From: an uncultured Flammeovirgaceae bacterium
GTDB lineage: Bacteria; Bacteroidota; Bacteroidia; Cytophagales; MED-G16
Direction: 5' to 3'
DNA: 60,645 bases
Assembly: GCA_913052485.1 (NCBI GenBank)
Contig: CAJXDN010000006.1
Location: forward strand, 1-60,645
Shown in pieces: positions 1-60,645 of the stretch. Each line of letters starts with the position of its first letter. Position 1 is the stretch's first letter. The notes beneath the pieces are model-generated. The model had not been told where the DNA came from. It ran no database searches and saw only the letters and a program-made list of their open reading frames with translations. Made by a program: the position numbers and the translations under genes.

Positions 1-2612
1 GTTCGCCTCTAATTGACGCTGGAATATCCATTGAATCAATACCTCAAGAAATAGTCGGCTCTGCACCTGATATTGGAGCATATGAATACGGAGCTGAGAA
101 ATGGGTAGCTGGAATTGAAGGTTGGGTTCCTGATTTCTATCCGTGGAGTTTTACAATAGATACAGATAGCGATGGAATAACAGATACTAAAGATAATTGT
201 CCAAACATATATAACCCGGATCAGAAAGATGAAAATAATAATGGTATAGGCGATATTTGTGATTCAGAAATAGATTCTGATGGTGATGGTATAAATAATA
301 AAAATGATAATTCACCTTATCATTTTAATCCTAAACAAGAGGATATTGACAATGATGGAATAGGCGATTGGTCAGATAACTCTACAGTTTTAATATCAAT
401 ATCTGAAAAATTTCAATCAGATACAATTAGTTTTTTTGAGGATTTAAATTTATCAATTAAAAAAAAATATAATGCAAATAGACTAATTGAAAAAATAGAA
501 ATTAGAAATATTAGTGATAATGGTAATCAAATAACTATTGATAAAGAAAAGTATATTTTATACGTTACTGAAGGTCACAAACTTGAATTTTTCACTAAAC
601 ATCTATACGATTTCCAAATTGATGTTTATAATAAAGCTTTAAATAATAATGAAATAATGATTGACACTATAGACTTAAGACTCTATGTTGATAAATTCAT
701 TGAAGAGAGGGAAGTTTATAGTCAAAAAACTTCTGTTTCAGGTAATATAATTGAATATAAACTTATAAATTCGTTTGAACAAGAATCTAATTCTCAAGAT
801 TTTTCTGATAAGTATGGAGATATTCCATCAAAATGGAGAGCGCCTGATTTTGAAACAAATGCATATTTTTATGATCTTAATAATGATGGATATTTAGATT
901 TAATATTTGGCGATTACAGAGTAGATGTATTTGGTAGATTTTTTAATATTCATCATGTATCTGTTCCTGTTTATCTGACTCATGATGGTGATTTTAACTT
1001 TACTTCTAGATATAATGATGAAAAAAATAATTCAATTAATAAATCAGTTATCCATTCACCTCAAATAAAAGTTTTAGCTGATTTAAATAATAATGGAACA
1101 AATGAGATTATAAATTTTGGAGAGGAATATCATATAGCTTATCCACCTCACCATCCTCATATCAATTATATTCATGAATGGTTTAAGACAAAAGATCTTG
1201 AGTACGGGATTGATTTTAGTGAACATGGTAAAAAAACAAGATATTATAGTATTAGTGAAAATAGTGAACTAATAGATGAGGTTAAAAAAATTAATATATC
1301 CAATACTGAAGACTCAAATCCAAACTATTTAAGAAATATGTATGCTTCTACTGCTGGAGATATAGATAGTGATGGAGATATTGATTTAATTTCATCTGGA
1401 ACATATTGGAATAAAGGTTTTTCATATGATATATTAAAAAATGATGGAAATGGTAATTTTAATTTAGAAAGTCAATTTTTTACTTCCTCTCACAATACAT
1501 CTGAAGGTCATATGATAATTATGGATATTGATAATGATGGGAATAATGATGTTGTTTTTGGTGGTCAAATGGAAAATACTAAAGATCAATTTTCAATTTT
1601 TGGATTTTTTGAAGGAAATGGATCTAGCTTTAATTTTGAAAACCCAATAATCCTAGACCAAATGAATCCAAGTCTTGGATTAAGAAGTATTTTTTATGAT
1701 GATATAAATGGAGATGACATAAAAGAACTTATAGCTTACTTTACTGTTGGATTTGGTTGTAATGGTTGTGGTTTAGATGAAAGTGATATTCCTAATATTA
1801 TTAAAATATATGAGTTAGTTGATGAATCTGAGGGTTATATTAAAGATATTTCTGATCAATTCTTTAATGAATCTGAAAATTATATGAACTTTTATGCTCA
1901 AACAAGCTTTTTACAATATCTAGATCTTGATGGAGATGGTTATAAAGATCTAATCCCAAAATTTACTTTAGAAGATCCAGAACTTGGTTGGGATTATCCT
2001 TCAAATGCTTTCAGAGGAAATTGGAATAATTCTAAAGGATTTCAATACTTTAAATTTAATAATTCATCTAAGAAATATGATATAATTGATTTAGGTCAAT
2101 TTAATGAGTTACATCATTATAATAACTTCGATTTTGCAGATTTGAATAATGATAATTCATTAGAATGGATAATATTCAATGAACATCATTCAGAAAGCGG
2201 ATTATATATCTATCAATACTTTTTTGATTCTGATGGTGATGGTGTTAGTGATAATTTGGACAACTGTCCACTTACTGCTAACCCAGATCAAGCTGATTGG
2301 AATAATAACGGTGTAGGAGATGTTTGTGGAGATCCTAAGCCACTATTTACTGAAAGGGTAGCATTCGTTGAAAATATCTATCCTAACCCTACAGATGATA
2401 AACTAATAGTAAGTCTAAAACCTGGATTAGAGATTAGAGATCTTTACTTTATAGATTTTAGTGGTAAGACAATTAAACCAAAATCAATAGATAGAAATAG
2501 AGATAATTTAGATATTAATGTATCTAACTTAATTGAAGGAATATATATCCTAGAGATAGTTTCTAATAAAGATGTAGATAAGGTTAAGGTAATAATTGAA
2601 AGAAATAAATAA
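1..2612 (+). CDS. Secreted multidomain Ca-binding-repeat protein with T9SS sorting domain (5' end outside window)
   Basis: The reading frame is open from the first complete codon (position 3) to the stop at 2610-2612, so the gene begins upstream of the window; the ATG at 657 is internal. About 869 residues are visible. The first residues (SPLIDAG, then DIGAYEYG) match the usual end of a right-handed parallel beta-helix, as in PL6-like lyases. A thrombospondin type 3 block follows (DTDSDGITD, DNCP, DSDGDG), then a spacer and about seven FG-GAP/VCBS-type DxDxDG loops (for example DLNNDGYLD, DIDSDGDID, DLDGDGYKD). A second TSP3 block precedes a type A T9SS C-terminal domain (IYPNPTDDKLIVS to GIYILEI). 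Family knowledge: such proteins are exported by T9SS, with the CTD cleaved by PorU. Polysaccharide binding or cleavage is inferred only from the beta-helix end. Confidence 0.85.
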   Translation, partial: SPLIDAGISIESIPQEIVGSAPDIGAYEYGAEKWVAGIEGWVPDFYPWSFTIDTDSDGITDTKDNCPNIYNPDQKDENNNGIGDICDSEIDSDGDGINNKNDNSPYHFNPKQEDIDNDGIGDWSDNSTVLISISEKFQSDTISFFEDLNLSIKKKYNANRLIEKIEIRNISDNGNQITIDKEKYILYVTEGHKLEFFTKHLYDFQIDVYNKALNNNEIMIDTIDLRLYVDKFIEEREVYSQKTSVSGNIIEYKLINSFEQESNSQDFSDKYGDIPSKWRAPDFETNAYFYDLNNDGYLDLIFGDYRVDVFGRFFNIHHVSVPVYLTHDGDFNFTSRYNDEKNNSINKSVIHSPQIKVLADLNNNGTNEIINFGEEYHIAYPPHHPHINYIHEWFKTKDLEYGIDFSEHGKKTRYYSISENSELIDEVKKINISNTEDSNPNYLRNMYASTAGDIDSDGDIDLISSGTYWNKGFSYDILKNDGNGNFNLESQFFTSSHNTSEGHMIIMDIDNDGNNDVVFGGQMENTKDQFSIFGFFEGNGSSFNFENPIILDQMNPSLGLRSIFYDDINGDDIKELIAYFTVGFGCNGCGLDESDIPNIIKIYELVDESEGYIKDISDQFFNESENYMNFYAQTSFLQYLDLDGDGYKDLIPKFTLEDPELGWDYPSNAFRGNWNNSKGFQYFKFNNSSKKYDIIDLGQFNELHHYNNFDFADLNNDNSLEWIIFNEHHSESGLYIYQYFFDSDGDGVSDNLDNCPLTANPDQADWNNNGVGDVCGDPKPLFTERVAFVENIYPNPTDDKLIVSLKPGLEIRDLYFIDFSGKTIKPKSIDRNRDNLDINVSNLIEGIYILEIVSNKDVDKVKVIIERNK

Positions 2613-2643
2613 ATAAATTCTAAACTTTTTAAATCAAAAAAAT

Positions 2644-2651
2644 TAATTTTG
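2644..2651 (+). promoter_or_regulatory. Candidate -7 promoter box for the MerC-like gene
   Basis: TAATTTTG matches the Bacteroidota -7 consensus TAnnTTTG exactly. It ends 14 nt before the ATG at 2666, giving a predicted leader of about 11 nt. No TTTG -33 element lies at the usual spacing, so the call rests on the -7 box alone. Confidence 0.4.
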
Positions 2652-2665
2652 ATGTTCTAAAAAAA

Positions 2666-3052
2666 ATGAAGATTTCAACTATACATCCCGATAATATTGG
2701 TGCGACAATCAGTACTCTGTGTGTTATTCACTGTTTTGCTACACCGTTTTTATTTATAACTCAGAGTTACATGATAGTTGTTCCGGGTTGGTGGCAAGCA
2801 CTAAATTATGTATTTCTTGCACTTTCTTTATTTGCTGTTTACAAAACAAGTCAGAATTCATCTAACCAAATTGTTAAAACTCTTTTATTTGTATTCTGGG
2901 GAATTCTTGCTTCACTTTTAATTAGTGAAGAATTTGAACTTTTTCACTTACCAGAATTTATAACATACTTGACAGGATTAACACTTGCAGGATTACACAT
3001 CTACAATAAAAAATATTGTCAGTGTGTTGACGACGAATGTTGTGTTGATTAA
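2666..3052 (+). CDS. MerC domain membrane protein
   Basis: A 128-residue protein with about four hydrophobic segments. It carries the MerC signature near the N-terminus: C19-V-I-H22-C23 inside the first membrane segment. The tail is cysteine-rich (YCQCVDDECC), and 'HIYNKKYC' resembles the usual MerC C-terminus. MerC proteins move Hg(II) or other soft metals across the inner membrane, but chromosomal Bacteroidota homologues lie outside mer operons and their substrate is not established. No merA, merT or merR is nearby, so mercury resistance should not be assumed. The gene stands alone between the T9SS cargo and the nucleoside hydrolase, with its own likely promoter. Confidence 0.8.
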   Translation: MKISTIHPDNIGATISTLCVIHCFATPFLFITQSYMIVVPGWWQALNYVFLALSLFAVYKTSQNSSNQIVKTLLFVFWGILASLLISEEFELFHLPEFITYLTGLTLAGLHIYNKKYCQCVDDECCVD

Positions 3053-3107
3053 TTAAGATTACTCCCAAAAATTAATTAATTTAATTATTTAGCTTAAGGT
3101 AAATTCT

Positions 3108-4016
3108 TTGAGAAAAATAATAATAGATACAGATACAGCTACAGATGATGCAGTTGCAATAATAATGGCCCTTAAAAACAAGAGTTTTAATATAATGGCG
3201 ATAACAACAGTTGCAGGAAACGTCGATTTAAATCAAGCCACCTCAAATGCACTCTACACATGTGAAATATGTGACAAATTTGTTCCAGTTTATAAAGGAG
3301 AAAGTCACCCTCTTAAACGGAAACTTGAAACATCAAAATTTTTTCATGGTAAAGATGGTCTCGGAGATACTGGCCCATATGAACCATCTAAAAAAGCTGA
3401 AGCCGAAAATGCAACAAATCAAATCATCTCATTAATTAATAAATATCCAAATGAAATAGAAATAATTGCAATCGGTCCATTAACAAATATTGCCAAAGTC
3501 TTCAAATACGAACCTTCGGTTATTAAAAAAATTAAAAGCTTATATATAATGGGTGGAATTGGTGTGGGAAAAGGAAATATCACGGAGCATGCAGAATTTA
3601 ATTTTTGGGTAGATCCAGATGCAGCAGATATTGTACTAAATTCAGAAATTAATATTAAAATGATTGCTTGGGATACTACTCAGATCTATGGCTACCTCAA
3701 CAAAAAAAATTTCGAAGATCTAGAAAAAATAAATACAACCTTGTCAAGATTTGCTATCAACATCCAAAAAAAAGGGTTAGAATATTATAAGATAAAATAT
3801 AACGAACATAAAATAGACTTAGCAGATCCACTAGCAATGGCTGTTATGATAGATGATGATGATACTAATTATAGGAGGTGCAATATTAAAATTATACTTG
3901 ATGGAGAAGAGAGAGGAAAAGATATAATAAGTTTCAACAAAAATGGGAATATCAAATTAGCAACTCACGTATCTCGAACCAATTTTTTAAATACTCTAAA
4001 AAAAAGTCTAGCTTAG
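3108..4016 (+). CDS. Inosine/uridine-preferring nucleoside hydrolase family protein
   Basis: A 302-residue protein that hydrolyses the N-glycosidic bond of ribonucleosides to base and ribose. The Ca-binding N-terminal motif DTDTATDDAVAI is intact, as are MGG near residue 147 and NFWVDPDAA near residue 166. The late motif reads LADPLAMA: the calcium-binding Asp is present, but the His that precedes it in the classic HDPxA form is Ala. This points to a variant subgroup with unknown base preference. The start is TTG at 3108; no in-frame ATG lies before the DTD motif. The stop is followed after one base by the ATG of a ribokinase, so the two form a salvage operon in which released ribose is phosphorylated. 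Confidence 0.85.
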   Translation: MRKIIIDTDTATDDAVAIIMALKNKSFNIMAITTVAGNVDLNQATSNALYTCEICDKFVPVYKGESHPLKRKLETSKFFHGKDGLGDTGPYEPSKKAEAENATNQIISLINKYPNEIEIIAIGPLTNIAKVFKYEPSVIKKIKSLYIMGGIGVGKGNITEHAEFNFWVDPDAADIVLNSEINIKMIAWDTTQIYGYLNKKNFEDLEKINTTLSRFAINIQKKGLEYYKIKYNEHKIDLADPLAMAVMIDDDDTNYRRCNIKIILDGEERGKDIISFNKNGNIKLATHVSRTNFLNTLKKSLA

Positions 4017-4017
4017 A

Positions 4018-4884
4018 ATGATGAAAGTTCTAAATTTTGGATCCATAAACAAAGACTTCATTTATTCAGTAAATGATTTTGTTAATCCCGGAGAAACAAT
4101 ATCATCAATAAAATATAATATTAAAATTGGTGGAAAAGGCTTAAATCAGAGTGTTGCTATTTCAAAAGCGGGTCAGAAAATTTACCATGCAGGTATAATT
4201 AATATCGACGACACATTTATTTTAGATAAGTTGAAAAAATGGAATATAAACTGTGAAAATATTTTACTTGGAGATAATCCAACTGGACATGCAATAATTC
4301 AAGTAGATAAAAAAGGAGAAAATTCAATAATTATACACGGGGGTGCTAATGACGATATTGATATAAAATTTATAGAATCGGTTTTATCAAAATTCAATTC
4401 TGGAGACATATTAGTTCTACAAAATGAAATCAATAATATTAAGGAAATAATCAAAAGAGCACACCATAAAAAAATGAAAATAGTTTTTAATCCTGCTCCA
4501 TTCAATAAAGAAATTTTGAGCTATGATTTAAATAGAATTTCAACACTAATTCTTAATCAAACTGAGGGAGAAGCATTATCTAAAGAAAAAAAACCTGATA
4601 ATATTTTAAAGGTATTAAATAGTAAATTCAAAAACACAGAAATAATTTTAACCCTTGGAGAAAAAGGTTCGATTTATTCATTTAAAGATCAACTATTAAA
4701 AATAGAAGCACATAGAGCCGATACTGTCGATACGACTGGAGCTGGAGATACCTTCATTGGTTATTATGTTGCAGGACTTATTTCTGGAATGAATAAAAAA
4801 GAAAACCTAAATAGGGCAAGTGAAGCAGCAGCTATAGCTACAACAAAAATAGGTGGAGCTGAGTCAATACCTAAGATAAATTAG
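4018..4884 (+). CDS. rbsK: Ribokinase / PfkB-family sugar kinase
   Basis: A 288-residue PfkB-fold kinase, predicted to convert D-ribose and ATP to ribose 5-phosphate. Visible motifs are the N-terminal GSINKDFI strand, the glycine-rich GGKGLNQSVA that binds the sugar, and the C-terminal anion hole DTTGAGDTFIGY with its catalytic Asp. The gene follows the nucleoside hydrolase after one base and is almost certainly cotranslated with it, which supports ribose over fructose as substrate. ATG occurs at both 4018 and 4021. The 3' end overlaps the end of the convergent phosphatase gene by 4 bp. Confidence 0.85.
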   Translation: MMKVLNFGSINKDFIYSVNDFVNPGETISSIKYNIKIGGKGLNQSVAISKAGQKIYHAGIINIDDTFILDKLKKWNINCENILLGDNPTGHAIIQVDKKGENSIIIHGGANDDIDIKFIESVLSKFNSGDILVLQNEINNIKEIIKRAHHKKMKIVFNPAPFNKEILSYDLNRISTLILNQTEGEALSKEKKPDNILKVLNSKFKNTEIILTLGEKGSIYSFKDQLLKIEAHRADTVDTTGAGDTFIGYYVAGLISGMNKKENLNRASEAAAIATTKIGGAESIPKIN

Positions 4885-6254
4885 AGAGCTTCGTTTTTTC
4901 TTTCTACAAAAGAATTAACTCCATTTTCATTTTTAATAAGATCAAAAGCATCAAATAACTCTCCTGTTGCAGTATATGATTTATAAGTAAGTTTATCTCC
5001 ATCTACAGATATCACTTGAAATAGTTGTTTATTATTACCAACTCTATCTCTTAAAGCTTCATAATCCTCCCAACCAGGTTTGACTTTATACATCTTACCA
5101 CCACTTACTGAAACTACATAGACAGTACCTGTGATGTCTTGAAGGTTCTCACCATCAACAAGATTTACTTCGTAAGGCTCTACCCTACCTCTAGTGTAAG
5201 TATGATCATGTCCCTGTAATGCTAAATCTACGTTATACTTATCAAATAAAGGCTTCCATAGACCTCTCAAAATTTCATTATCCCTCCCCCTTGAAGCGGA
5301 AAAGATAGGATGGTGATATGTGGCAATCGTCCATTTGTTGGGATTATCACTCAAGACTTTCTCTAACCACTTAGCCTGCTCCTCAATTAAAATATTACTA
5401 TTTAAAGCAATAAACCTAACACCTTGATAGTCAAGATAGTAATTTGTTTCTTTGATACCTTCTACACCATTATCAGGAAGAGTAAATTGATTATTCCACT
5501 GTAATGATAGTCTCTTTATACCCTCATCTATATCATTCTGAATTTGAGGATTGTATTCGTGATTTCCTGGTACCGGTATAGATGGAAGTGATCTATGTAT
5601 CCAACCACCGGCCATAAACCACTCGTGCCACTGATGTTCTTCGTGAGCATCATTAATTAAATCACCTGCATGAATGATGAAACTTGCAGTTGGTGCTTTT
5701 TTATATCCTTCTCTGATTAATCTTGACCATAGCTCAAGAATATAATTTTGAGCGTCACCTACATAAAGAAAAGAGAATGGTTCACCTACTTTCTTAGCAG
5801 TCTTAAACTGAATCCACTCACTCCATATCTCTCCATCACCAACTCTGTAACCATACATAGTGTTTGGCTTAAGATTCTTAAAAGTTACTGAATGATAGTT
5901 GTGATCTAATGAATTAAAAGTTGTTTTCTTAGGGTTTTTTCTGTCTATAACTCCAACAACATTATCAAATTTTAAGTTAGTAGTATTGGCCCTTACTGTG
6001 TTGGCAGTACTGATGAAAGCTGGATTAGGAGCAGCTAAGGCAATTTCACCGTACCCTATTTTAATTTCTTTACTTGTTCTCCAGGTCACACTTATTGAAG
6101 TAGACGGGTCATCTGAAAAGTTTAATACAATATGGTCCGGATGTTTACTAGGCTTACTCCAGTTCTTTACAAACTTTGGTTTCTTATATACCCGCTGAGA
6201 TACCAAATCAAAACCTAGAAATAGTAATAATAAGAGCAGTGATAAGTTCTTCAT
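4881..6254 (-). CDS. Purple acid phosphatase-like metallophosphoesterase, secreted
   Basis: A 457-residue protein from the ATG at 6254; an in-frame GTG at 6260 is rejected because it overlaps the candidate -7 box. A signal peptide (MKNLSLLLLLLFLGFDLVSQ) is followed by a fibronectin III-like N-terminal domain of the purple acid phosphatase type (SISVTWRT, MYGYRVGDG). The dinuclear-metal domain then shows FLYVGDAQ, HAGDLIND, VPGNHEYN, ATYHHP and QGHDHTYTRG in order. It should hydrolyse phosphate monoesters in the periplasm or outside the cell. No T9SS CTD is visible at the C-terminus. The end is convergent with rbsK, overlapping by 4 bp. Confidence 0.88.
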   Translation of the reverse strand: MKNLSLLLLLLFLGFDLVSQRVYKKPKFVKNWSKPSKHPDHIVLNFSDDPSTSISVTWRTSKEIKIGYGEIALAAPNPAFISTANTVRANTTNLKFDNVVGVIDRKNPKKTTFNSLDHNYHSVTFKNLKPNTMYGYRVGDGEIWSEWIQFKTAKKVGEPFSFLYVGDAQNYILELWSRLIREGYKKAPTASFIIHAGDLINDAHEEHQWHEWFMAGGWIHRSLPSIPVPGNHEYNPQIQNDIDEGIKRLSLQWNNQFTLPDNGVEGIKETNYYLDYQGVRFIALNSNILIEEQAKWLEKVLSDNPNKWTIATYHHPIFSASRGRDNEILRGLWKPLFDKYNVDLALQGHDHTYTRGRVEPYEVNLVDGENLQDITGTVYVVSVSGGKMYKVKPGWEDYEALRDRVGNNKQLFQVISVDGDKLTYKSYTATGELFDAFDLIKNENGVNSFVERKNEAL

Positions 6255-6259
6255 ATACA

Positions 6260-6267
6260 CAAAACTA
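6260..6267 (-). promoter_or_regulatory. Candidate -7 promoter box for the phosphatase (near-leaderless)
   Basis: On the minus strand, TAGTTTTG is an exact TAnnTTTG match ending 5 nt before the ATG at 6254. This places the transcription start within 1-3 nt of the start codon. It also argues against the GTG at 6260, which would overlap the box. No -33 TTTG is visible. Confidence 0.42.
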
Positions 6268-6308
6268 AACTATTGTTATTAGTAAGATGGAAAAACCAAA
6301 ATAATAAT

Positions 6309-7178
6309 TTAACCTAGGTAATTTACCTTCTCCATTTTTTTGTAAATAGCTAAAATTATAACTCCAAAAAGGATACCTAATACAAGAAATGAGACGCTAG
6401 CAAGGCCTGTCGCTGTAAAAGATAACCTTAACATGATCGTCGATATAATAAAACCAGTGTTTCTTATTAGCTGAGAATACCTCTCTGTGTACCTGAAGGA
6501 TATTAGTAAAAGTAGTACGTCAACAAGAATTAGAATTGTAAAGAAGTCAACAAAAAATAGAAAATTGACATCAACATCATTTGAAGACTCTATAAATAGA
6601 CTGCCAAGCCAATTATAGAAACTATAGCTCGCCAATGCCAAAAGAACAGGTACCAAAAGGATAGATATAGCCTTTTTTTGACTAATAAAATTTTGAAGTT
6701 TTTTATCAATTTTTGGTTTCTTTGGTCTTCCTGCCGTGGTTTTAAAGAGGTATATTAAAAAGAATACCAGAATAAAACCTGTAATGTCATATAGAAACTG
6801 GACATTGTATGGACTTGTAAAGAAATCTTTTGATAAATCTACTAGTGGGACGTCTTTAAATATCTTTCTTATCAATACCAGTGAGATAATTTCATATCCC
6901 TTGACTACTGAAACTGTAAAGGAGCTAGGGAGATAGTAAATAAGCAAAAATGCCTCATAAACTAGTATAAAAGAAAAAGGAGTATACAAAGCAGAGATTG
7001 GATTTTTGAGCAAGTTCTCACCTACATCCATCTGAATATATCCATTAGAATTCAAAAAAATTAGGACTAAGTGGGTAATGAAACCTACAGCCGCAAGAAC
7101 AAGGATGAATTTTTCAAACTTTCCTCGACTATATTTAGAAAATATCGTATCAAATATTAAATTAACATTTTTCATCAT
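6309..7178 (-). CDS. Polytopic membrane protein of unknown function
   Basis: A 289-residue protein (start ATG at 7178 or 7175) with about six to seven hydrophobic segments: roughly residues 25-45, 65-85, 130-150, 170-190, 205-225, 235-250 and 255-280. A basic loop (GRPKKPKIDKK) lies between the third and fourth. I do not recognise the family. It has no REGxE motif of FTR1 iron permeases, no CxxC and no obvious catalytic motif. It is transcribed divergently from the P19/Tp34-like protein with a single base between the start codons, so a functional link to metal handling is possible but is inference only. Confidence 0.7.
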   Translation of the reverse strand: MMKNVNLIFDTIFSKYSRGKFEKFILVLAAVGFITHLVLIFLNSNGYIQMDVGENLLKNPISALYTPFSFILVYEAFLLIYYLPSSFTVSVVKGYEIISLVLIRKIFKDVPLVDLSKDFFTSPYNVQFLYDITGFILVFFLIYLFKTTAGRPKKPKIDKKLQNFISQKKAISILLVPVLLALASYSFYNWLGSLFIESSNDVDVNFLFFVDFFTILILVDVLLLLISFRYTERYSQLIRNTGFIISTIMLRLSFTATGLASVSFLVLGILFGVIILAIYKKMEKVNYLG

Positions 7179-7179
7179 T

Positions 7180-7716
7180 ATGAGATTACTTATTTATTTA
7201 ATAATTATATCAACATCTAACGTCTTTTCCCAGGAATTAGTTTTAGGTGAGGAAAGAATAGAGCCAGGGATTGTATTTATTTTCGAAGGTGCTATCAAAG
7301 ATAAAGTATTCCCAACATCACTCAATTTAGAAGAAAAGCATACCGATGTACATATAGAAGCGAGGGTGAATTGGGATTCAAATAATTTACCTGTTGGGAC
7401 GCCACCTGGGGGGTTTATACCATACCTTAAAATGAGCGCAATTATTACAAACCAGAAAACAAACGATAAGATACTTGTTGACTTGATACCGCACATAAAT
7501 TTAATTGATAACTTTCATTATGCTAAAAACATATCCCTTCCCGGAGATATTGACGAAAGATATAGTGTAAAATTTGTTGTCAGACCACCAGAAATGACAA
7601 CACTATATTTCCATAAAGACTGGGCTGAGTCATACTCAAAAAATTTATTTGATGAGGTTTCTTTCGAGTATGTTGATGTAGACTTTAAGGAAATAGCTAA
7701 TTCATCAAGGAATTAA
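7180..7716 (+). CDS. P19/Tp34-like periplasmic metal (iron)-binding protein
   Basis: From the ATG at 7180 the product has 178 residues and begins with a signal peptide ending near FSQ (residue 18). A longer in-frame start at 7078 would bury the signal and run deep into the opposite gene, so it is rejected. The body resembles the P19/Tp34 (iron transport, PF10634-type) family: HIEA (H58, E60), GGFIPYLKM, LIPHINLIDNFHYAKNI (H113), a PP-containing segment, and LYFHKDW (H145) before a final beta-strand (VSFEYVDVDF). These correspond to the family's His/Glu metal ligands. The Met ligand normally found in 'MPM' is not conserved (LIPHI here). Recognition is by motif memory and needs a profile search. 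Expected role: periplasmic iron or copper capture for an inner-membrane partner. Confidence 0.68.
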   Translation: MRLLIYLIIISTSNVFSQELVLGEERIEPGIVFIFEGAIKDKVFPTSLNLEEKHTDVHIEARVNWDSNNLPVGTPPGGFIPYLKMSAIITNQKTNDKILVDLIPHINLIDNFHYAKNISLPGDIDERYSVKFVVRPPEMTTLYFHKDWAESYSKNLFDEVSFEYVDVDFKEIANSSRN

Positions 7717-7744
7717 ATTCCTATTTATCTTATATTTACCTCAT

Positions 7745-9376
7745 ATGAAAATATTGAGAGTTGTCATATGTTTGTTATTTATATTTTCTTTTTCAGAATC
7801 AATTAGTCAGAATATCTTCGCAGAGAAAGAAAAGTTTACAAGACAAGATACTTTAAGGGGGAGTATTACCGATGAGAGGATATGGTGGGATTTAAATTTT
7901 TATCATCTTGATATCAAAATAGATCCAGAAAAAAAATTTATACAGGGATCAAATACAATTTATTACAGGGTTCTTAAGAGTTATCAGGTTATGCAAATTG
8001 ACTTGCAAGAACCACTCTACATTACTCAAATTTTTGAGGACGGAAAAAAAATTAAATTTGAAAGAGATGGAAATATATATCTCATATACTTAGATAAGGA
8101 GCAACTTGAAGGTGAAGTAAATAAAATTAAAATTAATTACAGAGGAAATCCTAAAGTTGCTGTAAGAGCTCCATGGGACGGAGGATTTTCTTGGGATAGA
8201 GATGAAAATGGTAATCACTTCATTGCTACTTCTTGTCAAGGACTTGGAGCTAGTGTCTGGTGGCCAAATAAGGACCACATGTACGATGAAGTTGATAGTA
8301 TGCTGATGAGCGTAAACGTACCTAAAAACCTAGTAAATGTATCAAATGGGAGGTTGAGAGAAGTTACTTACCCTGATAAAAAAACATCAACATATCATTG
8401 GTTTGTTAGTAATCCTATAAATAATTACGGAGTAAATGTAAATATTGGTGATTATGTTAAATTTTCTGAGATATATAGAGGAGAGAAAGGTGACCTAGAT
8501 ATTGATTATTATGTCTTGAGATATAATAAAGAGAAAGCGAAAGAACATTTCAAAGACGTACCTAAAATGTTTGATGCATTTGAGTACTGGTTTGGCCCTT
8601 ACCCATTCTACGAGGACAGTTATAAACTGGTAGAGGTACCATACCTAGGCATGGAACATCAGAGTTCAATTACATATGGCAATAAATATCTGAAAGGATA
8701 CCTAGGTAGAGACCCCTCAGATACCGGATGGGGATTGAAATTTGATTTTATTATAATTCACGAATCAGGCCACGAGTGGTTTGCTAATAATATTACATAC
8801 ATAGATATAGCTGACATGTGGGTTCACGAAGGATTTACAGCATATTCAGAAAATCTTTTTCTAGATTATCATTATGGAAAAAAAGCTGGTGCAGACTACA
8901 CTATTGGTACCAGGAAAGGAATACAAAATGACAAACCTATAATTGGCCCCTATGATGTAAATAAAAATGGCTCAAAAGATATGTACTCAAAAGGAGCTAA
9001 TCTACTACATACAATTAGACAAATTACAAATAATGACGAGGTGTGGAGAAAGACTTTAAGGAATTTAAATAAGACTTTTTATCATAAAACAGTATCATCT
9101 AATCAGATAGAAAATTTTATATCAGCATCCATAGGATTTGATTTAAAATTTGTTTTTGATCAGTACCTAAGGGATGTAAGAATCCCAAAATTTGAATATA
9201 AAATAGATGATAAAAGTTTTTACTATAGATGGTCTAATGTGATAGATAATTTCGATATGCCATTAGATGTAGAAATTAACGGTGAAAGTACAAGATTATA
9301 CCCTAGATATGAATGGAAGTCGTTCAAAACAAAAGTCAATACATTAGATATCAACAGAAACTTTTACATTGAATAA
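7745..9376 (+). CDS. M1-family zinc aminopeptidase, secreted
   Basis: A 543-residue protein with a signal peptide (to about SISQN). The M1 N-terminal beta-saddle is followed by GMEHQSS, a variant of the GAMEN exopeptidase motif, and then the gluzincin site HESGHEW (H339, E340, H343) with the third zinc ligand E362 in VHEGFTAYSEN. It should remove N-terminal residues from peptides in the periplasm or outside. It is shorter than classical PepN-type enzymes, as usual for Bacteroidota M1 peptidases lacking the large C-terminal helical domain. A near-consensus -7 box (TATATTTA, 7731-7738) ends 6 nt before the ATG. The gene ends just before a bidirectional hairpin terminator. Confidence 0.9.
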   Translation: MKILRVVICLLFIFSFSESISQNIFAEKEKFTRQDTLRGSITDERIWWDLNFYHLDIKIDPEKKFIQGSNTIYYRVLKSYQVMQIDLQEPLYITQIFEDGKKIKFERDGNIYLIYLDKEQLEGEVNKIKINYRGNPKVAVRAPWDGGFSWDRDENGNHFIATSCQGLGASVWWPNKDHMYDEVDSMLMSVNVPKNLVNVSNGRLREVTYPDKKTSTYHWFVSNPINNYGVNVNIGDYVKFSEIYRGEKGDLDIDYYVLRYNKEKAKEHFKDVPKMFDAFEYWFGPYPFYEDSYKLVEVPYLGMEHQSSITYGNKYLKGYLGRDPSDTGWGLKFDFIIIHESGHEWFANNITYIDIADMWVHEGFTAYSENLFLDYHYGKKAGADYTIGTRKGIQNDKPIIGPYDVNKNGSKDMYSKGANLLHTIRQITNNDEVWRKTLRNLNKTFYHKTVSSNQIENFISASIGFDLKFVFDQYLRDVRIPKFEYKIDDKSFYYRWSNVIDNFDMPLDVEINGESTRLYPRYEWKSFKTKVNTLDINRNFYIE

Positions 9377-9411
9377 AAAAAGGGGCATGAATGCCCCTAT
9401 TCTCTTAATTT
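9375..9411. terminator. Bidirectional intrinsic terminator
   Basis: AGGGGCAT (9381-9388) pairs with ATGCCCCT (9391-9398). On the minus strand the hairpin is followed by a run of seven T, giving a strong terminator for the lipoprotein gene that ends at 9423. On the plus strand it is followed by a weaker T-rich tract after the M1 peptidase gene. It serves both convergent genes. Confidence 0.85.
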
Positions 9412-9422
9412 TCTGTTAAAAA

Positions 9423-10199
9423 TTAGAATGAAGTATAACTTGAATTAGGTTGTAAAACTTTCAAACCGTCAGCACCGCCAACCATTAAAGGAACCATTTG
9501 TTGAACAAAATCATCCTCGGTCATTCTCCAATTTAAATATTCACCATACTTCTCATAATTTTCCCACTCCCCAACAAGATGAAGTGTATTTGTGTCATCA
9601 TTAAAAGCCATCTCATATCTGATTGCACCATCATATGCAACAGTTGTAGGAATTCCTCTCTCTGATTTTAATAACTCAATGATTTCATCTTTCTTACCTT
9701 TCTTAACATCAATTTGTATAAAAACTAAATTTTTAGGATAAACTGAATTAATCATACCCCCAAAATCAAAGTAATCTCCTTGAGCTATAATTTTTCCATC
9801 ATCATCAAAATTCATATACCAGTACCCATGAAGGTTAAGCTCTTTCCCAGTAGCTACATTAACACCAGTCCAGTTTCCATAAGTCCTAACACTTCCATCT
9901 AAATTTCCAAGACTATCAGTCCCTGGCAACCAGTTATTAGCAGTGTATTTTATATTATCAAAAGCAGCATGGTAGCCTTTTAACATATTTACATACTGGT
10001 CATACCCAGCAGTCTCAGCACCATACATAGAAGAGTTAGATTGAATTTTATCACTGACAAGAGCCAGTTGACCATCTATGTCTTCTTTACCATGTAATTC
10101 AAATAACTTTTTAGCTGTTGCTAAATTCCTTTCATAATTAGGATTTGTGTTACATCCATAAATAAACATTACAGAAATAACAAAAATTAAATTTTTCAT
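9423..10199 (-). CDS. Lipoprotein with NTF2/SnoaL-like and ABM-like domains
   Basis: The ATG at 10199 is chosen over an upstream TTG (10226) because the TTG lies inside the candidate -7 box. The 258-residue product starts with a lipoprotein signal ending in the lipobox IYGC. Residues about 20-140 look like an NTF2/SnoaL fold (WTGVNVATGKE, HGYWYMNFDDDGKI). Residues about 150-245 look like a ferredoxin-like ABM/dimeric alpha-beta barrel domain (VFIQIDVKKGKKDEIIELL to LHLVGEW). Both folds occur in small-molecule binding or enzymatic roles; no substrate can be named. It is convergent with the M1 peptidase. Confidence 0.7.
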   Translation of the reverse strand: MKNLIFVISVMFIYGCNTNPNYERNLATAKKLFELHGKEDIDGQLALVSDKIQSNSSMYGAETAGYDQYVNMLKGYHAAFDNIKYTANNWLPGTDSLGNLDGSVRTYGNWTGVNVATGKELNLHGYWYMNFDDDGKIIAQGDYFDFGGMINSVYPKNLVFIQIDVKKGKKDEIIELLKSERGIPTTVAYDGAIRYEMAFNDDTNTLHLVGEWENYEKYGEYLNWRMTEDDFVQQMVPLMVGGADGLKVLQPNSSYTSF

Positions 10200-10223
10200 A
10201 TTCTTAATAATTTGTTTAGTGGA

Positions 10224-10231
10224 CAAAATTA
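10224..10231 (-). promoter_or_regulatory. Candidate -7 promoter box for the NTF2/ABM lipoprotein
   Basis: On the minus strand, TAATTTTG is an exact TAnnTTTG match. It predicts a transcript starting near 10220 with a leader of about 20 nt, which excludes the in-frame TTG at 10226 as translation start and supports the ATG at 10199. Confidence 0.45.
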
Positions 10232-10264
10232 ATTAAAAAAAAATAATGAATTTTAAAAACGATA

Positions 10265-11566
10265 TTAGAGGTTAGAATTAATATAATCCTTGAAATCGAT
10301 GTAGTCTTTTACAGTAACTGAATTTTTTTCTTTATTTAGAATACTTGCTAGTTGGGAAGGTACATTAAACTCATTACCAATTACGTTTTTAATTTCATCA
10401 AAGAACTTATAATAATGTGCTGTCTCTAAAAAAATACAATGTGATCCCAAATTATTACCTACATATTTCTTTGCACCTAAATAACCGATTGCGCCATGAG
10501 GATCACAGATATATTTAAAATTCTTTAATACATCTTTTATGGCATCTCTTGTCTGGTAATCTGTGAAACTGAAAGCATGTATTGTTTCCCTCATTTTATC
10601 TAAATCAAGATCAAAAATTTTATTTACTCTTTTAAAATTACTTGGATCACCTACATCCATTGCATTTGATAAAGTTTCTTTTGAATGCATAGGAGTATAA
10701 ATTCCAGATTTAAAATATCTCTCAACTGGATTATTAATATTATTTGATGAGATAATATTTTCAACGGGAAGGCCTAATTCTTTAGAGACTATTGCTGAGA
10801 ATAAGTTTCCGTAATTACCCGAAGGAATAGAAAATGAAGATTTTTTTATATCGGGTGGCAACTGACAATAAGCAAAAAAGTAATATAATGTCTGTGGTAT
10901 CCATCTTGATATGTTAATTGAATTTGCAGTTGTAAAATTGAAATTAGAAGTTAAATCTTTATCGATCAAGGCGTCCTTGACCATTTTCTGACAGTCATCA
11001 AATGTACCATCAACCTCAACTGGAAAAATATTATCAGAGAAAGTTGATATCTGCCTCTCCTGAATATTTGATATTTTATTTTTTGGATATAAGATAAAAA
11101 CATCTACTCCCTCTACCCTATGAAAACCACTTGCAACAGCTGCTCCGGTATCACCAGAGGTAGCAACTAAAACTGTAACTTTCCTATCATATCCTCTTCT
11201 AATAAAATGACTTAAGCATCTAGAAGTGAATCGTGCCCCAACATCTTTAAAGGCCATCGAAGGACCATGAAATAACTCAAGGACTGAAATATTTTCTTCA
11301 ATTTTTTTTAAGGGAAATTCAAAATCAATAGAATGTTCAATTATTTTTTTTAAAGATTCTTCATCAATTTGATTCCCAATAAATTGAGAGATAACTTCTA
11401 AAGAAATTTCTATTTTATCATAGTTACTCAAATTAGAGATAAATGATTTCCTGAGTGGGATTATAGATTTAGGAAAGTATAATCCTCTGTCGGGAGCCAA
11501 TCCATTGAATAATGCTTCTCTAAAGTTTACCCTATGATTTTTATTATTAAGACTAAAGTATATCAT
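10265..11566 (-). CDS. thrC: Threonine synthase
   Basis: A 433-residue PLP enzyme converting O-phosphohomoserine to threonine. The PLP lysine motif is visible as GPSMAFKDVGARF. ATSGDTGAAVASGF supplies the phosphate-binding Ser/Thr loop, and SIPSGNYGNLFSA is the later conserved segment. It overlaps thrB by one base (TAATG), indicating translational coupling. A fused aspartokinase/homoserine dehydrogenase (thrA), the usual third member of this operon in Bacteroidota, is not in the window. Confidence 0.95.
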   Translation of the reverse strand: MIYFSLNNKNHRVNFREALFNGLAPDRGLYFPKSIIPLRKSFISNLSNYDKIEISLEVISQFIGNQIDEESLKKIIEHSIDFEFPLKKIEENISVLELFHGPSMAFKDVGARFTSRCLSHFIRRGYDRKVTVLVATSGDTGAAVASGFHRVEGVDVFILYPKNKISNIQERQISTFSDNIFPVEVDGTFDDCQKMVKDALIDKDLTSNFNFTTANSINISRWIPQTLYYFFAYCQLPPDIKKSSFSIPSGNYGNLFSAIVSKELGLPVENIISSNNINNPVERYFKSGIYTPMHSKETLSNAMDVGDPSNFKRVNKIFDLDLDKMRETIHAFSFTDYQTRDAIKDVLKNFKYICDPHGAIGYLGAKKYVGNNLGSHCIFLETAHYYKFFDEIKNVIGNEFNVPSQLASILNKEKNSVTVKDYIDFKDYINSNL

Positions 11567-12495
11567 TAGTCACTATCAATAATTTTTATTCCCTCCGAAC
11601 TAACTTTGGATACATAGGTCGAGAAGTCAATATTTGTTTCTTTATATATTTTACTAACTTCAGAATTGATTTTATTTGCATCACCCTCTCCCTTTGTGAG
11701 AGCAAAAATTGAAGGACCTGAACCTGATATAGAACAACCTAAAGCGCCAAGCTCTAGACACTTAGTTTTAACTTTATCGAAAGAAGGTATTAATTTCTTT
11801 CTATGCTTTTCTATAACATTATCAACTAGAGATGACCTAAGTAGATTATAATTTGAGGTATGAAGAGCATGTACTAAACTACCAAAATTTGCAACTTGTT
11901 TGGTCATTAGACTTAGCTCTACTTTACTAGGTAAAATCTCTCTTGAATATGATGTCTTTACCTCAATTTTAGGGTTGATTACAAAACAAAATAAATCTTT
12001 GGGTATAGGGAGAGAAATTATATTTTCTTCCTCCGTTGATTTAACCATAACTAACCCTCCTAACAATGCTGGAGCAACATTATCTGGATGTTCAGTTAAA
12101 CTAGAAACTCCTTCGCCCGTCATTGCATATTTGATAAGTTGCTTTGTTGTCAATGGTTCACCAAGAAGTTTATTTATACCGAAGACACTACCTGCGGCAT
12201 TTGAACCACTGCTTCCGATTCCACTACCAGGTATGATGTTTTTTTTAATTTCAATATCAAAACCACAGTCCGGTTTTAAGTGCCTTATTAATTTTTCTGC
12301 AGATACACTAGCGACATTTTTTTTAGGATCACTTGGTACAGGATATCCATTAACTTTTGCTATTCTTACCCCAATATTATCTGACTTTGAGATAGTCATC
12401 TCATCACCAAATGATTCAATAGGAAAACCTAAAATATCGAATCCACATGTAACATTCGATACTGTTGCCGGAGAAAAAATTTTAATTTTTTTCAT
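11566..12495 (-). CDS. thrB: Homoserine kinase (GHMP family)
   Basis: A 309-residue GHMP kinase phosphorylating homoserine for threonine synthesis. Seen: the N-terminal substrate segment SPATVSNVTCGFDILGF, the glycine-rich ATP loop PGSGIGSSGSNAAGSV, and the C-terminal GHMP motif LGCSISGSGPSIFAL. It is translationally coupled to thrC by a one-base overlap. The upstream neighbour is a YqaA-type membrane protein ending 27 bp before the start, not thrA. A long antisense open frame on the plus strand within this gene is a shadow. Confidence 0.95.
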   Translation of the reverse strand: MKKIKIFSPATVSNVTCGFDILGFPIESFGDEMTISKSDNIGVRIAKVNGYPVPSDPKKNVASVSAEKLIRHLKPDCGFDIEIKKNIIPGSGIGSSGSNAAGSVFGINKLLGEPLTTKQLIKYAMTGEGVSSLTEHPDNVAPALLGGLVMVKSTEEENIISLPIPKDLFCFVINPKIEVKTSYSREILPSKVELSLMTKQVANFGSLVHALHTSNYNLLRSSLVDNVIEKHRKKLIPSFDKVKTKCLELGALGCSISGSGPSIFALTKGEGDANKINSEVSKIYKETNIDFSTYVSKVSSEGIKIIDSD

Positions 12496-12522
12496 ACTCT
12501 AGTGAATATAAGACTATTTCTC

Positions 12523-12972
12523 CTAAAACAGAGAAATCCCCCAGAAAGTTAATAATGCCCACACGACATATCTAAAAACCTTACCAATTAACATGTAGAT
12601 ACTTACCAAATAAAAATTTGTCCTAAAAAAACCTAATGCTACTGCAATCGGATCACCGAAAACTGGAGTCCATGACAAAAGAGCAAGAACTCCACCGTAA
12701 CTATCAACCCTATTTTTTAATTCTAAAATTTTATTTTTTTTAATTCTAAAATATTTCTCAATAAAATTCCAATTTCCAAGTCTTCCAATGGCATAGCTAC
12801 TCAGTCCACCAAACCAGTTCCCTAAAGATGCTACAATAAGTGATAGAGATAAATCATAATTATTTGCAATCAGTATACTCAGAACAATTTCTGAGCTTAA
12901 AGGAATTATTGTAGCAGCAAGAAAAGAAGCTAAAAATAAACCAATATATCCCCATTCAGCAAATGACTCCAT
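12523..12972 (-). CDS. YqaA/DedA-like (VTT domain) membrane protein
   Basis: A 149-residue inner-membrane protein. The start is the ATG at 12972 (MESFAEWGYIGLF); an in-frame TTG six bases upstream overlaps the -7 box and is rejected. It has about four to five hydrophobic segments and the SNARE-associated/VTT signature: the reentrant E/P segment (PLSSEIVLS), GNWFGGLSSYAIGR, and the conserved WTPVFGDPIAVALGFFR. Family knowledge: the DedA/VTT superfamily includes lipid carriers and scramblases, but YqaA's substrate is unclear. It is transcribed ahead of thrB-thrC and probably shares their transcript. Confidence 0.85.
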   Translation of the reverse strand: MESFAEWGYIGLFLASFLAATIIPLSSEIVLSILIANNYDLSLSLIVASLGNWFGGLSSYAIGRLGNWNFIEKYFRIKKNKILELKNRVDSYGGVLALLSWTPVFGDPIAVALGFFRTNFYLVSIYMLIGKVFRYVVWALLTFWGISLF

Positions 12973-12975
12973 AAT

Positions 12976-12983
12976 CAAATTTA
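12976..12983 (-). promoter_or_regulatory. Candidate -7 promoter box for yqaA-thrB-thrC (leaderless)
   Basis: On the minus strand, TAAATTTG is an exact TAnnTTTG match with only ATT between it and the ATG at 12972. With the box centred at -7, transcription would begin at the A of the start codon. No -33 TTTG is evident. Confidence 0.45.
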
Positions 12984-13037
12984 ATTTAGTTAAGAATATA
13001 ATTATTAATTCTGATTATTATCTTTAAGAAAAAAAAT

Positions 13038-13784
13038 ATGAAGAATCAGCATTTATCTTACCGATCAGGAAACCCAGTCCTAACATCAAAGGCATTCGAT
13101 ATCCCGTCAGATTACGTTGATAAGATGACCATAGGTGGGACAGTTAATAAAACTTTTTTGTCATTAATGATCTTAGTTGGGTCAGCATACTATTCCTGGA
13201 CATATGTTTCAGTAATTAATATGATGTTACTCCCAAGTCTAATTATTGCCCTAATAATTGGATTTGTAACTATAAGAAAGAAAGAATGGTCACCAATAAC
13301 TGTGCCAATATACGCAGTTCTTCAAGGTATTTTCCTTGGTATTATCTCCAACTTATTTAATACCTTATATGATGGAATTGTATTTACTGCAATATCTTAT
13401 ACATTATGTATCCTGTTTGCACTTTTGTCTATTTATAGGTTGGGTCTTATCAAGCCAACGGAAAACTTTAAATTAGGAGTTGGAGCTGCCACAGGTGGTA
13501 TTGCATTATTATATGGAATTAATATAATAATGGGTTTTTTTGGTTCAGGAATTCCATTGATGGATTTAAATAATTCCTCAATGTACAGTATAGGCTTTAG
13601 CGTCTTTGTTATTTTTATTGCATCAATGAACCTTGTAGTTGATTTTGATTTCATCGAAGAGGGATCAGAGAAAGGTGCCCCAAAGTATATGGAATGGTTT
13701 GGTGCATTTGGACTAATGGTCACACTAATATGGCTTTATCTAGAAATTCTCAAGCTACTTGCTAAAATGAATTCTAGAAAATAG
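13038..13784 (+). CDS. Bax inhibitor-1/YccA family membrane protein
   Basis: A 248-residue protein with seven predicted membrane segments from about residue 35 on. It has the typical N-terminal YccA-like opening (SGNPVLTSKAF), the internal YAVLQGIFLGIIS, and the C-terminal NLVVDFDFIEEG with the paired acidic residues conserved in BI-1 calcium-leak proteins. It is likely an inner-membrane protein affecting ion or protein homeostasis; its bacterial role is not settled. It is divergent from the yqaA gene. A near -7 box (TATCTTTA, 13019-13026) lies 11 nt before the ATG. Confidence 0.88.
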   Translation: MKNQHLSYRSGNPVLTSKAFDIPSDYVDKMTIGGTVNKTFLSLMILVGSAYYSWTYVSVINMMLLPSLIIALIIGFVTIRKKEWSPITVPIYAVLQGIFLGIISNLFNTLYDGIVFTAISYTLCILFALLSIYRLGLIKPTENFKLGVGAATGGIALLYGINIIMGFFGSGIPLMDLNNSSMYSIGFSVFVIFIASMNLVVDFDFIEEGSEKGAPKYMEWFGAFGLMVTLIWLYLEILKLLAKMNSRK

Positions 13785-13879
13785 AATAATTTGTATTTTA
13801 TGGCTAAAAAAATAGATAAGAGTCTTTTTTTACTTAATAAAAAGTTTATAAGAAATTATTTCGCCTTTTAATATTAGTA

Positions 13880-15229
13880 ATGATAATTTCTTGTTCTGAA
13901 GAAATTTTAACGGATGTTGATAACACTGACCCTGTTAAACCAATTGATTTGCCAGCTCTTGAAGTTTCCATTAATAAAATAAACTTACCATTTGGGGGAA
14001 TGACTACAGATGATATTTCCAGAACATTTTACGATATAAGTGGAACATTTATTTATAGCAATAATGATGCAGTTTTTGCATATTTCCCTGGCGTCGCAGA
14101 GTGGGACCCAGGTCAAAGTGGAAGTGCTTTGAATGTGACTCCTGTCTCCTCACAAGTCCTAATTAAAGAAGATTCTCTTTGGAACTTTCACAAAACTGAC
14201 CATAATTTGCAAGCTTGGGGAATGAGAAATTTTGAAATTTTAGGTTCGGAAGTTATTATCGAAGATGGAAATGAAATTGGATCTGATGCGTCTGGATGGA
14301 TTGGTGATGTGTACATCGGACAGATTATGGGTAACGGTGATATAAGTTGGAAACTCGTAAATGAGATTGACGAAATGGGATTTTTTCATGGTACCTGCGC
14401 AGGAGATTTAAATAACGATGGCCTCACAGATGTTGGTGTTACCCCAGGGATTGGGCATTCAGGAATTAATATTTTTTTACAAAATTCTAATGGTAATTTT
14501 ACAAGAAATGACGAAATATTGAATTATGAAGGATCAACTCCATTTACCCTAGATTTTTCGGATTTAGATGGAGATGGAATCGATGAAATTATAACTGCTG
14601 ACTACGGAGGCGGAAATATTCCTGATGAAGATGATCATGAAATAAGAATATATAAATTTGATAATTCAACAGAAAAATTTGAATTACATTTTCAAATTAA
14701 TGAACCAAATGCATATGATTGGGGATTAGGTGCAACATCTATTAAAGTGAATGATTTTACAAATGATGGTATAATGGATATTGCAGTTGCAAGAGAAGAC
14801 TTAGAATATCATGGCTTTGAAGTTTGGAGAGGTACTGGCAATGCTCAATTTGAACTTATTTTCTCTTCTCCAACTTGGACAAGTAATGAAATGCAATTTA
14901 GAGAATTCTCAGTCTTTGATGCAAATCAAGACGGAAATATCGATATTCTTTTAAGGCCATTTCACTATGGCACACTTTATAGAAATTCTGAAAATTGTTG
15001 GTGGAATGTGTATGATTGTAATGGAGTAAAATTAAATAATTTAATTTGGTTAAATGATGGATCAGGAAATTTCAATTATTATAATGAAGAAGAATTATTA
15101 ATTGAAGGTATTTTAGTCGACAGTTTTCATCCTTATCTATATGATGGAAACCTATATTTCGTAGGAACTTTCTATAATGATGTTGGTGGTGATAGACTTC
15201 AAATGATTGATGTAAAGGTAAATTTTTAG
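13880..15229 (+). CDS. FG-GAP/VCBS repeat lipoprotein (start unresolved)
   Basis: From the first ATG (13880) the product is 449 residues starting MIISCSEE, so the lipobox cysteine is residue 5, far too early. In the same frame the 13 codons upstream (13841-13879) read KVYKKLFRLLILV, which completes a perfect lipoprotein signal peptide, but none is ATG, GTG or TTG and a stop precedes them at 13838. A separate frame opens with ATG at 13800 and would join this one if one A were added near 13839-13843. The mature part has FG-GAP-like calcium loops (DLNNDGLTD, DLDGDGIDE, DFTNDGIMD, DANQDGNID) forming a beta-propeller. It is probably surface-exposed; partner unknown. Confidence 0.75.
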   Translation: MIISCSEEILTDVDNTDPVKPIDLPALEVSINKINLPFGGMTTDDISRTFYDISGTFIYSNNDAVFAYFPGVAEWDPGQSGSALNVTPVSSQVLIKEDSLWNFHKTDHNLQAWGMRNFEILGSEVIIEDGNEIGSDASGWIGDVYIGQIMGNGDISWKLVNEIDEMGFFHGTCAGDLNNDGLTDVGVTPGIGHSGINIFLQNSNGNFTRNDEILNYEGSTPFTLDFSDLDGDGIDEIITADYGGGNIPDEDDHEIRIYKFDNSTEKFELHFQINEPNAYDWGLGATSIKVNDFTNDGIMDIAVAREDLEYHGFEVWRGTGNAQFELIFSSPTWTSNEMQFREFSVFDANQDGNIDILLRPFHYGTLYRNSENCWWNVYDCNGVKLNNLIWLNDGSGNFNYYNEEELLIEGILVDSFHPYLYDGNLYFVGTFYNDVGGDRLQMIDVKVNF

Positions 15230-15247
15230 TTTTTGTAATGTCAATTG

Positions 15248-15287
15248 CACAAGAAAATCAATGCAAATTGCATAAATTAATCTTGTG
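15248..15287. other. Imperfect inverted repeat between lipoprotein gene and tRNA-Ala
   Basis: The arms CACAAGA (15248-15254) and TCTTGTG (15281-15287) enclose a shorter stem, ATGC/GCAT (15261-15264 and 15270-15273). The structure sits in the only gene-free gap here, downstream of both the FG-GAP lipoprotein and the minus-strand tRNA. It lacks a T-run, so it is not a clear intrinsic terminator. It may be a transcript-end or processing structure; function unknown. Confidence 0.35.
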
Positions 15288-15304
15288 TTAATGTTGATAT
15301 ATAG

Positions 15305-15378
15305 TGGAGCCAGAGGGAGTCGAACCCTCGACCTCTTGACTGCCAGTCAAGCACTCTAGCCAGCTGAGCTATGGCCCC
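15305..15378 (-). tRNA. tRNA-Ala (anticodon GGC)
   Basis: The minus strand folds as a 74-nt cloverleaf. The acceptor stem GGGGCCA/TGGCTCC has G3-U70, the alanine identity element. The anticodon arm CTTGA-CTGGCAG-TCAAG gives anticodon GGC, and the T arm GAGGG-TTCGACT-CCCTC is followed by discriminator A73. The next three bases are CTA, so CCA is not encoded and must be added post-transcriptionally. The 5' end is 11 bp downstream of the stop codon of a same-strand lipoprotein gene. Confidence 0.96.
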
Positions 15379-15389
15379 TAAGCGCTTTT

Positions 15390-15902
15390 TTATCTAAGTA
15401 CGTCTCTTTTAAACTGAGACCACTCCTGAATTTTACCATCAACTATATGATAGAACTCATAGAATACTTCAGCTTCTAACTTAGATTCAGGGTTTGTATG
15501 TGTCGATGTAAACTGAGCATTAACCCAGTCCCCTTCTACAGAAGTTACTGCTAATGAGAATGCATAGTCAGTATTCCATGTATACTCATTACCGTCTTCA
15601 TCCTCAACCTCTGAAACCCAAGCTTTTATTATTTCAATAAATTCATCTGGACCAACAGCTGATCTACCATCTGAAAATCTCATCTCTGCTCCCTCAGCAA
15701 CAAATGTTTTAAGAGTTTCATAGTCAAGTTCAGCCCAAGCCTTATCAATTTGATTAAAAACTTCAACAGACGACTGTTCTCCCATTGTAACTTGGCCTTC
15801 AACACCATCAATAAAACCATTTGCTTTGGTTTCACATTCCTGAGAAGAAGATGCACATGATGTAATGAATAAGATTGATAAAATATATATGATGTTTTTC
15901 AT
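15390..15902 (-). CDS. NTF2/SnoaL-like lipoprotein
   Basis: A 170-residue protein with a lipoprotein signal (MKNIIYILSILFITSCASS) whose lipobox is ITSC. The mature part has an NTF2-like fold with the usual order: an N-terminal helix (IDKAWAELDYETLKTFV), 'AEMRFSDGRSAVGPDEFIE' as the central segment, and terminal strands ending YHIVDGKIQEWSQF. It may be a ligand-binding or SnoaL-like enzyme; no catalytic residues can be assigned with confidence. It lies between the downstream tRNA-Ala and the upstream metalloprotease gene, all on the minus strand. Confidence 0.75.
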   Translation of the reverse strand: MKNIIYILSILFITSCASSSQECETKANGFIDGVEGQVTMGEQSSVEVFNQIDKAWAELDYETLKTFVAEGAEMRFSDGRSAVGPDEFIEIIKAWVSEVEDEDGNEYTWNTDYAFSLAVTSVEGDWVNAQFTSTHTNPESKLEAEVFYEFYHIVDGKIQEWSQFKRDVLR

Positions 15903-15935
15903 AATTTAATTTTTATTTAATTTAAGTTATTATTT

Positions 15936-18443
15936 TTAGTCAATTACATCCGATATTAAAAGTTTGATATGGTTCCTGTGTGCTACTGAGGAAGTATTTC
16001 CAGCTGGTTTTTTTAACCACTTTGAAATTTCCTCTAAATTATAAATAGCCATAGACTTTGCAGGAATTTTAAATCTAGATGCTGATTTACCGTTAATCAT
16101 TTCAATTAGCCTTGTGACGTAAACAGCTTGTAGATTTTGTCTGAAAGTATTTATATCTGAACTTAAGTCTGCCTTAAATATTGACTCATTTAAATCACCC
16201 ATAAATTCTGAGAGAGAGTATTTATTTCCGTAAAGCTCTGAATCAATTATTCTCTGAAGCGTATTTGGGTGCATTATATGAGCAAGTACTCTAGTCTGGT
16301 AAGACAGTACTTGATCATGTATTTTAGGGTCTTCAGGCCCAGAGAAGAAATCAAAGCCTCTTCTTTGACGTGCTAGTAAGTTATATACATTAGAAGGAGC
16401 TTTAAAAGCATTAGGTGAGAAAACATATGTATTTAAAGCATTGAAAGCCCTCTTCTGGTCAGCTAAACTTACTGGGGTGTAAGGCTTCTCACCACCAGCT
16501 TGACCTATAGTAGATCTATCGACATAAACACCACCTATAAATCTAGATATTACGTCTCCAGCTCTTGCTGCCTGAGAGTTTAATGTGTAGTATGCTCTTC
16601 TAAGGTCCTCATAAGTATTTCCTTCAATACTAAATTTAGACACAATTTTATCCATCATGTTGTTGACAAGATTGAATCTATCAACAGAGTAAGAAATCTG
16701 GTCGTTAGATAAGTCACCAGTCATAACCCTAGGATCAATAGCCTTTCCAGGAGATCTCATATCATCTGCATCATTACCAAATATTAATTCTGGTTCAGTG
16801 GATCTAGATAGCAGTGACTCCATCTCACTCTCATCTTTGAAAGAAGTATAACCAAACTGTACTGCCCAGATGTCGTAAGGACCGACAGCCATATCATAGT
16901 ATTGACCTTGAGAAGCTTTATCCATAGTCAAATTAATTCCAGCATAATCCATCACAGATCCAGTAAGGGCTTTACCCTCAATAAAGTCAGCGTCATATAA
17001 CTCATCTGGAGAAAATAATTGACTTGCTTTCATATTATGATTCAAACCTAAAGTATGACCTACCTCGTGCATAATTAATGACTTTAAACCCTCTTTTTCA
17101 ATTCTATCCAGATCATAATCAGAGGCTTCATTAATTTCTAAAAATGTTTTTCCAAATAACTGATTTTCATGCATCAAGTGGCCCATAGAACAATAAAAAT
17201 TATCATCATGATTATGATATTCAATTTCATTATCTAGATCCATATTCTTTGCAGCATCTCCTACAAGTTTATTGTAGAATACTCTATTAGTAAAATGGAC
17301 AAATTCTAACATAATATCTGCGCCAATAATTTCACCTGTCCTAGGATTTGTCATACTCGGACCATATCCGCCAAATGGAGGATTTGGGGAAGATGTCCAC
17401 CTTAACACGTTATATCTAATATCTCCAGCATCCCAATCTGCATCATGTGGCTGAACCTTCACCTCTAGGGCATTCTTAAAGCCAGCCTTTTCAAAGGCCT
17501 CATTCCATGCTAATACACCATCTTTAATTGTCTCCCTCCACTCGTGGGGAGTAGAATTCTCAATCCACCAAGTTATTGGCTTAACAGGTTCTGATATATC
17601 TTTATCTGGATCCTTTTTAACGAGTCTCCACCTATTAACCATATCCCTGTAATTCGTGGTTCCAGTCTCAGTCATATCGTTAACATAGGTGAGGAAATAT
17701 CCAACACGTGGGTCATCATATCTTATTTCATAACCCTCCTCAGGCATGTTCATCATAGAATGGAATACTTGAATAGAAACATAACGTGCATCAGTCACAG
17801 CCTCAGACCCACCGTTTGTGAAATTAGGATTCTTGTATACATATTCTGTCTTAAGATTAGTATTTTCTGGGTAGTTGTTTATTTCTTTAACTTTGGACTT
17901 TGACTTATCAAAACTACCTAGATTAAATCTACCAGAAGACCCAGTTCTACTAGGTGGCTTAACCCTACTTAACGTCTCAGATATAAATAAATCATTTACA
18001 TTAATTAGATATGAATCGCCTTCATCTACTAAAATTTTGTGAGATGAGATTATAGCATGACTTGTATTAGCTTCTTTGGATCTAGACAGTGGGTTATCCT
18101 GATCAAAATAAAAATTTGTATTTGGGGCTACAAATTCTATCTTGTTATAATATTTATGAATTTGAAAAATCACATCAGCACCATAAGCACCCCTGAAACT
18201 TCCTGCCTCTGTAACACCATCAGCAATTTGAGAGAAATAAATGTAATCTTTATTTAATTGATCTTCTCTAATTAGCATCTTAATCTCTCCAGATGCTGAG
18301 TCTTGAAATATTGTAAATAAACCATCAATTGTACTACTAGATTTTGTTAATTCTTCAATAGTTTTTTCTTTTTTGTCTTTTTTGTCTTGAGCGAATAGTA
18401 TTTGTGAAATGCTCAAGAATATAATTATCAGTATGTTTTTCAT
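15936..18443 (-). CDS. Zinc-dependent metalloprotease (metzincin-type, DUF5117/DUF4953)
   Basis: An 835-residue secreted protein with a signal peptide ending ILFAQ. It has a long N-terminal domain of the DUF5117 type and then the extended metzincin zinc site HEVGHTLGLNHN (H459, E460, H463, H469), followed by the Met-turn SVMDYAG. A C-terminal DUF4953-like helical domain completes the usual length for this Bacteroidota family. Predicted to act in the periplasm or outside the cell on proteins; substrate unknown. An exact -7 box lies in the gap upstream. The NTF2 lipoprotein follows 33 bp downstream and may be cotranscribed. Confidence 0.88.
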   Translation of the reverse strand: MKNILIIIFLSISQILFAQDKKDKKEKTIEELTKSSSTIDGLFTIFQDSASGEIKMLIREDQLNKDYIYFSQIADGVTEAGSFRGAYGADVIFQIHKYYNKIEFVAPNTNFYFDQDNPLSRSKEANTSHAIISSHKILVDEGDSYLINVNDLFISETLSRVKPPSRTGSSGRFNLGSFDKSKSKVKEINNYPENTNLKTEYVYKNPNFTNGGSEAVTDARYVSIQVFHSMMNMPEEGYEIRYDDPRVGYFLTYVNDMTETGTTNYRDMVNRWRLVKKDPDKDISEPVKPITWWIENSTPHEWRETIKDGVLAWNEAFEKAGFKNALEVKVQPHDADWDAGDIRYNVLRWTSSPNPPFGGYGPSMTNPRTGEIIGADIMLEFVHFTNRVFYNKLVGDAAKNMDLDNEIEYHNHDDNFYCSMGHLMHENQLFGKTFLEINEASDYDLDRIEKEGLKSLIMHEVGHTLGLNHNMKASQLFSPDELYDADFIEGKALTGSVMDYAGINLTMDKASQGQYYDMAVGPYDIWAVQFGYTSFKDESEMESLLSRSTEPELIFGNDADDMRSPGKAIDPRVMTGDLSNDQISYSVDRFNLVNNMMDKIVSKFSIEGNTYEDLRRAYYTLNSQAARAGDVISRFIGGVYVDRSTIGQAGGEKPYTPVSLADQKRAFNALNTYVFSPNAFKAPSNVYNLLARQRRGFDFFSGPEDPKIHDQVLSYQTRVLAHIMHPNTLQRIIDSELYGNKYSLSEFMGDLNESIFKADLSSDINTFRQNLQAVYVTRLIEMINGKSASRFKIPAKSMAIYNLEEISKWLKKPAGNTSSVAHRNHIKLLISDVID

Positions 18444-18458
18444 ATTTTTTTATTTATT

Positions 18459-18466
18459 CAAATTTA
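18459..18466 (-). promoter_or_regulatory. Candidate -7 promoter box for the metalloprotease
   Basis: On the minus strand, TAAATTTG is an exact match to TAnnTTTG, 15 nt before the ATG at 18443 and inside the 35-bp gap after the NlpC gene. It predicts a leader of about 12 nt. No -33 TTTG is apparent. Confidence 0.42.
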
Positions 18467-18478
18467 ATTTTTTTTTAA

Positions 18479-18943
18479 TTAAAATACTCTTTTGATTTTT
18501 CTAATTCTTTTAAGGTAGTAGTCTTTTACTAACTGAGTTTCTACCACACCCCTCGAAGAAGATGCATGAATGAAATCTATGTCAGATGATGTTCTACAAT
18601 TTGAAATTAATCCGACATGAGTCACTTTCCTCTTACTTTTCCCAAATGCAAAAAATACAAGGTCTCCCTCCCTAGATTTTTTGAGTGATACTTTTTTACC
18701 TAGATCTATCTGCTGAGAAGTTGTCCTAGGTATTTTCTTATCTATCGACTCAAAAGCTCTTACTAGTAAACCTGAACAATCAATTCCTCCTTTGTCATTA
18801 CCACCCCACTTATATGGGGTTCCAATATATGTTCTTGCTTCACCAATAACTGAGTTTATATTATTTTCTTTTAAAATTTTTTTACTAGATATACAACTAG
18901 CAAATAATAAAGTCATTAAAAAAAAAGATAAAAATTTTCTCAT
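18479..18943 (-). CDS. NlpC/P60 (C40) peptidoglycan endopeptidase lipoprotein
   Basis: A 154-residue lipoprotein (signal [17 protein letters not shown]). The NlpC/P60 catalytic residues are all visible: Cys in [13 protein letters not shown], His in VTHVGLIS, and the third polar His in [10 protein letters not shown]. It should cleave D-Glu-diamino acid bonds in peptidoglycan stem peptides from the outer-membrane side. It overlaps the upstream methyltransferase by 4 bp (ATGA), so the two are translationally coupled although their functions are not obviously related. Confidence 0.9.
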
Positions 18944-19713
18944 TTTTCCAATATTAGAAATAAGTCAAGATTCCCAGGCGAGTCTTTACAAAGAATATAA
19001 TCATCAGTTGAGATTGAGGATACAAGAGAGGAATTATTTGACTCTAATTTTTTTCGGTTCATTCTATTTAAGATCTCATATGGAACTTTATATAGAAAAT
19101 TTGGCAAATGTTTTTCTAGATTAAGTATATCAATTCTTTTAAATTTTGATACTGATTTTTTATTATCATAATAATATTCCATAACCTTTTCATTGCCAGA
19201 AATTCCTTTCATCATAATCTCTTTAAAATTAATTGATGCTAATTTTTTGAGCTGATTAGATGTGTACTCTCTAATATGCCATGGATTTCGAGTTAGTGTC
19301 ATATTAATATTTGGGGTAGATAAAAGAGCAATTCCGCCGGGTTTCAGAATTCTATATATTTCTTTCATAAATAGCTTGTCATTTTTGATATGTTCAATGA
19401 CTTGAAATGACAGTATAGTATCAAATGAATTATCTTTTATATCACTAACAGGAGGAAATGATGATGAAATAAACTTTCCATTTGGGTACTTTTGAGAAAG
19501 TTTTTCAGTCATGACAGAAATTTTATCAATAGCTGTATAAGATTTAGATTTTTTCATAATTATATCAATTCCCCTTCCCTCACCACAACCTAATTCTAAT
19601 ACATCTCCTTTAATATATTTATCTGCAAATACGTATGCACTTAAAAGTCTATTATGTAATGGATTATCTGAAACTATTTTATCAGAAGTTATCTCAGTTG
19701 TATAAATTGACAT
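18940..19713 (-). CDS. Class I SAM-dependent methyltransferase
   Basis: A 257-residue protein. The SAM-binding motif I is [12 protein letters not shown], followed by the acidic strand YTAIDKI, motif [14 protein letters not shown], and the UbiE/Methyltransf_11 post-motif [13 protein letters not shown]. The C-terminal third (after about residue 165) is lineage-specific and probably confers substrate choice. The substrate cannot be read from sequence. A near-consensus -7 box (TAAATTTA, 19718-19725) sits 4 nt before the ATG. Divergent from rlmB. Confidence 0.85.
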
Positions 19714-19795
19714 TATGTAAATTTAATATGAATTTTCTCTAGTGAATTATAAATCTTATAAAATGAATAAAGGCCTGATATCTAAATATTTATTA

Positions 19796-19803
19796 TAATT
19801 TTG
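19796..19803 (+). promoter_or_regulatory. Candidate -7 promoter box for rlmB
   Basis: TAATTTTG is an exact TAnnTTTG match 22 nt before the rlmB ATG (19826), giving a predicted leader near 19 nt. No TTTG at the -33 spacing. Confidence 0.42.
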
Positions 19804-19825
19804 ACCATACAAAGATTCTTATAAT

Positions 19826-20560
19826 ATGAATAATCAGGATATTATATTTGGGACTAGACCAGTTTTAGAGGCTATTAAATCTGGTAAGACAATAGAAAAG
19901 TTATTCGTACAAAAAAATTTATCAAAAGAAATATTAAACGAGATTAAAAATAGTCTTCAAAAAAAAAATGTTAATATCTCATTTGTGCCAAAAGAGAAAC
20001 TTAATAGAATAACAAAAAAAAATCATCAAGGAATTATCTGTTATATCTCTCCAATTACTTACCAGCCTGTAAACGAAATAGTACAGAGATGTTATGAGTC
20101 TGGAAAAGATCCAGTAATTTTAATTTTAGATAGAATTACTGACACAAGAAACTTTGGGGCAATTACAAGGGTTGCAGAAGCAGCTGGTGTTGATGCAATT
20201 ATCATACCCGAAAAAGAATCGGCACTTATAACAAGTGAATCTGTAAAGTCTTCAGCTGGAGCTTTAAATTATATGCCAATTTGTAAAGTAAAAAGCCTTA
20301 AAAATATTGCCCAAGAGTTAAAAGATAGTGGTCTAAAAATCATATCATGTACAGAGAAGGGCGAAAAAGATATTTATGCAATAGAATATAAAGGTCCTGT
20401 ATGTATTATTCTTGGTTCTGAGAAGGACGGAATATCTCAGAATTTATTAGATATAAGTGACGTCAGTGTCAAGATACCAATGCTTGGCAGAATTGATTCA
20501 TTAAATGTATCGACAAGTTCTGCAGTGATTTTGTATGAGTTAGTCAGGCAAAATAACTAG
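19826..20560 (+). CDS. rlmB: 23S rRNA (guanosine-2'-O)-methyltransferase RlmB-type (SpoU/TrmH family)
   Basis: A 244-residue protein. The N-terminal substrate-binding domain (FGTRPVLEAIKSGK) is followed by the SPOUT knot with all three motifs: RNFGAITRVAEAAG, IILGSEKDGIS, and IPMLGRIDSLNVSTSSAVILYE. Family role: 2'-O-methylation of the conserved G in the peptidyl-transferase loop (G2251 in E. coli). The 3' end overlaps the convergent nucleotidyltransferase by 4 bp. Confidence 0.92.
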   Translation: MNNQDIIFGTRPVLEAIKSGKTIEKLFVQKNLSKEILNEIKNSLQKKNVNISFVPKEKLNRITKKNHQGIICYISPITYQPVNEIVQRCYESGKDPVILILDRITDTRNFGAITRVAEAAGVDAIIIPEKESALITSESVKSSAGALNYMPICKVKSLKNIAQELKDSGLKIISCTEKGEKDIYAIEYKGPVCIILGSEKDGISQNLLDISDVSVKIPMLGRIDSLNVSTSSAVILYELVRQNN

Positions 20561-20961
20561 ATTGATTTCAAGCCTGTTAGATCAGAACTACTCCTAATTT
20601 TTTTACCCATTCCATCTAGTAACTCAATTCCATATTTCCTGCATACTACAGATTCTGGAATTTCTTGATTATGCCTATCTCCCCCATTCGTAAAAATATC
20701 TGGTTTAATTTCTTCTAAACTTTTACAAACAGTTTTGTCAGTATCTATTGATAAAAAAACTTCATCAACCCACTGTATTGCTGAGACTATCTTCATTCTA
20801 TCTATCTCGTCCATAAAAGGTTTACCTTTTTTGAGTTTACACTGATGGTTATTGTTGACGATGACAATTAAATAGTCTCCCATCTTCTTTGATAACTCGA
20901 TGTACTCCAAATGACCAACATGGATAGGATCGAAATAACCACTTATTGCTACTTTTTTCAT
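20557..20961 (-). CDS. Adenylyl/cytidylyltransferase family protein (RfaE2/TagD-like)
   Basis: A 134-residue single-domain nucleotidyltransferase. The HxGH signature is present in SGYFDPIHVGHLEYI, with the C-terminal IRSSSDL equivalent to the ISSTxL motif. It transfers AMP or CMP to a sugar phosphate or alcohol phosphate. Size and absence of a kinase domain fit a stand-alone glycerol-3-phosphate cytidylyltransferase or an RfaE2-like enzyme, but the substrate cannot be decided. It diverges from purD with a 41-bp gap that must hold both promoters. Confidence 0.82.
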   Translation of the reverse strand: MKKVAISGYFDPIHVGHLEYIELSKKMGDYLIVIVNNNHQCKLKKGKPFMDEIDRMKIVSAIQWVDEVFLSIDTDKTVCKSLEEIKPDIFTNGGDRHNQEIPESVVCRKYGIELLDGMGKKIRSSSDLTGLKSI

Positions 20962-20991
20962 TTAGTTTTACTTTTAACGTAATTTATATAA

Positions 20992-20999
20992 TACTTTTG
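20992..20999 (+). promoter_or_regulatory. Candidate -7 promoter box for purD-gldH (leaderless)
   Basis: TACTTTTG is an exact TAnnTTTG match with only AAT before the purD ATG (21003). With the box centred at -7 the transcript would start at, or within a base of, the start codon. A TTTA lies 21 nt upstream as a weak -33 candidate. The placement excludes the upstream in-frame ATG at 20946. Confidence 0.48.
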
Positions 21000-21002
21000 A
21001 AT

Positions 21003-22277
21003 ATGAATATATTAGTACTCGGTTCAGGAGGTAGGGAACACGCTATATCATGGAAAATCTCTCAGAGTGATTTATGTAAAAATCTTTTCATTGCCCCTGG
21101 AAATGCTGGGACTAACTTAGTTGGTAATAATATAAATTTAGATATCAATAACTTCAAGCGGATCAAAGAATTTGTTCTTGATAAATCTATAAACCTTGTA
21201 ATTGTTGGTCCGGAAGAACCCCTAGTTAAAGGAATTGTAGATTTTTTTAAGTCAGAAGAGGAGCTTAAAAACATAAATATTTTTGGTCCAGCTAAAACTG
21301 GAGCAATGTTAGAGGGAAGTAAAGATTTTTCTAAAGAGTTTATGTTTAGAAATAAAATACCTTGTGGTAAATCAAAAACATTCAGTAAAAATAATTTGAC
21401 AGAAGGCTTTAAATTTTTAGATGATATTAAACCCCCATATGTTTTAAAAGCTGACGGACTTGCGGCAGGTAAAGGCGTACTAATACTAGATAACTTAGAA
21501 GAGGCAAAATCTGAGCTAAAAAATATGGTAGTAGACGAGAAGTTCGGTGAAGCAAGTAAAAACGTTTTAGTTGAAGAATATCTTGACGGAATCGAAGTTT
21601 CTGTTTTTGCTGTAACTGATGGAAGAGATTATTTAATCTTACCAGAGGCGAAAGATTATAAAAGAATAGGAGAAGGTGATACAGGACCCAACACAGGTGG
21701 TATGGGTGCAGTGTCACCAGTAATTTTTGCAGATAATAAATTTATGGAAAAAGTTGAAACAAGGGTGATTAAGAGGACAATAGATGGTATAAGGAAAGAG
21801 AAATTAGATTATACAGGTTTTATCTTCGCTGGCTTAATGAATGTGGACGGAGATCCATATGTTATAGAATACAATGTAAGAATGGGCGACCCAGAAACCC
21901 AAGTAGTAATACCTAGAATTAATAATGACTTATTAGATATAATAATAAAATGCTTTGATAATAAATTAAGTGAGGTAAAATTAGATATAAAGGATGGTTA
22001 TACAACAACTGTTATTTTAGCATCTGAAGGATATCCAGAATCTTATGAAAAAGGTGATACCATTAGCAATCTAGAAGAAAAAAAGAAAAATCAAATATTT
22101 CATGCTGGGACAATAAATGAAGACGAAAAAGTTAAGAGTAATGGGGGAAGAGTTATTGCCTGTACAGGAGAAGGAGAAACAATAGATGAGGCCCTAGAAA
22201 ACTCCTACTACCTGGCAGATAAAATAACCTGGAGAAATAAATATTATAGAAGAGACATAGGTAAAGATTTAAAATGA
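21003..22277 (+). CDS. purD: Phosphoribosylamine-glycine ligase
   Basis: A 424-residue ATP-grasp enzyme forming glycinamide ribonucleotide in purine synthesis. Seen: the N-terminal VLGSGGREHAISWKI, the ATP-grasp segment VLKADGLAAGKGV, the conserved GPNTGGMGAVSP, and EYNVRMGDPETQ with metal-binding residues. The start is the ATG at 21003: the extension to 20946 adds a hydrophobic 19-residue stretch absent from the family and would overlap the opposite gene. It overlaps gldH by 4 bp (ATGA). Confidence 0.96.
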   Translation: MNILVLGSGGREHAISWKISQSDLCKNLFIAPGNAGTNLVGNNINLDINNFKRIKEFVLDKSINLVIVGPEEPLVKGIVDFFKSEEELKNINIFGPAKTGAMLEGSKDFSKEFMFRNKIPCGKSKTFSKNNLTEGFKFLDDIKPPYVLKADGLAAGKGVLILDNLEEAKSELKNMVVDEKFGEASKNVLVEEYLDGIEVSVFAVTDGRDYLILPEAKDYKRIGEGDTGPNTGGMGAVSPVIFADNKFMEKVETRVIKRTIDGIRKEKLDYTGFIFAGLMNVDGDPYVIEYNVRMGDPETQVVIPRINNDLLDIIIKCFDNKLSEVKLDIKDGYTTTVILASEGYPESYEKGDTISNLEEKKKNQIFHAGTINEDEKVKSNGGRVIACTGEGETIDEALENSYYLADKITWRNKYYRRDIGKDLK

Positions 22278-22732
22278 TTAAAATTTATTATTTATACTTA
22301 ATATTTATTTTACTACTTTCCTGTAACCAATCAAATATCTATTCTAACTATTACAATTTTGAAGATAATATATGGCACTCTGATTCATCAATTGTATTTG
22401 ATTTTAATAGCAAAAATGAGGAATTATTAAATTTTAATCTTATCCTTTCCTACTCTAACGAGTACCCCTTTCAAAATATATATTCCTCTTACTCCCTCCT
22501 TGACTCAGAAAAAAATATTGTAAAATCAAATATGATAGAGTTACAGTTATTTGATAAAAAATATGGCTATCCACTCGGTGATGGTATCTTCAAAAATTTT
22601 ACTGTCGATACTTTAATAATAAAGTCTCTAGAAATTAAAAAAAATGCAGAATATACTTTGCTAGTTAAGCATTCCATGAGAGATGATAGACTACCTGGAG
22701 TAAGTAGAATAGCTTTAGTTGTTGAAAAGTAA
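22274..22732 (+). CDS. gldH: Gliding motility lipoprotein GldH
   Basis: A 152-residue lipoprotein with signal MIKIYYLYLIFILLLSC. The body matches GldH: NIWHSDSSIVFDF near the start, the YPFQNIY segment, 'YGYPLGDGIFK' and the C-terminal MRDDRLPGVSRIALVVEK. GldH is an outer-membrane lipoprotein needed for gliding and efficient T9SS secretion in Flavobacterium. Here it is translationally coupled to purD and runs tail to tail with porV after a single base, so it is not in an operon with other motility genes. Confidence 0.85.
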   Translation: MIKIYYLYLIFILLLSCNQSNIYSNYYNFEDNIWHSDSSIVFDFNSKNEELLNFNLILSYSNEYPFQNIYSSYSLLDSEKNIVKSNMIELQLFDKKYGYPLGDGIFKNFTVDTLIIKSLEIKKNAEYTLLVKHSMRDDRLPGVSRIALVVEK

Positions 22733-22733
22733 A

Positions 22734-23933
22734 TTAGTTTCCATCAATATCATCTACTTTATCAAATAGAAATGATAGGGAAAATCTCATAGTCTCAGCT
22801 AATGGATGATCATTCTGGGGTGTAGAAAGATAAGAAAAATCTACACCTAAATTGTTGTATTTTATACCAAGTCCAAGGGTTAGAAACTTTCTGCCGCCTT
22901 TATCCATATTTTCTAGAAAGTAACCTCCCCTAAAAGAAAAAATTTCTCTGTACCAATATTCTAATCCGGTTGATATTGTTATCTCCTTGATCTCTTCTGA
23001 AAACCCATCAGGCGCATCAGAAAATGATGAAAATATACCACTTAAAACAGATCTATTTGGATTTTTTCCTTTTAAAATTTTAGCCTGATTTGTTGTTGGG
23101 TCAATTACATAATTTCCGTTAATATCTACCTCGTAGATAGGTGGTGATGGTACCATAAGTTTATTTAAATCAACAGCAAGTGTAATTGAGTTATATTGAT
23201 CAAGAAATGTCTTTAGAGAAGTTCCAACTCTTAAATTAACGGGAATAAAATCAAGACTTTTAGAACTTCCGTACGTTATCTTTCCACCTATATTAGAAAT
23301 ATGAGAACCAAATGACAACTCAGATGTTCTATTCACAAGTGAAATTTCCTTATTGTAATACACACCAAGATCCACAGAGAAACTATTTCCAGCCTTGGCA
23401 TCAGAATAATTAGAGATACTTCCTGTGAGATTTGACCAGATATATCTAGCAGAACCTCCGATAGATAAGTCATTTGTAAGTTTCCTAGAATACGTAAATG
23501 CTGTACTTAACTCCTTTGGGTTTTCCACACCTAATGATAAACCCTGATTGTCAGTAAGTTGTATCTCACCTAAATCAAAATATTTCATTGATAAACCCAC
23601 TGTCTGAACCTGATCAAGTTTATAAAAACCTGAAAGGTAAGATACTGACATGTCATCAACAATTTTACCAAGCCACGGGACATAAGACATACCAAAACCA
23701 TATTTTTTATCAATAAAGGCAAGCTTAGCATTATTCCAATACACAGAGTTAACGTCTGGAGAGGTAGCAACCCCCGTCTCTCCCATTGATGATCCTCTAG
23801 AATCAGGTGAAATCAAAAGAAAAGGAACAGCGGTAATTATTGGCCTTCGAGATGTATCTTGACCACTTAGAATTGTTGACTGTGAAAACACAGGCACATT
23901 CAAAAAAATTAAAAAAGCCAGATAACGTATCAT
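22734..23933 (-). CDS. porV: Type IX secretion system outer membrane channel protein PorV
   Basis: A 399-residue FadL-type beta-barrel with a signal peptide ending VFSQ. The PorV hallmark follows: PFLLISPDSRGSSMGETGVAT, then the D-V-N-S-x-Y-W-N-N segment and strands such as GFGMSYVPWLGKIV. PorV shuttles T9SS cargo from the SprA channel to the PorU sortase. The gene overlaps porU by 4 bp, matching the physical complex of the two proteins and the porU-porV order known in Flavobacterium. Confidence 0.94.
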   Translation of the reverse strand: MIRYLAFLIFLNVPVFSQSTILSGQDTSRRPIITAVPFLLISPDSRGSSMGETGVATSPDVNSVYWNNAKLAFIDKKYGFGMSYVPWLGKIVDDMSVSYLSGFYKLDQVQTVGLSMKYFDLGEIQLTDNQGLSLGVENPKELSTAFTYSRKLTNDLSIGGSARYIWSNLTGSISNYSDAKAGNSFSVDLGVYYNKEISLVNRTSELSFGSHISNIGGKITYGSSKSLDFIPVNLRVGTSLKTFLDQYNSITLAVDLNKLMVPSPPIYEVDINGNYVIDPTTNQAKILKGKNPNRSVLSGIFSSFSDAPDGFSEEIKEITISTGLEYWYREIFSFRGGYFLENMDKGGRKFLTLGLGIKYNNLGVDFSYLSTPQNDHPLAETMRFSLSFLFDKVDDIDGN

Positions 23934-26900
23934 AATATTTTTAAAATTTTATTGTGGAGAGTTATCATCTTCCCATTCATCAAATTTCTGACATGCAATT
24001 TATATATATAGATTCCTTGGGGCAAAGGATTATAATTTAAATCTTTACCATCCCAAGAAATATTATCAATAATATCTGGAGAAAACTCATATTGATGTTG
24101 ATAGGTAAACACCTTATTGCCTCTCAAATCAAATACCTCAACCGAGATAAAAGTTGGCTGACCGCGCTCCTGCATCTCAAATTTAAAATTTGTCTTGTCA
24201 GTAAAAGGATTCGGATAATTCATTACACCTGATATATTTAGCTTATTATCATTACCAGTAACAAATACAACTGACTCTGATGTTAAATTATTATAATTAT
24301 CTGCAACTTTTATTTCTACTTTATGCTTTCCATTTTTTAAATTTTCTAGAGGAATCCTAACAGACCCTCTCTCATAATCATCTTTTTTATAGGAAAAATA
24401 TCTATTTAATTTAATTTCAATAGAATCATCAACTATTGCCTTCATGGTATTCAGAGTGTTTTTCTTTGTAATATTTATTCCATTTTTGTCATATAAATCA
24501 ACAATTAATAATGGAGACTCAGACACTCTATCACCAGTAATAAAGTTATAAGAGTCTAAAAAAACATCCACCTCAGGTCCATTATTATCATTTTGGTATT
24601 CATCTGATGTTCCACCTATGGTAAAATATGAAAATCCAATTGCCTCATCAAAATTTATGGTATCAACAGCAAAAAAATTTATTTTTCCTTGACCGAATTT
24701 GTAATCAATATTTACTGGTATTTTAAATTCAAATGAGAAAGAACCATTAATTACCGATGATAACCCTTTAAAAATAACGGCATCCCACTCTAAAAATTCA
24801 AAGGGATCATTTTCATCTCCTAGTGTTAAATTTCTTGAAATTTTATCATAAACATCAGAGTAAATATTACCATTAAAATTTTCAATCTTATCATTATTTT
24901 GATCTACAATCTCTCCCGATACTAATATTTTTGCTCCAGATTTTATTGTGTCTATCTTACTCACTATAACATCAAAAGATGGATAACTTAATTTTAATGA
25001 GGGGTCACCTAATAATGCAAAATTTCTATTAATTGGACCACTAAGGCTCCCATTTTTAGTTTTTTTAAAAATTTCGCCTAATCTTAGATAATCACCACTT
25101 TCATTTGTAAATACATTCTTATAAAATTGATTGTTAAGTCTGTAATTAGTCTGAGAGAATACCGGTCTGGTTGTAGTAAGTAACGCAATTGCACCACCTT
25201 TATCCTTATTTAATAACATCTCACCTCCTGAGGTTATAAGTGGGTCATCAAACTTTCCAAACTCACAGGTTGCAGTTAGAAAAAGGGGAAGTTTAGATCT
25301 ATTATTTAAATTAAATATAAAATTATCATCTAATACTTTTTCTTCAGTCCAAAAAAATTCATTTCCATGTCCAATATAATTCACTATCATAGCCCCACTT
25401 TCAACAGCCTCACTCAGTAAGTATTTAGTTTGTGTTGAAGTCTTAAAACCAGCTACAATATCCTGCTCGTAATTATCAAGGTAAATTTTATTTATTTTGT
25501 ACTCGGGATTAATTGTATTTACTAGGTTAAAATGATTTTCAGCATCGTTCTGGTGGACACTCTTATCTCCATCATCAGCAACCAGATAAATATTTTTTTT
25601 CCAATCTCCTCTAATCAACTTTTTCTCAGAGTATACATAAAGCTTGTCAACATAGGATTTAGATTCCTCTTTATTTTTACTTGGAATTCTACCAATTCCA
25701 ACCTCTAAATCGTGATCTCCATCAACAGTCTCGTCCCAGATACCTTCATTTGAGTCAAGAAATCCAAAGTAGTCGTCAGAGGAGTAACTATATATATTAT
25801 TTGATGAGTTATAGGATTGGTATATTGGAATGAAATTAGTATTATTTGGAATTCTATCCTTGTAATCATATGAACAATCGCCAAAAAGTAAAACATAACT
25901 TAGATTCTCATTACTTGTATTATAGAGAAACTTTATATAGTTCCTAATAGATGAAATATCCTGATTACCAGATGAGAATTGGTTATAAATATCTTCTATG
26001 TCTACAATTTTCACACCTAGACCTTCTTTACTACGGAGACTCTTTACCCTGACTGCATCTTGGAAGAAGTCTTTATGAGTAATTATTAATAATTCTGGAT
26101 TTTCGTGATTCAATATATTTGAATTTACTACGTTCCCAAAAAATTTAGGAGTACTTAAATTATTAACATCAAAAATTATATTTCTACTATAATTCTTTTC
26201 ATTTTGTAAAAAATAATAAAATGAATTTTCCTTCCTTAAATTCAATTCAGTTATATCATATGGGTCAGTAATATCCCATACTCTTAATCCTAATTTACTT
26301 TGGCTATCATAATTATAATCATTTACACTGTAGACAATTTGCTTAGAAATTAAATCTGTCTGAAGTGGTTTATTATAGAAGATAATGTCTTCATCAGCAT
26401 AATTTAAATTTATATCACCAGTAAAATCTATGTAGTTAAGGTATGAAATTGAAGATTTTCCTCCGTAATAAAACAATTCTAATGTATTTGCATTTCCAGA
26501 GAAAAAATTAAATGACTTAACAGTCTCTGATAATTTATAACCATATATTCCCTCATTTACTTGTCCCATTGGAACGTTATATGTCTCGTTGTCTAATGAA
26601 ATTTCGAAGGAAGACTCCTCGATTGACCTTGAAGCCAAATTTATCTCGACATCTAGGAAAGTACTTTTATTAAACTGACTGATATCGATATCTAAAGAAT
26701 TCCCAGGAGAAAAAAGTTCTCCAAACCACTCTCTTCCAGACTGAATAATAGTATATAAATCCCTCTCATATCTATAGTTGATCAGGAAACTATCTCTAGT
26801 AATTTCATATGAATCATAACTATCTCCAACACCTACATCCTTCGAAATATTATTATTTATTGTTAAAAAATAGTAGGCGGTATCTGTATAAATATTTTTC

Positions 26901-27283
26901 TTGGTTCTTACTTTCTGCTGTATAGAGTCGTAAAATATTTTATCTGAGGATTGTAAATAAAAGAAAATAAATTCTCCGTCATCAAAATTACTATCATTAT
27001 TTCCATTAAAACTTACTGGTACTTCCTGAGGATTAGTAAATTCCGATAATGAATTAAGCTGAGGAAGAGCACCATTGTATCCACTTCCAAAAATTTGAAT
27101 TTTTAATGGATCAATATCTTTATCAGAAAAATTAATTTCCTTAAAAAAATTTTTATCAATTTTATATATACCAGACTCGACTACTCCAATTTTAATCCAA
27201 TCACCATCCCTTAATATTGAATTTTGAGCCATCATTAAAAAGGTGGGAGGTATAATAAATAAAAGTGTAAGAAATAATCTCAT
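23930..27283 (-). CDS. porU: Type IX secretion system sortase PorU
   Basis: An 1117-residue gingipain-like (C25) protease. The catalytic dyad is visible as His639 in NYIGHGNEFFW and Cys673 in TATCEFG. The preceding DDYFGFLDSNEG and GRIPSKNKEE segments are also typical. The C-terminus (MNYPNPFTDKTNF to GIYIYKLHV) is a FlgD/T9SS-type Ig-like domain. PorU cleaves the C-terminal signal of T9SS cargo at the cell surface. Length and layout are normal for Flavobacteriia. A near -7 box (TATATTTT) lies about 10 nt before the ATG. Coupled to porV by overlapping ATGA. Confidence 0.95.
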   Translation of the reverse strand: MRLFLTLLFIIPPTFLMMAQNSILRDGDWIKIGVVESGIYKIDKNFFKEINFSDKDIDPLKIQIFGSGYNGALPQLNSLSEFTNPQEVPVSFNGNNDSNFDDGEFIFFYLQSSDKIFYDSIQQKVRTKKNIYTDTAYYFLTINNNISKDVGVGDSYDSYEITRDSFLINYRYERDLYTIIQSGREWFGELFSPGNSLDIDISQFNKSTFLDVEINLASRSIEESSFEISLDNETYNVPMGQVNEGIYGYKLSETVKSFNFFSGNANTLELFYYGGKSSISYLNYIDFTGDINLNYADEDIIFYNKPLQTDLISKQIVYSVNDYNYDSQSKLGLRVWDITDPYDITELNLRKENSFYYFLQNEKNYSRNIIFDVNNLSTPKFFGNVVNSNILNHENPELLIITHKDFFQDAVRVKSLRSKEGLGVKIVDIEDIYNQFSSGNQDISSIRNYIKFLYNTSNENLSYVLLFGDCSYDYKDRIPNNTNFIPIYQSYNSSNNIYSYSSDDYFGFLDSNEGIWDETVDGDHDLEVGIGRIPSKNKEESKSYVDKLYVYSEKKLIRGDWKKNIYLVADDGDKSVHQNDAENHFNLVNTINPEYKINKIYLDNYEQDIVAGFKTSTQTKYLLSEAVESGAMIVNYIGHGNEFFWTEEKVLDDNFIFNLNNRSKLPLFLTATCEFGKFDDPLITSGGEMLLNKDKGGAIALLTTTRPVFSQTNYRLNNQFYKNVFTNESGDYLRLGEIFKKTKNGSLSGPINRNFALLGDPSLKLSYPSFDVIVSKIDTIKSGAKILVSGEIVDQNNDKIENFNGNIYSDVYDKISRNLTLGDENDPFEFLEWDAVIFKGLSSVINGSFSFEFKIPVNIDYKFGQGKINFFAVDTINFDEAIGFSYFTIGGTSDEYQNDNNGPEVDVFLDSYNFITGDRVSESPLLIVDLYDKNGINITKKNTLNTMKAIVDDSIEIKLNRYFSYKKDDYERGSVRIPLENLKNGKHKVEIKVADNYNNLTSESVVFVTGNDNKLNISGVMNYPNPFTDKTNFKFEMQERGQPTFISVEVFDLRGNKVFTYQHQYEFSPDIIDNISWDGKDLNYNPLPQGIYIYKLHVRNLMNGKMITLHNKILKIL

Positions 27284-27324
27284 TTTAGATATTAAAATAT
27301 AATACTAACTGAAAAAGAAATGAT

Positions 27325-28011
27325 TTATTTGAAAAATTGATCAAAAAAAATTGATTTTATTACAGATAACAATATGTAGAGAAGTATTATGATAAATATT
27401 ATTGAATGCCCAAACATAATCAATATCAAGGTTGATAATACAATAAGTAGATACCTTTCAATGTTACTTTTAAAATTAAATCCTGAGAACTTAAGAGATA
27501 TAAATTTAATTTTTGATACCAAAAGTGTTGATAAAAGAATAACCAGTATTGCAATTGTCAGATCATCTTTAAAAAAATTAAAAGTGCCTTGGTAATTAAC
27601 CAAGGACATAAAAAAAAGTCCATTAGCAGGTGTTGGAAACCCATTAAAATAATTATTATTGTTTTCTGTGATATTAAATTTAGCTAGTCTCAAAGCTGAG
27701 AAAATAATAATTAATACAGGTAGATATTTTACCATTACATTTTCTGCAGTATTTTCTAAATAAAAATAAAGAACTATAGATGGTAAAATACAGAAGGAAA
27801 CAAAGTCAGCAAAGGAGTCAAGTTGTTTCCCAAATTCGGATACTGCATCAAATTTTCTTGCGAAAAAACCATCTAAAAAATCTAGTGTTAGACATATGTA
27901 GAATAGATATAAAACTGTACTATTAGCCGGATTATTGAAAATATTTATGATACATATGAAACCTAAGATAAGGTTTGATAAAGTAAAAAAGTTTGGTATT
28001 ACAAATTTCAA
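27325..28011 (-). CDS. pssA: CDP-diacylglycerol-serine O-phosphatidyltransferase
   Basis: A 228-residue membrane enzyme with about seven hydrophobic segments and the CDP-alcohol phosphatidyltransferase motif (D-x2-DG-x2-AR-x8-G-x3-D-x3-D), seen as DFLDGFFARKFDAVSEFG followed by KQLDSFAD. The opening FVIPNFFTLSNLILG is typical of bacterial subclass II phosphatidylserine synthase, the first step of phosphatidylethanolamine synthesis. It overlaps the upstream MBL-fold gene by 4 bp. Confidence 0.88.
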   Translation of the reverse strand: MKFVIPNFFTLSNLILGFICIINIFNNPANSTVLYLFYICLTLDFLDGFFARKFDAVSEFGKQLDSFADFVSFCILPSIVLYFYLENTAENVMVKYLPVLIIIFSALRLAKFNITENNNNYFNGFPTPANGLFFMSLVNYQGTFNFFKDDLTIAILVILLSTLLVSKIKFISLKFSGFNFKSNIERYLLIVLSTLILIMFGHSIIFIIILLYILLSVIKSIFFDQFFK

Positions 28012-28640
28012 TTTAGGAAGGGATTATTAGATTTCTCATCTCCAATCGATGTCACAGGGCCATGTCCAGGAAAAACTGTTGTACTATCATCGATTAAAAA
28101 TAATCTTTTTTTAATACTATTAATCAAAGTATTAAAATCTCCTCCAGGTAGGTCTGTTCTCCCAATAGAATTTTTAAAAATCACATCACCAGAAAAACAA
28201 AATTTATGGTCTTTGAAATAAAATGCAATGTGGCCAGGTGAGTGACCAGGTAGAGACAAAATGGTAATTTCGTTACCCATAAAGGAAAAATTTGTTGACT
28301 CGTCAATAGTACTTACATCTTTTTTATGAGTGTAATGTTGCATACTAAACATCGAGGCATATGACTCCATTTCATCGTAAATATTTTTCTCTGAGAGGGG
28401 AATATATGTCTTTATAGGATAAAGCGTAGAAAGAAAATTAATTCCAAGTATGTGGTCAATATGAGTATGCGTGATTAAAATAAATTTAGGTATCAATGAT
28501 TTTTCCTCTATATAATTTTTAATTATGTTGTTTTCTTCTTCATAGTAATTACCAGGGTCAATTATTATACAGTTTTTACCTTCAGTAAGTAGATATGTGT
28601 TTTCTTGGTAATCATTAAAAGTAAAACATTTAACTTCCAT
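28008..28640 (-). CDS. MBL-fold metallo-hydrolase (glyoxalase II-like)
   Basis: The ATG at 28640 (MEVKCFTFNDYQENTYLL) is preferred to an upstream in-frame TTG (28661), because the family begins exactly with this strand. The product is 210 residues. The binuclear zinc motif THTHIDH is followed by LPGHSPGH, CFSGDVIF and FPGHGP, giving the full ligand set. It is likely a thioester hydrolase of the hydroxyacylglutathione hydrolase-like group; the natural thiol in these bacteria is not determined. Coupled to pssA by a 4-bp overlap. Confidence 0.88.
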   Translation of the reverse strand: MEVKCFTFNDYQENTYLLTEGKNCIIIDPGNYYEEENNIIKNYIEEKSLIPKFILITHTHIDHILGINFLSTLYPIKTYIPLSEKNIYDEMESYASMFSMQHYTHKKDVSTIDESTNFSFMGNEITILSLPGHSPGHIAFYFKDHKFCFSGDVIFKNSIGRTDLPGGDFNTLINSIKKRLFLIDDSTTVFPGHGPVTSIGDEKSNNPFLN

Positions 28641-28693
28641 AATAATTAGTATTAAATACAAATTTGATATTTAAATAGGTATATAAATAGTAA

Positions 28694-29695
28694 ATGGTAA
28701 AAAAATATGATTATTTGATTATAGGTCAAGGAGTCGCTGGTTCAGCAATGGCTTGGAAGCTATATTTCAAAAAAAAATCATTTATTATACTTGACTCAGA
28801 GATTAAAAATTCTGCATCTAATGCTGCACTTGGTATCTATAACCCTATAACAGGGAGAAGGAAAGCCCTGACTTGGAATGTAGTCAAATTATTTAAAAAT
28901 CTTGAGGATTTTTATAAGAGGATTGAAGATTATATCGGGACAAAAATTCTATTTAAAAAAAAAATTTACAGGCTATTAAAAGACCATGGTGACTTCAATG
29001 ATTGGAGTGTGAGATTGTCTAATAAGAAGTTTCACAGTTTCATCAAAGAGCTAAGTAATGATATGGTTATTACAGATAAAAGTGGTTATGTAGATGTAAG
29101 AAAATATATAAATGAAACTAGAAAATATTTCAAGACTAGAGATCGTTATAGAAAATATAAACTAAATAATAAAGACATATCCATAGTTAAAAATAAAATA
29201 AAACTTAAAGAGTTTGACTCAAAAAATGTGATTATGTGTTTAGGGATAAATCAAAAAAAAATAAAATGCTTTGATGATCTTGAAATAAAAGAAGTTTCTG
29301 GAAGTAGCATTTTGACCGAATCAAATATTTCAATGAATCATATTTTAAATAAAAAAATATCAATTATAAACTCATCTAAAAATACATTCCATATCGGATC
29401 AACATACCATAACGGATCAGAAAATACGGGCTATAATAAAATACTTGATCAGGCTGAGAACATTCTTAATAAAAAATTAAAACTTAAAGAAGTATTATTT
29501 GGGATAAGATCTGCAAGCAAAGACAGAAGACCAATTGTAGGAAGACATCATAACATCTCAAATCTTTTTTTAATAAATGGTCTAGGTTCTAAAGGGGTGA
29601 GTCAATCACCATACTCTGCAAACCAGCTATTTGACTATATCGAAAATAATAAAGAACTTGATAAAGAAATAAACTTAAAAAGATTCAAAACGTAG
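28694..29695 (+). CDS. FAD-dependent oxidoreductase (DAO family)
   Basis: A 333-residue protein. The Rossmann FAD motif GQGVAGSAMAWKL lies at the N-terminus, followed by NAALGIYNPITGRRKALTWN, typical of Bacteroidota D-amino-acid-oxidase-like proteins. The C-terminal FAD contact is FLINGLGSKGVSQSPYSA. The reaction is probably oxidation of an amine or amino acid, but the substrate is unknown. Codon and residue use is very Lys/Asn-rich, like the neighbours. Nine bases separate it from the next gene. Confidence 0.82.
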   Translation: MVKKYDYLIIGQGVAGSAMAWKLYFKKKSFIILDSEIKNSASNAALGIYNPITGRRKALTWNVVKLFKNLEDFYKRIEDYIGTKILFKKKIYRLLKDHGDFNDWSVRLSNKKFHSFIKELSNDMVITDKSGYVDVRKYINETRKYFKTRDRYRKYKLNNKDISIVKNKIKLKEFDSKNVIMCLGINQKKIKCFDDLEIKEVSGSSILTESNISMNHILNKKISIINSSKNTFHIGSTYHNGSENTGYNKILDQAENILNKKLKLKEVLFGIRSASKDRRPIVGRHHNISNLFLINGLGSKGVSQSPYSANQLFDYIENNKELDKEINLKRFKT

Positions 29696-29704
29696 GTCTT
29701 TAAT

Positions 29705-32700
29705 ATGCGATTCTTAATTTTTATTTATTTGTTTACATTTAGTCTTTCTGCACTCTCACAGAATGAGATTTATAATATTGGTAAAAATAGAATTCAATAT
29801 AAATCATTTGATTGGGAGGTTATGTACTCAAATAACTTCGAGTTTTACTATAACGCGAATGCATTAAATATCGCTGAAATAGCTTCATCATTTCTAGAGG
29901 ATAAATTCTCAGAATTAACAAATAATATTGGTCATCAACCATTTAAAAAAACTAAAGTTTTCATTTATAACTCTGAGAGAGAAAAAGAACAAAGTAATAT
30001 AGGAATAAATGAGGCTGATGAGTTCCTGTTCAGTAACTTAAGTTTAAATAATAGAATTATATTCAAAGTTGCATACAATAACAATTTAAATGTTTTTAAG
30101 AATAATCTAAGTTATGAATTTAATAAGGTCCTGATAAGAGATCTCATGCATGGAAACCTCAGTTTTGCCAAAAGATTTGGTAAGGTTTCCTTCATAAATA
30201 TCCCTGAATGGTTTTCTGATGGAGCTGCAAGATATCTTGCCTATGGTTGGGACATAGAGATGGATAATGTCATAAGAGACTATTTTTTAACAAAACAAAA
30301 AAAATCTTTAAACAAGATATCAGATGAACATTCAAAATATATTGGACAAAGTATCTGGAATTATATTTCTGTCACATACGGAAAAAATACAATATCTAAT
30401 ATTATCAACTTAACTAAAATTATTAGAAATCCAGAGAAGGCTATTTCAAGTTCATTAGGTATAAATTATAACAATTTTATTCAAAACTGGTCAAATTATT
30501 ATTATTCAAATATCAGCAACAGATATAGTAGAGGTAAACTTGAAAACCCTGAACTTAATCAAGTAAATAATTTTGGTAAGGTCATTGACCTTAAGAAAAA
30601 TCAATCGGGTGAATATGTTTTATTTTCAGCAATTAAAGGAAATTATAAGAGATTAGTACTATACCATAAAGAATTAAATAAGTTTAAAGTTTTAGATAGA
30701 ATTAAATCTAGTGAAAAAAATAACTCATACTTCTTTAATTGGAAAGATGATGAGAATATTACATACATAAAAAATTTAAAAGGCGAAAATAATCTTATAA
30801 CTAGAAATATTTACTCGAATAGTAAAGCATATAAGTCCTTGTATAGATTTGAGAAAATTAATGGATTTTCATTTAATACAAAACAAAACTTGATAGCTCT
30901 CAGTGCAACTGTTAATAATCAAAGTGATATCTATCTCTTAAGTGCTAACAACGATAACTTTAAAAAATTAACAGATGATAAATATCATGACATATACCCA
31001 TCATTTCTAAATAACTCAACTTCAATTATATTTAGCTCAAATAGGAATTCAATTGATTTAGAAAATATTCATATCTCTGAAAATATATCTGAATATTACA
31101 ATCTGTATTTGTATAACCTAGACACTACATCAACTAAATTATATAAGATGACCAATACGCTTGCAAACAATATTAAGGCAAAACCACTTAAAGATAATAA
31201 AGTGTTATACCTAAGTGATATTAGAGGAATATCTAATATCTTCAGCTTAAGTCTTAGTGGAAATTCCAAGCAGGTAACTGACTTTAATACTAACATTATC
31301 AATTATTATTACGATGAAATTGATAAAAATTTATATTTTAATAATCTCTACGAGGGAAATATAATTGTTAGAAATATAAATGATTTTGATGTCAGTGAGT
31401 CAAGATTTGGAACCCAGACCTCCAGAGTTGATTATATACAATCACAGAGATCAAAAATTAAGAAAAGAGAGAAAATAAAAAGAGAAAATATAGAGGATAA
31501 TATAAATTTTGAGACCACTGAAAATTTCTTATTTGAGGGTGAAAATAAACTTAAATCATCAATACTAAAAAATATTGAAATTAATAGAAATATTAGTAGA
31601 AGGACTGGAAATAAGTACAAATACTCAGTCATAAAAAATAATTTTAATAGCTTTCTGAGAATAGATCCACAAGAAGGTCTTGGTACGCAGGTCGAATCTG
31701 ATTTTATTGAATTATTTGAAGACCATAAATTTTATGCATCAGCTTTTTTACCTTTCTCCAGCTTAAAAAGCTCAGATATTTTTACAGAGTATAGTTTCCT
31801 TAAAAAAAGATTTGACTTTAGAATATCCTTTGATAGAAAGATTTTGTTTACTGAGGATTCTGAGAACTTCATTTATCATAAATACCTTTACAACCAAATT
31901 AATTTTAATATATCATACCCTATTTCTGAATTTTCTAGATTTGAAATCGCTCCATTTTATTCTACCTACAAATTCAACGATTTAGATTATAGAATATTTA
32001 ATAATACACCACCTTCCTTCCTATTTTATGAAAAAAATAATTTCTATGGATATTTTTTAAATTTTATGTTTGATAATACAAATAAGATCTCATATAATTT
32101 GGAGAAAGGGACAAAATTAAAAGTAAGTTTCAGAAATTATCAAACCGAAAACGATGCTAACACTTTTAAAAATTTTAGTATTGACCTCTCACATCACCAA
32201 CCAATATCAGAAAATATTATTTTCTCGTCAAGATTATACTATGGAAATTCTTTTGGAGAGAATCCTTATAAGTATATGCTTGGTGGAGTTAAAAACTCTT
32301 TAATAAGGAAATTTGAGGATAAAGGTGTAAATGATCCTCTTTTAGTTTCAAATGGGTCTAACAACTATAATTTCATTTTTGGTGAATACATCAATATGAG
32401 AGGTTATGACTTCAATAAGTTTGATGGTTATAAGGTACTAGTATTAAATTCTGAATTTAGAATCCCACTGGTAAAAGCTTTAACTGGCCTTAACGTAAGT
32501 AGTAGTTTTTTAAATAGCTTACAAGTTGCTGGATTCTTTGATCTAGGATCATCATGGAATATTAACTCTCCCTTCAGTAATAAAAGTGATGTAAATACGT
32601 GGATAATTAAAGAACCAGGTTCTGTATTTCAAGCCGAAATTGAAAATTCTAAAAACCCCTGGCTTGCAAGTTATGGGATAAGTTTGAGATCATTTATCAC

Positions 32701-32794
32701 CGATTATTATGTGAAAATTGATATAGCAAAACCGGTAGAAGACTATCAAGTTAAAGACACAAAATTTCATATTTCATTTGGATATAGTTTCTAA
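29705..32794 (+). CDS. Outer membrane protein with degenerate peptidase-MA-like domain, TolB-like propeller and BamA-like barrel
   Basis: A 1029-residue protein with a signal peptide ending SALSQ. Residues about 30-270 resemble a peptidase MA-like domain, but the zinc site is degraded: the helix reads LSYEFNKVL where HExxH is expected, and the downstream ligand motif reads EWFSDGAARY instead of WFxEGxAxY. Residues about 290-530 contain repeated TolB/WD40-like propeller strands (SDIYLLSANNDNFKKLT, GISNIFSLSLSG). A basic linker (KIKKREKIKRE) leads to a C-terminal surface-antigen/BamA-type beta-barrel ending FHISFGYSF with the terminal aromatic. Likely an outer-membrane structural or transport protein; function not established. 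Confidence 0.75.
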   Translation: MRFLIFIYLFTFSLSALSQNEIYNIGKNRIQYKSFDWEVMYSNNFEFYYNANALNIAEIASSFLEDKFSELTNNIGHQPFKKTKVFIYNSEREKEQSNIGINEADEFLFSNLSLNNRIIFKVAYNNNLNVFKNNLSYEFNKVLIRDLMHGNLSFAKRFGKVSFINIPEWFSDGAARYLAYGWDIEMDNVIRDYFLTKQKKSLNKISDEHSKYIGQSIWNYISVTYGKNTISNIINLTKIIRNPEKAISSSLGINYNNFIQNWSNYYYSNISNRYSRGKLENPELNQVNNFGKVIDLKKNQSGEYVLFSAIKGNYKRLVLYHKELNKFKVLDRIKSSEKNNSYFFNWKDDENITYIKNLKGENNLITRNIYSNSKAYKSLYRFEKINGFSFNTKQNLIALSATVNNQSDIYLLSANNDNFKKLTDDKYHDIYPSFLNNSTSIIFSSNRNSIDLENIHISENISEYYNLYLYNLDTTSTKLYKMTNTLANNIKAKPLKDNKVLYLSDIRGISNIFSLSLSGNSKQVTDFNTNIINYYYDEIDKNLYFNNLYEGNIIVRNINDFDVSESRFGTQTSRVDYIQSQRSKIKKREKIKRENIEDNINFETTENFLFEGENKLKSSILKNIEINRNISRRTGNKYKYSVIKNNFNSFLRIDPQEGLGTQVESDFIELFEDHKFYASAFLPFSSLKSSDIFTEYSFLKKRFDFRISFDRKILFTEDSENFIYHKYLYNQINFNISYPISEFSRFEIAPFYSTYKFNDLDYRIFNNTPPSFLFYEKNNFYGYFLNFMFDNTNKISYNLEKGTKLKVSFRNYQTENDANTFKNFSIDLSHHQPISENIIFSSRLYYGNSFGENPYKYMLGGVKNSLIRKFEDKGVNDPLLVSNGSNNYNFIFGEYINMRGYDFNKFDGYKVLVLNSEFRIPLVKALTGLNVSSSFLNSLQVAGFFDLGSSWNINSPFSNKSDVNTWIIKEPGSVFQAEIENSKNPWLASYGISLRSFITDYYVKIDIAKPVEDYQVKDTKFHISFGYSF

Positions 32795-32802
32795 CTTGTA
32801 TT

Positions 32803-33669
32803 ATGGTTACATCAATGACAGGTTATGGTAGTTATAATTTAAGTAAGGGTGACGTCTTTATCGAAATAGAAATTAAATCCGTAAACTCAAAGTTTTTTGA
32901 TTTTAATTATAGGAGTAATTATAATGATAAATCTCTTGAGAATCAGATTAGAAACTATTGCAAATTACATTTAAATAGGGGTAAAATCGATATTAAAATT
33001 GATATTAATAATTTGAATACAAATAATTCAAATCAGTTAAATAGAGATAAAATTAAATCATATTTTAATGAGATAAAGTCTATTCTAAGTGATACATCCA
33101 AGGTGAAGGATAAAATCATTCTCAAAAACATACTTAATAATTTATCACTATTTAACTCTGAGAATAAGTTTAAAGTTGAAAGTAATGTAGTTATAAAAGG
33201 ATTAAAAAAATGTATAAAAAAATGCATTGTATTTAGAGAAGAAGAAGGTAAGGCAATCAACATCGATTTAAATAAAAATATTAACTCAATATTATCCGAC
33301 CTCCATAAAATTGAAAAAATTGATAGTTCAAAAAAAAATAGTATAGAAAAAAAAATAAAGAGTAAACTTTCCAAAATACAAGAAAAATCATTTGATAAAT
33401 TTAGGATAGAGCAAGAAATATTATTTTATATTGAAAAATTAGATATCAATGAAGAAATCACAAGGCTAAAAAAACATGTAAATTTATTTACAAACACTCT
33501 AAAAACTAAATCTCCAAATGGGAAAAAATTAAATTTTATCTCTCAGGAAATAGGGAGAGAAATTAACACTATTGGATCTAAATGTTCGAACTTCAAAATT
33601 CAAAAATTAGTTATAGATATGAAAGAAAAGTTAGAAATGATAAAAGAAGAAAACTATAATATTCTGTAG
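32803..33669 (+). CDS. YicC/YloC family endoribonuclease
   Basis: A 288-residue protein opening with MVTSMTGYGSYNLSKGD and followed by EIKSVNSKFFDFNYR, the two YicC N-terminal signatures. The C-terminus has the family's KSPNGKKLNFISQEIGREINTIGSKC segment. Members are Mn-dependent endoribonucleases involved in small-RNA turnover. Guanylate kinase (gmk), which often follows yicC in Bacteroidota, is absent here; the gene ends 10 bp from the convergent tonB gene. Confidence 0.9.
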   Translation: MVTSMTGYGSYNLSKGDVFIEIEIKSVNSKFFDFNYRSNYNDKSLENQIRNYCKLHLNRGKIDIKIDINNLNTNNSNQLNRDKIKSYFNEIKSILSDTSKVKDKIILKNILNNLSLFNSENKFKVESNVVIKGLKKCIKKCIVFREEEGKAINIDLNKNINSILSDLHKIEKIDSSKKNSIEKKIKSKLSKIQEKSFDKFRIEQEILFYIEKLDINEEITRLKKHVNLFTNTLKTKSPNGKKLNFISQEIGREINTIGSKCSNFKIQKLVIDMKEKLEMIKEENYNIL

Positions 33670-33679
33670 AGAGATGTTA

Positions 33680-34354
33680 TTAACCCAACTTAAAAGTTAT
33701 TGGTAAAATCATTCTGACTTTTACAGGTCTACCCCTCTGCTTTCCAGGAGACCATTTCTTAGCTTTGGATATCACTCTCACTGCCTCCTCATCACAACCT
33801 GCACCTATACCCTTAATTGCTTGGACATCCGTCAAAGTACCATCTTTGTCAACAACAAACTGCACAAAAACTTTGCCTTCAATACCCATTCTCCTTGCCT
33901 GAGCAGGATATCTTAAAGTTGTACCGACATACTTATAGAATGCTGCCATTCCACCTGGAGGTGTAGGCTGATCCTCAACAATAGTAAAAATCTCGTCAAC
34001 TTCCTCCTCCTCTGGTGCCTCCTCAAAAACAATTTCTTCGATAACGGTTTCTTCAGTTATCTCTACATCAATTTCGATTTCAATCTCCTCCTCTATTTCC
34101 TCTTCGTCAGGAACTTCAATTATTTCTGGTTGCTGAATAACTGGAGGTGGTGGTGGTGGCTGCTCAGTTGGAGGAATCTCCATTAAATCTTCAAAATCAT
34201 CTTCTATGGTACCTAAGTCCATGCCAGCACCTCTATCATAAAACTTCCATTCGAAAGCTGTTATAACTAGTAAAAGACTCACGCATAGTCCAATGTTAAG
34301 AAATAGTCCACTTTTTTTCTCTAGATCTGCTTTAGGGTTCTTTTTAATCTCCAT
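33680..34354 (-). CDS. TonB family energy transducer
   Basis: A 224-residue protein with one N-terminal membrane helix (residues about 20-38). A proline-rich spacer (PPTEQPPPPPPV), an unusually acidic stretch (about residues 80-130, repeated Glu/Ile/Val) and a C-terminal TonB domain follow: LRYPAQARRMGIEGKVFVQF, GCDEEAVRVI and ILPITFKLG. It couples the proton-motive force to TonB-dependent outer-membrane transporters. Last gene of the sprA-gcvH-vanZ-tonB run on the minus strand, an order I recall as common in Flavobacteria. Confidence 0.9.
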   Translation of the reverse strand: MEIKKNPKADLEKKSGLFLNIGLCVSLLLVITAFEWKFYDRGAGMDLGTIEDDFEDLMEIPPTEQPPPPPPVIQQPEIIEVPDEEEIEEEIEIEIDVEITEETVIEEIVFEEAPEEEEVDEIFTIVEDQPTPPGGMAAFYKYVGTTLRYPAQARRMGIEGKVFVQFVVDKDGTLTDVQAIKGIGAGCDEEAVRVISKAKKWSPGKQRGRPVKVRMILPITFKLG

Positions 34355-34375
34355 TAAAGTAATTTAAAAAAAATC

Positions 34376-34747
34376 TTATTTACTTACTAATATATATCCA
34401 AAAATAGATCCTCCAACTGACCCAAAAATATTCGCAAATAAATCATTTACATCGAAGCTTCTGTATGGTATACCAATCTGAAGTAACTCAATAGTACAAC
34501 AAAAGATAAGAAGAAAAATTATAATCTTTAAGGGAACTTTTTTTGAATTATATAATGAAAAATAGGCTCTTGATATAAAATAACATTGTATAAAGAAAAG
34601 TATAAAATGAATAACCTTATCTAAATTGGCTACCAATGAATTTATATCATTAGATCTATAAAATATTAATAGATAGACAACAAGTAAAAACCAAGAAATT
34701 GAGCAGAATAAATAATAACTAAACCATCTATTTTGTGATTGCTTCAT
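34376..34747 (-). CDS. VanZ family membrane protein
   Basis: A 123-residue protein with four hydrophobic segments and VanZ-like features: [19 protein letters not shown] in the second segment, EL-LQ in [30 protein letters not shown], with the conserved Asp-Asn pair. The role of chromosomal VanZ proteins is unclear. The start region overlaps the end of gcvH by 20 bp, so translation is likely coupled. No vancomycin-resistance genes are present. Confidence 0.82.
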
Positions 34748-35102
34748 AAGCTTCTAGATCTAACAATTCTTCTAGTTGAGTTAAATCATCAAATTTTATT
34801 TTAACCATCCAGCCCTCTCCATATGGGTCATTATTAACTAGCTCAGGTTCAGACTCTAACTTGTCATTAACCTCTATAATTTCTCCCTTTAAGGGCATGA
34901 AAAGATCAGAAACAGTTTTCACTGCCTCAACTGTCCCGAAGACTCCGCCCATATCAATGTTTTCATTTTGTGATTCTATTTCAACGTAAACTATATCTCC
35001 TAATTCCCCCTGAGCAAAATCTGTGATTCCAACATATGCGATATCACCATCAATCCTAATCCACTCATGATCTTGAGTATATTTTAAATTATTTAAATTC
35101 AT
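34728..35102 (-). CDS. gcvH: Glycine cleavage system H protein
   Basis: A 124-residue lipoyl-carrier protein. The lipoylated lysine is K62 in [10 protein letters not shown], within the family context [11 protein letters not shown] and [12 protein letters not shown]. It shuttles the aminomethyl group between the P, T and L proteins of glycine cleavage; none of those is in the window. A two-element promoter (TTTG-N18-TATATTCG) lies immediately upstream, so it can be transcribed independently of sprA. It overlaps vanZ by 20 bp. Confidence 0.96.
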
Positions 35103-35106
35103 CTGA

Positions 35107-35136
35107 CGAATATAGTAAATGATTTTATATCACAAA
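35107..35136 (-). promoter_or_regulatory. Two-box Bacteroidota promoter for gcvH (near-leaderless)
   Basis: On the minus strand a -33 box TTTG (35133-35136) is followed after 18 nt by TATATTCG (35107-35114), 7 of 8 to TAnnTTTG. Only TCAG separates the -7 box from the gcvH ATG, so the transcript should start at or within a base or two of the start codon. It is the best-formed promoter seen in the window. Confidence 0.55.
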
Positions 35137-35146
35137 AAATAATTTA

Positions 35147-38100
35147 TTATTGATTTAAACTTAGTCTTAACCTCGCACCAAAAGATGACGAATATCTAGG
35201 GAAAGAATTTGATACAATTGGTTTATTAACAACTCTATCGTAATACATTATAAGATTAATTCTATCATTAATAGTATAATTTATATTAGGCCTCAACTGA
35301 AAATTATAATTTCCATTTGTAATAGTACTCTCCTTGTCAATTTTTCTCTGTATTGCCTTAGTATTTCTGATGATGAAATTTAATCTAAATTCAATTTCAT
35401 TATCTAGAACTATTGTGTTTCCCATATATTTAAATGGTAGCTTTAACTTATCCTTAGAATATCCAAAATCAATAGAAAAATCGGAATTTATAATTTCGGA
35501 AACTTGAGCATTTGATAAGTTTAACATGATATTTCTATCTTTCTTATAGTCAATTCTTGCATTTAAATTATTTTTAGTTCTCACATTTATACCAATCAGT
35601 GGAGAAAATCTCTCAGTAATTCTAACTTGATTTATTATGTAAAAAGGAACCAATCCGTTTTCAGTTAGTTGTGATGCAAGAGGATAATTCATAATAGAAT
35701 TATTAAAATCTAAATTGTCTATATATAATAAGGAGTTTGAAAACTCACCGACAGAATAAATACTCTGGTAAGAATGTGATATAGTAATATTACTAAAAAC
35801 TTCACTTAAAGATTTTATCTTACTCAAGCCAGAAAAGTCAATTCTCCAATTCGGTATAGGAATCTTAGGAAAAGGCTTCAAGGAAAAATTATTTGGATCT
35901 GACTTTGAATAGGCTGATATAAAGGCCGGGATCAATACATCTTGAGAGTTTAGACCATACTCACCCTGAGAATTTAATGTATTGAGCCTATCCCTAAATA
36001 TTTCCCGATTTTGTGCAAAATTTAAGAAAGTGGGAGAATTATTAAATTCATCATCTTTTATAAAGGCTGTTCTAATTGCTAGGAATGAAAGAGAGAAATT
36101 ACCTCCCCTTGAAGGTGTTAAGGATACGTATGAATCAGACTGAGTGTCGTACCTGAAGGTCTCTTGAAAGTTTTCGGTTATAATTCGTTTAGCATCTAAC
36201 TGAATTCTAAGAAAATTTAGGGGTTGTAAAGTGCTCCTAAATTGAAAATTATTACTTCTAGATTGAATAAATGGGTTATTTAAAAAATCATTTTTCACGA
36301 GCCATCCATTTTGTGCAGCAATTCTTCTAATCTCAGAATCCTGTGAACCAAATATAAAATTCCAACCCGGTGAATTATAAAAATTATTCATACCAAAAAC
36401 TCCAGGCTCACCAATTACACCAGCTAAACCAGTTCTCTCAGTTACATTATAAGTCAAATTAATAGATCTAAGTGACATTATTGCTTTCATTATTCCATCA
36501 AAGGCTCTTGATCTAAAAATAGATTTTATTGTGTCTTCTTTATTATATTTTTTATTGTAAGACTTCAATATCGGTATTTTATCATAAAACTTAGATATAT
36601 CTAATTTTGAACCAAGAGTATACTCCCTATTATTTTCGATGATGTTTCCAAGGGAATCAGCTTGTTGAAAGGAACCAGCAGACCAAATATATTTTGATGA
36701 ATACCTTAAATTTGAACTTATCCAATCAAGAAGAGGAAACTTATTAATTGGCAAATTATAGTTAACCTGAAGGTTTTGGTTGAAGTTACTAGCTCTACCA
36801 AAATTCTTTAGGTTATAATACATACTATCTAACTTTTCACGAGTATCTAATTCTCCCTCAGGTTCGTCAATAATTGAATTATTAACAACATTAAAATCTA
36901 CATTTATACTATTAAAAATATTCCACTTTAATCCGTAAGATTTATTGAAAGAAAAATATTTTTCAAAAATAGGGTCAACTCCCTCCGTTGTTAAGTCTGA
37001 ATTTCTGTATTGTGTTTTATTAAACCTCCTGTTAAGATCTCCTCTTATGTTAATGTTTGAGGGTAAAATATTAAAATTAAAATCTTTAATAAGCTTAAAA
37101 ACTTTTGCATCAAAAATTTTAAAATTTTTGAATGGTTGCAGCGAAATATTTTTGGGAGAGAAATTATAGGTAATATTACCTCTATGCTCTCTCGACTCAA
37201 TACCTTGAGTTGTGACATTAGAACTTTTTCTTTCACTGTATGAAAACCCAGTTGAAAGGTTTTCAAAGTCCCAAAAGTCTACCCTTGATTCAGGATTATT
37301 TCTTACCTTTCTTACATTATTTAAACTTATTGATTTTGATTCTACCCTCTGCTCAGTTAGTTTTCTGTAATCATCTTGTTGCTTCTTTGTATCAAAGGAC
37401 TTAATAGATGCAGATAGAGGTATATCCTTATCCAGGGGATCATATTTTGGTGTGATTATTGATGTTGATGATGTTACGTAAAGAGGAAGTTTAATTCCCC
37501 ATTTTGAAGGTAAAAGTTTATCAATATTTAAATTTGCTGATGCATCGTATTGAAGCTTTTCTTCTCTAGATCTCTCTGATATTCTTTGTTGTATAGATCC
37601 AAAACCGACTGATGTATATCGTAGAGATGATGATACAGTTCCGATATCTGACAATTTTAAATTTAAATTTGCATTGGCAGCCCAGCCCTTAGTTCTATCG
37701 AAATCTGTTAGCCTTAATTCATTAAACCATAAACATGCTGACTTTGATGCCCTATCTGTTGAGAGAGGATTTTTAACACCAATCATAAAGTTTAGTATTG
37801 AACCCATTGAAGGTCTACCCTTAATTCTTATTATATATTTCCCATTTGCAGAGAGTTTTGAGAATGGTAAACTTACATCTATATTTTCTCTATTTCTCTG
37901 AGATTTTAGAGATAGAAGTTCTTCAATGGAAAGATTAATTTCATTCTCTTCAGGCCATATAACTCTAGAAAGGCCAGTACTATTTTGATCAATTAAAGAG
38001 GGCTGTGTTATCTTTAATGGAAGTTCAATTTCATAGTAATTATTTTCATAATCACTACCAAACCTCAGAAATGCGTTTATCTCATCATCTCTAAGAAAAT

Positions 38101-41100
38101 CACCTTTATTTGGTTCTGCGTGAATGAACATTTTAATACGTCCATAATTAATTAAGTCAAAATTAGACTCTTTGTAAATAGCCCTACCATCACCATCTGA
38201 CAAATTATCAAAACATAATTGGAGAGATTGCTCATTTGTTCTCCTTTGGACTATTGTGGTATTATCGATATCTCTAGGAATACCAGGTGGAACAACATAA
38301 GGCGACTTGTTGTCTGAACCGATACTATTTTCCTCAATGCCTACTACTGAAATTTCAATATTAGATTCACTCCCTTCTGAAACTTCATTTAGACCTGACT
38401 GGAATAAGGACTCCTCATATTTTCTCCATTGACTACCGACCATTTGAAGCTTTGCAAATCTTAATACAGTAGGTTCCTCCCAATCAGTTAGGTAGGTTCT
38501 TATAAATCTAATTGTTTTAAAATCCGAAATAGATCCGTAAACTCTGTCTGGATTTCTAATTGGAATTCTAAACTGATACCACGTAGCTGTCCCTGACTTA
38601 TCTATAATTTTATCAACAATATTATTTCTACCAATCTCTAGACTACCAGGTCTAAGGTCAATTTCATATTCATAAAAACTCTCTGTGTCCGAGAGGGTGT
38701 TATCTTCATTTAAATCTTCATTTTCTGGGTATGGAGATCCCTGTGATGAAAAGCTGGAATTAGAGCTAAGAGGTGTATTTCCCTCCATACCATTTATATT
38801 TTTATATCGCTCTAAAATTTTTAAATTTAAATTATCCAAATTGCTACTTAGATAATATTTAAAATTATCTGCAGAAACATCTTGCTCTATAATATTCTTA
38901 ACTTCACTTGTTAAATTAATTTTATCTAAGAAATTTTCTTTGAAGTAGTCTACCTCATCAGAACTTTTTAATCCATCTAAACCAACGTCTTGATTTATTC
39001 TTACGTTTTCGTCATTCTCAAAAAAATTTGTAAGATATTGTTTCGTGGTAACTCGCCCCCACTCATTAAATTTTATTCCCTCAATTGAATAGTCTTGAGA
39101 AAGCCCATTTTCAAAGGAGTGGACATTATCTTTCATGATATCTTCAGATATATTTCCAAGATTAAAAATAAGCTTTCCTCCCGTTGAATTATTTTTATTA
39201 AAAATTCCGTCTAAAACCTTTCCATTCTCACCACCAATAAAAGGATCCATCAACCAAAACTCAATATATTGGATATTAGTTCTGTCGAAATCTGTATCAT
39301 TTTTTATGCTTTTGGTAATCGCACCATAATTTGATTTAGGATCTCTGAGAAGTCCAGATGGTAGTAAATCCGTAGAATAATTATATTGACCTCTTTCATT
39401 TGGAAAATAGGCAATATCAAAAATTGGAAGATTTGTATTTATAAGTTGTCTATCTTGTTTTCTAAAGATATCCTGAGGTGAGACTGCCTTGGTGTAATTA
39501 TTTTCTAAATCCTCTAAAGTTATATTTTGAGGTTTAACGGAACCTCCATTTAGATAAAAAATATTATCTATTGTATACCATGCTATCTTTGCTCTTTTAA
39601 AAGAATACCCCAGATTATTAGTTGTTAGATTACTTTTATCGAATAAGTTGTTTCTGGTAGAAGGGGTTGAACCTAGTTTCCAAGATATTGGCGAGCCACC
39701 TAGAGTAACTGGTATAACAGCGCTCTCAAAATCATCAATATAAGTTATTCCTTCACCGTTGATAACATTTGAGGTTCCAGGTATAATTTGAGCAAATTCA
39801 CTACTAAAACTAATATTTGATTTTTCCTTGGTTGCTAAGAAAGGAATAGTATTAATAATTTTTGTCAAAAATTCGCTTTGTTTTTCAACATTAAAATCAA
39901 ATCCATATTTAGTATTTTTCACTGGTTCATTGCCAACACTGAACCTGGTAATACCACCTGGTCTCTCATTCAAGTGAAAGACAGTAAAACCCATGTTAAC
40001 ATTATCATCAAACTTATACTCTGCTCTTGCACCAGATAACCACTTTGTCTGAAAATTAAATAAATCAGCCTTTTCGAAAGAGATAGTTATTTCCTGACCG
40101 GAAGTCAGTATCGATGGATTTAAAATCCTTACACTACCTAAATTGTAGTTAATTGTATAATCAGTTCCTTCAATTAATTTCAAATTTCCTGCCATTACAA
40201 CAACAGAATTTTCGGATATGTCAAGACCAGGTAAATTTATCTCACTTCCTGAACCAGAAGATACTGACCCCACTAAAAAAAATTTATTCTTTAATAAAAT
40301 CTGTTGAGCTTCATCCTGAGTCTGGGTATAGAGTTCATTAAAGACGTATTTATCTGACAACTCAATCTCATTATTTTGAATAAAATAAGAATTTAAAGTT
40401 TCACCAAATGGCTCGAGAACAGGAAAAATTATATTTCCTTTGTTTCTGTTAATAGTTATCCCATCAACAAAATCAAAATTTCCATCATACTGTGGATCAT
40501 TAAATGAATTTAATTTATCTAATCCTAATAATCTAATTAAGGGTTTATCTCTCGTTAATATCCCCTCATTTAAACTTGGGTTATTAAAACCAACAGCATC
40601 ATCCCTATAATTTATCCTTAACTCAAAGTTTTCTTTTTCTATTTGAGTAGCATTTAAATTATAAATATTTTTCATCATAAGATCCCAAGTCGGTATATCT
40701 GTATTAATATTTGAAGGCCTTAACAGCTTTAAAAATATAATTTCATTATCTTCTCTATTCTGGTAATCCTCAGTTAATTCTCCAACTTTAAATCTATTTC
40801 CATTATATGTATACTCATATGAGACAGCTAGAACCTCATCATTTTGAAGTCTCCTTAATAAAGAGATATAACCTAATGATTTATTAATTTCATATTCATC
40901 AACATCTAGTTTTCTTGCAGAGGTAACTTTTTCGAAATCAATTGTCTTTGATAAATTAAATTGACTAAGTAAAATATCGTCAACTAAATCAACATTTCTA
41001 AGATCATTATTAGTAGATATATTTTGAAATAAATCATTTGCTCCGTTATCTGCTGGACCATTATTACCTGACCCAACAAATATATTATTCTGGCTAAGGA

Positions 41101-42205
41101 TATTCTTCCCTTCAGCAAGATCAGTTAAAGCAACAAAATTTCTTATAGACTCTGAGTTATTAGTTCTATTTAATATGTACACCTCTACCCTATTAATATT
41201 AATTCCAGAACTTACAAGTGGGATTGATTTCAACCAACGTTCATAGTTTTCCCTAAAAAAATGGCCTAAAAAGAAATGTCTATTTCTATCATATTTAGAG
41301 GCTAAGACCTCAAATTCCCTACCTTGAAAACCATTATCAATTTTAATTGATTCACTTTTACCTTGTTGTCTTGATAAAATTCCGGTAATACTTAAATTAC
41401 CAAATTGTAATTGGGTTTTTACGCCAAATAAACTCTGAGCTCCTCTTAGAAGACTATTTTTCACTGGCATACTAACATTTCCTACCTCAATTTTTCTTAC
41501 TATCTCCTCATCAAAACCAGTATAGTCAAGCTTTAAATTATTCTGAAAATCAAACGTATTATTATTATCAAAATTTGCTGAAATTTTTAATTTTTCTCCA
41601 ACCTTCCCATTAATATTAAGGTTAATCTGCTGATCATAATTAAACCCACCATTTCTCTGTTGCCTTATTGGTATAGAAGGGTTTTCTATTTTTTGAAATT
41701 TTGCCCCAAAATCTAAATTAACAAATCCATTTACTTGTAGATCAATAAAGTTCCCTCCAAATATTCTATCTAAAGACTCAGATATATAAATTTTAGGTAT
41801 TAACCTTCCACTTTCAAGTGTATTTTCTCCATCAAGGCTTATTGATTTTTTTTTAAAGTATTCCTTAATCTCCCTATCAGTATTTAATTTATCATAGCTG
41901 TCAAATGGTAATGTTATAGATGGTCGATAATCTAAATTTCCAATTTTCTCAGTCACATAAAAAATTCTAGATGTATCATATTTTGCCTCAATTTTTAATA
42001 GTGAAGTATTAAAATTTAATGGGTTATTTGAAAATAAACTTGAAAAAGGATCAGAATACCTATCTTTAATTGAGTAGGTAGAAAATAAATTTGGAGAGTA
42101 AATTTTAGTACTGTCCTCATCTGACTTATTATCTTGAGATATTAAATCAACAAATTTTATTTGTAATAATAATAATATCAATAAGAACTTAAAAATTGAA
42201 TTCAA
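35147..42205 (-). CDS. sprA: T9SS translocon / gliding motility protein SprA
   Basis: A 2352-residue outer-membrane protein, the expected giant size for SprA, the 36-strand barrel that forms the T9SS protein-conducting channel. After the hydrophobic signal (to about DLISQ), typical SprA segments appear: SITLPFDSYDKL, NLDFGAKFQKIENP near residue 170, VEVYILNRTN, TYIDDFESAVIPV and GVKNPLSTDRASKSACLWFNELRLTDFD. The predicted start is TTG at 42205; no ATG precedes the hydrophobic signal. It follows ruvA by 17 bp. The many short ORFs inside it on both strands are shadows. Works with PorV/PorU encoded at 22.7-27.3 kb. Confidence 0.95.
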   Translation of the reverse strand: MNSIFKFLLILLLLQIKFVDLISQDNKSDEDSTKIYSPNLFSTYSIKDRYSDPFSSLFSNNPLNFNTSLLKIEAKYDTSRIFYVTEKIGNLDYRPSITLPFDSYDKLNTDREIKEYFKKKSISLDGENTLESGRLIPKIYISESLDRIFGGNFIDLQVNGFVNLDFGAKFQKIENPSIPIRQQRNGGFNYDQQINLNINGKVGEKLKISANFDNNNTFDFQNNLKLDYTGFDEEIVRKIEVGNVSMPVKNSLLRGAQSLFGVKTQLQFGNLSITGILSRQQGKSESIKIDNGFQGREFEVLASKYDRNRHFFLGHFFRENYERWLKSIPLVSSGININRVEVYILNRTNNSESIRNFVALTDLAEGKNILSQNNIFVGSGNNGPADNGANDLFQNISTNNDLRNVDLVDDILLSQFNLSKTIDFEKVTSARKLDVDEYEINKSLGYISLLRRLQNDEVLAVSYEYTYNGNRFKVGELTEDYQNREDNEIIFLKLLRPSNINTDIPTWDLMMKNIYNLNATQIEKENFELRINYRDDAVGFNNPSLNEGILTRDKPLIRLLGLDKLNSFNDPQYDGNFDFVDGITINRNKGNIIFPVLEPFGETLNSYFIQNNEIELSDKYVFNELYTQTQDEAQQILLKNKFFLVGSVSSGSGSEINLPGLDISENSVVVMAGNLKLIEGTDYTINYNLGSVRILNPSILTSGQEITISFEKADLFNFQTKWLSGARAEYKFDDNVNMGFTVFHLNERPGGITRFSVGNEPVKNTKYGFDFNVEKQSEFLTKIINTIPFLATKEKSNISFSSEFAQIIPGTSNVINGEGITYIDDFESAVIPVTLGGSPISWKLGSTPSTRNNLFDKSNLTTNNLGYSFKRAKIAWYTIDNIFYLNGGSVKPQNITLEDLENNYTKAVSPQDIFRKQDRQLINTNLPIFDIAYFPNERGQYNYSTDLLPSGLLRDPKSNYGAITKSIKNDTDFDRTNIQYIEFWLMDPFIGGENGKVLDGIFNKNNSTGGKLIFNLGNISEDIMKDNVHSFENGLSQDYSIEGIKFNEWGRVTTKQYLTNFFENDENVRINQDVGLDGLKSSDEVDYFKENFLDKINLTSEVKNIIEQDVSADNFKYYLSSNLDNLNLKILERYKNINGMEGNTPLSSNSSFSSQGSPYPENEDLNEDNTLSDTESFYEYEIDLRPGSLEIGRNNIVDKIIDKSGTATWYQFRIPIRNPDRVYGSISDFKTIRFIRTYLTDWEEPTVLRFAKLQMVGSQWRKYEESLFQSGLNEVSEGSESNIEISVVGIEENSIGSDNKSPYVVPPGIPRDIDNTTIVQRRTNEQSLQLCFDNLSDGDGRAIYKESNFDLINYGRIKMFIHAEPNKGDFLRDDEINAFLRFGSDYENNYYEIELPLKITQPSLIDQNSTGLSRVIWPEENEINLSIEELLSLKSQRNRENIDVSLPFSKLSANGKYIIRIKGRPSMGSILNFMIGVKNPLSTDRASKSACLWFNELRLTDFDRTKGWAANANLNLKLSDIGTVSSSLRYTSVGFGSIQQRISERSREEKLQYDASANLNIDKLLPSKWGIKLPLYVTSSTSIITPKYDPLDKDIPLSASIKSFDTKKQQDDYRKLTEQRVESKSISLNNVRKVRNNPESRVDFWDFENLSTGFSYSERKSSNVTTQGIESREHRGNITYNFSPKNISLQPFKNFKIFDAKVFKLIKDFNFNILPSNINIRGDLNRRFNKTQYRNSDLTTEGVDPIFEKYFSFNKSYGLKWNIFNSINVDFNVVNNSIIDEPEGELDTREKLDSMYYNLKNFGRASNFNQNLQVNYNLPINKFPLLDWISSNLRYSSKYIWSAGSFQQADSLGNIIENNREYTLGSKLDISKFYDKIPILKSYNKKYNKEDTIKSIFRSRAFDGIMKAIMSLRSINLTYNVTERTGLAGVIGEPGVFGMNNFYNSPGWNFIFGSQDSEIRRIAAQNGWLVKNDFLNNPFIQSRSNNFQFRSTLQPLNFLRIQLDAKRIITENFQETFRYDTQSDSYVSLTPSRGGNFSLSFLAIRTAFIKDDEFNNSPTFLNFAQNREIFRDRLNTLNSQGEYGLNSQDVLIPAFISAYSKSDPNNFSLKPFPKIPIPNWRIDFSGLSKIKSLSEVFSNITISHSYQSIYSVGEFSNSLLYIDNLDFNNSIMNYPLASQLTENGLVPFYIINQVRITERFSPLIGINVRTKNNLNARIDYKKDRNIMLNLSNAQVSEIINSDFSIDFGYSKDKLKLPFKYMGNTIVLDNEIEFRLNFIIRNTKAIQRKIDKESTITNGNYNFQLRPNINYTINDRINLIMYYDRVVNKPIVSNSFPRYSSSFGARLRLSLNQ

Positions 42206-42222
42206 AGCAATTTTTTTAGAAA

Positions 42223-42807
42223 TTATGATCTTTTTAGTACTTCCTTTATTAGACTCTCAAGAGATATATCGCTCTCTCTTTGTAAGATATCATTTATATG
42301 TCTCTCAACAATTTTTTTAGAAATACCTAAAGATGATAAAGCTGATAACGCCTCATCTCTTGTAGTATTGTCATAAACAGATGAAATTTTGTCACTATCA
42401 ATACCCTCCACAGAAATTTTATCTTTTAATTCTAGAATAATTCTTTGAGCAGTTTTTAAGCCGATACCCTTAACTGATTTTATTTTATTAGTATCTGAAT
42501 TAATAATTGCTTTTTTTAATTCTAGAGCTGAGAGAGATGATAATATCATGATAGCAGTACTTGGTCCAACTCCATTAATAGAGAGTAAACTTAAAAATGT
42601 CTCCTTTTCATTAATAGAATTAAAACCATATAGTGTATGTGAGTCTTCTTTAACATTAAGGTGAGTATGTATGAATATATCATCCTTATCTTTTAAGCTA
42701 GAAAATGTTCTAAGAGATATATTAATATCATAACCTACACCATTTACATCAAGAACTAATTTAGTTGGGTCGATAGAATCTTTTTTACCCTTTAGGAACG
42801 AAATCAT
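42223..42807 (-). CDS. ruvA: Holliday junction branch migration complex subunit RuvA
   Basis: A 194-residue protein that binds four-way junctions and loads RuvB. The N-terminal OB fold begins MISFLKGKKDSIDP and contains LDVNGVGYDI. Two helix-hairpin-helix motifs follow, INGVGPSTAIMIL and VKGIGLKTAQRIILEL. A C-terminal domain III (residues about 145-194) contacts RuvB. ATGA overlap with the DUF4837 gene upstream; sprA follows 17 bp downstream, a gene order known in Flavobacteria. Confidence 0.95.
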   Translation of the reverse strand: MISFLKGKKDSIDPTKLVLDVNGVGYDINISLRTFSSLKDKDDIFIHTHLNVKEDSHTLYGFNSINEKETFLSLLSINGVGPSTAIMILSSLSALELKKAIINSDTNKIKSVKGIGLKTAQRIILELKDKISVEGIDSDKISSVYDNTTRDEALSALSSLGISKKIVERHINDILQRESDISLESLIKEVLKRS

Positions 42808-43913
42808 GACTCAAATGTCATTAATATAGAAGATATTTCTTGCATTAACTCCCTTTTTTTTAGACCTGGAGCATATACATATCCTTCCAGATAGTATATT
42901 CTATTTTTATTTTTATCATATATGATAATACTTTTGAAGGGTCCCCCAGCTGAAATATCGCTCAACTTCCATAAACCTATTGACTCTATAGCTAGGTTAT
43001 TATTATAGTTAACTCGACTTGACTCTATAGGGAAGATGTCTTGAATATCCATAAATATTTTAGAGTTCTCGGAATCCTTTATAAACTTTCTTGATATATA
43101 ATTTCTTATATTATAAATTTCTGGTTTCTCAGAACTAAAAACATCATAAAAATTTGAAGGGTTACCATCTGAGTAGTCCTCATAGTATAAAAAAATATTT
43201 TTTTCAAATTCTGGATCAAGTTGCCTTAACCAAAAAAAGTTTGAAATATCTCCTTTAATATTTTTTGCTAAATCATAACCAATAGGTATTCTTAATTTAA
43301 CATCATGATCTGATAATATTTTTTGAGAAATATTTTTCTCTTCCTTAGTAAAAACTTTATCACTTATTCTTTTCTGTAACTCTTTTTCAAAATACATGAG
43401 TATTGCCTTTTTATTTTTAGCTAGTTTATTGTATAAATCTTCATCTGATTTACTGAATAGATATAATATAATTTGACCTTTTGCGTACTGATCTCTCTTA
43501 GTAAAGTAAAAAAGAGTTGAGTCCTCTTCAATAGAGTCTAAAGACTCTTGATTGAAATTTTTTCTGAGAATCTGAGAATCAAAACTATTACCTTCTAAAG
43601 TAAATGCCACAACAATATTCTTTGCATGCTTCAATATATTATTAAATTTTCTTGGTTTGATATACCTTAAATCGAATCTTGGCTCTGGCTGGGGTAAGCC
43701 AGGCAGGTAAGAACCATATGTATCAACTAATAACCTCCCGATTTTTCCCTGGAATTTCGTTGAATCCATAATTAAAAGCATTTCATTATTCTCACCTGAA
43801 GCTGTTGGAAGAAATGAAGAATTATTTACACTTGTTTTTATTTGTTTATCACATGAAATACTTGTTACTAAAAACAAAATTAAGGCTACTAAAAGTTTTA
43901 ATCTAACTACCAC
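42804..43913 (-). CDS. DUF4837 family lipoprotein
   Basis: A 369-residue lipoprotein starting at GTG 43913 (no ATG precedes the signal peptide), with lipobox SISC at residue 21. The mature protein shows the DUF4837 pattern: EMLLIMDSTKFQGKIG, LPGLPQPEPRFDLRYI, and a long C-terminal half ending IYYLEGYVYAPGLKKREL. Function unknown; family members are restricted to Bacteroidota. Coupled to ruvA by a 4-bp overlap and diverges from the TerB-like gene with a 44-bp gap. Confidence 0.82.
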   Translation of the reverse strand: MVVRLKLLVALILFLVTSISCDKQIKTSVNNSSFLPTASGENNEMLLIMDSTKFQGKIGRLLVDTYGSYLPGLPQPEPRFDLRYIKPRKFNNILKHAKNIVVAFTLEGNSFDSQILRKNFNQESLDSIEEDSTLFYFTKRDQYAKGQIILYLFSKSDEDLYNKLAKNKKAILMYFEKELQKRISDKVFTKEEKNISQKILSDHDVKLRIPIGYDLAKNIKGDISNFFWLRQLDPEFEKNIFLYYEDYSDGNPSNFYDVFSSEKPEIYNIRNYISRKFIKDSENSKIFMDIQDIFPIESSRVNYNNNLAIESIGLWKLSDISAGGPFKSIIIYDKNKNRIYYLEGYVYAPGLKKRELMQEISSILMTFES

Positions 43914-43957
43914 TATTTATAAATATTAATATTAATTTTAATTAAAAATAAATCATT

Positions 43958-44365
43958 ATGAGTAAAGAATTATTAAATAAGGCTATTGCTTCATGCTTTG
44001 CAAAAATAGCAAGAGTTGATGGAAGTATTGGTAAAGAAGAATTAGATGTAATTAATTCGAGTGAGATTCTCAAAAAATATGGAGGTAGTATTGAAGGAAT
44101 TGACACCAAAGATTTCTTTAATAATATTCAGAATCAATTTGGTGAAGTAATAAAAAATAATTTACAGCATGAAGAGAAAGAAATTCTGATAAGTGATTTA
44201 GTGAGTCTTATTAAAGCAGATGATAAGGTACACGACCACGAATTTTTTCTGTTAGGACATGTGGCAAACAGTATTGGTTTCAGTCCTGAGAGAGTTTCTG
44301 AGATTATAAAGACCAGAGGTTTATCTGGTAAATCCTCAGGTTGGTTTTCATGGTTATTTGGTTAG
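43958..44365 (+). CDS. TerB-like (tellurite resistance/DjlA N-terminal) domain protein
   Basis: A 135-residue, mostly helical cytoplasmic protein. Two TerB-type metal-binding helices are visible: FAKIARVDGSIGKEELDVI and LIKADDKVHDHEFFLLGHVANSIGF, each with an Asp-rich turn. The C-terminus is GWFSWLFG. TerB-like domains bind divalent metal and are thought to sense or transfer it; there is no tellurite cluster here, so the role is unknown. The gene stands alone between divergent DUF4837 and convergent tatA. Confidence 0.7.
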   Translation: MSKELLNKAIASCFAKIARVDGSIGKEELDVINSSEILKKYGGSIEGIDTKDFFNNIQNQFGEVIKNNLQHEEKEILISDLVSLIKADDKVHDHEFFLLGHVANSIGFSPERVSEIIKTRGLSGKSSGWFSWLFG

Positions 44366-44384
44366 AGATAAGTTAAATAAGAAT

Positions 44385-44588
44385 CTATTTTTTATCTTCT
44401 TCTGAACCTGATTCTTTTTCAATTTCCTTTTTAATCTCGCGAGAGGCATCTTTAAATTCTCTGATACCTTTACCAAAGCCTCTAAAAATTTCTGGTATTT
44501 TATTTGCACCAAAAAAGATCACGACGATTAGTCCAATAATTATCCACTCCCATCCTCCAGGCATACCTATTGCGAAAATTATATCCAT
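44385..44588 (-). CDS. tatA: Sec-independent protein translocase subunit TatA/TatE
   Basis: A 67-residue protein: a short N-terminal stretch, one membrane helix (EWIIIGLIVVIFFGANKIP), the amphipathic helix IFRGFGKGIREFKDASREI and a charged tail. TatA oligomers form the twin-arginine translocation pore. No tatC is nearby. It lies 33 bp after the EnvC-like gene. A near -7 box (TAAATTTT) sits 5 nt before its ATG, so it may have its own near-leaderless promoter. Confidence 0.92.
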   Translation of the reverse strand: MDIIFAIGMPGGWEWIIIGLIVVIFFGANKIPEIFRGFGKGIREFKDASREIKKEIEKESGSEEDKK

Positions 44589-44621
44589 ATTATAAAATTT
44601 ATTATTGTAAATATAATAAAA

Positions 44622-45806
44622 TCATTTTTTGATAATCCACTTTTCAGGATCCAACTTTATATTATTTTTCCATACTTGAAACTGTAACTGAGTCACACCA
44701 TCTTTATTTGTTACTAGATCAGCAATGACCTGACCCTCTGAAACACTATCCCCTTTTTCAACTTTTAAATTTTTAAGCTTTGCATATAAAGTGAAATATT
44801 CGCCATGATTAATAATTATAACATTATTCATGCCAGGAATAAATGCAATTGTAGATACTTTACCGGTATATATAGCCCTTACCTGTGTGGAGCTACTTGT
44901 CTGAATATCTATACCATCATTCTTGACTTTAATACTTTTAATCACTGGGTGTGGGTGTTCACCAAATCTGTTTGATATAAACCCTGATCGTACTGGCCAA
45001 TCAAATTTACCAACATTCTTTTCGAATCCTTCTGTAATCTCTAACAAATCTAATTCATCTGCAGAGCTTAAAAACTCTTTTTCTCTTCTAATAATATCTC
45101 TAATCAATTTATCTAATTTTTCTAGTGATTTTTTCCTATCGTTAATTTCCCTTCTTAGATCTTTTTCTTTTTGACGGAGGTTTGATATAATTTTTCTCTG
45201 TTTACCTTTAAGGTTAATAAGTTTATTACTTTCCTTAACTTCATTATTTAGAAGATTTTTTTGCTTTTGGTTTAGCTCTATTAAATTTTTCTCTTGATCC
45301 TTTAACTCAAGAGATACTTCACTTATTTCTTGAATTTGATTCTTTCTAAATTTAGAATATTGAAAAATATAATTAAATCTTCTAAACATTTGATTATAAT
45401 TCTCAGATGCAAAGACAAAAGTTAATTTATCTAGTGAGGATTTTGATTTATATGAATAATATATCATTTCTGAATATTCCTCATTTAAAATTTTTAGGTC
45501 ATTCTTTAAAGATGATATTAACATTCTTAAAGTACTTATCTCCTCAGATTTTATTTTTAAATCCCTTCTAAGGTTATTTATTAAACCCTGCCTATTATTA
45601 ATTTGTTTATTGATAACATTTAACCTCCCGACAGTAATATCCTTTGATTTCTCAGTCTCTTCCAGAATTTTTTCAGCTTCTTCAATTTTATCAATATTAA
45701 TATTCCTTTCTTTTTCTAAACTAGACCTAGATTGGTCTTGAGCAAATAAGTTGACACTAAATGTGATTAATAGTATAGGTAAGAAATTAAATTTTCTTAA
45801 GGACAT
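44622..45806 (-). CDS. EnvC-like murein hydrolase activator (coiled coil plus degenerate LytM/M23 domain)
   Basis: A 394-residue protein with a signal peptide ending NLFAQ, a long coiled coil (residues about 25-260, Lys/Glu/Leu-rich) and a C-terminal M23/LytM domain. The zinc site is incomplete: the HPxxK..HxGxD motif reads HPVIKSIKVKNDGID (second His replaced by Asn) and the final HxH reads LYAKL (no His). This fits EnvC/NlpD-type activators that switch on amidases without cleaving peptidoglycan themselves. The start overlaps the DUF4292 gene by 20 bp. Confidence 0.85.
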   Translation of the reverse strand: MSLRKFNFLPILLITFSVNLFAQDQSRSSLEKERNINIDKIEEAEKILEETEKSKDITVGRLNVINKQINNRQGLINNLRRDLKIKSEEISTLRMLISSLKNDLKILNEEYSEMIYYSYKSKSSLDKLTFVFASENYNQMFRRFNYIFQYSKFRKNQIQEISEVSLELKDQEKNLIELNQKQKNLLNNEVKESNKLINLKGKQRKIISNLRQKEKDLRREINDRKKSLEKLDKLIRDIIRREKEFLSSADELDLLEITEGFEKNVGKFDWPVRSGFISNRFGEHPHPVIKSIKVKNDGIDIQTSSSTQVRAIYTGKVSTIAFIPGMNNVIIINHGEYFTLYAKLKNLKVEKGDSVSEGQVIADLVTNKDGVTQLQFQVWKNNIKLDPEKWIIKK

Positions 45807-46554
45807 ACTTTGATGGTATATTGAAAGGAAACTTTAGTGGTTTATTTGTTCTTTCAACCTCTTTAAAATTAAAGTTAATATTTGTGATGACTGGAACACT
45901 ACTATCATCTAAATAGCTTACTGAAGTAAAAAGATGTCTGCCAGGAAATAAAATTTTACCTAATGGCTTAAAGTTTTCGTAGTCTACTGTTAAAAGGTAA
46001 TTAGTAATTTCATCAAATAGAATTAATTTTTCGATCTTTGATGTTTTAATATTTACAAGGTTTTGAGACTGGATTGACTCTTTTTGTTGTATTATCTTAA
46101 AATAATTTCCCTCACGATTTAAATTATCAGTTTGGGAAATATCATATAATAAATTTCCTGTTAATATTGATTCAAGCTGATCAAAATTTAGTTTTATTTT
46201 GAATTCCCTCTCAATAAGGTCAGGTGATGCCTGGATAACTTGTTTATTCACTCTATCGATTATGATAAATTGATCTTTAGTAATCATACCCCTAGCTGCC
46301 TCAACTCCTAAAGCTACTCTCACTGAAAACCAAATTCTTTCATTTTTTTGAATCCTCATATTAAGAGTAGCATTAATTAACTGATTATCATTTTTATATT
46401 GAAATTTAGATTTTGTTGACAGGTACTTGTAATCTATTTCCTCAACACTGAAATCATCAAATTCAACTTTGGAAGATTCAAATGCAATAAAATCTTTCTT
46501 ACAAGAGCTTAAGAGAAGAAAAAATATAACTAGCCGAAATTTATTAAAAGCCAT
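45787..46554 (-). CDS. DUF4292 family lipoprotein
   Basis: A 255-residue lipoprotein with signal MAFNKFRLVIFFLLLSSC. The mature part has a LolA/LolB-like pattern of strands: KFQYKNDNQLINATLNMRI, IWFSVRVALGVEAARGMIT and NYLLTVDYENFKPLGKILF, as in DUF4292. A lipid- or lipoprotein-carrier role is suggested by fold resemblance only. It precedes and overlaps the EnvC-like gene, a pairing I recall as common in Bacteroidota. A near -7 box (TACTTTTA) lies 6 nt before the ATG. Confidence 0.78.
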   Translation of the reverse strand: MAFNKFRLVIFFLLLSSCKKDFIAFESSKVEFDDFSVEEIDYKYLSTKSKFQYKNDNQLINATLNMRIQKNERIWFSVRVALGVEAARGMITKDQFIIIDRVNKQVIQASPDLIEREFKIKLNFDQLESILTGNLLYDISQTDNLNREGNYFKIIQQKESIQSQNLVNIKTSKIEKLILFDEITNYLLTVDYENFKPLGKILFPGRHLFTSVSYLDDSSVPVITNINFNFKEVERTNKPLKFPFNIPSKYVLKKI

Positions 46555-46602
46555 CTTTTGTAAAAGTATGTTAAATTTAATACAGGAAATTTAATATCAA
46601 GC

Positions 46603-47391
46603 CTATTCACCCTTAAAATCAGGACATCTTTTTTCTATAAATGCTTGAATACCTTCTTTAAAATCTGAGGTTTTTACACATTCTATAAATAATTTAATTT
46701 CCTCCTCGAATCCATCAACATCTTTATCAAAATAATTATTAACTGATTTTATAACGTTTTTGATAGCATTTGGCCCTTTTCTTTTAAATGTTGAAATATA
46801 CTCCTCTACTTTCTTTATTCCCGAATCAATGTCATCAACAACATTATTAATAAGTTTATAATCCAATGCATCTTCAGCTGATATCATTTCTGCTGTCAAC
46901 ATCATTTCAAGAGCTTTTGATTTGCCAACTATTTGTGTCAATCGTTGTGTTCCCCCATAGCCTGGAATTAAACCTAAATTAATTTCTGGTTGGGAAAACT
47001 TAGCATTTAAAGTAGCAACTCTAATGTGACATGCCAAAGACAATTCACACCCACCACCGAGAGCATAACCATTAACAAGTGCAATCACTGGGATATGCAT
47101 TTTCTCAATCTTATTAAATAAGTCATGGCCATTTCTACAAAATTTTAAAGATGATTTGCCATCAAGCTCTACAAACTCTTTAATATCTGCTCCTGCAACA
47201 AATGACTTATCACCCTCACCCGTTATAACAATTCCATATTTTCCAACAGAGTTCTTAGTTATAAAGTCGAATAATAAAATTAACTCCTCAATAGTCTTTT
47301 GATTTAATGCATTAAGATTTTTGGGACGATTTATTTTTATCAGGAAATAATCTTTACGATTCTCAAAATGTAAATTTTTTAAATTCCTCAT
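46603..47391 (-). CDS. Enoyl-CoA hydratase/isomerase (crotonase family)
   Basis: A 262-residue protein from ATG 47391; the codon three bases upstream is TTG and lies in the end of the previous gene. Crotonase signatures: the oxyanion-hole segment FVAGADIKEFVEL, then ALGGGCELSLACHIRVA with catalytic Glu, and FSQPEINLGLIPGYGGTQRL with the second catalytic Glu. It should hydrate short-chain trans-2-enoyl-CoA. The start shares one base with the stop of the epimerase-type dehydrogenase (TGATG), so the two are translationally coupled. Confidence 0.92.
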   Translation of the reverse strand: MRNLKNLHFENRKDYFLIKINRPKNLNALNQKTIEELILLFDFITKNSVGKYGIVITGEGDKSFVAGADIKEFVELDGKSSLKFCRNGHDLFNKIEKMHIPVIALVNGYALGGGCELSLACHIRVATLNAKFSQPEINLGLIPGYGGTQRLTQIVGKSKALEMMLTAEMISAEDALDYKLINNVVDDIDSGIKKVEEYISTFKRKGPNAIKNVIKSVNNYFDKDVDGFEEEIKLFIECVKTSDFKEGIQAFIEKRCPDFKGE

Positions 47392-48326
47392 CAAATTTTT
47401 ATTTTAAGATTTTTTACCATTGAATTAACAGTTTTATCTAGATCAAATTTTGCTACCCAACCCCAATCTTTTTTTGCATGATCATCATTTATTGAATTTG
47501 GCCACGAGTCAGCTATATCTTGTCTAAAATCTGGTTTAAAAGATACAATAAATGATGGGTCTTTCTCAATTAAAATATTTGAAATCATATCAGGAGACAC
47601 ACTGAATCCAGATAAATTATAACTTGATTTTATTGATAATTTATTTCTATTTACAGTCATTATTTTATCAATAGACTCAATAGCATCATCTATAAAAAGC
47701 ATAGGAAGTAATGTGTCTTTTTTTAAAAAACATTTATAATTTTCTTTTCTTATATATGAATAGAAAATTTCTACTGCATAGTCTGTTGTCCCACCACCAG
47801 GTAAAGTATTATAACTTATAATACCAGGAAACCTTAAACTTCTAATATCAGTTCCATATTTAATATTATAGTATTCACACCACCTTTCTCCAGACAGCTT
47901 ACTTATCCCATAAATGGTATCAGGCTCCATAACACAGAACTGATTAGTATTATTTTTTGGAGAGGTATTCCCGAATACTGATATAGAACTAGGCCAGAAA
48001 ACTTTTTTAACTATTTTATTTTTTGCAAGCTCTAATACATTGAATAATGAGGTCATATTAAGGTCCCAGGTCATTTTAGGGTTCTCCTCACCTTTAGCAG
48101 AAAGAATAGCTGCTAAATGATAAATTTCTTCAATATCATATCTTTTAACTATTAGTTCTAGTTCTTTATAATTGATAGCATCTAATTTATGATAAATTAA
48201 TTCAGACTTAGACTCTTCTCTTATATCGGTTAATATTATACTATCAGAATCATATTTATTTGACAAAAACCTAGATAGTTCGGTTCCTAGTTGGCCCTCA
48301 GATCCAATAATAAGTCTTCTACACAT
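47391..48326 (-). CDS. NAD-dependent epimerase/dehydratase, likely L-threonine 3-dehydrogenase
   Basis: A 311-residue extended SDR protein. The NAD motif GSEGQLGTELSRFL is at the N-terminus, the catalytic YGISKLSGERW (YxxxK) in the middle and the segment FPGIISYNTLPGGGTTDYAV follows, the last being typical of SDR-type threonine dehydrogenases. It should oxidise L-threonine to 2-amino-3-oxobutyrate. Divergent kbl, the next enzyme in the pathway, starts 64 bp away and strongly supports this assignment. Confidence 0.88.
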   Translation of the reverse strand: MCRRLIIGSEGQLGTELSRFLSNKYDSDSIILTDIREESKSELIYHKLDAINYKELELIVKRYDIEEIYHLAAILSAKGEENPKMTWDLNMTSLFNVLELAKNKIVKKVFWPSSISVFGNTSPKNNTNQFCVMEPDTIYGISKLSGERWCEYYNIKYGTDIRSLRFPGIISYNTLPGGGTTDYAVEIFYSYIRKENYKCFLKKDTLLPMLFIDDAIESIDKIMTVNRNKLSIKSSYNLSGFSVSPDMISNILIEKDPSFIVSFKPDFRQDIADSWPNSINDDHAKKDWGWVAKFDLDKTVNSMVKNLKIKI

Positions 48327-48390
48327 TATGGGTTATGATTATTAATTTTTAATTTGCACTAAAATATGTAATCTAATAAAAATTTTAAGT

Positions 48391-49578
48391 ATGTATAAAG
48401 AATTTAAAGTTCACCTTGACAATGAGATAGAAAAAACCAAAAGCTCTGGATTATTCAAAAAAGAGAGAATTATAACTTCACCTCAGAGTTCTGTAATCAA
48501 TACAGATATACAAGATAAAATTATTAACCTATGCTCAAATAACTATCTTGGTTTGTCATCACATCCGGATGTATTAAGAGCCGCAAAAGAATCTATTGAT
48601 AGTCATGGATTTGGAATGTCTTCAGTTAGGTTTATATGTGGGACACAAAATATTCATAAAAAACTTGAAGAAAATATTAGTAAATTTTTAGGGACAGAAG
48701 ATACAATTCTTTACGCTGCAGCATTTGATGCGAATGGTGGTCTTTTTGAACCATTATTTGGGCCAGAAGATGCTATTATATCAGATGAACTAAATCATGC
48801 ATCAATAATTGATGGGATAAGATTATGTAAAGCGTCTAGGCATAGGTATAAACACAATAATATGTCTGACCTTGAAGGTAAATTAAAGGAGACACAAAAT
48901 TCAAGAGCTAGAATAATTGTAACCGACGGTGTCTTCTCAATGGATGGCACAATTGCACAGCTAGATAAGATAGTTGATTTGGCAAAAAAATATAATGCAC
49001 TAGTGATGATTGATGAATGTCACTCAACTGGATTCATGGGAGAGAAAGGTAGAGGCGTTCATGAACAAAAGAACGTGATTGGTGAAATAGATATAATTAC
49101 AGGAACACTTGGTAAAGCTCTAGGTGGTGCTTCTGGTGGCTTCACCTCAGGAAGAAAAGAAATTATTGAAATTTTAAGACAGAAATCAAGACCGTATCTT
49201 TTCTCTAATACTTTAGCCCCATCAATTGTGGGTGCGTCTTTAAAAGTCTTTGAAATTATCGAAAATGATAATAGTTTGATTAAGAAATTACACGAAAACA
49301 CAACGTATTTTAGGAAAAAAATGACGGCTTTAGGTTTTGATATAGCTGAAGGTGATCATCCTATTGTACCTATCATGCTCTACGATGCTGTTCTCGCAAA
49401 AAAAATGTCAGAAAAATTACTAGATATGGGTATATATGTAGTTGGTTTCTACTTTCCTGTAGTACCAAAAGAGAAGGCAAGAATTAGGGTTCAATTGTCT
49501 GCTGGGCATTCAAGGAGTGAACTTGATCTTGCAATAGGAGCATTTGAGAAAGTAGGAAAAAGTTTAAATATTATTTAG
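48391..49578 (+). CDS. kbl: Glycine C-acetyltransferase (2-amino-3-ketobutyrate CoA ligase)
   Basis: A 395-residue alpha-oxoamine synthase. The PLP lysine is in GTLGKALGGASGG; other conserved segments are CSNNYLGLSSHPDVL, ISDELNHASIIDGIRL, VTDGVFSMDGTIA and MIDECHSTGF. It cleaves 2-amino-3-oxobutyrate with CoA to glycine and acetyl-CoA, following the divergently encoded threonine dehydrogenase. The 3' end overlaps the end of the convergent cdaA gene by 8 bp. Confidence 0.95.
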   Translation: MYKEFKVHLDNEIEKTKSSGLFKKERIITSPQSSVINTDIQDKIINLCSNNYLGLSSHPDVLRAAKESIDSHGFGMSSVRFICGTQNIHKKLEENISKFLGTEDTILYAAAFDANGGLFEPLFGPEDAIISDELNHASIIDGIRLCKASRHRYKHNNMSDLEGKLKETQNSRARIIVTDGVFSMDGTIAQLDKIVDLAKKYNALVMIDECHSTGFMGEKGRGVHEQKNVIGEIDIITGTLGKALGGASGGFTSGRKEIIEILRQKSRPYLFSNTLAPSIVGASLKVFEIIENDNSLIKKLHENTTYFRKKMTALGFDIAEGDHPIVPIMLYDAVLAKKMSEKLLDMGIYVVGFYFPVVPKEKARIRVQLSAGHSRSELDLAIGAFEKVGKSLNII

Positions 49579-50389
49579 GTTTATAATCAACCTCTAAATA
49601 ATTTAGCAACACTGATCTCAACTGAACAATTGAGATTTTGGTCTTCATATTACCGTCCTCAAAGACAGAAATTGTCTTCTGTTCTTCTGAAATAACAACT
49701 GCCATGGCATCAGTATCTTGAGAAATACCGTAAGCTGCTCTATGTCTTAATCCAAAGTTCATTGGTAGATCTTGATTCTCTGACACTGGCAAAATACATC
49801 TTGCTGCAATTATTTTTTCATCATGAATTATTACTGCACCGTCATGGAGAGGACTTTTTCTATTAAAAATTGAAAGAAGCAATCTCTTTGATAAAATTGC
49901 ATTTAGAATCTCACCTGACTCAGAATAAAATTTAAGTTCTGAATTTTTAGATATTACAATTAATGCACCAGAATTATTTTCAATAATTAGTTGACAGGAA
50001 TCAACTAAATTTGAAACGAAATTATTCCACTTTTTACTTGTATTATTTGCAAAGAAAAGAGAGAATACATCAAATAATTTTTGATCTTTTATATAATTTG
50101 TTTTTCCTAAAAAAAGCAGAAATCTTCTGATTTCTTTTTGGAATAAGATAAGTACAGCTAATACACCAACTCCCATAAACTGCCCTAAAATATTAGTTAA
50201 TAATTCCATCTCAGAAGCCCTAACGATTAGGTAGAAAAAATATAGAATTAAGAATCCAATGAATATTCTAATTGCAACACTTCCTCTTAGTAACCTATAA
50301 ATAGTATATAAGAGAAGACTTACCAAAAAAATATCAATAAAATCAATAAATCTTATTTCTAGAAATCCTATATTAAAATTATATATCAT
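49571..50389 (-). CDS. cdaA: Diadenylate cyclase CdaA
   Basis: A 272-residue membrane-bound DisA_N-domain protein making cyclic di-AMP. About three N-terminal membrane helices (to residue ~80) precede the catalytic domain, where the DGA motif (SPLHDGAVII) and RHR motif (FGLRHRAAYGIS) are both intact, with DAMAVVISEE after them. The regulator CdaR is not adjacent. It overlaps folP by 4 bp, a pairing I recall as common in Bacteroidota. Confidence 0.94.
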   Translation of the reverse strand: MIYNFNIGFLEIRFIDFIDIFLVSLLLYTIYRLLRGSVAIRIFIGFLILYFFYLIVRASEMELLTNILGQFMGVGVLAVLILFQKEIRRFLLFLGKTNYIKDQKLFDVFSLFFANNTSKKWNNFVSNLVDSCQLIIENNSGALIVISKNSELKFYSESGEILNAILSKRLLLSIFNRKSPLHDGAVIIHDEKIIAARCILPVSENQDLPMNFGLRHRAAYGISQDTDAMAVVISEEQKTISVFEDGNMKTKISIVQLRSVLLNYLEVDYKPK

Positions 50390-51204
50390 GAAACTAATTT
50401 TACGTGCTCCTTCACATCATGTACTCTAATTATTTCAGCTCCATTCTGAATTGCTAACTTATTCATTTCAAGAGTTCCATGAAGAGCTTTACTCTCTCCA
50501 TATTTTTTTTTAATAAATGATTTTCTAGATAACCCCACAAGTATGGGTAATTCAAATATTTTAAAAACATTCAGATTATTTAATAGATCTAAATTCTGTT
50601 CAAATTCTTTTGCAAACCCAAAACCTGGGTCTAATATAATATCGTTTACACCAAGAGAATTCAGTCTTTCAATTTTTTTTCTAAAATAGCTCAATATATC
50701 AACTATTATATTGTGATAATCAGTCTTTAACATCATATCTTTTGGCGTACCTCTTATATGCATCAATACATATGGAATATTATAATCTGCAACAACATTG
50801 AACATGTTAATATCATAGCTTCCTCCAGATATATCATTTATTAAATGTACCCCTTCATTTATAGACCTTCTAGCTATTTCGGATCTAAAAGTATCAACTG
50901 AAAATAAGGTATTAGGAAACCTCTTTACTGATTCCTTTATAATATATTTAATTCTTTCCCATTCCTCGTCAACAGGTATAAAGTCAGAGCCAGGTCTTGT
51001 AGAGCAACCCCCAATATCAATGATTGAAACTCCTTCTCTTATCATATTTTCAACTCTTTTAATAGCTGAATCTGTAGAGTTAAATTTACCCCCATCATAA
51101 AAGGAATCCGGAGTCATATTTAATATACCCATGATAAGAGGCTTATCAAAATGAAATAATTTTCCTTTAATATTTAATGATCTTTTGATTGATATCTTAC
51201 TCAT
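50386..51204 (-). CDS. folP: Dihydropteroate synthase
   Basis: A 272-residue TIM-barrel enzyme joining p-aminobenzoate to dihydropterin pyrophosphate in folate synthesis. Visible: IMGILNMTPDSFYDGGK, DIGGCSTRPGSDFI, LINDISGG, DIILDPGFGFAKEFEQNL, LVGLSRKSFIKK and the C-terminal IIRVHDVKEH. It is translationally coupled to cdaA. Its start codon lies only 5 bp from the first codon of the divergent DUF1599 gene. Confidence 0.95.
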   Translation of the reverse strand: MSKISIKRSLNIKGKLFHFDKPLIMGILNMTPDSFYDGGKFNSTDSAIKRVENMIREGVSIIDIGGCSTRPGSDFIPVDEEWERIKYIIKESVKRFPNTLFSVDTFRSEIARRSINEGVHLINDISGGSYDINMFNVVADYNIPYVLMHIRGTPKDMMLKTDYHNIIVDILSYFRKKIERLNSLGVNDIILDPGFGFAKEFEQNLDLLNNLNVFKIFELPILVGLSRKSFIKKKYGESKALHGTLEMNKLAIQNGAEIIRVHDVKEHVKLVS

Positions 51205-51209
51205 TTTAG

Positions 51210-51791
51210 TTGCTATTTCATATTTTTGAAAAAATTAATAATAATTTGAGAAGTTCTACTATAAATGACTACAAAAAAATTATGGATATCTGCAAAGATA
51301 TTTATTTAAAAAAATCTAAAGACTATGGGTCTGCCTGGAGAATTTTAAGGATTCCTTCGCTTACAGATCAAATATTTATAAAGGCACAAAGGATTAGGTC
51401 TACCCAGGAAAAGAAAAAAATGAGAGTTAATGAAAAAATTGACAATGAATTTATTGGAATAATTAACTATTGTATAATGGCAATAATCCAGATAGAGTAT
51501 GATAATGATGAAATAGAGATTCCTTATGAAAAGCTTGAAAGGTTATACGATACTCATTCAAATGAAATAATGAATCTATTATCAGATAAGAATCATGACT
51601 ACGACGAGGCATGGAAAGAAATGAGAGTAAGTTCAATGACAGACATAATATTAATGAAACTCTACAGGACAAAACAGATAGAGGATAATCAAGGAAAGAC
51701 CTTAATATCCGAAGGTATAAAAGCTAATTATCAAGATATCGTTAACTATTCAGTATTTTGTTTGATTAAATTATTATTAATAAAAAAATGA
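51210..51791 (+). CDS. DUF1599 (Nmad1-type) protein with tandem internal duplication
   Basis: A 193-residue helical protein made of two copies of the DUF1599 unit: residues about 20-95 (KSKDYGSAWRILRIPSLTD) and about 115-190 (KNHDYDEAWKEMRVSSMTD), each followed by a basic helix and a 'IxNY' helix. The family is linked to nucleotide modification in phages by its later Pfam name; its cellular role in Bacteroidota is unknown. The start is uncertain: TTG at 51210 gives 193 residues, and a second TTG at 51246 would shorten it by 12; no ATG precedes the first repeat. Neighbours: divergent folP, and a coupled DoxX-like gene (4-bp overlap). Confidence 0.8.
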   Translation: MLFHIFEKINNNLRSSTINDYKKIMDICKDIYLKKSKDYGSAWRILRIPSLTDQIFIKAQRIRSTQEKKKMRVNEKIDNEFIGIINYCIMAIIQIEYDNDEIEIPYEKLERLYDTHSNEIMNLLSDKNHDYDEAWKEMRVSSMTDIILMKLYRTKQIEDNQGKTLISEGIKANYQDIVNYSVFCLIKLLLIKK

Positions 51792-52933
51792 GATTTATAT
51801 ATTCAACTTGTAGATATTTTGTTGGGATTCTATTTATTTTTTCTGGTGGTATCAAAATTAATGATCCTATAGGTACACAAATAAAACTTCAAGAATACTT
51901 TGAGGTATTTAGTTCTGACTTCACACCAATATTTGAAATTTTTATTCCCTACGCATTAATACTATCTGTTCTCTTATGTACATTAGAAATTGTAATAGGA
52001 TTTGCTCTTCTACTGAATTATAAAATTCAAATTGTTTCTAAAATAACATTAGGTCTAATAATATTCTTTACATTTCTAACTTTCTATTCTGCCTACTTTA
52101 ATAAGGTAACTGACTGCGGATGTTTTGGTGATGCAATAAAATTAACACCATGGGAATCTTTTATAAAGGATATTATATTATTAATATTATCAGGTGCTAT
52201 TTTTTATATCCACCCAAAACTAGAAAATAAGAGAGGATTTCTATATATTAAATTTTTTGATGATAAAGTTATTAGAAATGGAGTTATTATCTCAGTAACA
52301 ATAATTTGCTTACTGGTTAGTTATACTGCCATAAACTTCCTGCCATTTATTGATTTTAGATCCTATAAAATTGGAAACTACATACCGGAACTTATGGAGC
52401 CAAGCGATGAGTTAAGATACAGTTATGTCATGGAAAAAAATGATAAAATATATGAGTTCGATACCTATCCACAAGATAACTCATACAACTTTGTTGAACT
52501 TAAATTATTAAATCCAGAAGCAGAGCCTAAAATTACTGACTATAACCTCTGGAATGATGAGGGTGATTATACAAAAGAAAGCTTTTTAGGTAACAAACTA
52601 TTTCTCATTGTCCACGATTTTCAGAATTTAGATGTTGAAGAAAATAAAATAGATCAGTTTATCTCTAAAATCAAAAATCTAGAAAATGGTATTAATTTCT
52701 GGGTTGAGACAATAATTGTTACATCCTCTGATGAAAATACAGTAAATAGCTTTAAAGAAAAATATGGTATAGATAATAAAATTGTTTATGGTGATGCTAC
52801 AGTTCTGAAGACAATAATAAGATCTAATCCAGGTTTTTTTCTGATGAGAAATGGTACAGTCAAAGGTAAGTGGCACTTCAACAGTTTTCCTGAACCAAAA
52901 GAAATTTTAAGGGGGGTAAATATTACAATTTAA
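51788..52933 (+). CDS. BT_3928-type DoxX/MauE membrane protein with thioredoxin-like C-terminus
   Basis: A 381-residue protein. Four to five membrane segments in the first ~190 residues carry the MauE/DoxX hallmark VTDCGCFGDAIKLTPWESF, a CxC pair at the membrane face. From about residue 250 a soluble thioredoxin-fold-like domain follows (LFLIVHDFQNLD, FKEKYGIDNKIVYGDATVLKTIIRSNPGFFLM), but without a CxxC active site. The layout suggests electron transfer or redox partner binding; the substrate is unknown. Overlaps DUF1599 by 4 bp and aroK by 1 bp (TAATG). Confidence 0.82.
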   Translation: MRFIYSTCRYFVGILFIFSGGIKINDPIGTQIKLQEYFEVFSSDFTPIFEIFIPYALILSVLLCTLEIVIGFALLLNYKIQIVSKITLGLIIFFTFLTFYSAYFNKVTDCGCFGDAIKLTPWESFIKDIILLILSGAIFYIHPKLENKRGFLYIKFFDDKVIRNGVIISVTIICLLVSYTAINFLPFIDFRSYKIGNYIPELMEPSDELRYSYVMEKNDKIYEFDTYPQDNSYNFVELKLLNPEAEPKITDYNLWNDEGDYTKESFLGNKLFLIVHDFQNLDVEENKIDQFISKIKNLENGINFWVETIIVTSSDENTVNSFKEKYGIDNKIVYGDATVLKTIIRSNPGFFLMRNGTVKGKWHFNSFPEPKEILRGVNITI

Positions 52934-53427
52934 TGCGGAAAGTTTTTTTAGTTGGAATGCCTGGGTCCGGAAAATCTAGAATGGCAAAATTTATTAGCTC
53001 AGTAACAGATCTTATTTATAAAGATTTAGATGATGAAATTGAGAGAATAGAAGGAAAATCTATAAAAGAAATATTTAAAAATAATAGTGAAGCTTATTTT
53101 AGAAATAAAGAAACAGAAATTTTGAAAAAGATAATTGCAAAAGATAAAAATTTGATAATTGCAACGGGTGGAGGCACACCTTGTTTTAATAAAAACATTG
53201 ATATAATAAATAAAAGTGGGTTATCAATTTTTTTAAATACCTCGTTAGATGTAATTGTAGAGAGGATCTCCAGGAAAAATAAAAGACCTCTCTTTAATAA
53301 TAAAGATGTTGAAGAAACTGTAAAAAAAATGTTTAATGAAAGAATTGAATTCTATTCCAAATCAAGATTCCACGTAACAAAAAATAATAGAAATAAAGTA
53401 TTATCTATTATTAATTCTTATACCTAG
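52933..53427 (+). CDS. aroK: Shikimate kinase
   Basis: A 164-residue P-loop kinase phosphorylating shikimate. Walker A GMPGSGKSRMAK, the shikimate-binding DLDDEIER, FRNKETEILKK and GGGTPCF are all in place, followed by the LID segment RKNKRPLFNN. Third gene of the DUF1599-DoxX-aroK run. The last 27 bp overlap the end of the convergent outer-membrane protein gene, a long tail-to-tail coding overlap. Confidence 0.94.
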   Translation: MRKVFLVGMPGSGKSRMAKFISSVTDLIYKDLDDEIERIEGKSIKEIFKNNSEAYFRNKETEILKKIIAKDKNLIIATGGGTPCFNKNIDIINKSGLSIFLNTSLDVIVERISRKNKRPLFNNKDVEETVKKMFNERIEFYSKSRFHVTKNNRNKVLSIINSYT

Positions 53428-54951
53428 AGAAATTAAAAAAGTATTCTTCATAGAAGATATATCAGCTACAGGTTGATTTGAATAAATAGGATAAGGAATT
53501 AATCTACTATAATCTTTAGTTGAGAGATAGGTAAAGTCTAATGAGATTGTATTGGATAGAAACCCTAAACCTATACTTTTTCTTACTTTTTTATTATCAA
53601 CATCAACTAAATTTTTGTTAGGGTCAGTCAGATAACTATAACCTAATCTCAAATAAAATTTGTCATATCTACCTTCGACACCAAACCTGTAGTTAACTGC
53701 CATGGTCTTATAGAGATTATTTATCTCTTGATTATCATCGTAGCTACTAAAATCTTCAAAGATAAAATTTGAAGATGAGTAATTTATTAAGTCTATATCA
53801 GCGGTTATAAAACCATACTTATTTATAAAATACGATGATCCGAATGTCAGTTTTGAGGGTAAATAAAAATCATAGTTTGTGACATTTGTAAGAGTTCCTG
53901 ATATTGAAGTTCCAAGAACGGTATCCTCGGGTTGAAAATAGTAATCAAAGTAACTGGTTTCTAATTCACTATCAATTTCCTCTCTCATAAAGTATTTAGT
54001 CTTTGACTCATAATTTATTCCAACATTTAAATTGTCAGTAGGTTTTATTATCATTCCAAGTGATAATGATGTACCGGTACCAGTAATTTTTAATAAATCA
54101 TCAAGAATAAGATAGTCCAATATTCCCTCAATCTCCCAGTCATCGTTCTCATTCAAAATCTCAAAACTACTTTCTTTATATATCCTGTTCTGTTCATAAT
54201 AGATTCTATAAATATTAGCTCCTAATCCAAAAAAGAAGACATCATTAAAATTGAGAGCAGAGGATATAGAAAACTTTGATATATTCCCAGAATTAATTAC
54301 TCTTTCCTCCTGTAATGGATAACCTCCAACAAAGGAAAAGTAAGATCCAGGCAAATCATTATCTGGATTAATTAAATAATGATCGTAGGCTTCTTGTAAT
54401 ACACTGATACCGCTTATTTGTTCGGAATTTGACATTAACGAAAATGGTACACCCTGAGCATCTGTAAGAAAATAGTCAATTATTGAGTTATTATCATTAT
54501 ATCCTCTGTAATACCTTTCATTAGTAAAATCTTTAAGACTATTATAAGAAAATCCAAAATTTAATTTTGGACAAGTTTTACATTCAAAAAGACCTTGATT
54601 ATATGAACTCCTCTGAGATCTTAAGGGTAAAAGAAGCGATATATTATTAAGATTATCAAATGTTTTTTTATAGTATGATGTTTCACTTATGAAATTGGAA
54701 GTATTTTTATTTGACTGTGATTTATATGTTATTGAAAATACTTTTTTATTAAAAAATCCTATACCTGCAGGATTTATAGAAATTGAGCTGACATCTCCAC
54801 CTAAAGAACTTGATGCACCTCCTATAGCTTGAACCCTCCCAGTACCACCGTTAAAATACTGACCAAATTTGATAACATCTTTATAGTACCCATACTGTCC
54901 AAATGAATTAAAGGACACGAATATTATAACTAACCTGATTAGCCTAATCAT
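53401..54951 (-). CDS. OmpP1/FadL-like outer membrane beta-barrel protein
   Basis: A 516-residue protein with a signal peptide ending NSFGQ. The N-terminal segment GTGRVQAIGGASSSLGGDVSSISINPAGIGFF is the Bacteroidota FadL/OmpP1 hatch motif that plugs the barrel. Alternating strands rich in aromatic residues follow to the C-terminus (FLISLGIRINNR). FadL-type channels import hydrophobic compounds; PorV is of the same fold, so a T9SS-related role cannot be excluded. It runs in the same direction as the Ser/Arg-rich gene 22 bp upstream. Confidence 0.8.
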   Translation of the reverse strand: MIRLIRLVIIFVSFNSFGQYGYYKDVIKFGQYFNGGTGRVQAIGGASSSLGGDVSSISINPAGIGFFNKKVFSITYKSQSNKNTSNFISETSYYKKTFDNLNNISLLLPLRSQRSSYNQGLFECKTCPKLNFGFSYNSLKDFTNERYYRGYNDNNSIIDYFLTDAQGVPFSLMSNSEQISGISVLQEAYDHYLINPDNDLPGSYFSFVGGYPLQEERVINSGNISKFSISSALNFNDVFFFGLGANIYRIYYEQNRIYKESSFEILNENDDWEIEGILDYLILDDLLKITGTGTSLSLGMIIKPTDNLNVGINYESKTKYFMREEIDSELETSYFDYYFQPEDTVLGTSISGTLTNVTNYDFYLPSKLTFGSSYFINKYGFITADIDLINYSSSNFIFEDFSSYDDNQEINNLYKTMAVNYRFGVEGRYDKFYLRLGYSYLTDPNKNLVDVDNKKVRKSIGLGFLSNTISLDFTYLSTKDYSRLIPYPIYSNQPVADISSMKNTFLISLGIRINNR

Positions 54952-54973
54952 TATCTAAATGAGAAAATTATTT

Positions 54974-56311
54974 TTAATTTCTTCCCCTGGATGATCCACC
55001 GCTACTTCCACCTCTGCTTACAACTGCACCTCCACCAGAGCTTCTGCCAGAGCTTCTGCTACCACCACTATACCCACCAGAGTTACTACCTCTTCCTGAA
55101 CTAGATGTAGAAAAGACAGGTCCATTAGTTGATCTACTACTTGATCCTGAACCAAATATTGAACTTCTACTACTACCGTAAGACCTAGAAGAACTAAAAT
55201 TCGAAGATGCCGAATATGCCGATCTTCTACCACTCATATCATCTACGGAGGACTTAGAAGATGGATTTCTTGTTGACCTTGATAAGTTACTAGAGAAAGA
55301 ATTATTTATAGATTGTATCCTTGAAGACCTTAGTCTACTCTGACTCTCAGACTTTCTTACAGAATTTTGGTAACTATTACTTCTTGAGGACCTAGTTGCA
55401 AAACTTTGTACTCGAGATGAATGCTGTCTCATATAATTATTTTGTGTATCATCCAGTACATTATTACCTGATTCTTTTTTAATCATAGTATTAGTTATCC
55501 CTGATTCTCTTCTCCCAAAATATCTGTCAACTTTCCTGTCAGATCTAGAATCTCCACCACTCATAACCGAAAATCTTCCAGATCTAGGACCACTGATAGT
55601 TGGGGTTTCAGGTTTACTTTTAACATAACGATGTTGATTACTTAGGGTATATTGAAGACCACCACTGTTGTAACCATTAAATATCCATGAGGGATAAAAC
55701 CTTGAACATGCACCCAGGCCATATGTTGATAAACCAGGATAATGAAGGTTGTAGTAAGATGGACCCATCGTCATGGATGATAAAAATGAGTAGTATGGAT
55801 TTGAGAAAAACATCATGGGATCGTAAGAGGCTAATGCCCTAATTCCGTAAAGATTTCTTGGCATCCACATATTACTAAAATAAGAGTCATATCCACTGTT
55901 AAAGTACATGTTATTATCAAAAATATGGTAATAGTTTGGTCTGATATTCCCAATCATTAAATTTAGATTTACATCTAAAAATTTTTTAGTGATAGATTTA
56001 CTCTTGTAAAGATTATCTCTATTGAATTTCAATGACTTAATTTTACTAACAGTCTGGTTTGATGATTGATATTCTGAAGTTGTTTCTGACTTATACCTAT
56101 CAAGTATATTAGTATCAATTTTATCATCTGAATTAGTAGCAGTTATCCCAGTCCTGTACTTAGACAAAATGACTTCAGCAGGTGTTATTTTTTTTACCTT
56201 TTTAGTTACTCTGTCTTTGCTATTAAAATACATATCGTCAATCTCCTGTGAAAAGGACATTGATGATATAAATATTAATGTCACGAACAGTACTGCTATT
56301 TTGTTAATCAT
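54974..56311 (-). CDS. Secreted protein with long Ser/Arg/Gly-rich disordered tail, unknown function
   Basis: A 445-residue protein with a signal peptide ending SMSFSQ. Residues about 30-220 include a conserved-looking segment with many Tyr, Phe and Asn residues (SYDPMMFFSNPYYSFLSSM). From about residue 225 it becomes low-complexity: many RS/SR dipeptides (FGSGSSSRSTNG), then a Gly/Ser/Arg end (GGYSGGSRSSGRSSGGG) resembling RGG-type regions. I recognise no domain. The tail is strongly basic and probably disordered outside the cytoplasm, possibly binding acidic polysaccharide or DNA. The ATG is preceded by a 7-of-8 -7 box (AAGTTTTG) 4 nt away. Confidence 0.7.
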   Translation of the reverse strand: MINKIAVLFVTLIFISSMSFSQEIDDMYFNSKDRVTKKVKKITPAEVILSKYRTGITATNSDDKIDTNILDRYKSETTSEYQSSNQTVSKIKSLKFNRDNLYKSKSITKKFLDVNLNLMIGNIRPNYYHIFDNNMYFNSGYDSYFSNMWMPRNLYGIRALASYDPMMFFSNPYYSFLSSMTMGPSYYNLHYPGLSTYGLGACSRFYPSWIFNGYNSGGLQYTLSNQHRYVKSKPETPTISGPRSGRFSVMSGGDSRSDRKVDRYFGRRESGITNTMIKKESGNNVLDDTQNNYMRQHSSRVQSFATRSSRSNSYQNSVRKSESQSRLRSSRIQSINNSFSSNLSRSTRNPSSKSSVDDMSGRRSAYSASSNFSSSRSYGSSRSSIFGSGSSSRSTNGPVFSTSSSGRGSNSGGYSGGSRSSGRSSGGGAVVSRGGSSGGSSRGRN

Positions 56312-56415
56312 ATTTCAAAACTTCTTATTTAAAATACGAAATTATAACGAAAAAAAATAATTTTATTGTTTATATAATTAACTATAAGAGTTAAGATTGT
56401 GCTAAATTTATAAAC

Positions 56416-57891
56416 ATGGGTAAAGGACTTCCTAGCAGAAGTGAAGATTTTTCTGCATGGTATAATGAGCTTGTCAAAAAAGCTGATCTGGCTGAGAACT
56501 CGTCAGTTAGAGGTTGCATGGTTATAAAGCCTTATGGTTTTTCAGTTTGGGAAAAAATGCAGTCAAAACTTGATTCAATGTTTAAAGAATCTGGTCATCA
56601 AAATGCATATTTTCCTCTTTTCATACCTAAATCATATCTAAGTAGAGAGGCAGACCATGTAGAAGGTTTTGCGAAAGAATGTGCAGTAGTCACTCATTAC
56701 AGATTAAAATCTGATAAAGAAGGTAACGGAGTTATCGTTGATCCTGATGCTAAGCTAGAGGAGGAGTTAATAGTTAGGCCAACATCTGAGACTGTAATTT
56801 GGAATACATACAAGAATTGGGTCCAATCATATAGAGACTTACCAATACTAGTTAACCAGTGGGCAAACGTCGTCAGATGGGAAATGAGAACAAGACTATT
56901 TTTAAGAACATCTGAGTTCTTGTGGCAGGAGGGACATACCGCTCACGAGACGAAATTAGAAGCTGAGGATGAGACAATTAAAATACTTGAAATATATTCT
57001 TCATTCTTAGAGGAAACTATGGCAGTTCCTGTGTTAAAAGGAATAAAGTCAGATAATGAAAAATTTGCTGGAGCTGAGGAAACATATTGTGTGGAGGCAT
57101 TAATGCAGGATGCAAAAGCACTCCAAGCGGGAACATCACATTTTCTTGGTCAGAACTTCGCTAAAGCCTTTGATGTTCAATTTGTAAACCCTAAAGGTAA
57201 AAAAGAATATGTTTGGGGAACATCTTGGGGAGTTTCAACAAGGCTAGTTGGAGCACTAATAATGACGCATTCTGATGATAAAGGTCTAGTACTTCCTCCA
57301 AATTTAGCTCCAATACAAGTAGTAATGATACCAATATTTAATTCAACAGATGAGTATGATAAAGTTGTTAAAAAGCTTGAAGAAATAGGAAAAAGACTCA
57401 ATAAACTTAATATAAGTTTTAAAATAGATGACAGAAAAAATCATAAGCCTGGATGGAAATTTTCAGAATATGAGCTTAAAGGGATCCCCGTAAGGCTTGT
57501 GATTGGACCAAAAGATATAGATAATAACACAATTGAAGTCGCTAGGAGAGATAATTTGACAAAGGAAGTAGTCAATGAAGAAAATATTGAAAATTACGTA
57601 GATAAATTATTACCTGAAATCCAAAAAAACTTATTTAATAAAGCAAAAAAGTTTAGAGAAGCTAACACTCATAAAGCTGATAATTACGAGGAGTTTAAGA
57701 AAATTTTTAAAAATCAAAATGGTTTTGTATACGCTCACTGGGATGGTTCAAGTGAGACAGAGAATCAAATTAAAAAAGAAACAAAAGCAACAATCAGATG
57801 TATTCCTCTTGACTATGGCAAGGAGACTGGTAAATGTATACTAACAGGAAAGAAATCGAAAGGAATGGTTATTTTTGGAAAGGCTTATTGA
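56416..57891 (+). CDS. proS: Prolyl-tRNA synthetase (archaeal/eukaryal type)
   Basis: A 491-residue class II synthetase. It opens [19 protein letters not shown] and carries motif 2 ([23 protein letters not shown]), the adjoining LWQEGHTAH and motif 3 ([16 protein letters not shown]). The anticodon-binding domain (VVMIPIF) is followed by the C-terminal zinc-domain-like tail ending GKAY. There is no YbaK-like editing insertion, as expected for this type. A near -7 box (TAAATTTA, 56403-56410) sits 5 nt before the ATG. Three bases separate its stop from nfeD. Confidence 0.95.
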
Positions 57892-57894
57892 ATT

Positions 57895-58359
57895 ATGGAA
57901 ATACTAATACTTTGTTTGCTCCTCTTCCTAGGAATTATACTTATTCTAATAGAAATTTTATTTATTCCGGGTACCACTGTGTTTGGTATTTTAGGACTTA
58001 TCTCAGTATTTGTATCAGACTACTTATCTATAAGCTACTTTGGTGTTGAGATTGGAATAATCTATTCTATTACATCTGGAATTCTTTGTCTACTAATAAT
58101 TATATATGCACTAAAGTCAGATACTTGGAACAAAGTTTCTTTAAAAAATATTCATACTCATAAAGTATCTAAAAACCAGTACTCAGAATTAAGCATAGGA
58201 GATATAGGTATAAGTTCTTCATCTCTTAAACCATATGGTAAAGGAGTTTTTAAGGACAAATCGTATGAGATAAAATCGTTAGAAAATTTTATAGAAGAGA
58301 ATAAAAAAATAAAAATAATTAATATCTTACAAGACAAAATTTTAGTAAAAAAAAATTAA
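57895..58359 (+). CDS. NfeD-like membrane protein (short form)
   Basis: A 154-residue protein with three membrane helices (residues about 2-75: [21 protein letters not shown]) and a C-terminal OB-fold domain ([19 protein letters not shown]). It lacks the ClpP-like serine protease domain of long NfeD proteins. NfeD proteins are encoded next to flotillins and form membrane microdomains with them; floA begins 4 bp downstream here. An upstream overlapping short frame in proS is a shadow. Confidence 0.88.
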
Positions 58360-58363
58360 ACAA

Positions 58364-59383
58364 ATGGTCTTAACAGCACTACTAATTGTCGGGATAACCG
58401 TTCTAGTTTTTATCTTCCTTTACTTTGTCCCAGTTAACTTATGGATAACAGCTAGATTTTCAGGTGTTGTAATTGGTCTACTTGAGTTAGTGTTTATGAG
58501 AGTAAGAAGAGTTCCCCCATCAGTGGTTGTAAACTCCTTGATTACTGCAACTAAAGCTGGACTAGTTATTAAGGATGATATTGAGTCATCAGGGCGAGTA
58601 TTAAAAGGGCCAGATTTAGAAACTCATTTCCTTGCTGGAGGTAATGTACCTCAGGTAATAACAGCTCTAATATCTGCAGAAAAGGCAAATATTGAATTAA
58701 CTTTTAAACAAGCTACAGCTATAGACTTAGCTGGAAGGGATGTTTTTGAAGCTGTAACTATGTCTGTTACACCAAAAGTTATCAATACGCCAAATGTTGC
58801 TGCTGTAGCGGCTGATGGCATTCAACTTATAGCCAAAGCTAGAGTGACTGTAAGAGCAAACATATCTCAGCTTGTTGGTGGAGCTGGAGAAGAAACTATA
58901 TTAGCGAGAGTTGGTGAGGGAATAGTTTCATCAATTGGTTCATCTAGAACCCATAAAGAAGTACTCGAGAATCCGGATAAAATATCTAAACTCGTTTTAG
59001 GAAGAGGTCTTGATGCTGGAACCGCTTACGAAATTCTATCCATTGATATAGCTGATATAGACATAGGAAAAAATATTGGAGCAATTCTTCAAACAGATCA
59101 GGCTGAGGCAGATTTAAAAGTTGCTGAAGCAAAGGCAGAAGAAAGAAGGGCTATGGCCGTAGCTGCTGAACAGGAAATGATTGCAAAAGCACAAGAAGCT
59201 AGGGCGAAAGTTATTCTTGCTGAAGCAGAAGTACCTAAAGCTATGGCAGGTGCATTTAAAGATGGTAATTTAGGAATACTAGACTATTATAAATTCCAAA
59301 ATATTCAGGCAGATACCGAAATGAGGGAAAGTATAGCTGATAATAAACCTAAAAGTACAGGTAAGTCTAACAAAGGAAATTAA
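58364..59383 (+). CDS. floA: Flotillin-like protein FloA
   Basis: A 339-residue protein with an N-terminal membrane hairpin (residues about 5-40), then the flotillin/SPFH region ([20 protein letters not shown], the [19 protein letters not shown] helix) and a Glu/Ala-rich coiled coil ([20 protein letters not shown]). It ends in a basic tail ([13 protein letters not shown]). It scaffolds functional membrane microdomains with NfeD. Its partner lies directly upstream and is almost certainly cotranscribed. Confidence 0.94.
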
Positions 59384-59410
59384 AATTATTAAACGTTTTT
59401 ACTAGAGCTA

Positions 59411-60091
59411 TTATACAGTTAATAATTGCTCGAAGAAGCCGCCAATTTTCTTATCTCTATCAATGTAGTGAATTTCTAAAATCCAATCTCTTGGGTTGCC
59501 ACCTTTATCAGGTTCAAACATATCGATATTATTTTGAGGGTGAACATAATTCCTTTTGTCTTCTTTATGTAACTTCTCATGAGGAAAATGACCAATTAAA
59601 TGGCCGGCAATCTCTCCACCAAATTCCCACCCATATTTTTTAGCGGATTGAAATGCATAATCATATAACTCAGCACCAGTAATTTTACCCTTAGATTTAA
59701 AAAATTTTTTACAGTCATTCCACCCTGATTCAATATCATCCTTTAGCTTATTTTTATTTCTGTCATTGCCCAGGACATAAGTTCTACCAAAATCTGCTTC
59801 CCATTCATCAAAAATTGGACCAAAATCAATGAATAAAATATCATCTTTATCTATCAATAAGTTATTAGGATTCTCATTATAAGGTTTTAAAGTATTTACC
59901 CCTGATCGTACTATTCTTTTATGCCAATATTTTTTTATACCATACATTTCAAAAGCTAAATCAAAAATTTCTGAGTTTAGATCCTTCTCATATTTACCTG
60001 GTACTAATAATCCTCTTTTATCAATTTCTTTAAAAAGATTTTGAGCGTTTTTTTCTGCAATTAATAAGTTTTGTTTCTGAATACTTAACAT
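59411..60091 (-). CDS. M24 family metallopeptidase (aminopeptidase P-like)
   Basis: A 226-residue pita-bread-fold protein with the complete metal ligand set: Asp in LFIDFGPIFDE, Asp in EADFGRTYV, His in GHLIGHFPHE, Glu in ILEIHYID and the final Glu in GFFEQLLTV. It lacks the N-terminal domain of full-length Xaa-Pro peptidases, as in the shorter Xaa-Pro dipeptidase-like group. The ATG lies only 16 bp after the A-run of the rRNA-operon terminator, leaving little room for a separate promoter. Confidence 0.85.
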   Translation of the reverse strand: MLSIQKQNLLIAEKNAQNLFKEIDKRGLLVPGKYEKDLNSEIFDLAFEMYGIKKYWHKRIVRSGVNTLKPYNENPNNLLIDKDDILFIDFGPIFDEWEADFGRTYVLGNDRNKNKLKDDIESGWNDCKKFFKSKGKITGAELYDYAFQSAKKYGWEFGGEIAGHLIGHFPHEKLHKEDKRNYVHPQNNIDMFEPDKGGNPRDWILEIHYIDRDKKIGGFFEQLLTV

Positions 60092-60107
60092 TTGGAAATA
60101 TGAATAT

Positions 60108-60135
60108 AAAAAAAAGCCTCTAATAAAGAGGCTTT
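60108..60135 (-). terminator. Intrinsic terminator of the rRNA operon
   Basis: AAAGCCTCT (60113-60121) and AGAGGCTTT (60127-60135) form a 9-bp stem with a 5-nt loop. Read on the minus strand it is followed by eight T (complement of 60108-60115), a classic strong terminator just after 5S rRNA. Confidence 0.92.
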
Positions 60136-60148
60136 CTAAAAATAAAAG

Positions 60149-60258
60149 TCTGGCAACGACCTACTCTCCCACCTGTTATAGTAGTACCATCGGCGCTATT
60201 GGGCTTAACTTCTCTGTTCGAAATGGGAAGAGGTGGACCCCAATGCTATAGTCACCAT
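60149..60258 (-). rRNA. rrf: 5S ribosomal RNA
   Basis: The minus strand holds the conserved 5S core: TCTTCCCATTTCGAACAGAG, AAGTTAAGCCC, the GCGCCGATGGTACT segment and GTGGGAGAGTAGGTCG. The terminal stem pairs TGGTGAC (5' side) with GTTGCCA (3' side), fixing the ends near 60257 and 60151. It lies 57 bp downstream of 23S rRNA in the same direction. Terminal bases are uncertain by a few nucleotides. Confidence 0.95.
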
Positions 60259-60315
60259 AAAATCTTAATATCGTAACATAAAGTGAATAATGTAGAAATA
60301 ACATTAAAACAGTTT

Positions 60316-60645
<330 letters not shown>

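Follow-up and report, generated by a model that had tools for sequence, protein, structure and literature searches.

The window (the whole 60,645-nucleotide stretch analysed, contig C6 of a MAG of 1.19 Mb and 78% completeness) carries two genes arranged back to back that probably serve different functions: one encodes a P19-type protein whose family operates here without FTR1, and the other a 289-aa membrane protein linked to phototrophy. The latter link, drawn from co-occurrence and gene adjacency, is held with high confidence, and since the genes of this family go with rhodopsin pumps and not with iron uptake, the 289-aa protein is probably an overlooked part of light use. Rhodopsin phototrophy is among the commonest light-capture modes of marine bacteria, and to our knowledge the support that the rhodopsin pump receives beyond the retinal-forming enzyme Blh is poorly known. 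The 289-aa family, widespread and unannotated, is a candidate for such a missing part, as carriers of close homologs almost all possess a rhodopsin pump and a distant branch occurs in green photosynthetic bacteria.

Gene pair and its surroundings

As summarized in Table 1, the two genes are divergent, with 1 bp between their start codons, and both open reading frames were recovered where the sequence-only reading had placed them. An alternative, longer P19 frame starting at 7078 runs into the 289-aa gene and has no N-terminal signal. The promoter-like match found upstream of the 289-aa gene is of a kind that 2.4% of shuffles also give.

Table 1. Features of the divergent gene pair (positions are those of the window)
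Position	Strand	Feature	Basis
6309..7178	-	Polytopic membrane protein, 289 aa, unnamed rhodopsin-linked family	Homologs, alignment, model, co-occurrence
6963..6989	-	LYTPFSFIL, the motif marking the rhodopsin-linked subfamily (Y65-T66-P67, F70-I71), beside invariant E75	Alignment
7180..7716	+	Secreted protein of 178 aa, P19 type, metal-binding family PF10634	Profile, solved-structure and fold matches
7180..7233	+	Signal-peptide-like N-terminus, residues 1-18, MRLLIYLIIISTSNVFSQ	Sequence; N-terminal part variable in alignment
7296..7325	-	Weak Bacteroidota-type promoter-like match, TTG-N19-TATCTTTG, within the P19 ORF and upstream of the 289-aa gene	
7351..7359	+	H58-x-E60, both residues predicted to lie in the metal site	Alignment with the H and E of FetP/P19; unchanged in 10 Bacteroidota P19
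7492..7494	+	H105, an invariant His occupying or adjoining the position of the Met ligand of the family	Alignments
7507..7518	+	D110 and H113 (DNFHY; FetP/P19 have DGPHY)	Alignment
7612..7614	+	H145, the C-terminal His, predicted to belong to the site	Alignment

The block consisting of a phosphatase gene, the 289-aa gene and the P19 gene was kept in six genomes of the window's genus, in four of which the gene next after P19 encodes an M1 peptidase. Another genome of the genus (G007) has the 289-aa homolog with P19 gone, and a further one (G011) has neither gene, apparently as a result of one deletion (L036 9910-10052, G011:C6), the scar of which fuses the final codons of the 289-aa gene to the final codons of P19, the remainder of both being gone. 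In the sister genus, where the 289-aa homolog is present and P19 is not, a tandem of rhodopsin, blh and the 289-aa gene takes the place of the pair; the phosphatase on one side and the M1 peptidase on the other indicate that this is the same gene district.

The sequence-only reading had made its proposal of a variant iron uptake system depend on the pairing being conserved in related genomes. A contig profile search, however, found P19 less than 8 kb from a member of the 289-aa family only in the window's genus, at 5 of the 80 loci examined. The adjacency arose in one Marinoscillum-like genus, and it is probably incidental. A small membrane protein of the MerC family is also encoded near the pair (window 2666-3052) and is retained in only some genomes of the genus.

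A P19 variant and the absence of FTR1

P19, FetP, FtrA and Tp34 (PF10634) are periplasmic iron- and copper-binding proteins. The 178-aa protein matched the PF10634 profile with an E value of 2.5e-30 and 106.1 bits (cut-off 21), and among solved structures its matches were FetP, HftA, FtrA, Tp34 and P19. Although its model was of low confidence (pLDDT only 59.9), all 38 Foldseek matches with E<=0.001 belonged to P19/FetP/FtrA/HftA/Tp34. The residue pattern from which membership had originally been proposed, H58-x-E60, GGFIPYL, H113 and H145, was present in full. Judged from its sequence, the protein is accordingly classed as a genuine but variant member of the P19 family, which shares with the known members the sequence family, the fold matches, the H-x-E and GGFIPYL motifs, the D..HY element and the C-terminal His.

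The variation concerns the Met ligand of the family, corresponding to M88 in C. jejuni P19 and M90 in FetP (positions taken from the PDB entry titles of the M88I and M90I variants). As had been noted from the sequence, this Met is absent, and its place is occupied by His105, or by N107 if the one-residue insertion is shifted, gap placement varying between alignments; the loop concerned is one residue longer than in the known proteins. H58, E60, H105, D110, H113 and H145 were invariant in the six homologs of the genus and kept in 10/10 aligned Bacteroidota homologs, and the change from Met to His at H105 was common to all aligned Bacteroidota P19. Because the Met is absent from all the other aligned Bacteroidota P19 too, its absence is regarded as the mark of a subtype and not as a sign of non-membership.

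Within the order, convincing PF10634 matches were confined to the window's genus (6/12 genomes), the only further match, in G213, being weak; in the phylum sample the profile was present in 13 of 395 genomes. The suspected lack of FTR1 (PF03239) was borne out on a broader scale, as profile searches whose positive controls gave matches detected it in 0/12 genomes of the window's genus, which are incomplete MAGs of 54-93% completeness, and in 0/12 other P19-bearing Bacteroidota genomes, which are 98-99% complete. Since FTR1 was thus absent from all P19-bearing genomes searched, P19 without FTR1 appears to be the rule in the sampled phylum and not a quirk of the window's locus. Elsewhere in Bacteroidota, P19 genes (L171-L178) were solitary, likewise without FTR1.

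As in the P19-cFtr1 system of Campylobacter (PMC6083913, PMC9174327), a periplasmic P19 is encoded here near an inner-membrane protein; in contrast to that system, no FTR1, ABC permeases or thioredoxins stand alongside, and the 289-aa protein matches none of its components by Pfam. These comparisons indicate that the P19 proteins of Bacteroidota do not rely on FTR1 and have a changed set of ligands. The most likely function of the 178-aa protein would be periplasmic binding of iron and/or copper, with delivery of the metal to some other carrier.

A rival proposal is that P19 and the 289-aa protein together take up iron (or copper) as a variant system, with the 289-aa protein in the place of FTR1. 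The divergent arrangement in 6/6 genus genomes with P19, the loss of both genes from G011 in one deletion and the absence of FTR1 are in its favor, as is the finding that P19 co-occurs with rhodopsin and with the wider 289-aa family in 4/5 genera (p about 0.005-0.006), which leaves room for a loose link between the two. On the other hand, the genes are not adjacent outside the window's genus, five genomes of another genus (g173) carry P19 and no member of the 289-aa family, most carriers of the family, amounting to dozens of genomes, have no P19, G007 has dispensed with P19 while keeping its neighbor, and the 289-aa family is strongly tied to rhodopsin instead. By neighborhood and co-occurrence the pairing was weak, and an uptake system of this kind is considered very unlikely; this part of the sequence-only reading went mostly unsupported.

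Association of the 289-aa family with phototrophy

The 289-aa family is widespread, being found in 93 of 395 phylum genomes and giving at least 500 matches in the contig profile search. When close homologs were delimited at >190 bits, rhodopsin (PF01036) was present in 23/24 genomes with a close homolog versus 38/371 of the others in the same set of 395 (Fisher p = 8e-20), and counting by genus gave a similar picture (17/18 with a close homolog versus 15/153 without, p = 8e-14). All 23 rhodopsin-bearing genomes with a close homolog also encoded Blh. In a second set, rhodopsin was found in 42 of 50 named carriers, including two Verrucomicrobiota-labelled MAGs, and six of the eight carriers without it were genomes of 1.0-1.7 Mb. 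Culturable isolates that have both rhodopsin and a homolog include Tenacibaculum sp. SG-28 (L137), Robertkochia sp. 3YJGBD-33 (L143) and Phaeodactylibacter luteus (L161). The rhodopsins of carriers comprised 31 of the DTE and 4 of the NDQ type (n=35), as against 19 DTE, 12 NDQ and 2 other in genomes without the family. The family would nevertheless be dispensable for phototrophy, since 28 rhodopsin genomes, about half of those bearing rhodopsin, do without it.

Gene adjacency pointed in the same direction. About nine separate arrangements place the 289-aa gene beside rhodopsin, blh or lycopene cyclase: it follows rho-blh with a 13-bp overlap in G467 and crtY-blh in G317, precedes blh in G376 and is divergent from rho in G649, with further cases in the sister genus (rho-blh-gene, as above), L134, the L138 clade, L153 and L157. 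By position, it was less than 5 kb from rhodopsin, blh or crtY in 4 of 23 sampled genomes (p 7e-6). In the window's genus the gene is not adjacent to rhodopsin, and in the window's own genome rho-blh is located on a different contig (C4). In L157 (3478-8882), which belongs to a Verrucomicrobiota-labelled MAG, the gene is divergent from rhodopsin and three carotenoid-type genes encoding a polyprenyl synthetase, an FAD oxidoreductase and a phytoene synthase, and a second MAG so labelled carries a homolog at L148 7965-8879; these homologs suggest cross-phylum transfer, or mis-binning.

The co-occurrence with rhodopsin is partly phylogenetic and ecological. On a rival reading, the link is ecological and the family a mere housekeeping or sunlit-water gene of Bacteroidota, as might be expected from the prevalence of marine MAGs among its carriers and from the few carriers devoid of any phototrophy marker, namely the five phylum genomes in which neither rhodopsin nor FMO was found (G061, G296, G299, G390 and G479). 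Such an explanation, however, is improbable in view of the recurrent adjacency to rhodopsin, blh and crtY, the position of the gene inside a rhodopsin cluster in a Verrucomicrobiota-labelled MAG, and the presence of the family in the rhodopsin-bearing f55 genomes as well.

Where members of the distant branch occurred in rhodopsin-free genomes, the host was almost always a green photosynthetic bacterium. A search for the FMO protein (PF02327) was positive in 33/33 rhodopsin-free photosynthetic-type genomes tested (28/28 tested f37 genomes and five genomes of f35 and f48), all of them carriers of the 289-aa family, the search having covered only genomes with the family and Chlorobiota representing one clade.

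The previous survey of rhodopsin-bearing Flavobacteriia reported 43 enriched orthologue groups, of which blh was the strongest (PMC5932025); the portion of that paper available to us names PR, blh, photolyases and sbtA, and the 289-aa family is not among the genes named there, though the supplementary tables may include it among groups without annotation. Like blh, the family lies within, or co-occurs with, the proteorhodopsin-blh-carotenoid clusters described in the same source. Given that rhodopsin-enriched groups had already been found and that the family is not named in that portion of the paper, we regard it as an accessory, new and still without a name, within a kind of system already known, and not as a categorically new system. 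Among the open-licence papers searched, none described a membrane protein of unknown function linked to rhodopsin.

Sequence features and possible role of the 289-aa protein

For the 289-aa protein, nothing significant was found in Pfam, NCBIfam or PDB. Its model (pLDDT 79.8) contained eight long helices and was polytopic, and no match to FTR1 (PF03239) appeared up to E 5, in line with the initial description of the neighbor as a polytopic protein other than FTR1. Microbial rhodopsin (PF01036) likewise gave no match up to E 5, and the invariant Lys residues of the family are K93 and K168, neither of which is in the last helix; homology to rhodopsin was thus dropped. The Pfam scores of TgpA_N (E 3.8) and, in one relative, Iron_permease (E 3.3) fell below the cut-off and were treated as noise. 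When the model was searched against fold libraries (the 'viral' library excluded), the best Foldseek E was 0.32 and the best VIA Z 7.3, a value equalled by unrelated helical bundles; neither program returned a match supporting a channel fold, and generic helical bundles alone are no evidence of a new fold.

Conserved charged residues, namely E75, K93, R104, K168, D220 and R239, fell in predicted helices, and the aromatic or His residues H36, Y65 and W190 were specific to the rhodopsin-linked subfamily. The distant branch (23-29% identity) has neither the LYTPFSFIL signature nor H36 and W190; it retains E75, S86, R104, F107, K168, D220 and R239.

These features bear on whether the protein handles retinal or carotenoid, for example in opsin delivery or membrane insertion, or is a rhodopsin assembly factor. 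The invariable company of Blh in rhodopsin-bearing genomes with a close homolog, the co-directional arrangement with a neighboring blh in G467, G317, G376, L134 and the sister genus, and the subfamily-specific H36, Y65 and W190 are all consistent with such a role. It appears unlikely, however, because the distant branch resides in FMO genomes having neither Blh nor rhodopsin, so that the superfamily is not retinal-specific, and because about half of the rhodopsin-bearing genomes manage without the protein.

Whereas a retinal-specific role fits the distant branch poorly, the light-driven proton-motive force is the clearest feature common to rhodopsin and chlorophyll phototrophs. Carriers would generate this force either by a rhodopsin proton pump, mostly of the DTE type, together with Blh or, in the distant branch, by chlorophyll-based photosynthesis, and the 289-aa protein would balance or exploit it, conducting or regulating ions through its putatively buried conserved charges. 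That the protein acts on the light-driven proton-motive force is a plausible though tentative proposal. Somewhat more speculatively, one family might serve both retinal- and chlorophyll-based phototrophy across Bacteroidota and Chlorobiota, as a regulator of, or ion path for, the proton-motive force, and might have moved together with rhodopsin clusters, reaching even Verrucomicrobiota.

Several other genes were observed around these loci. In L153 (9882-11897), a lycopene cyclase is fused to a Blh-type beta-carotene dioxygenase beside rhodopsin. In the window's own genome, blh is followed by a gene for a TMEM164-family membrane protein (PF14808; L224 11530-12246, G000:C4), and two genomes of the genus have a similar-sized gene after blh. 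Finally, in L112 (7147-7485) and 11 similar loci, from a clade of marine Bacteroidetes, a small membrane protein of 112 aa with a weak Tmemb_14 match is encoded directly upstream of the 289-aa family gene.
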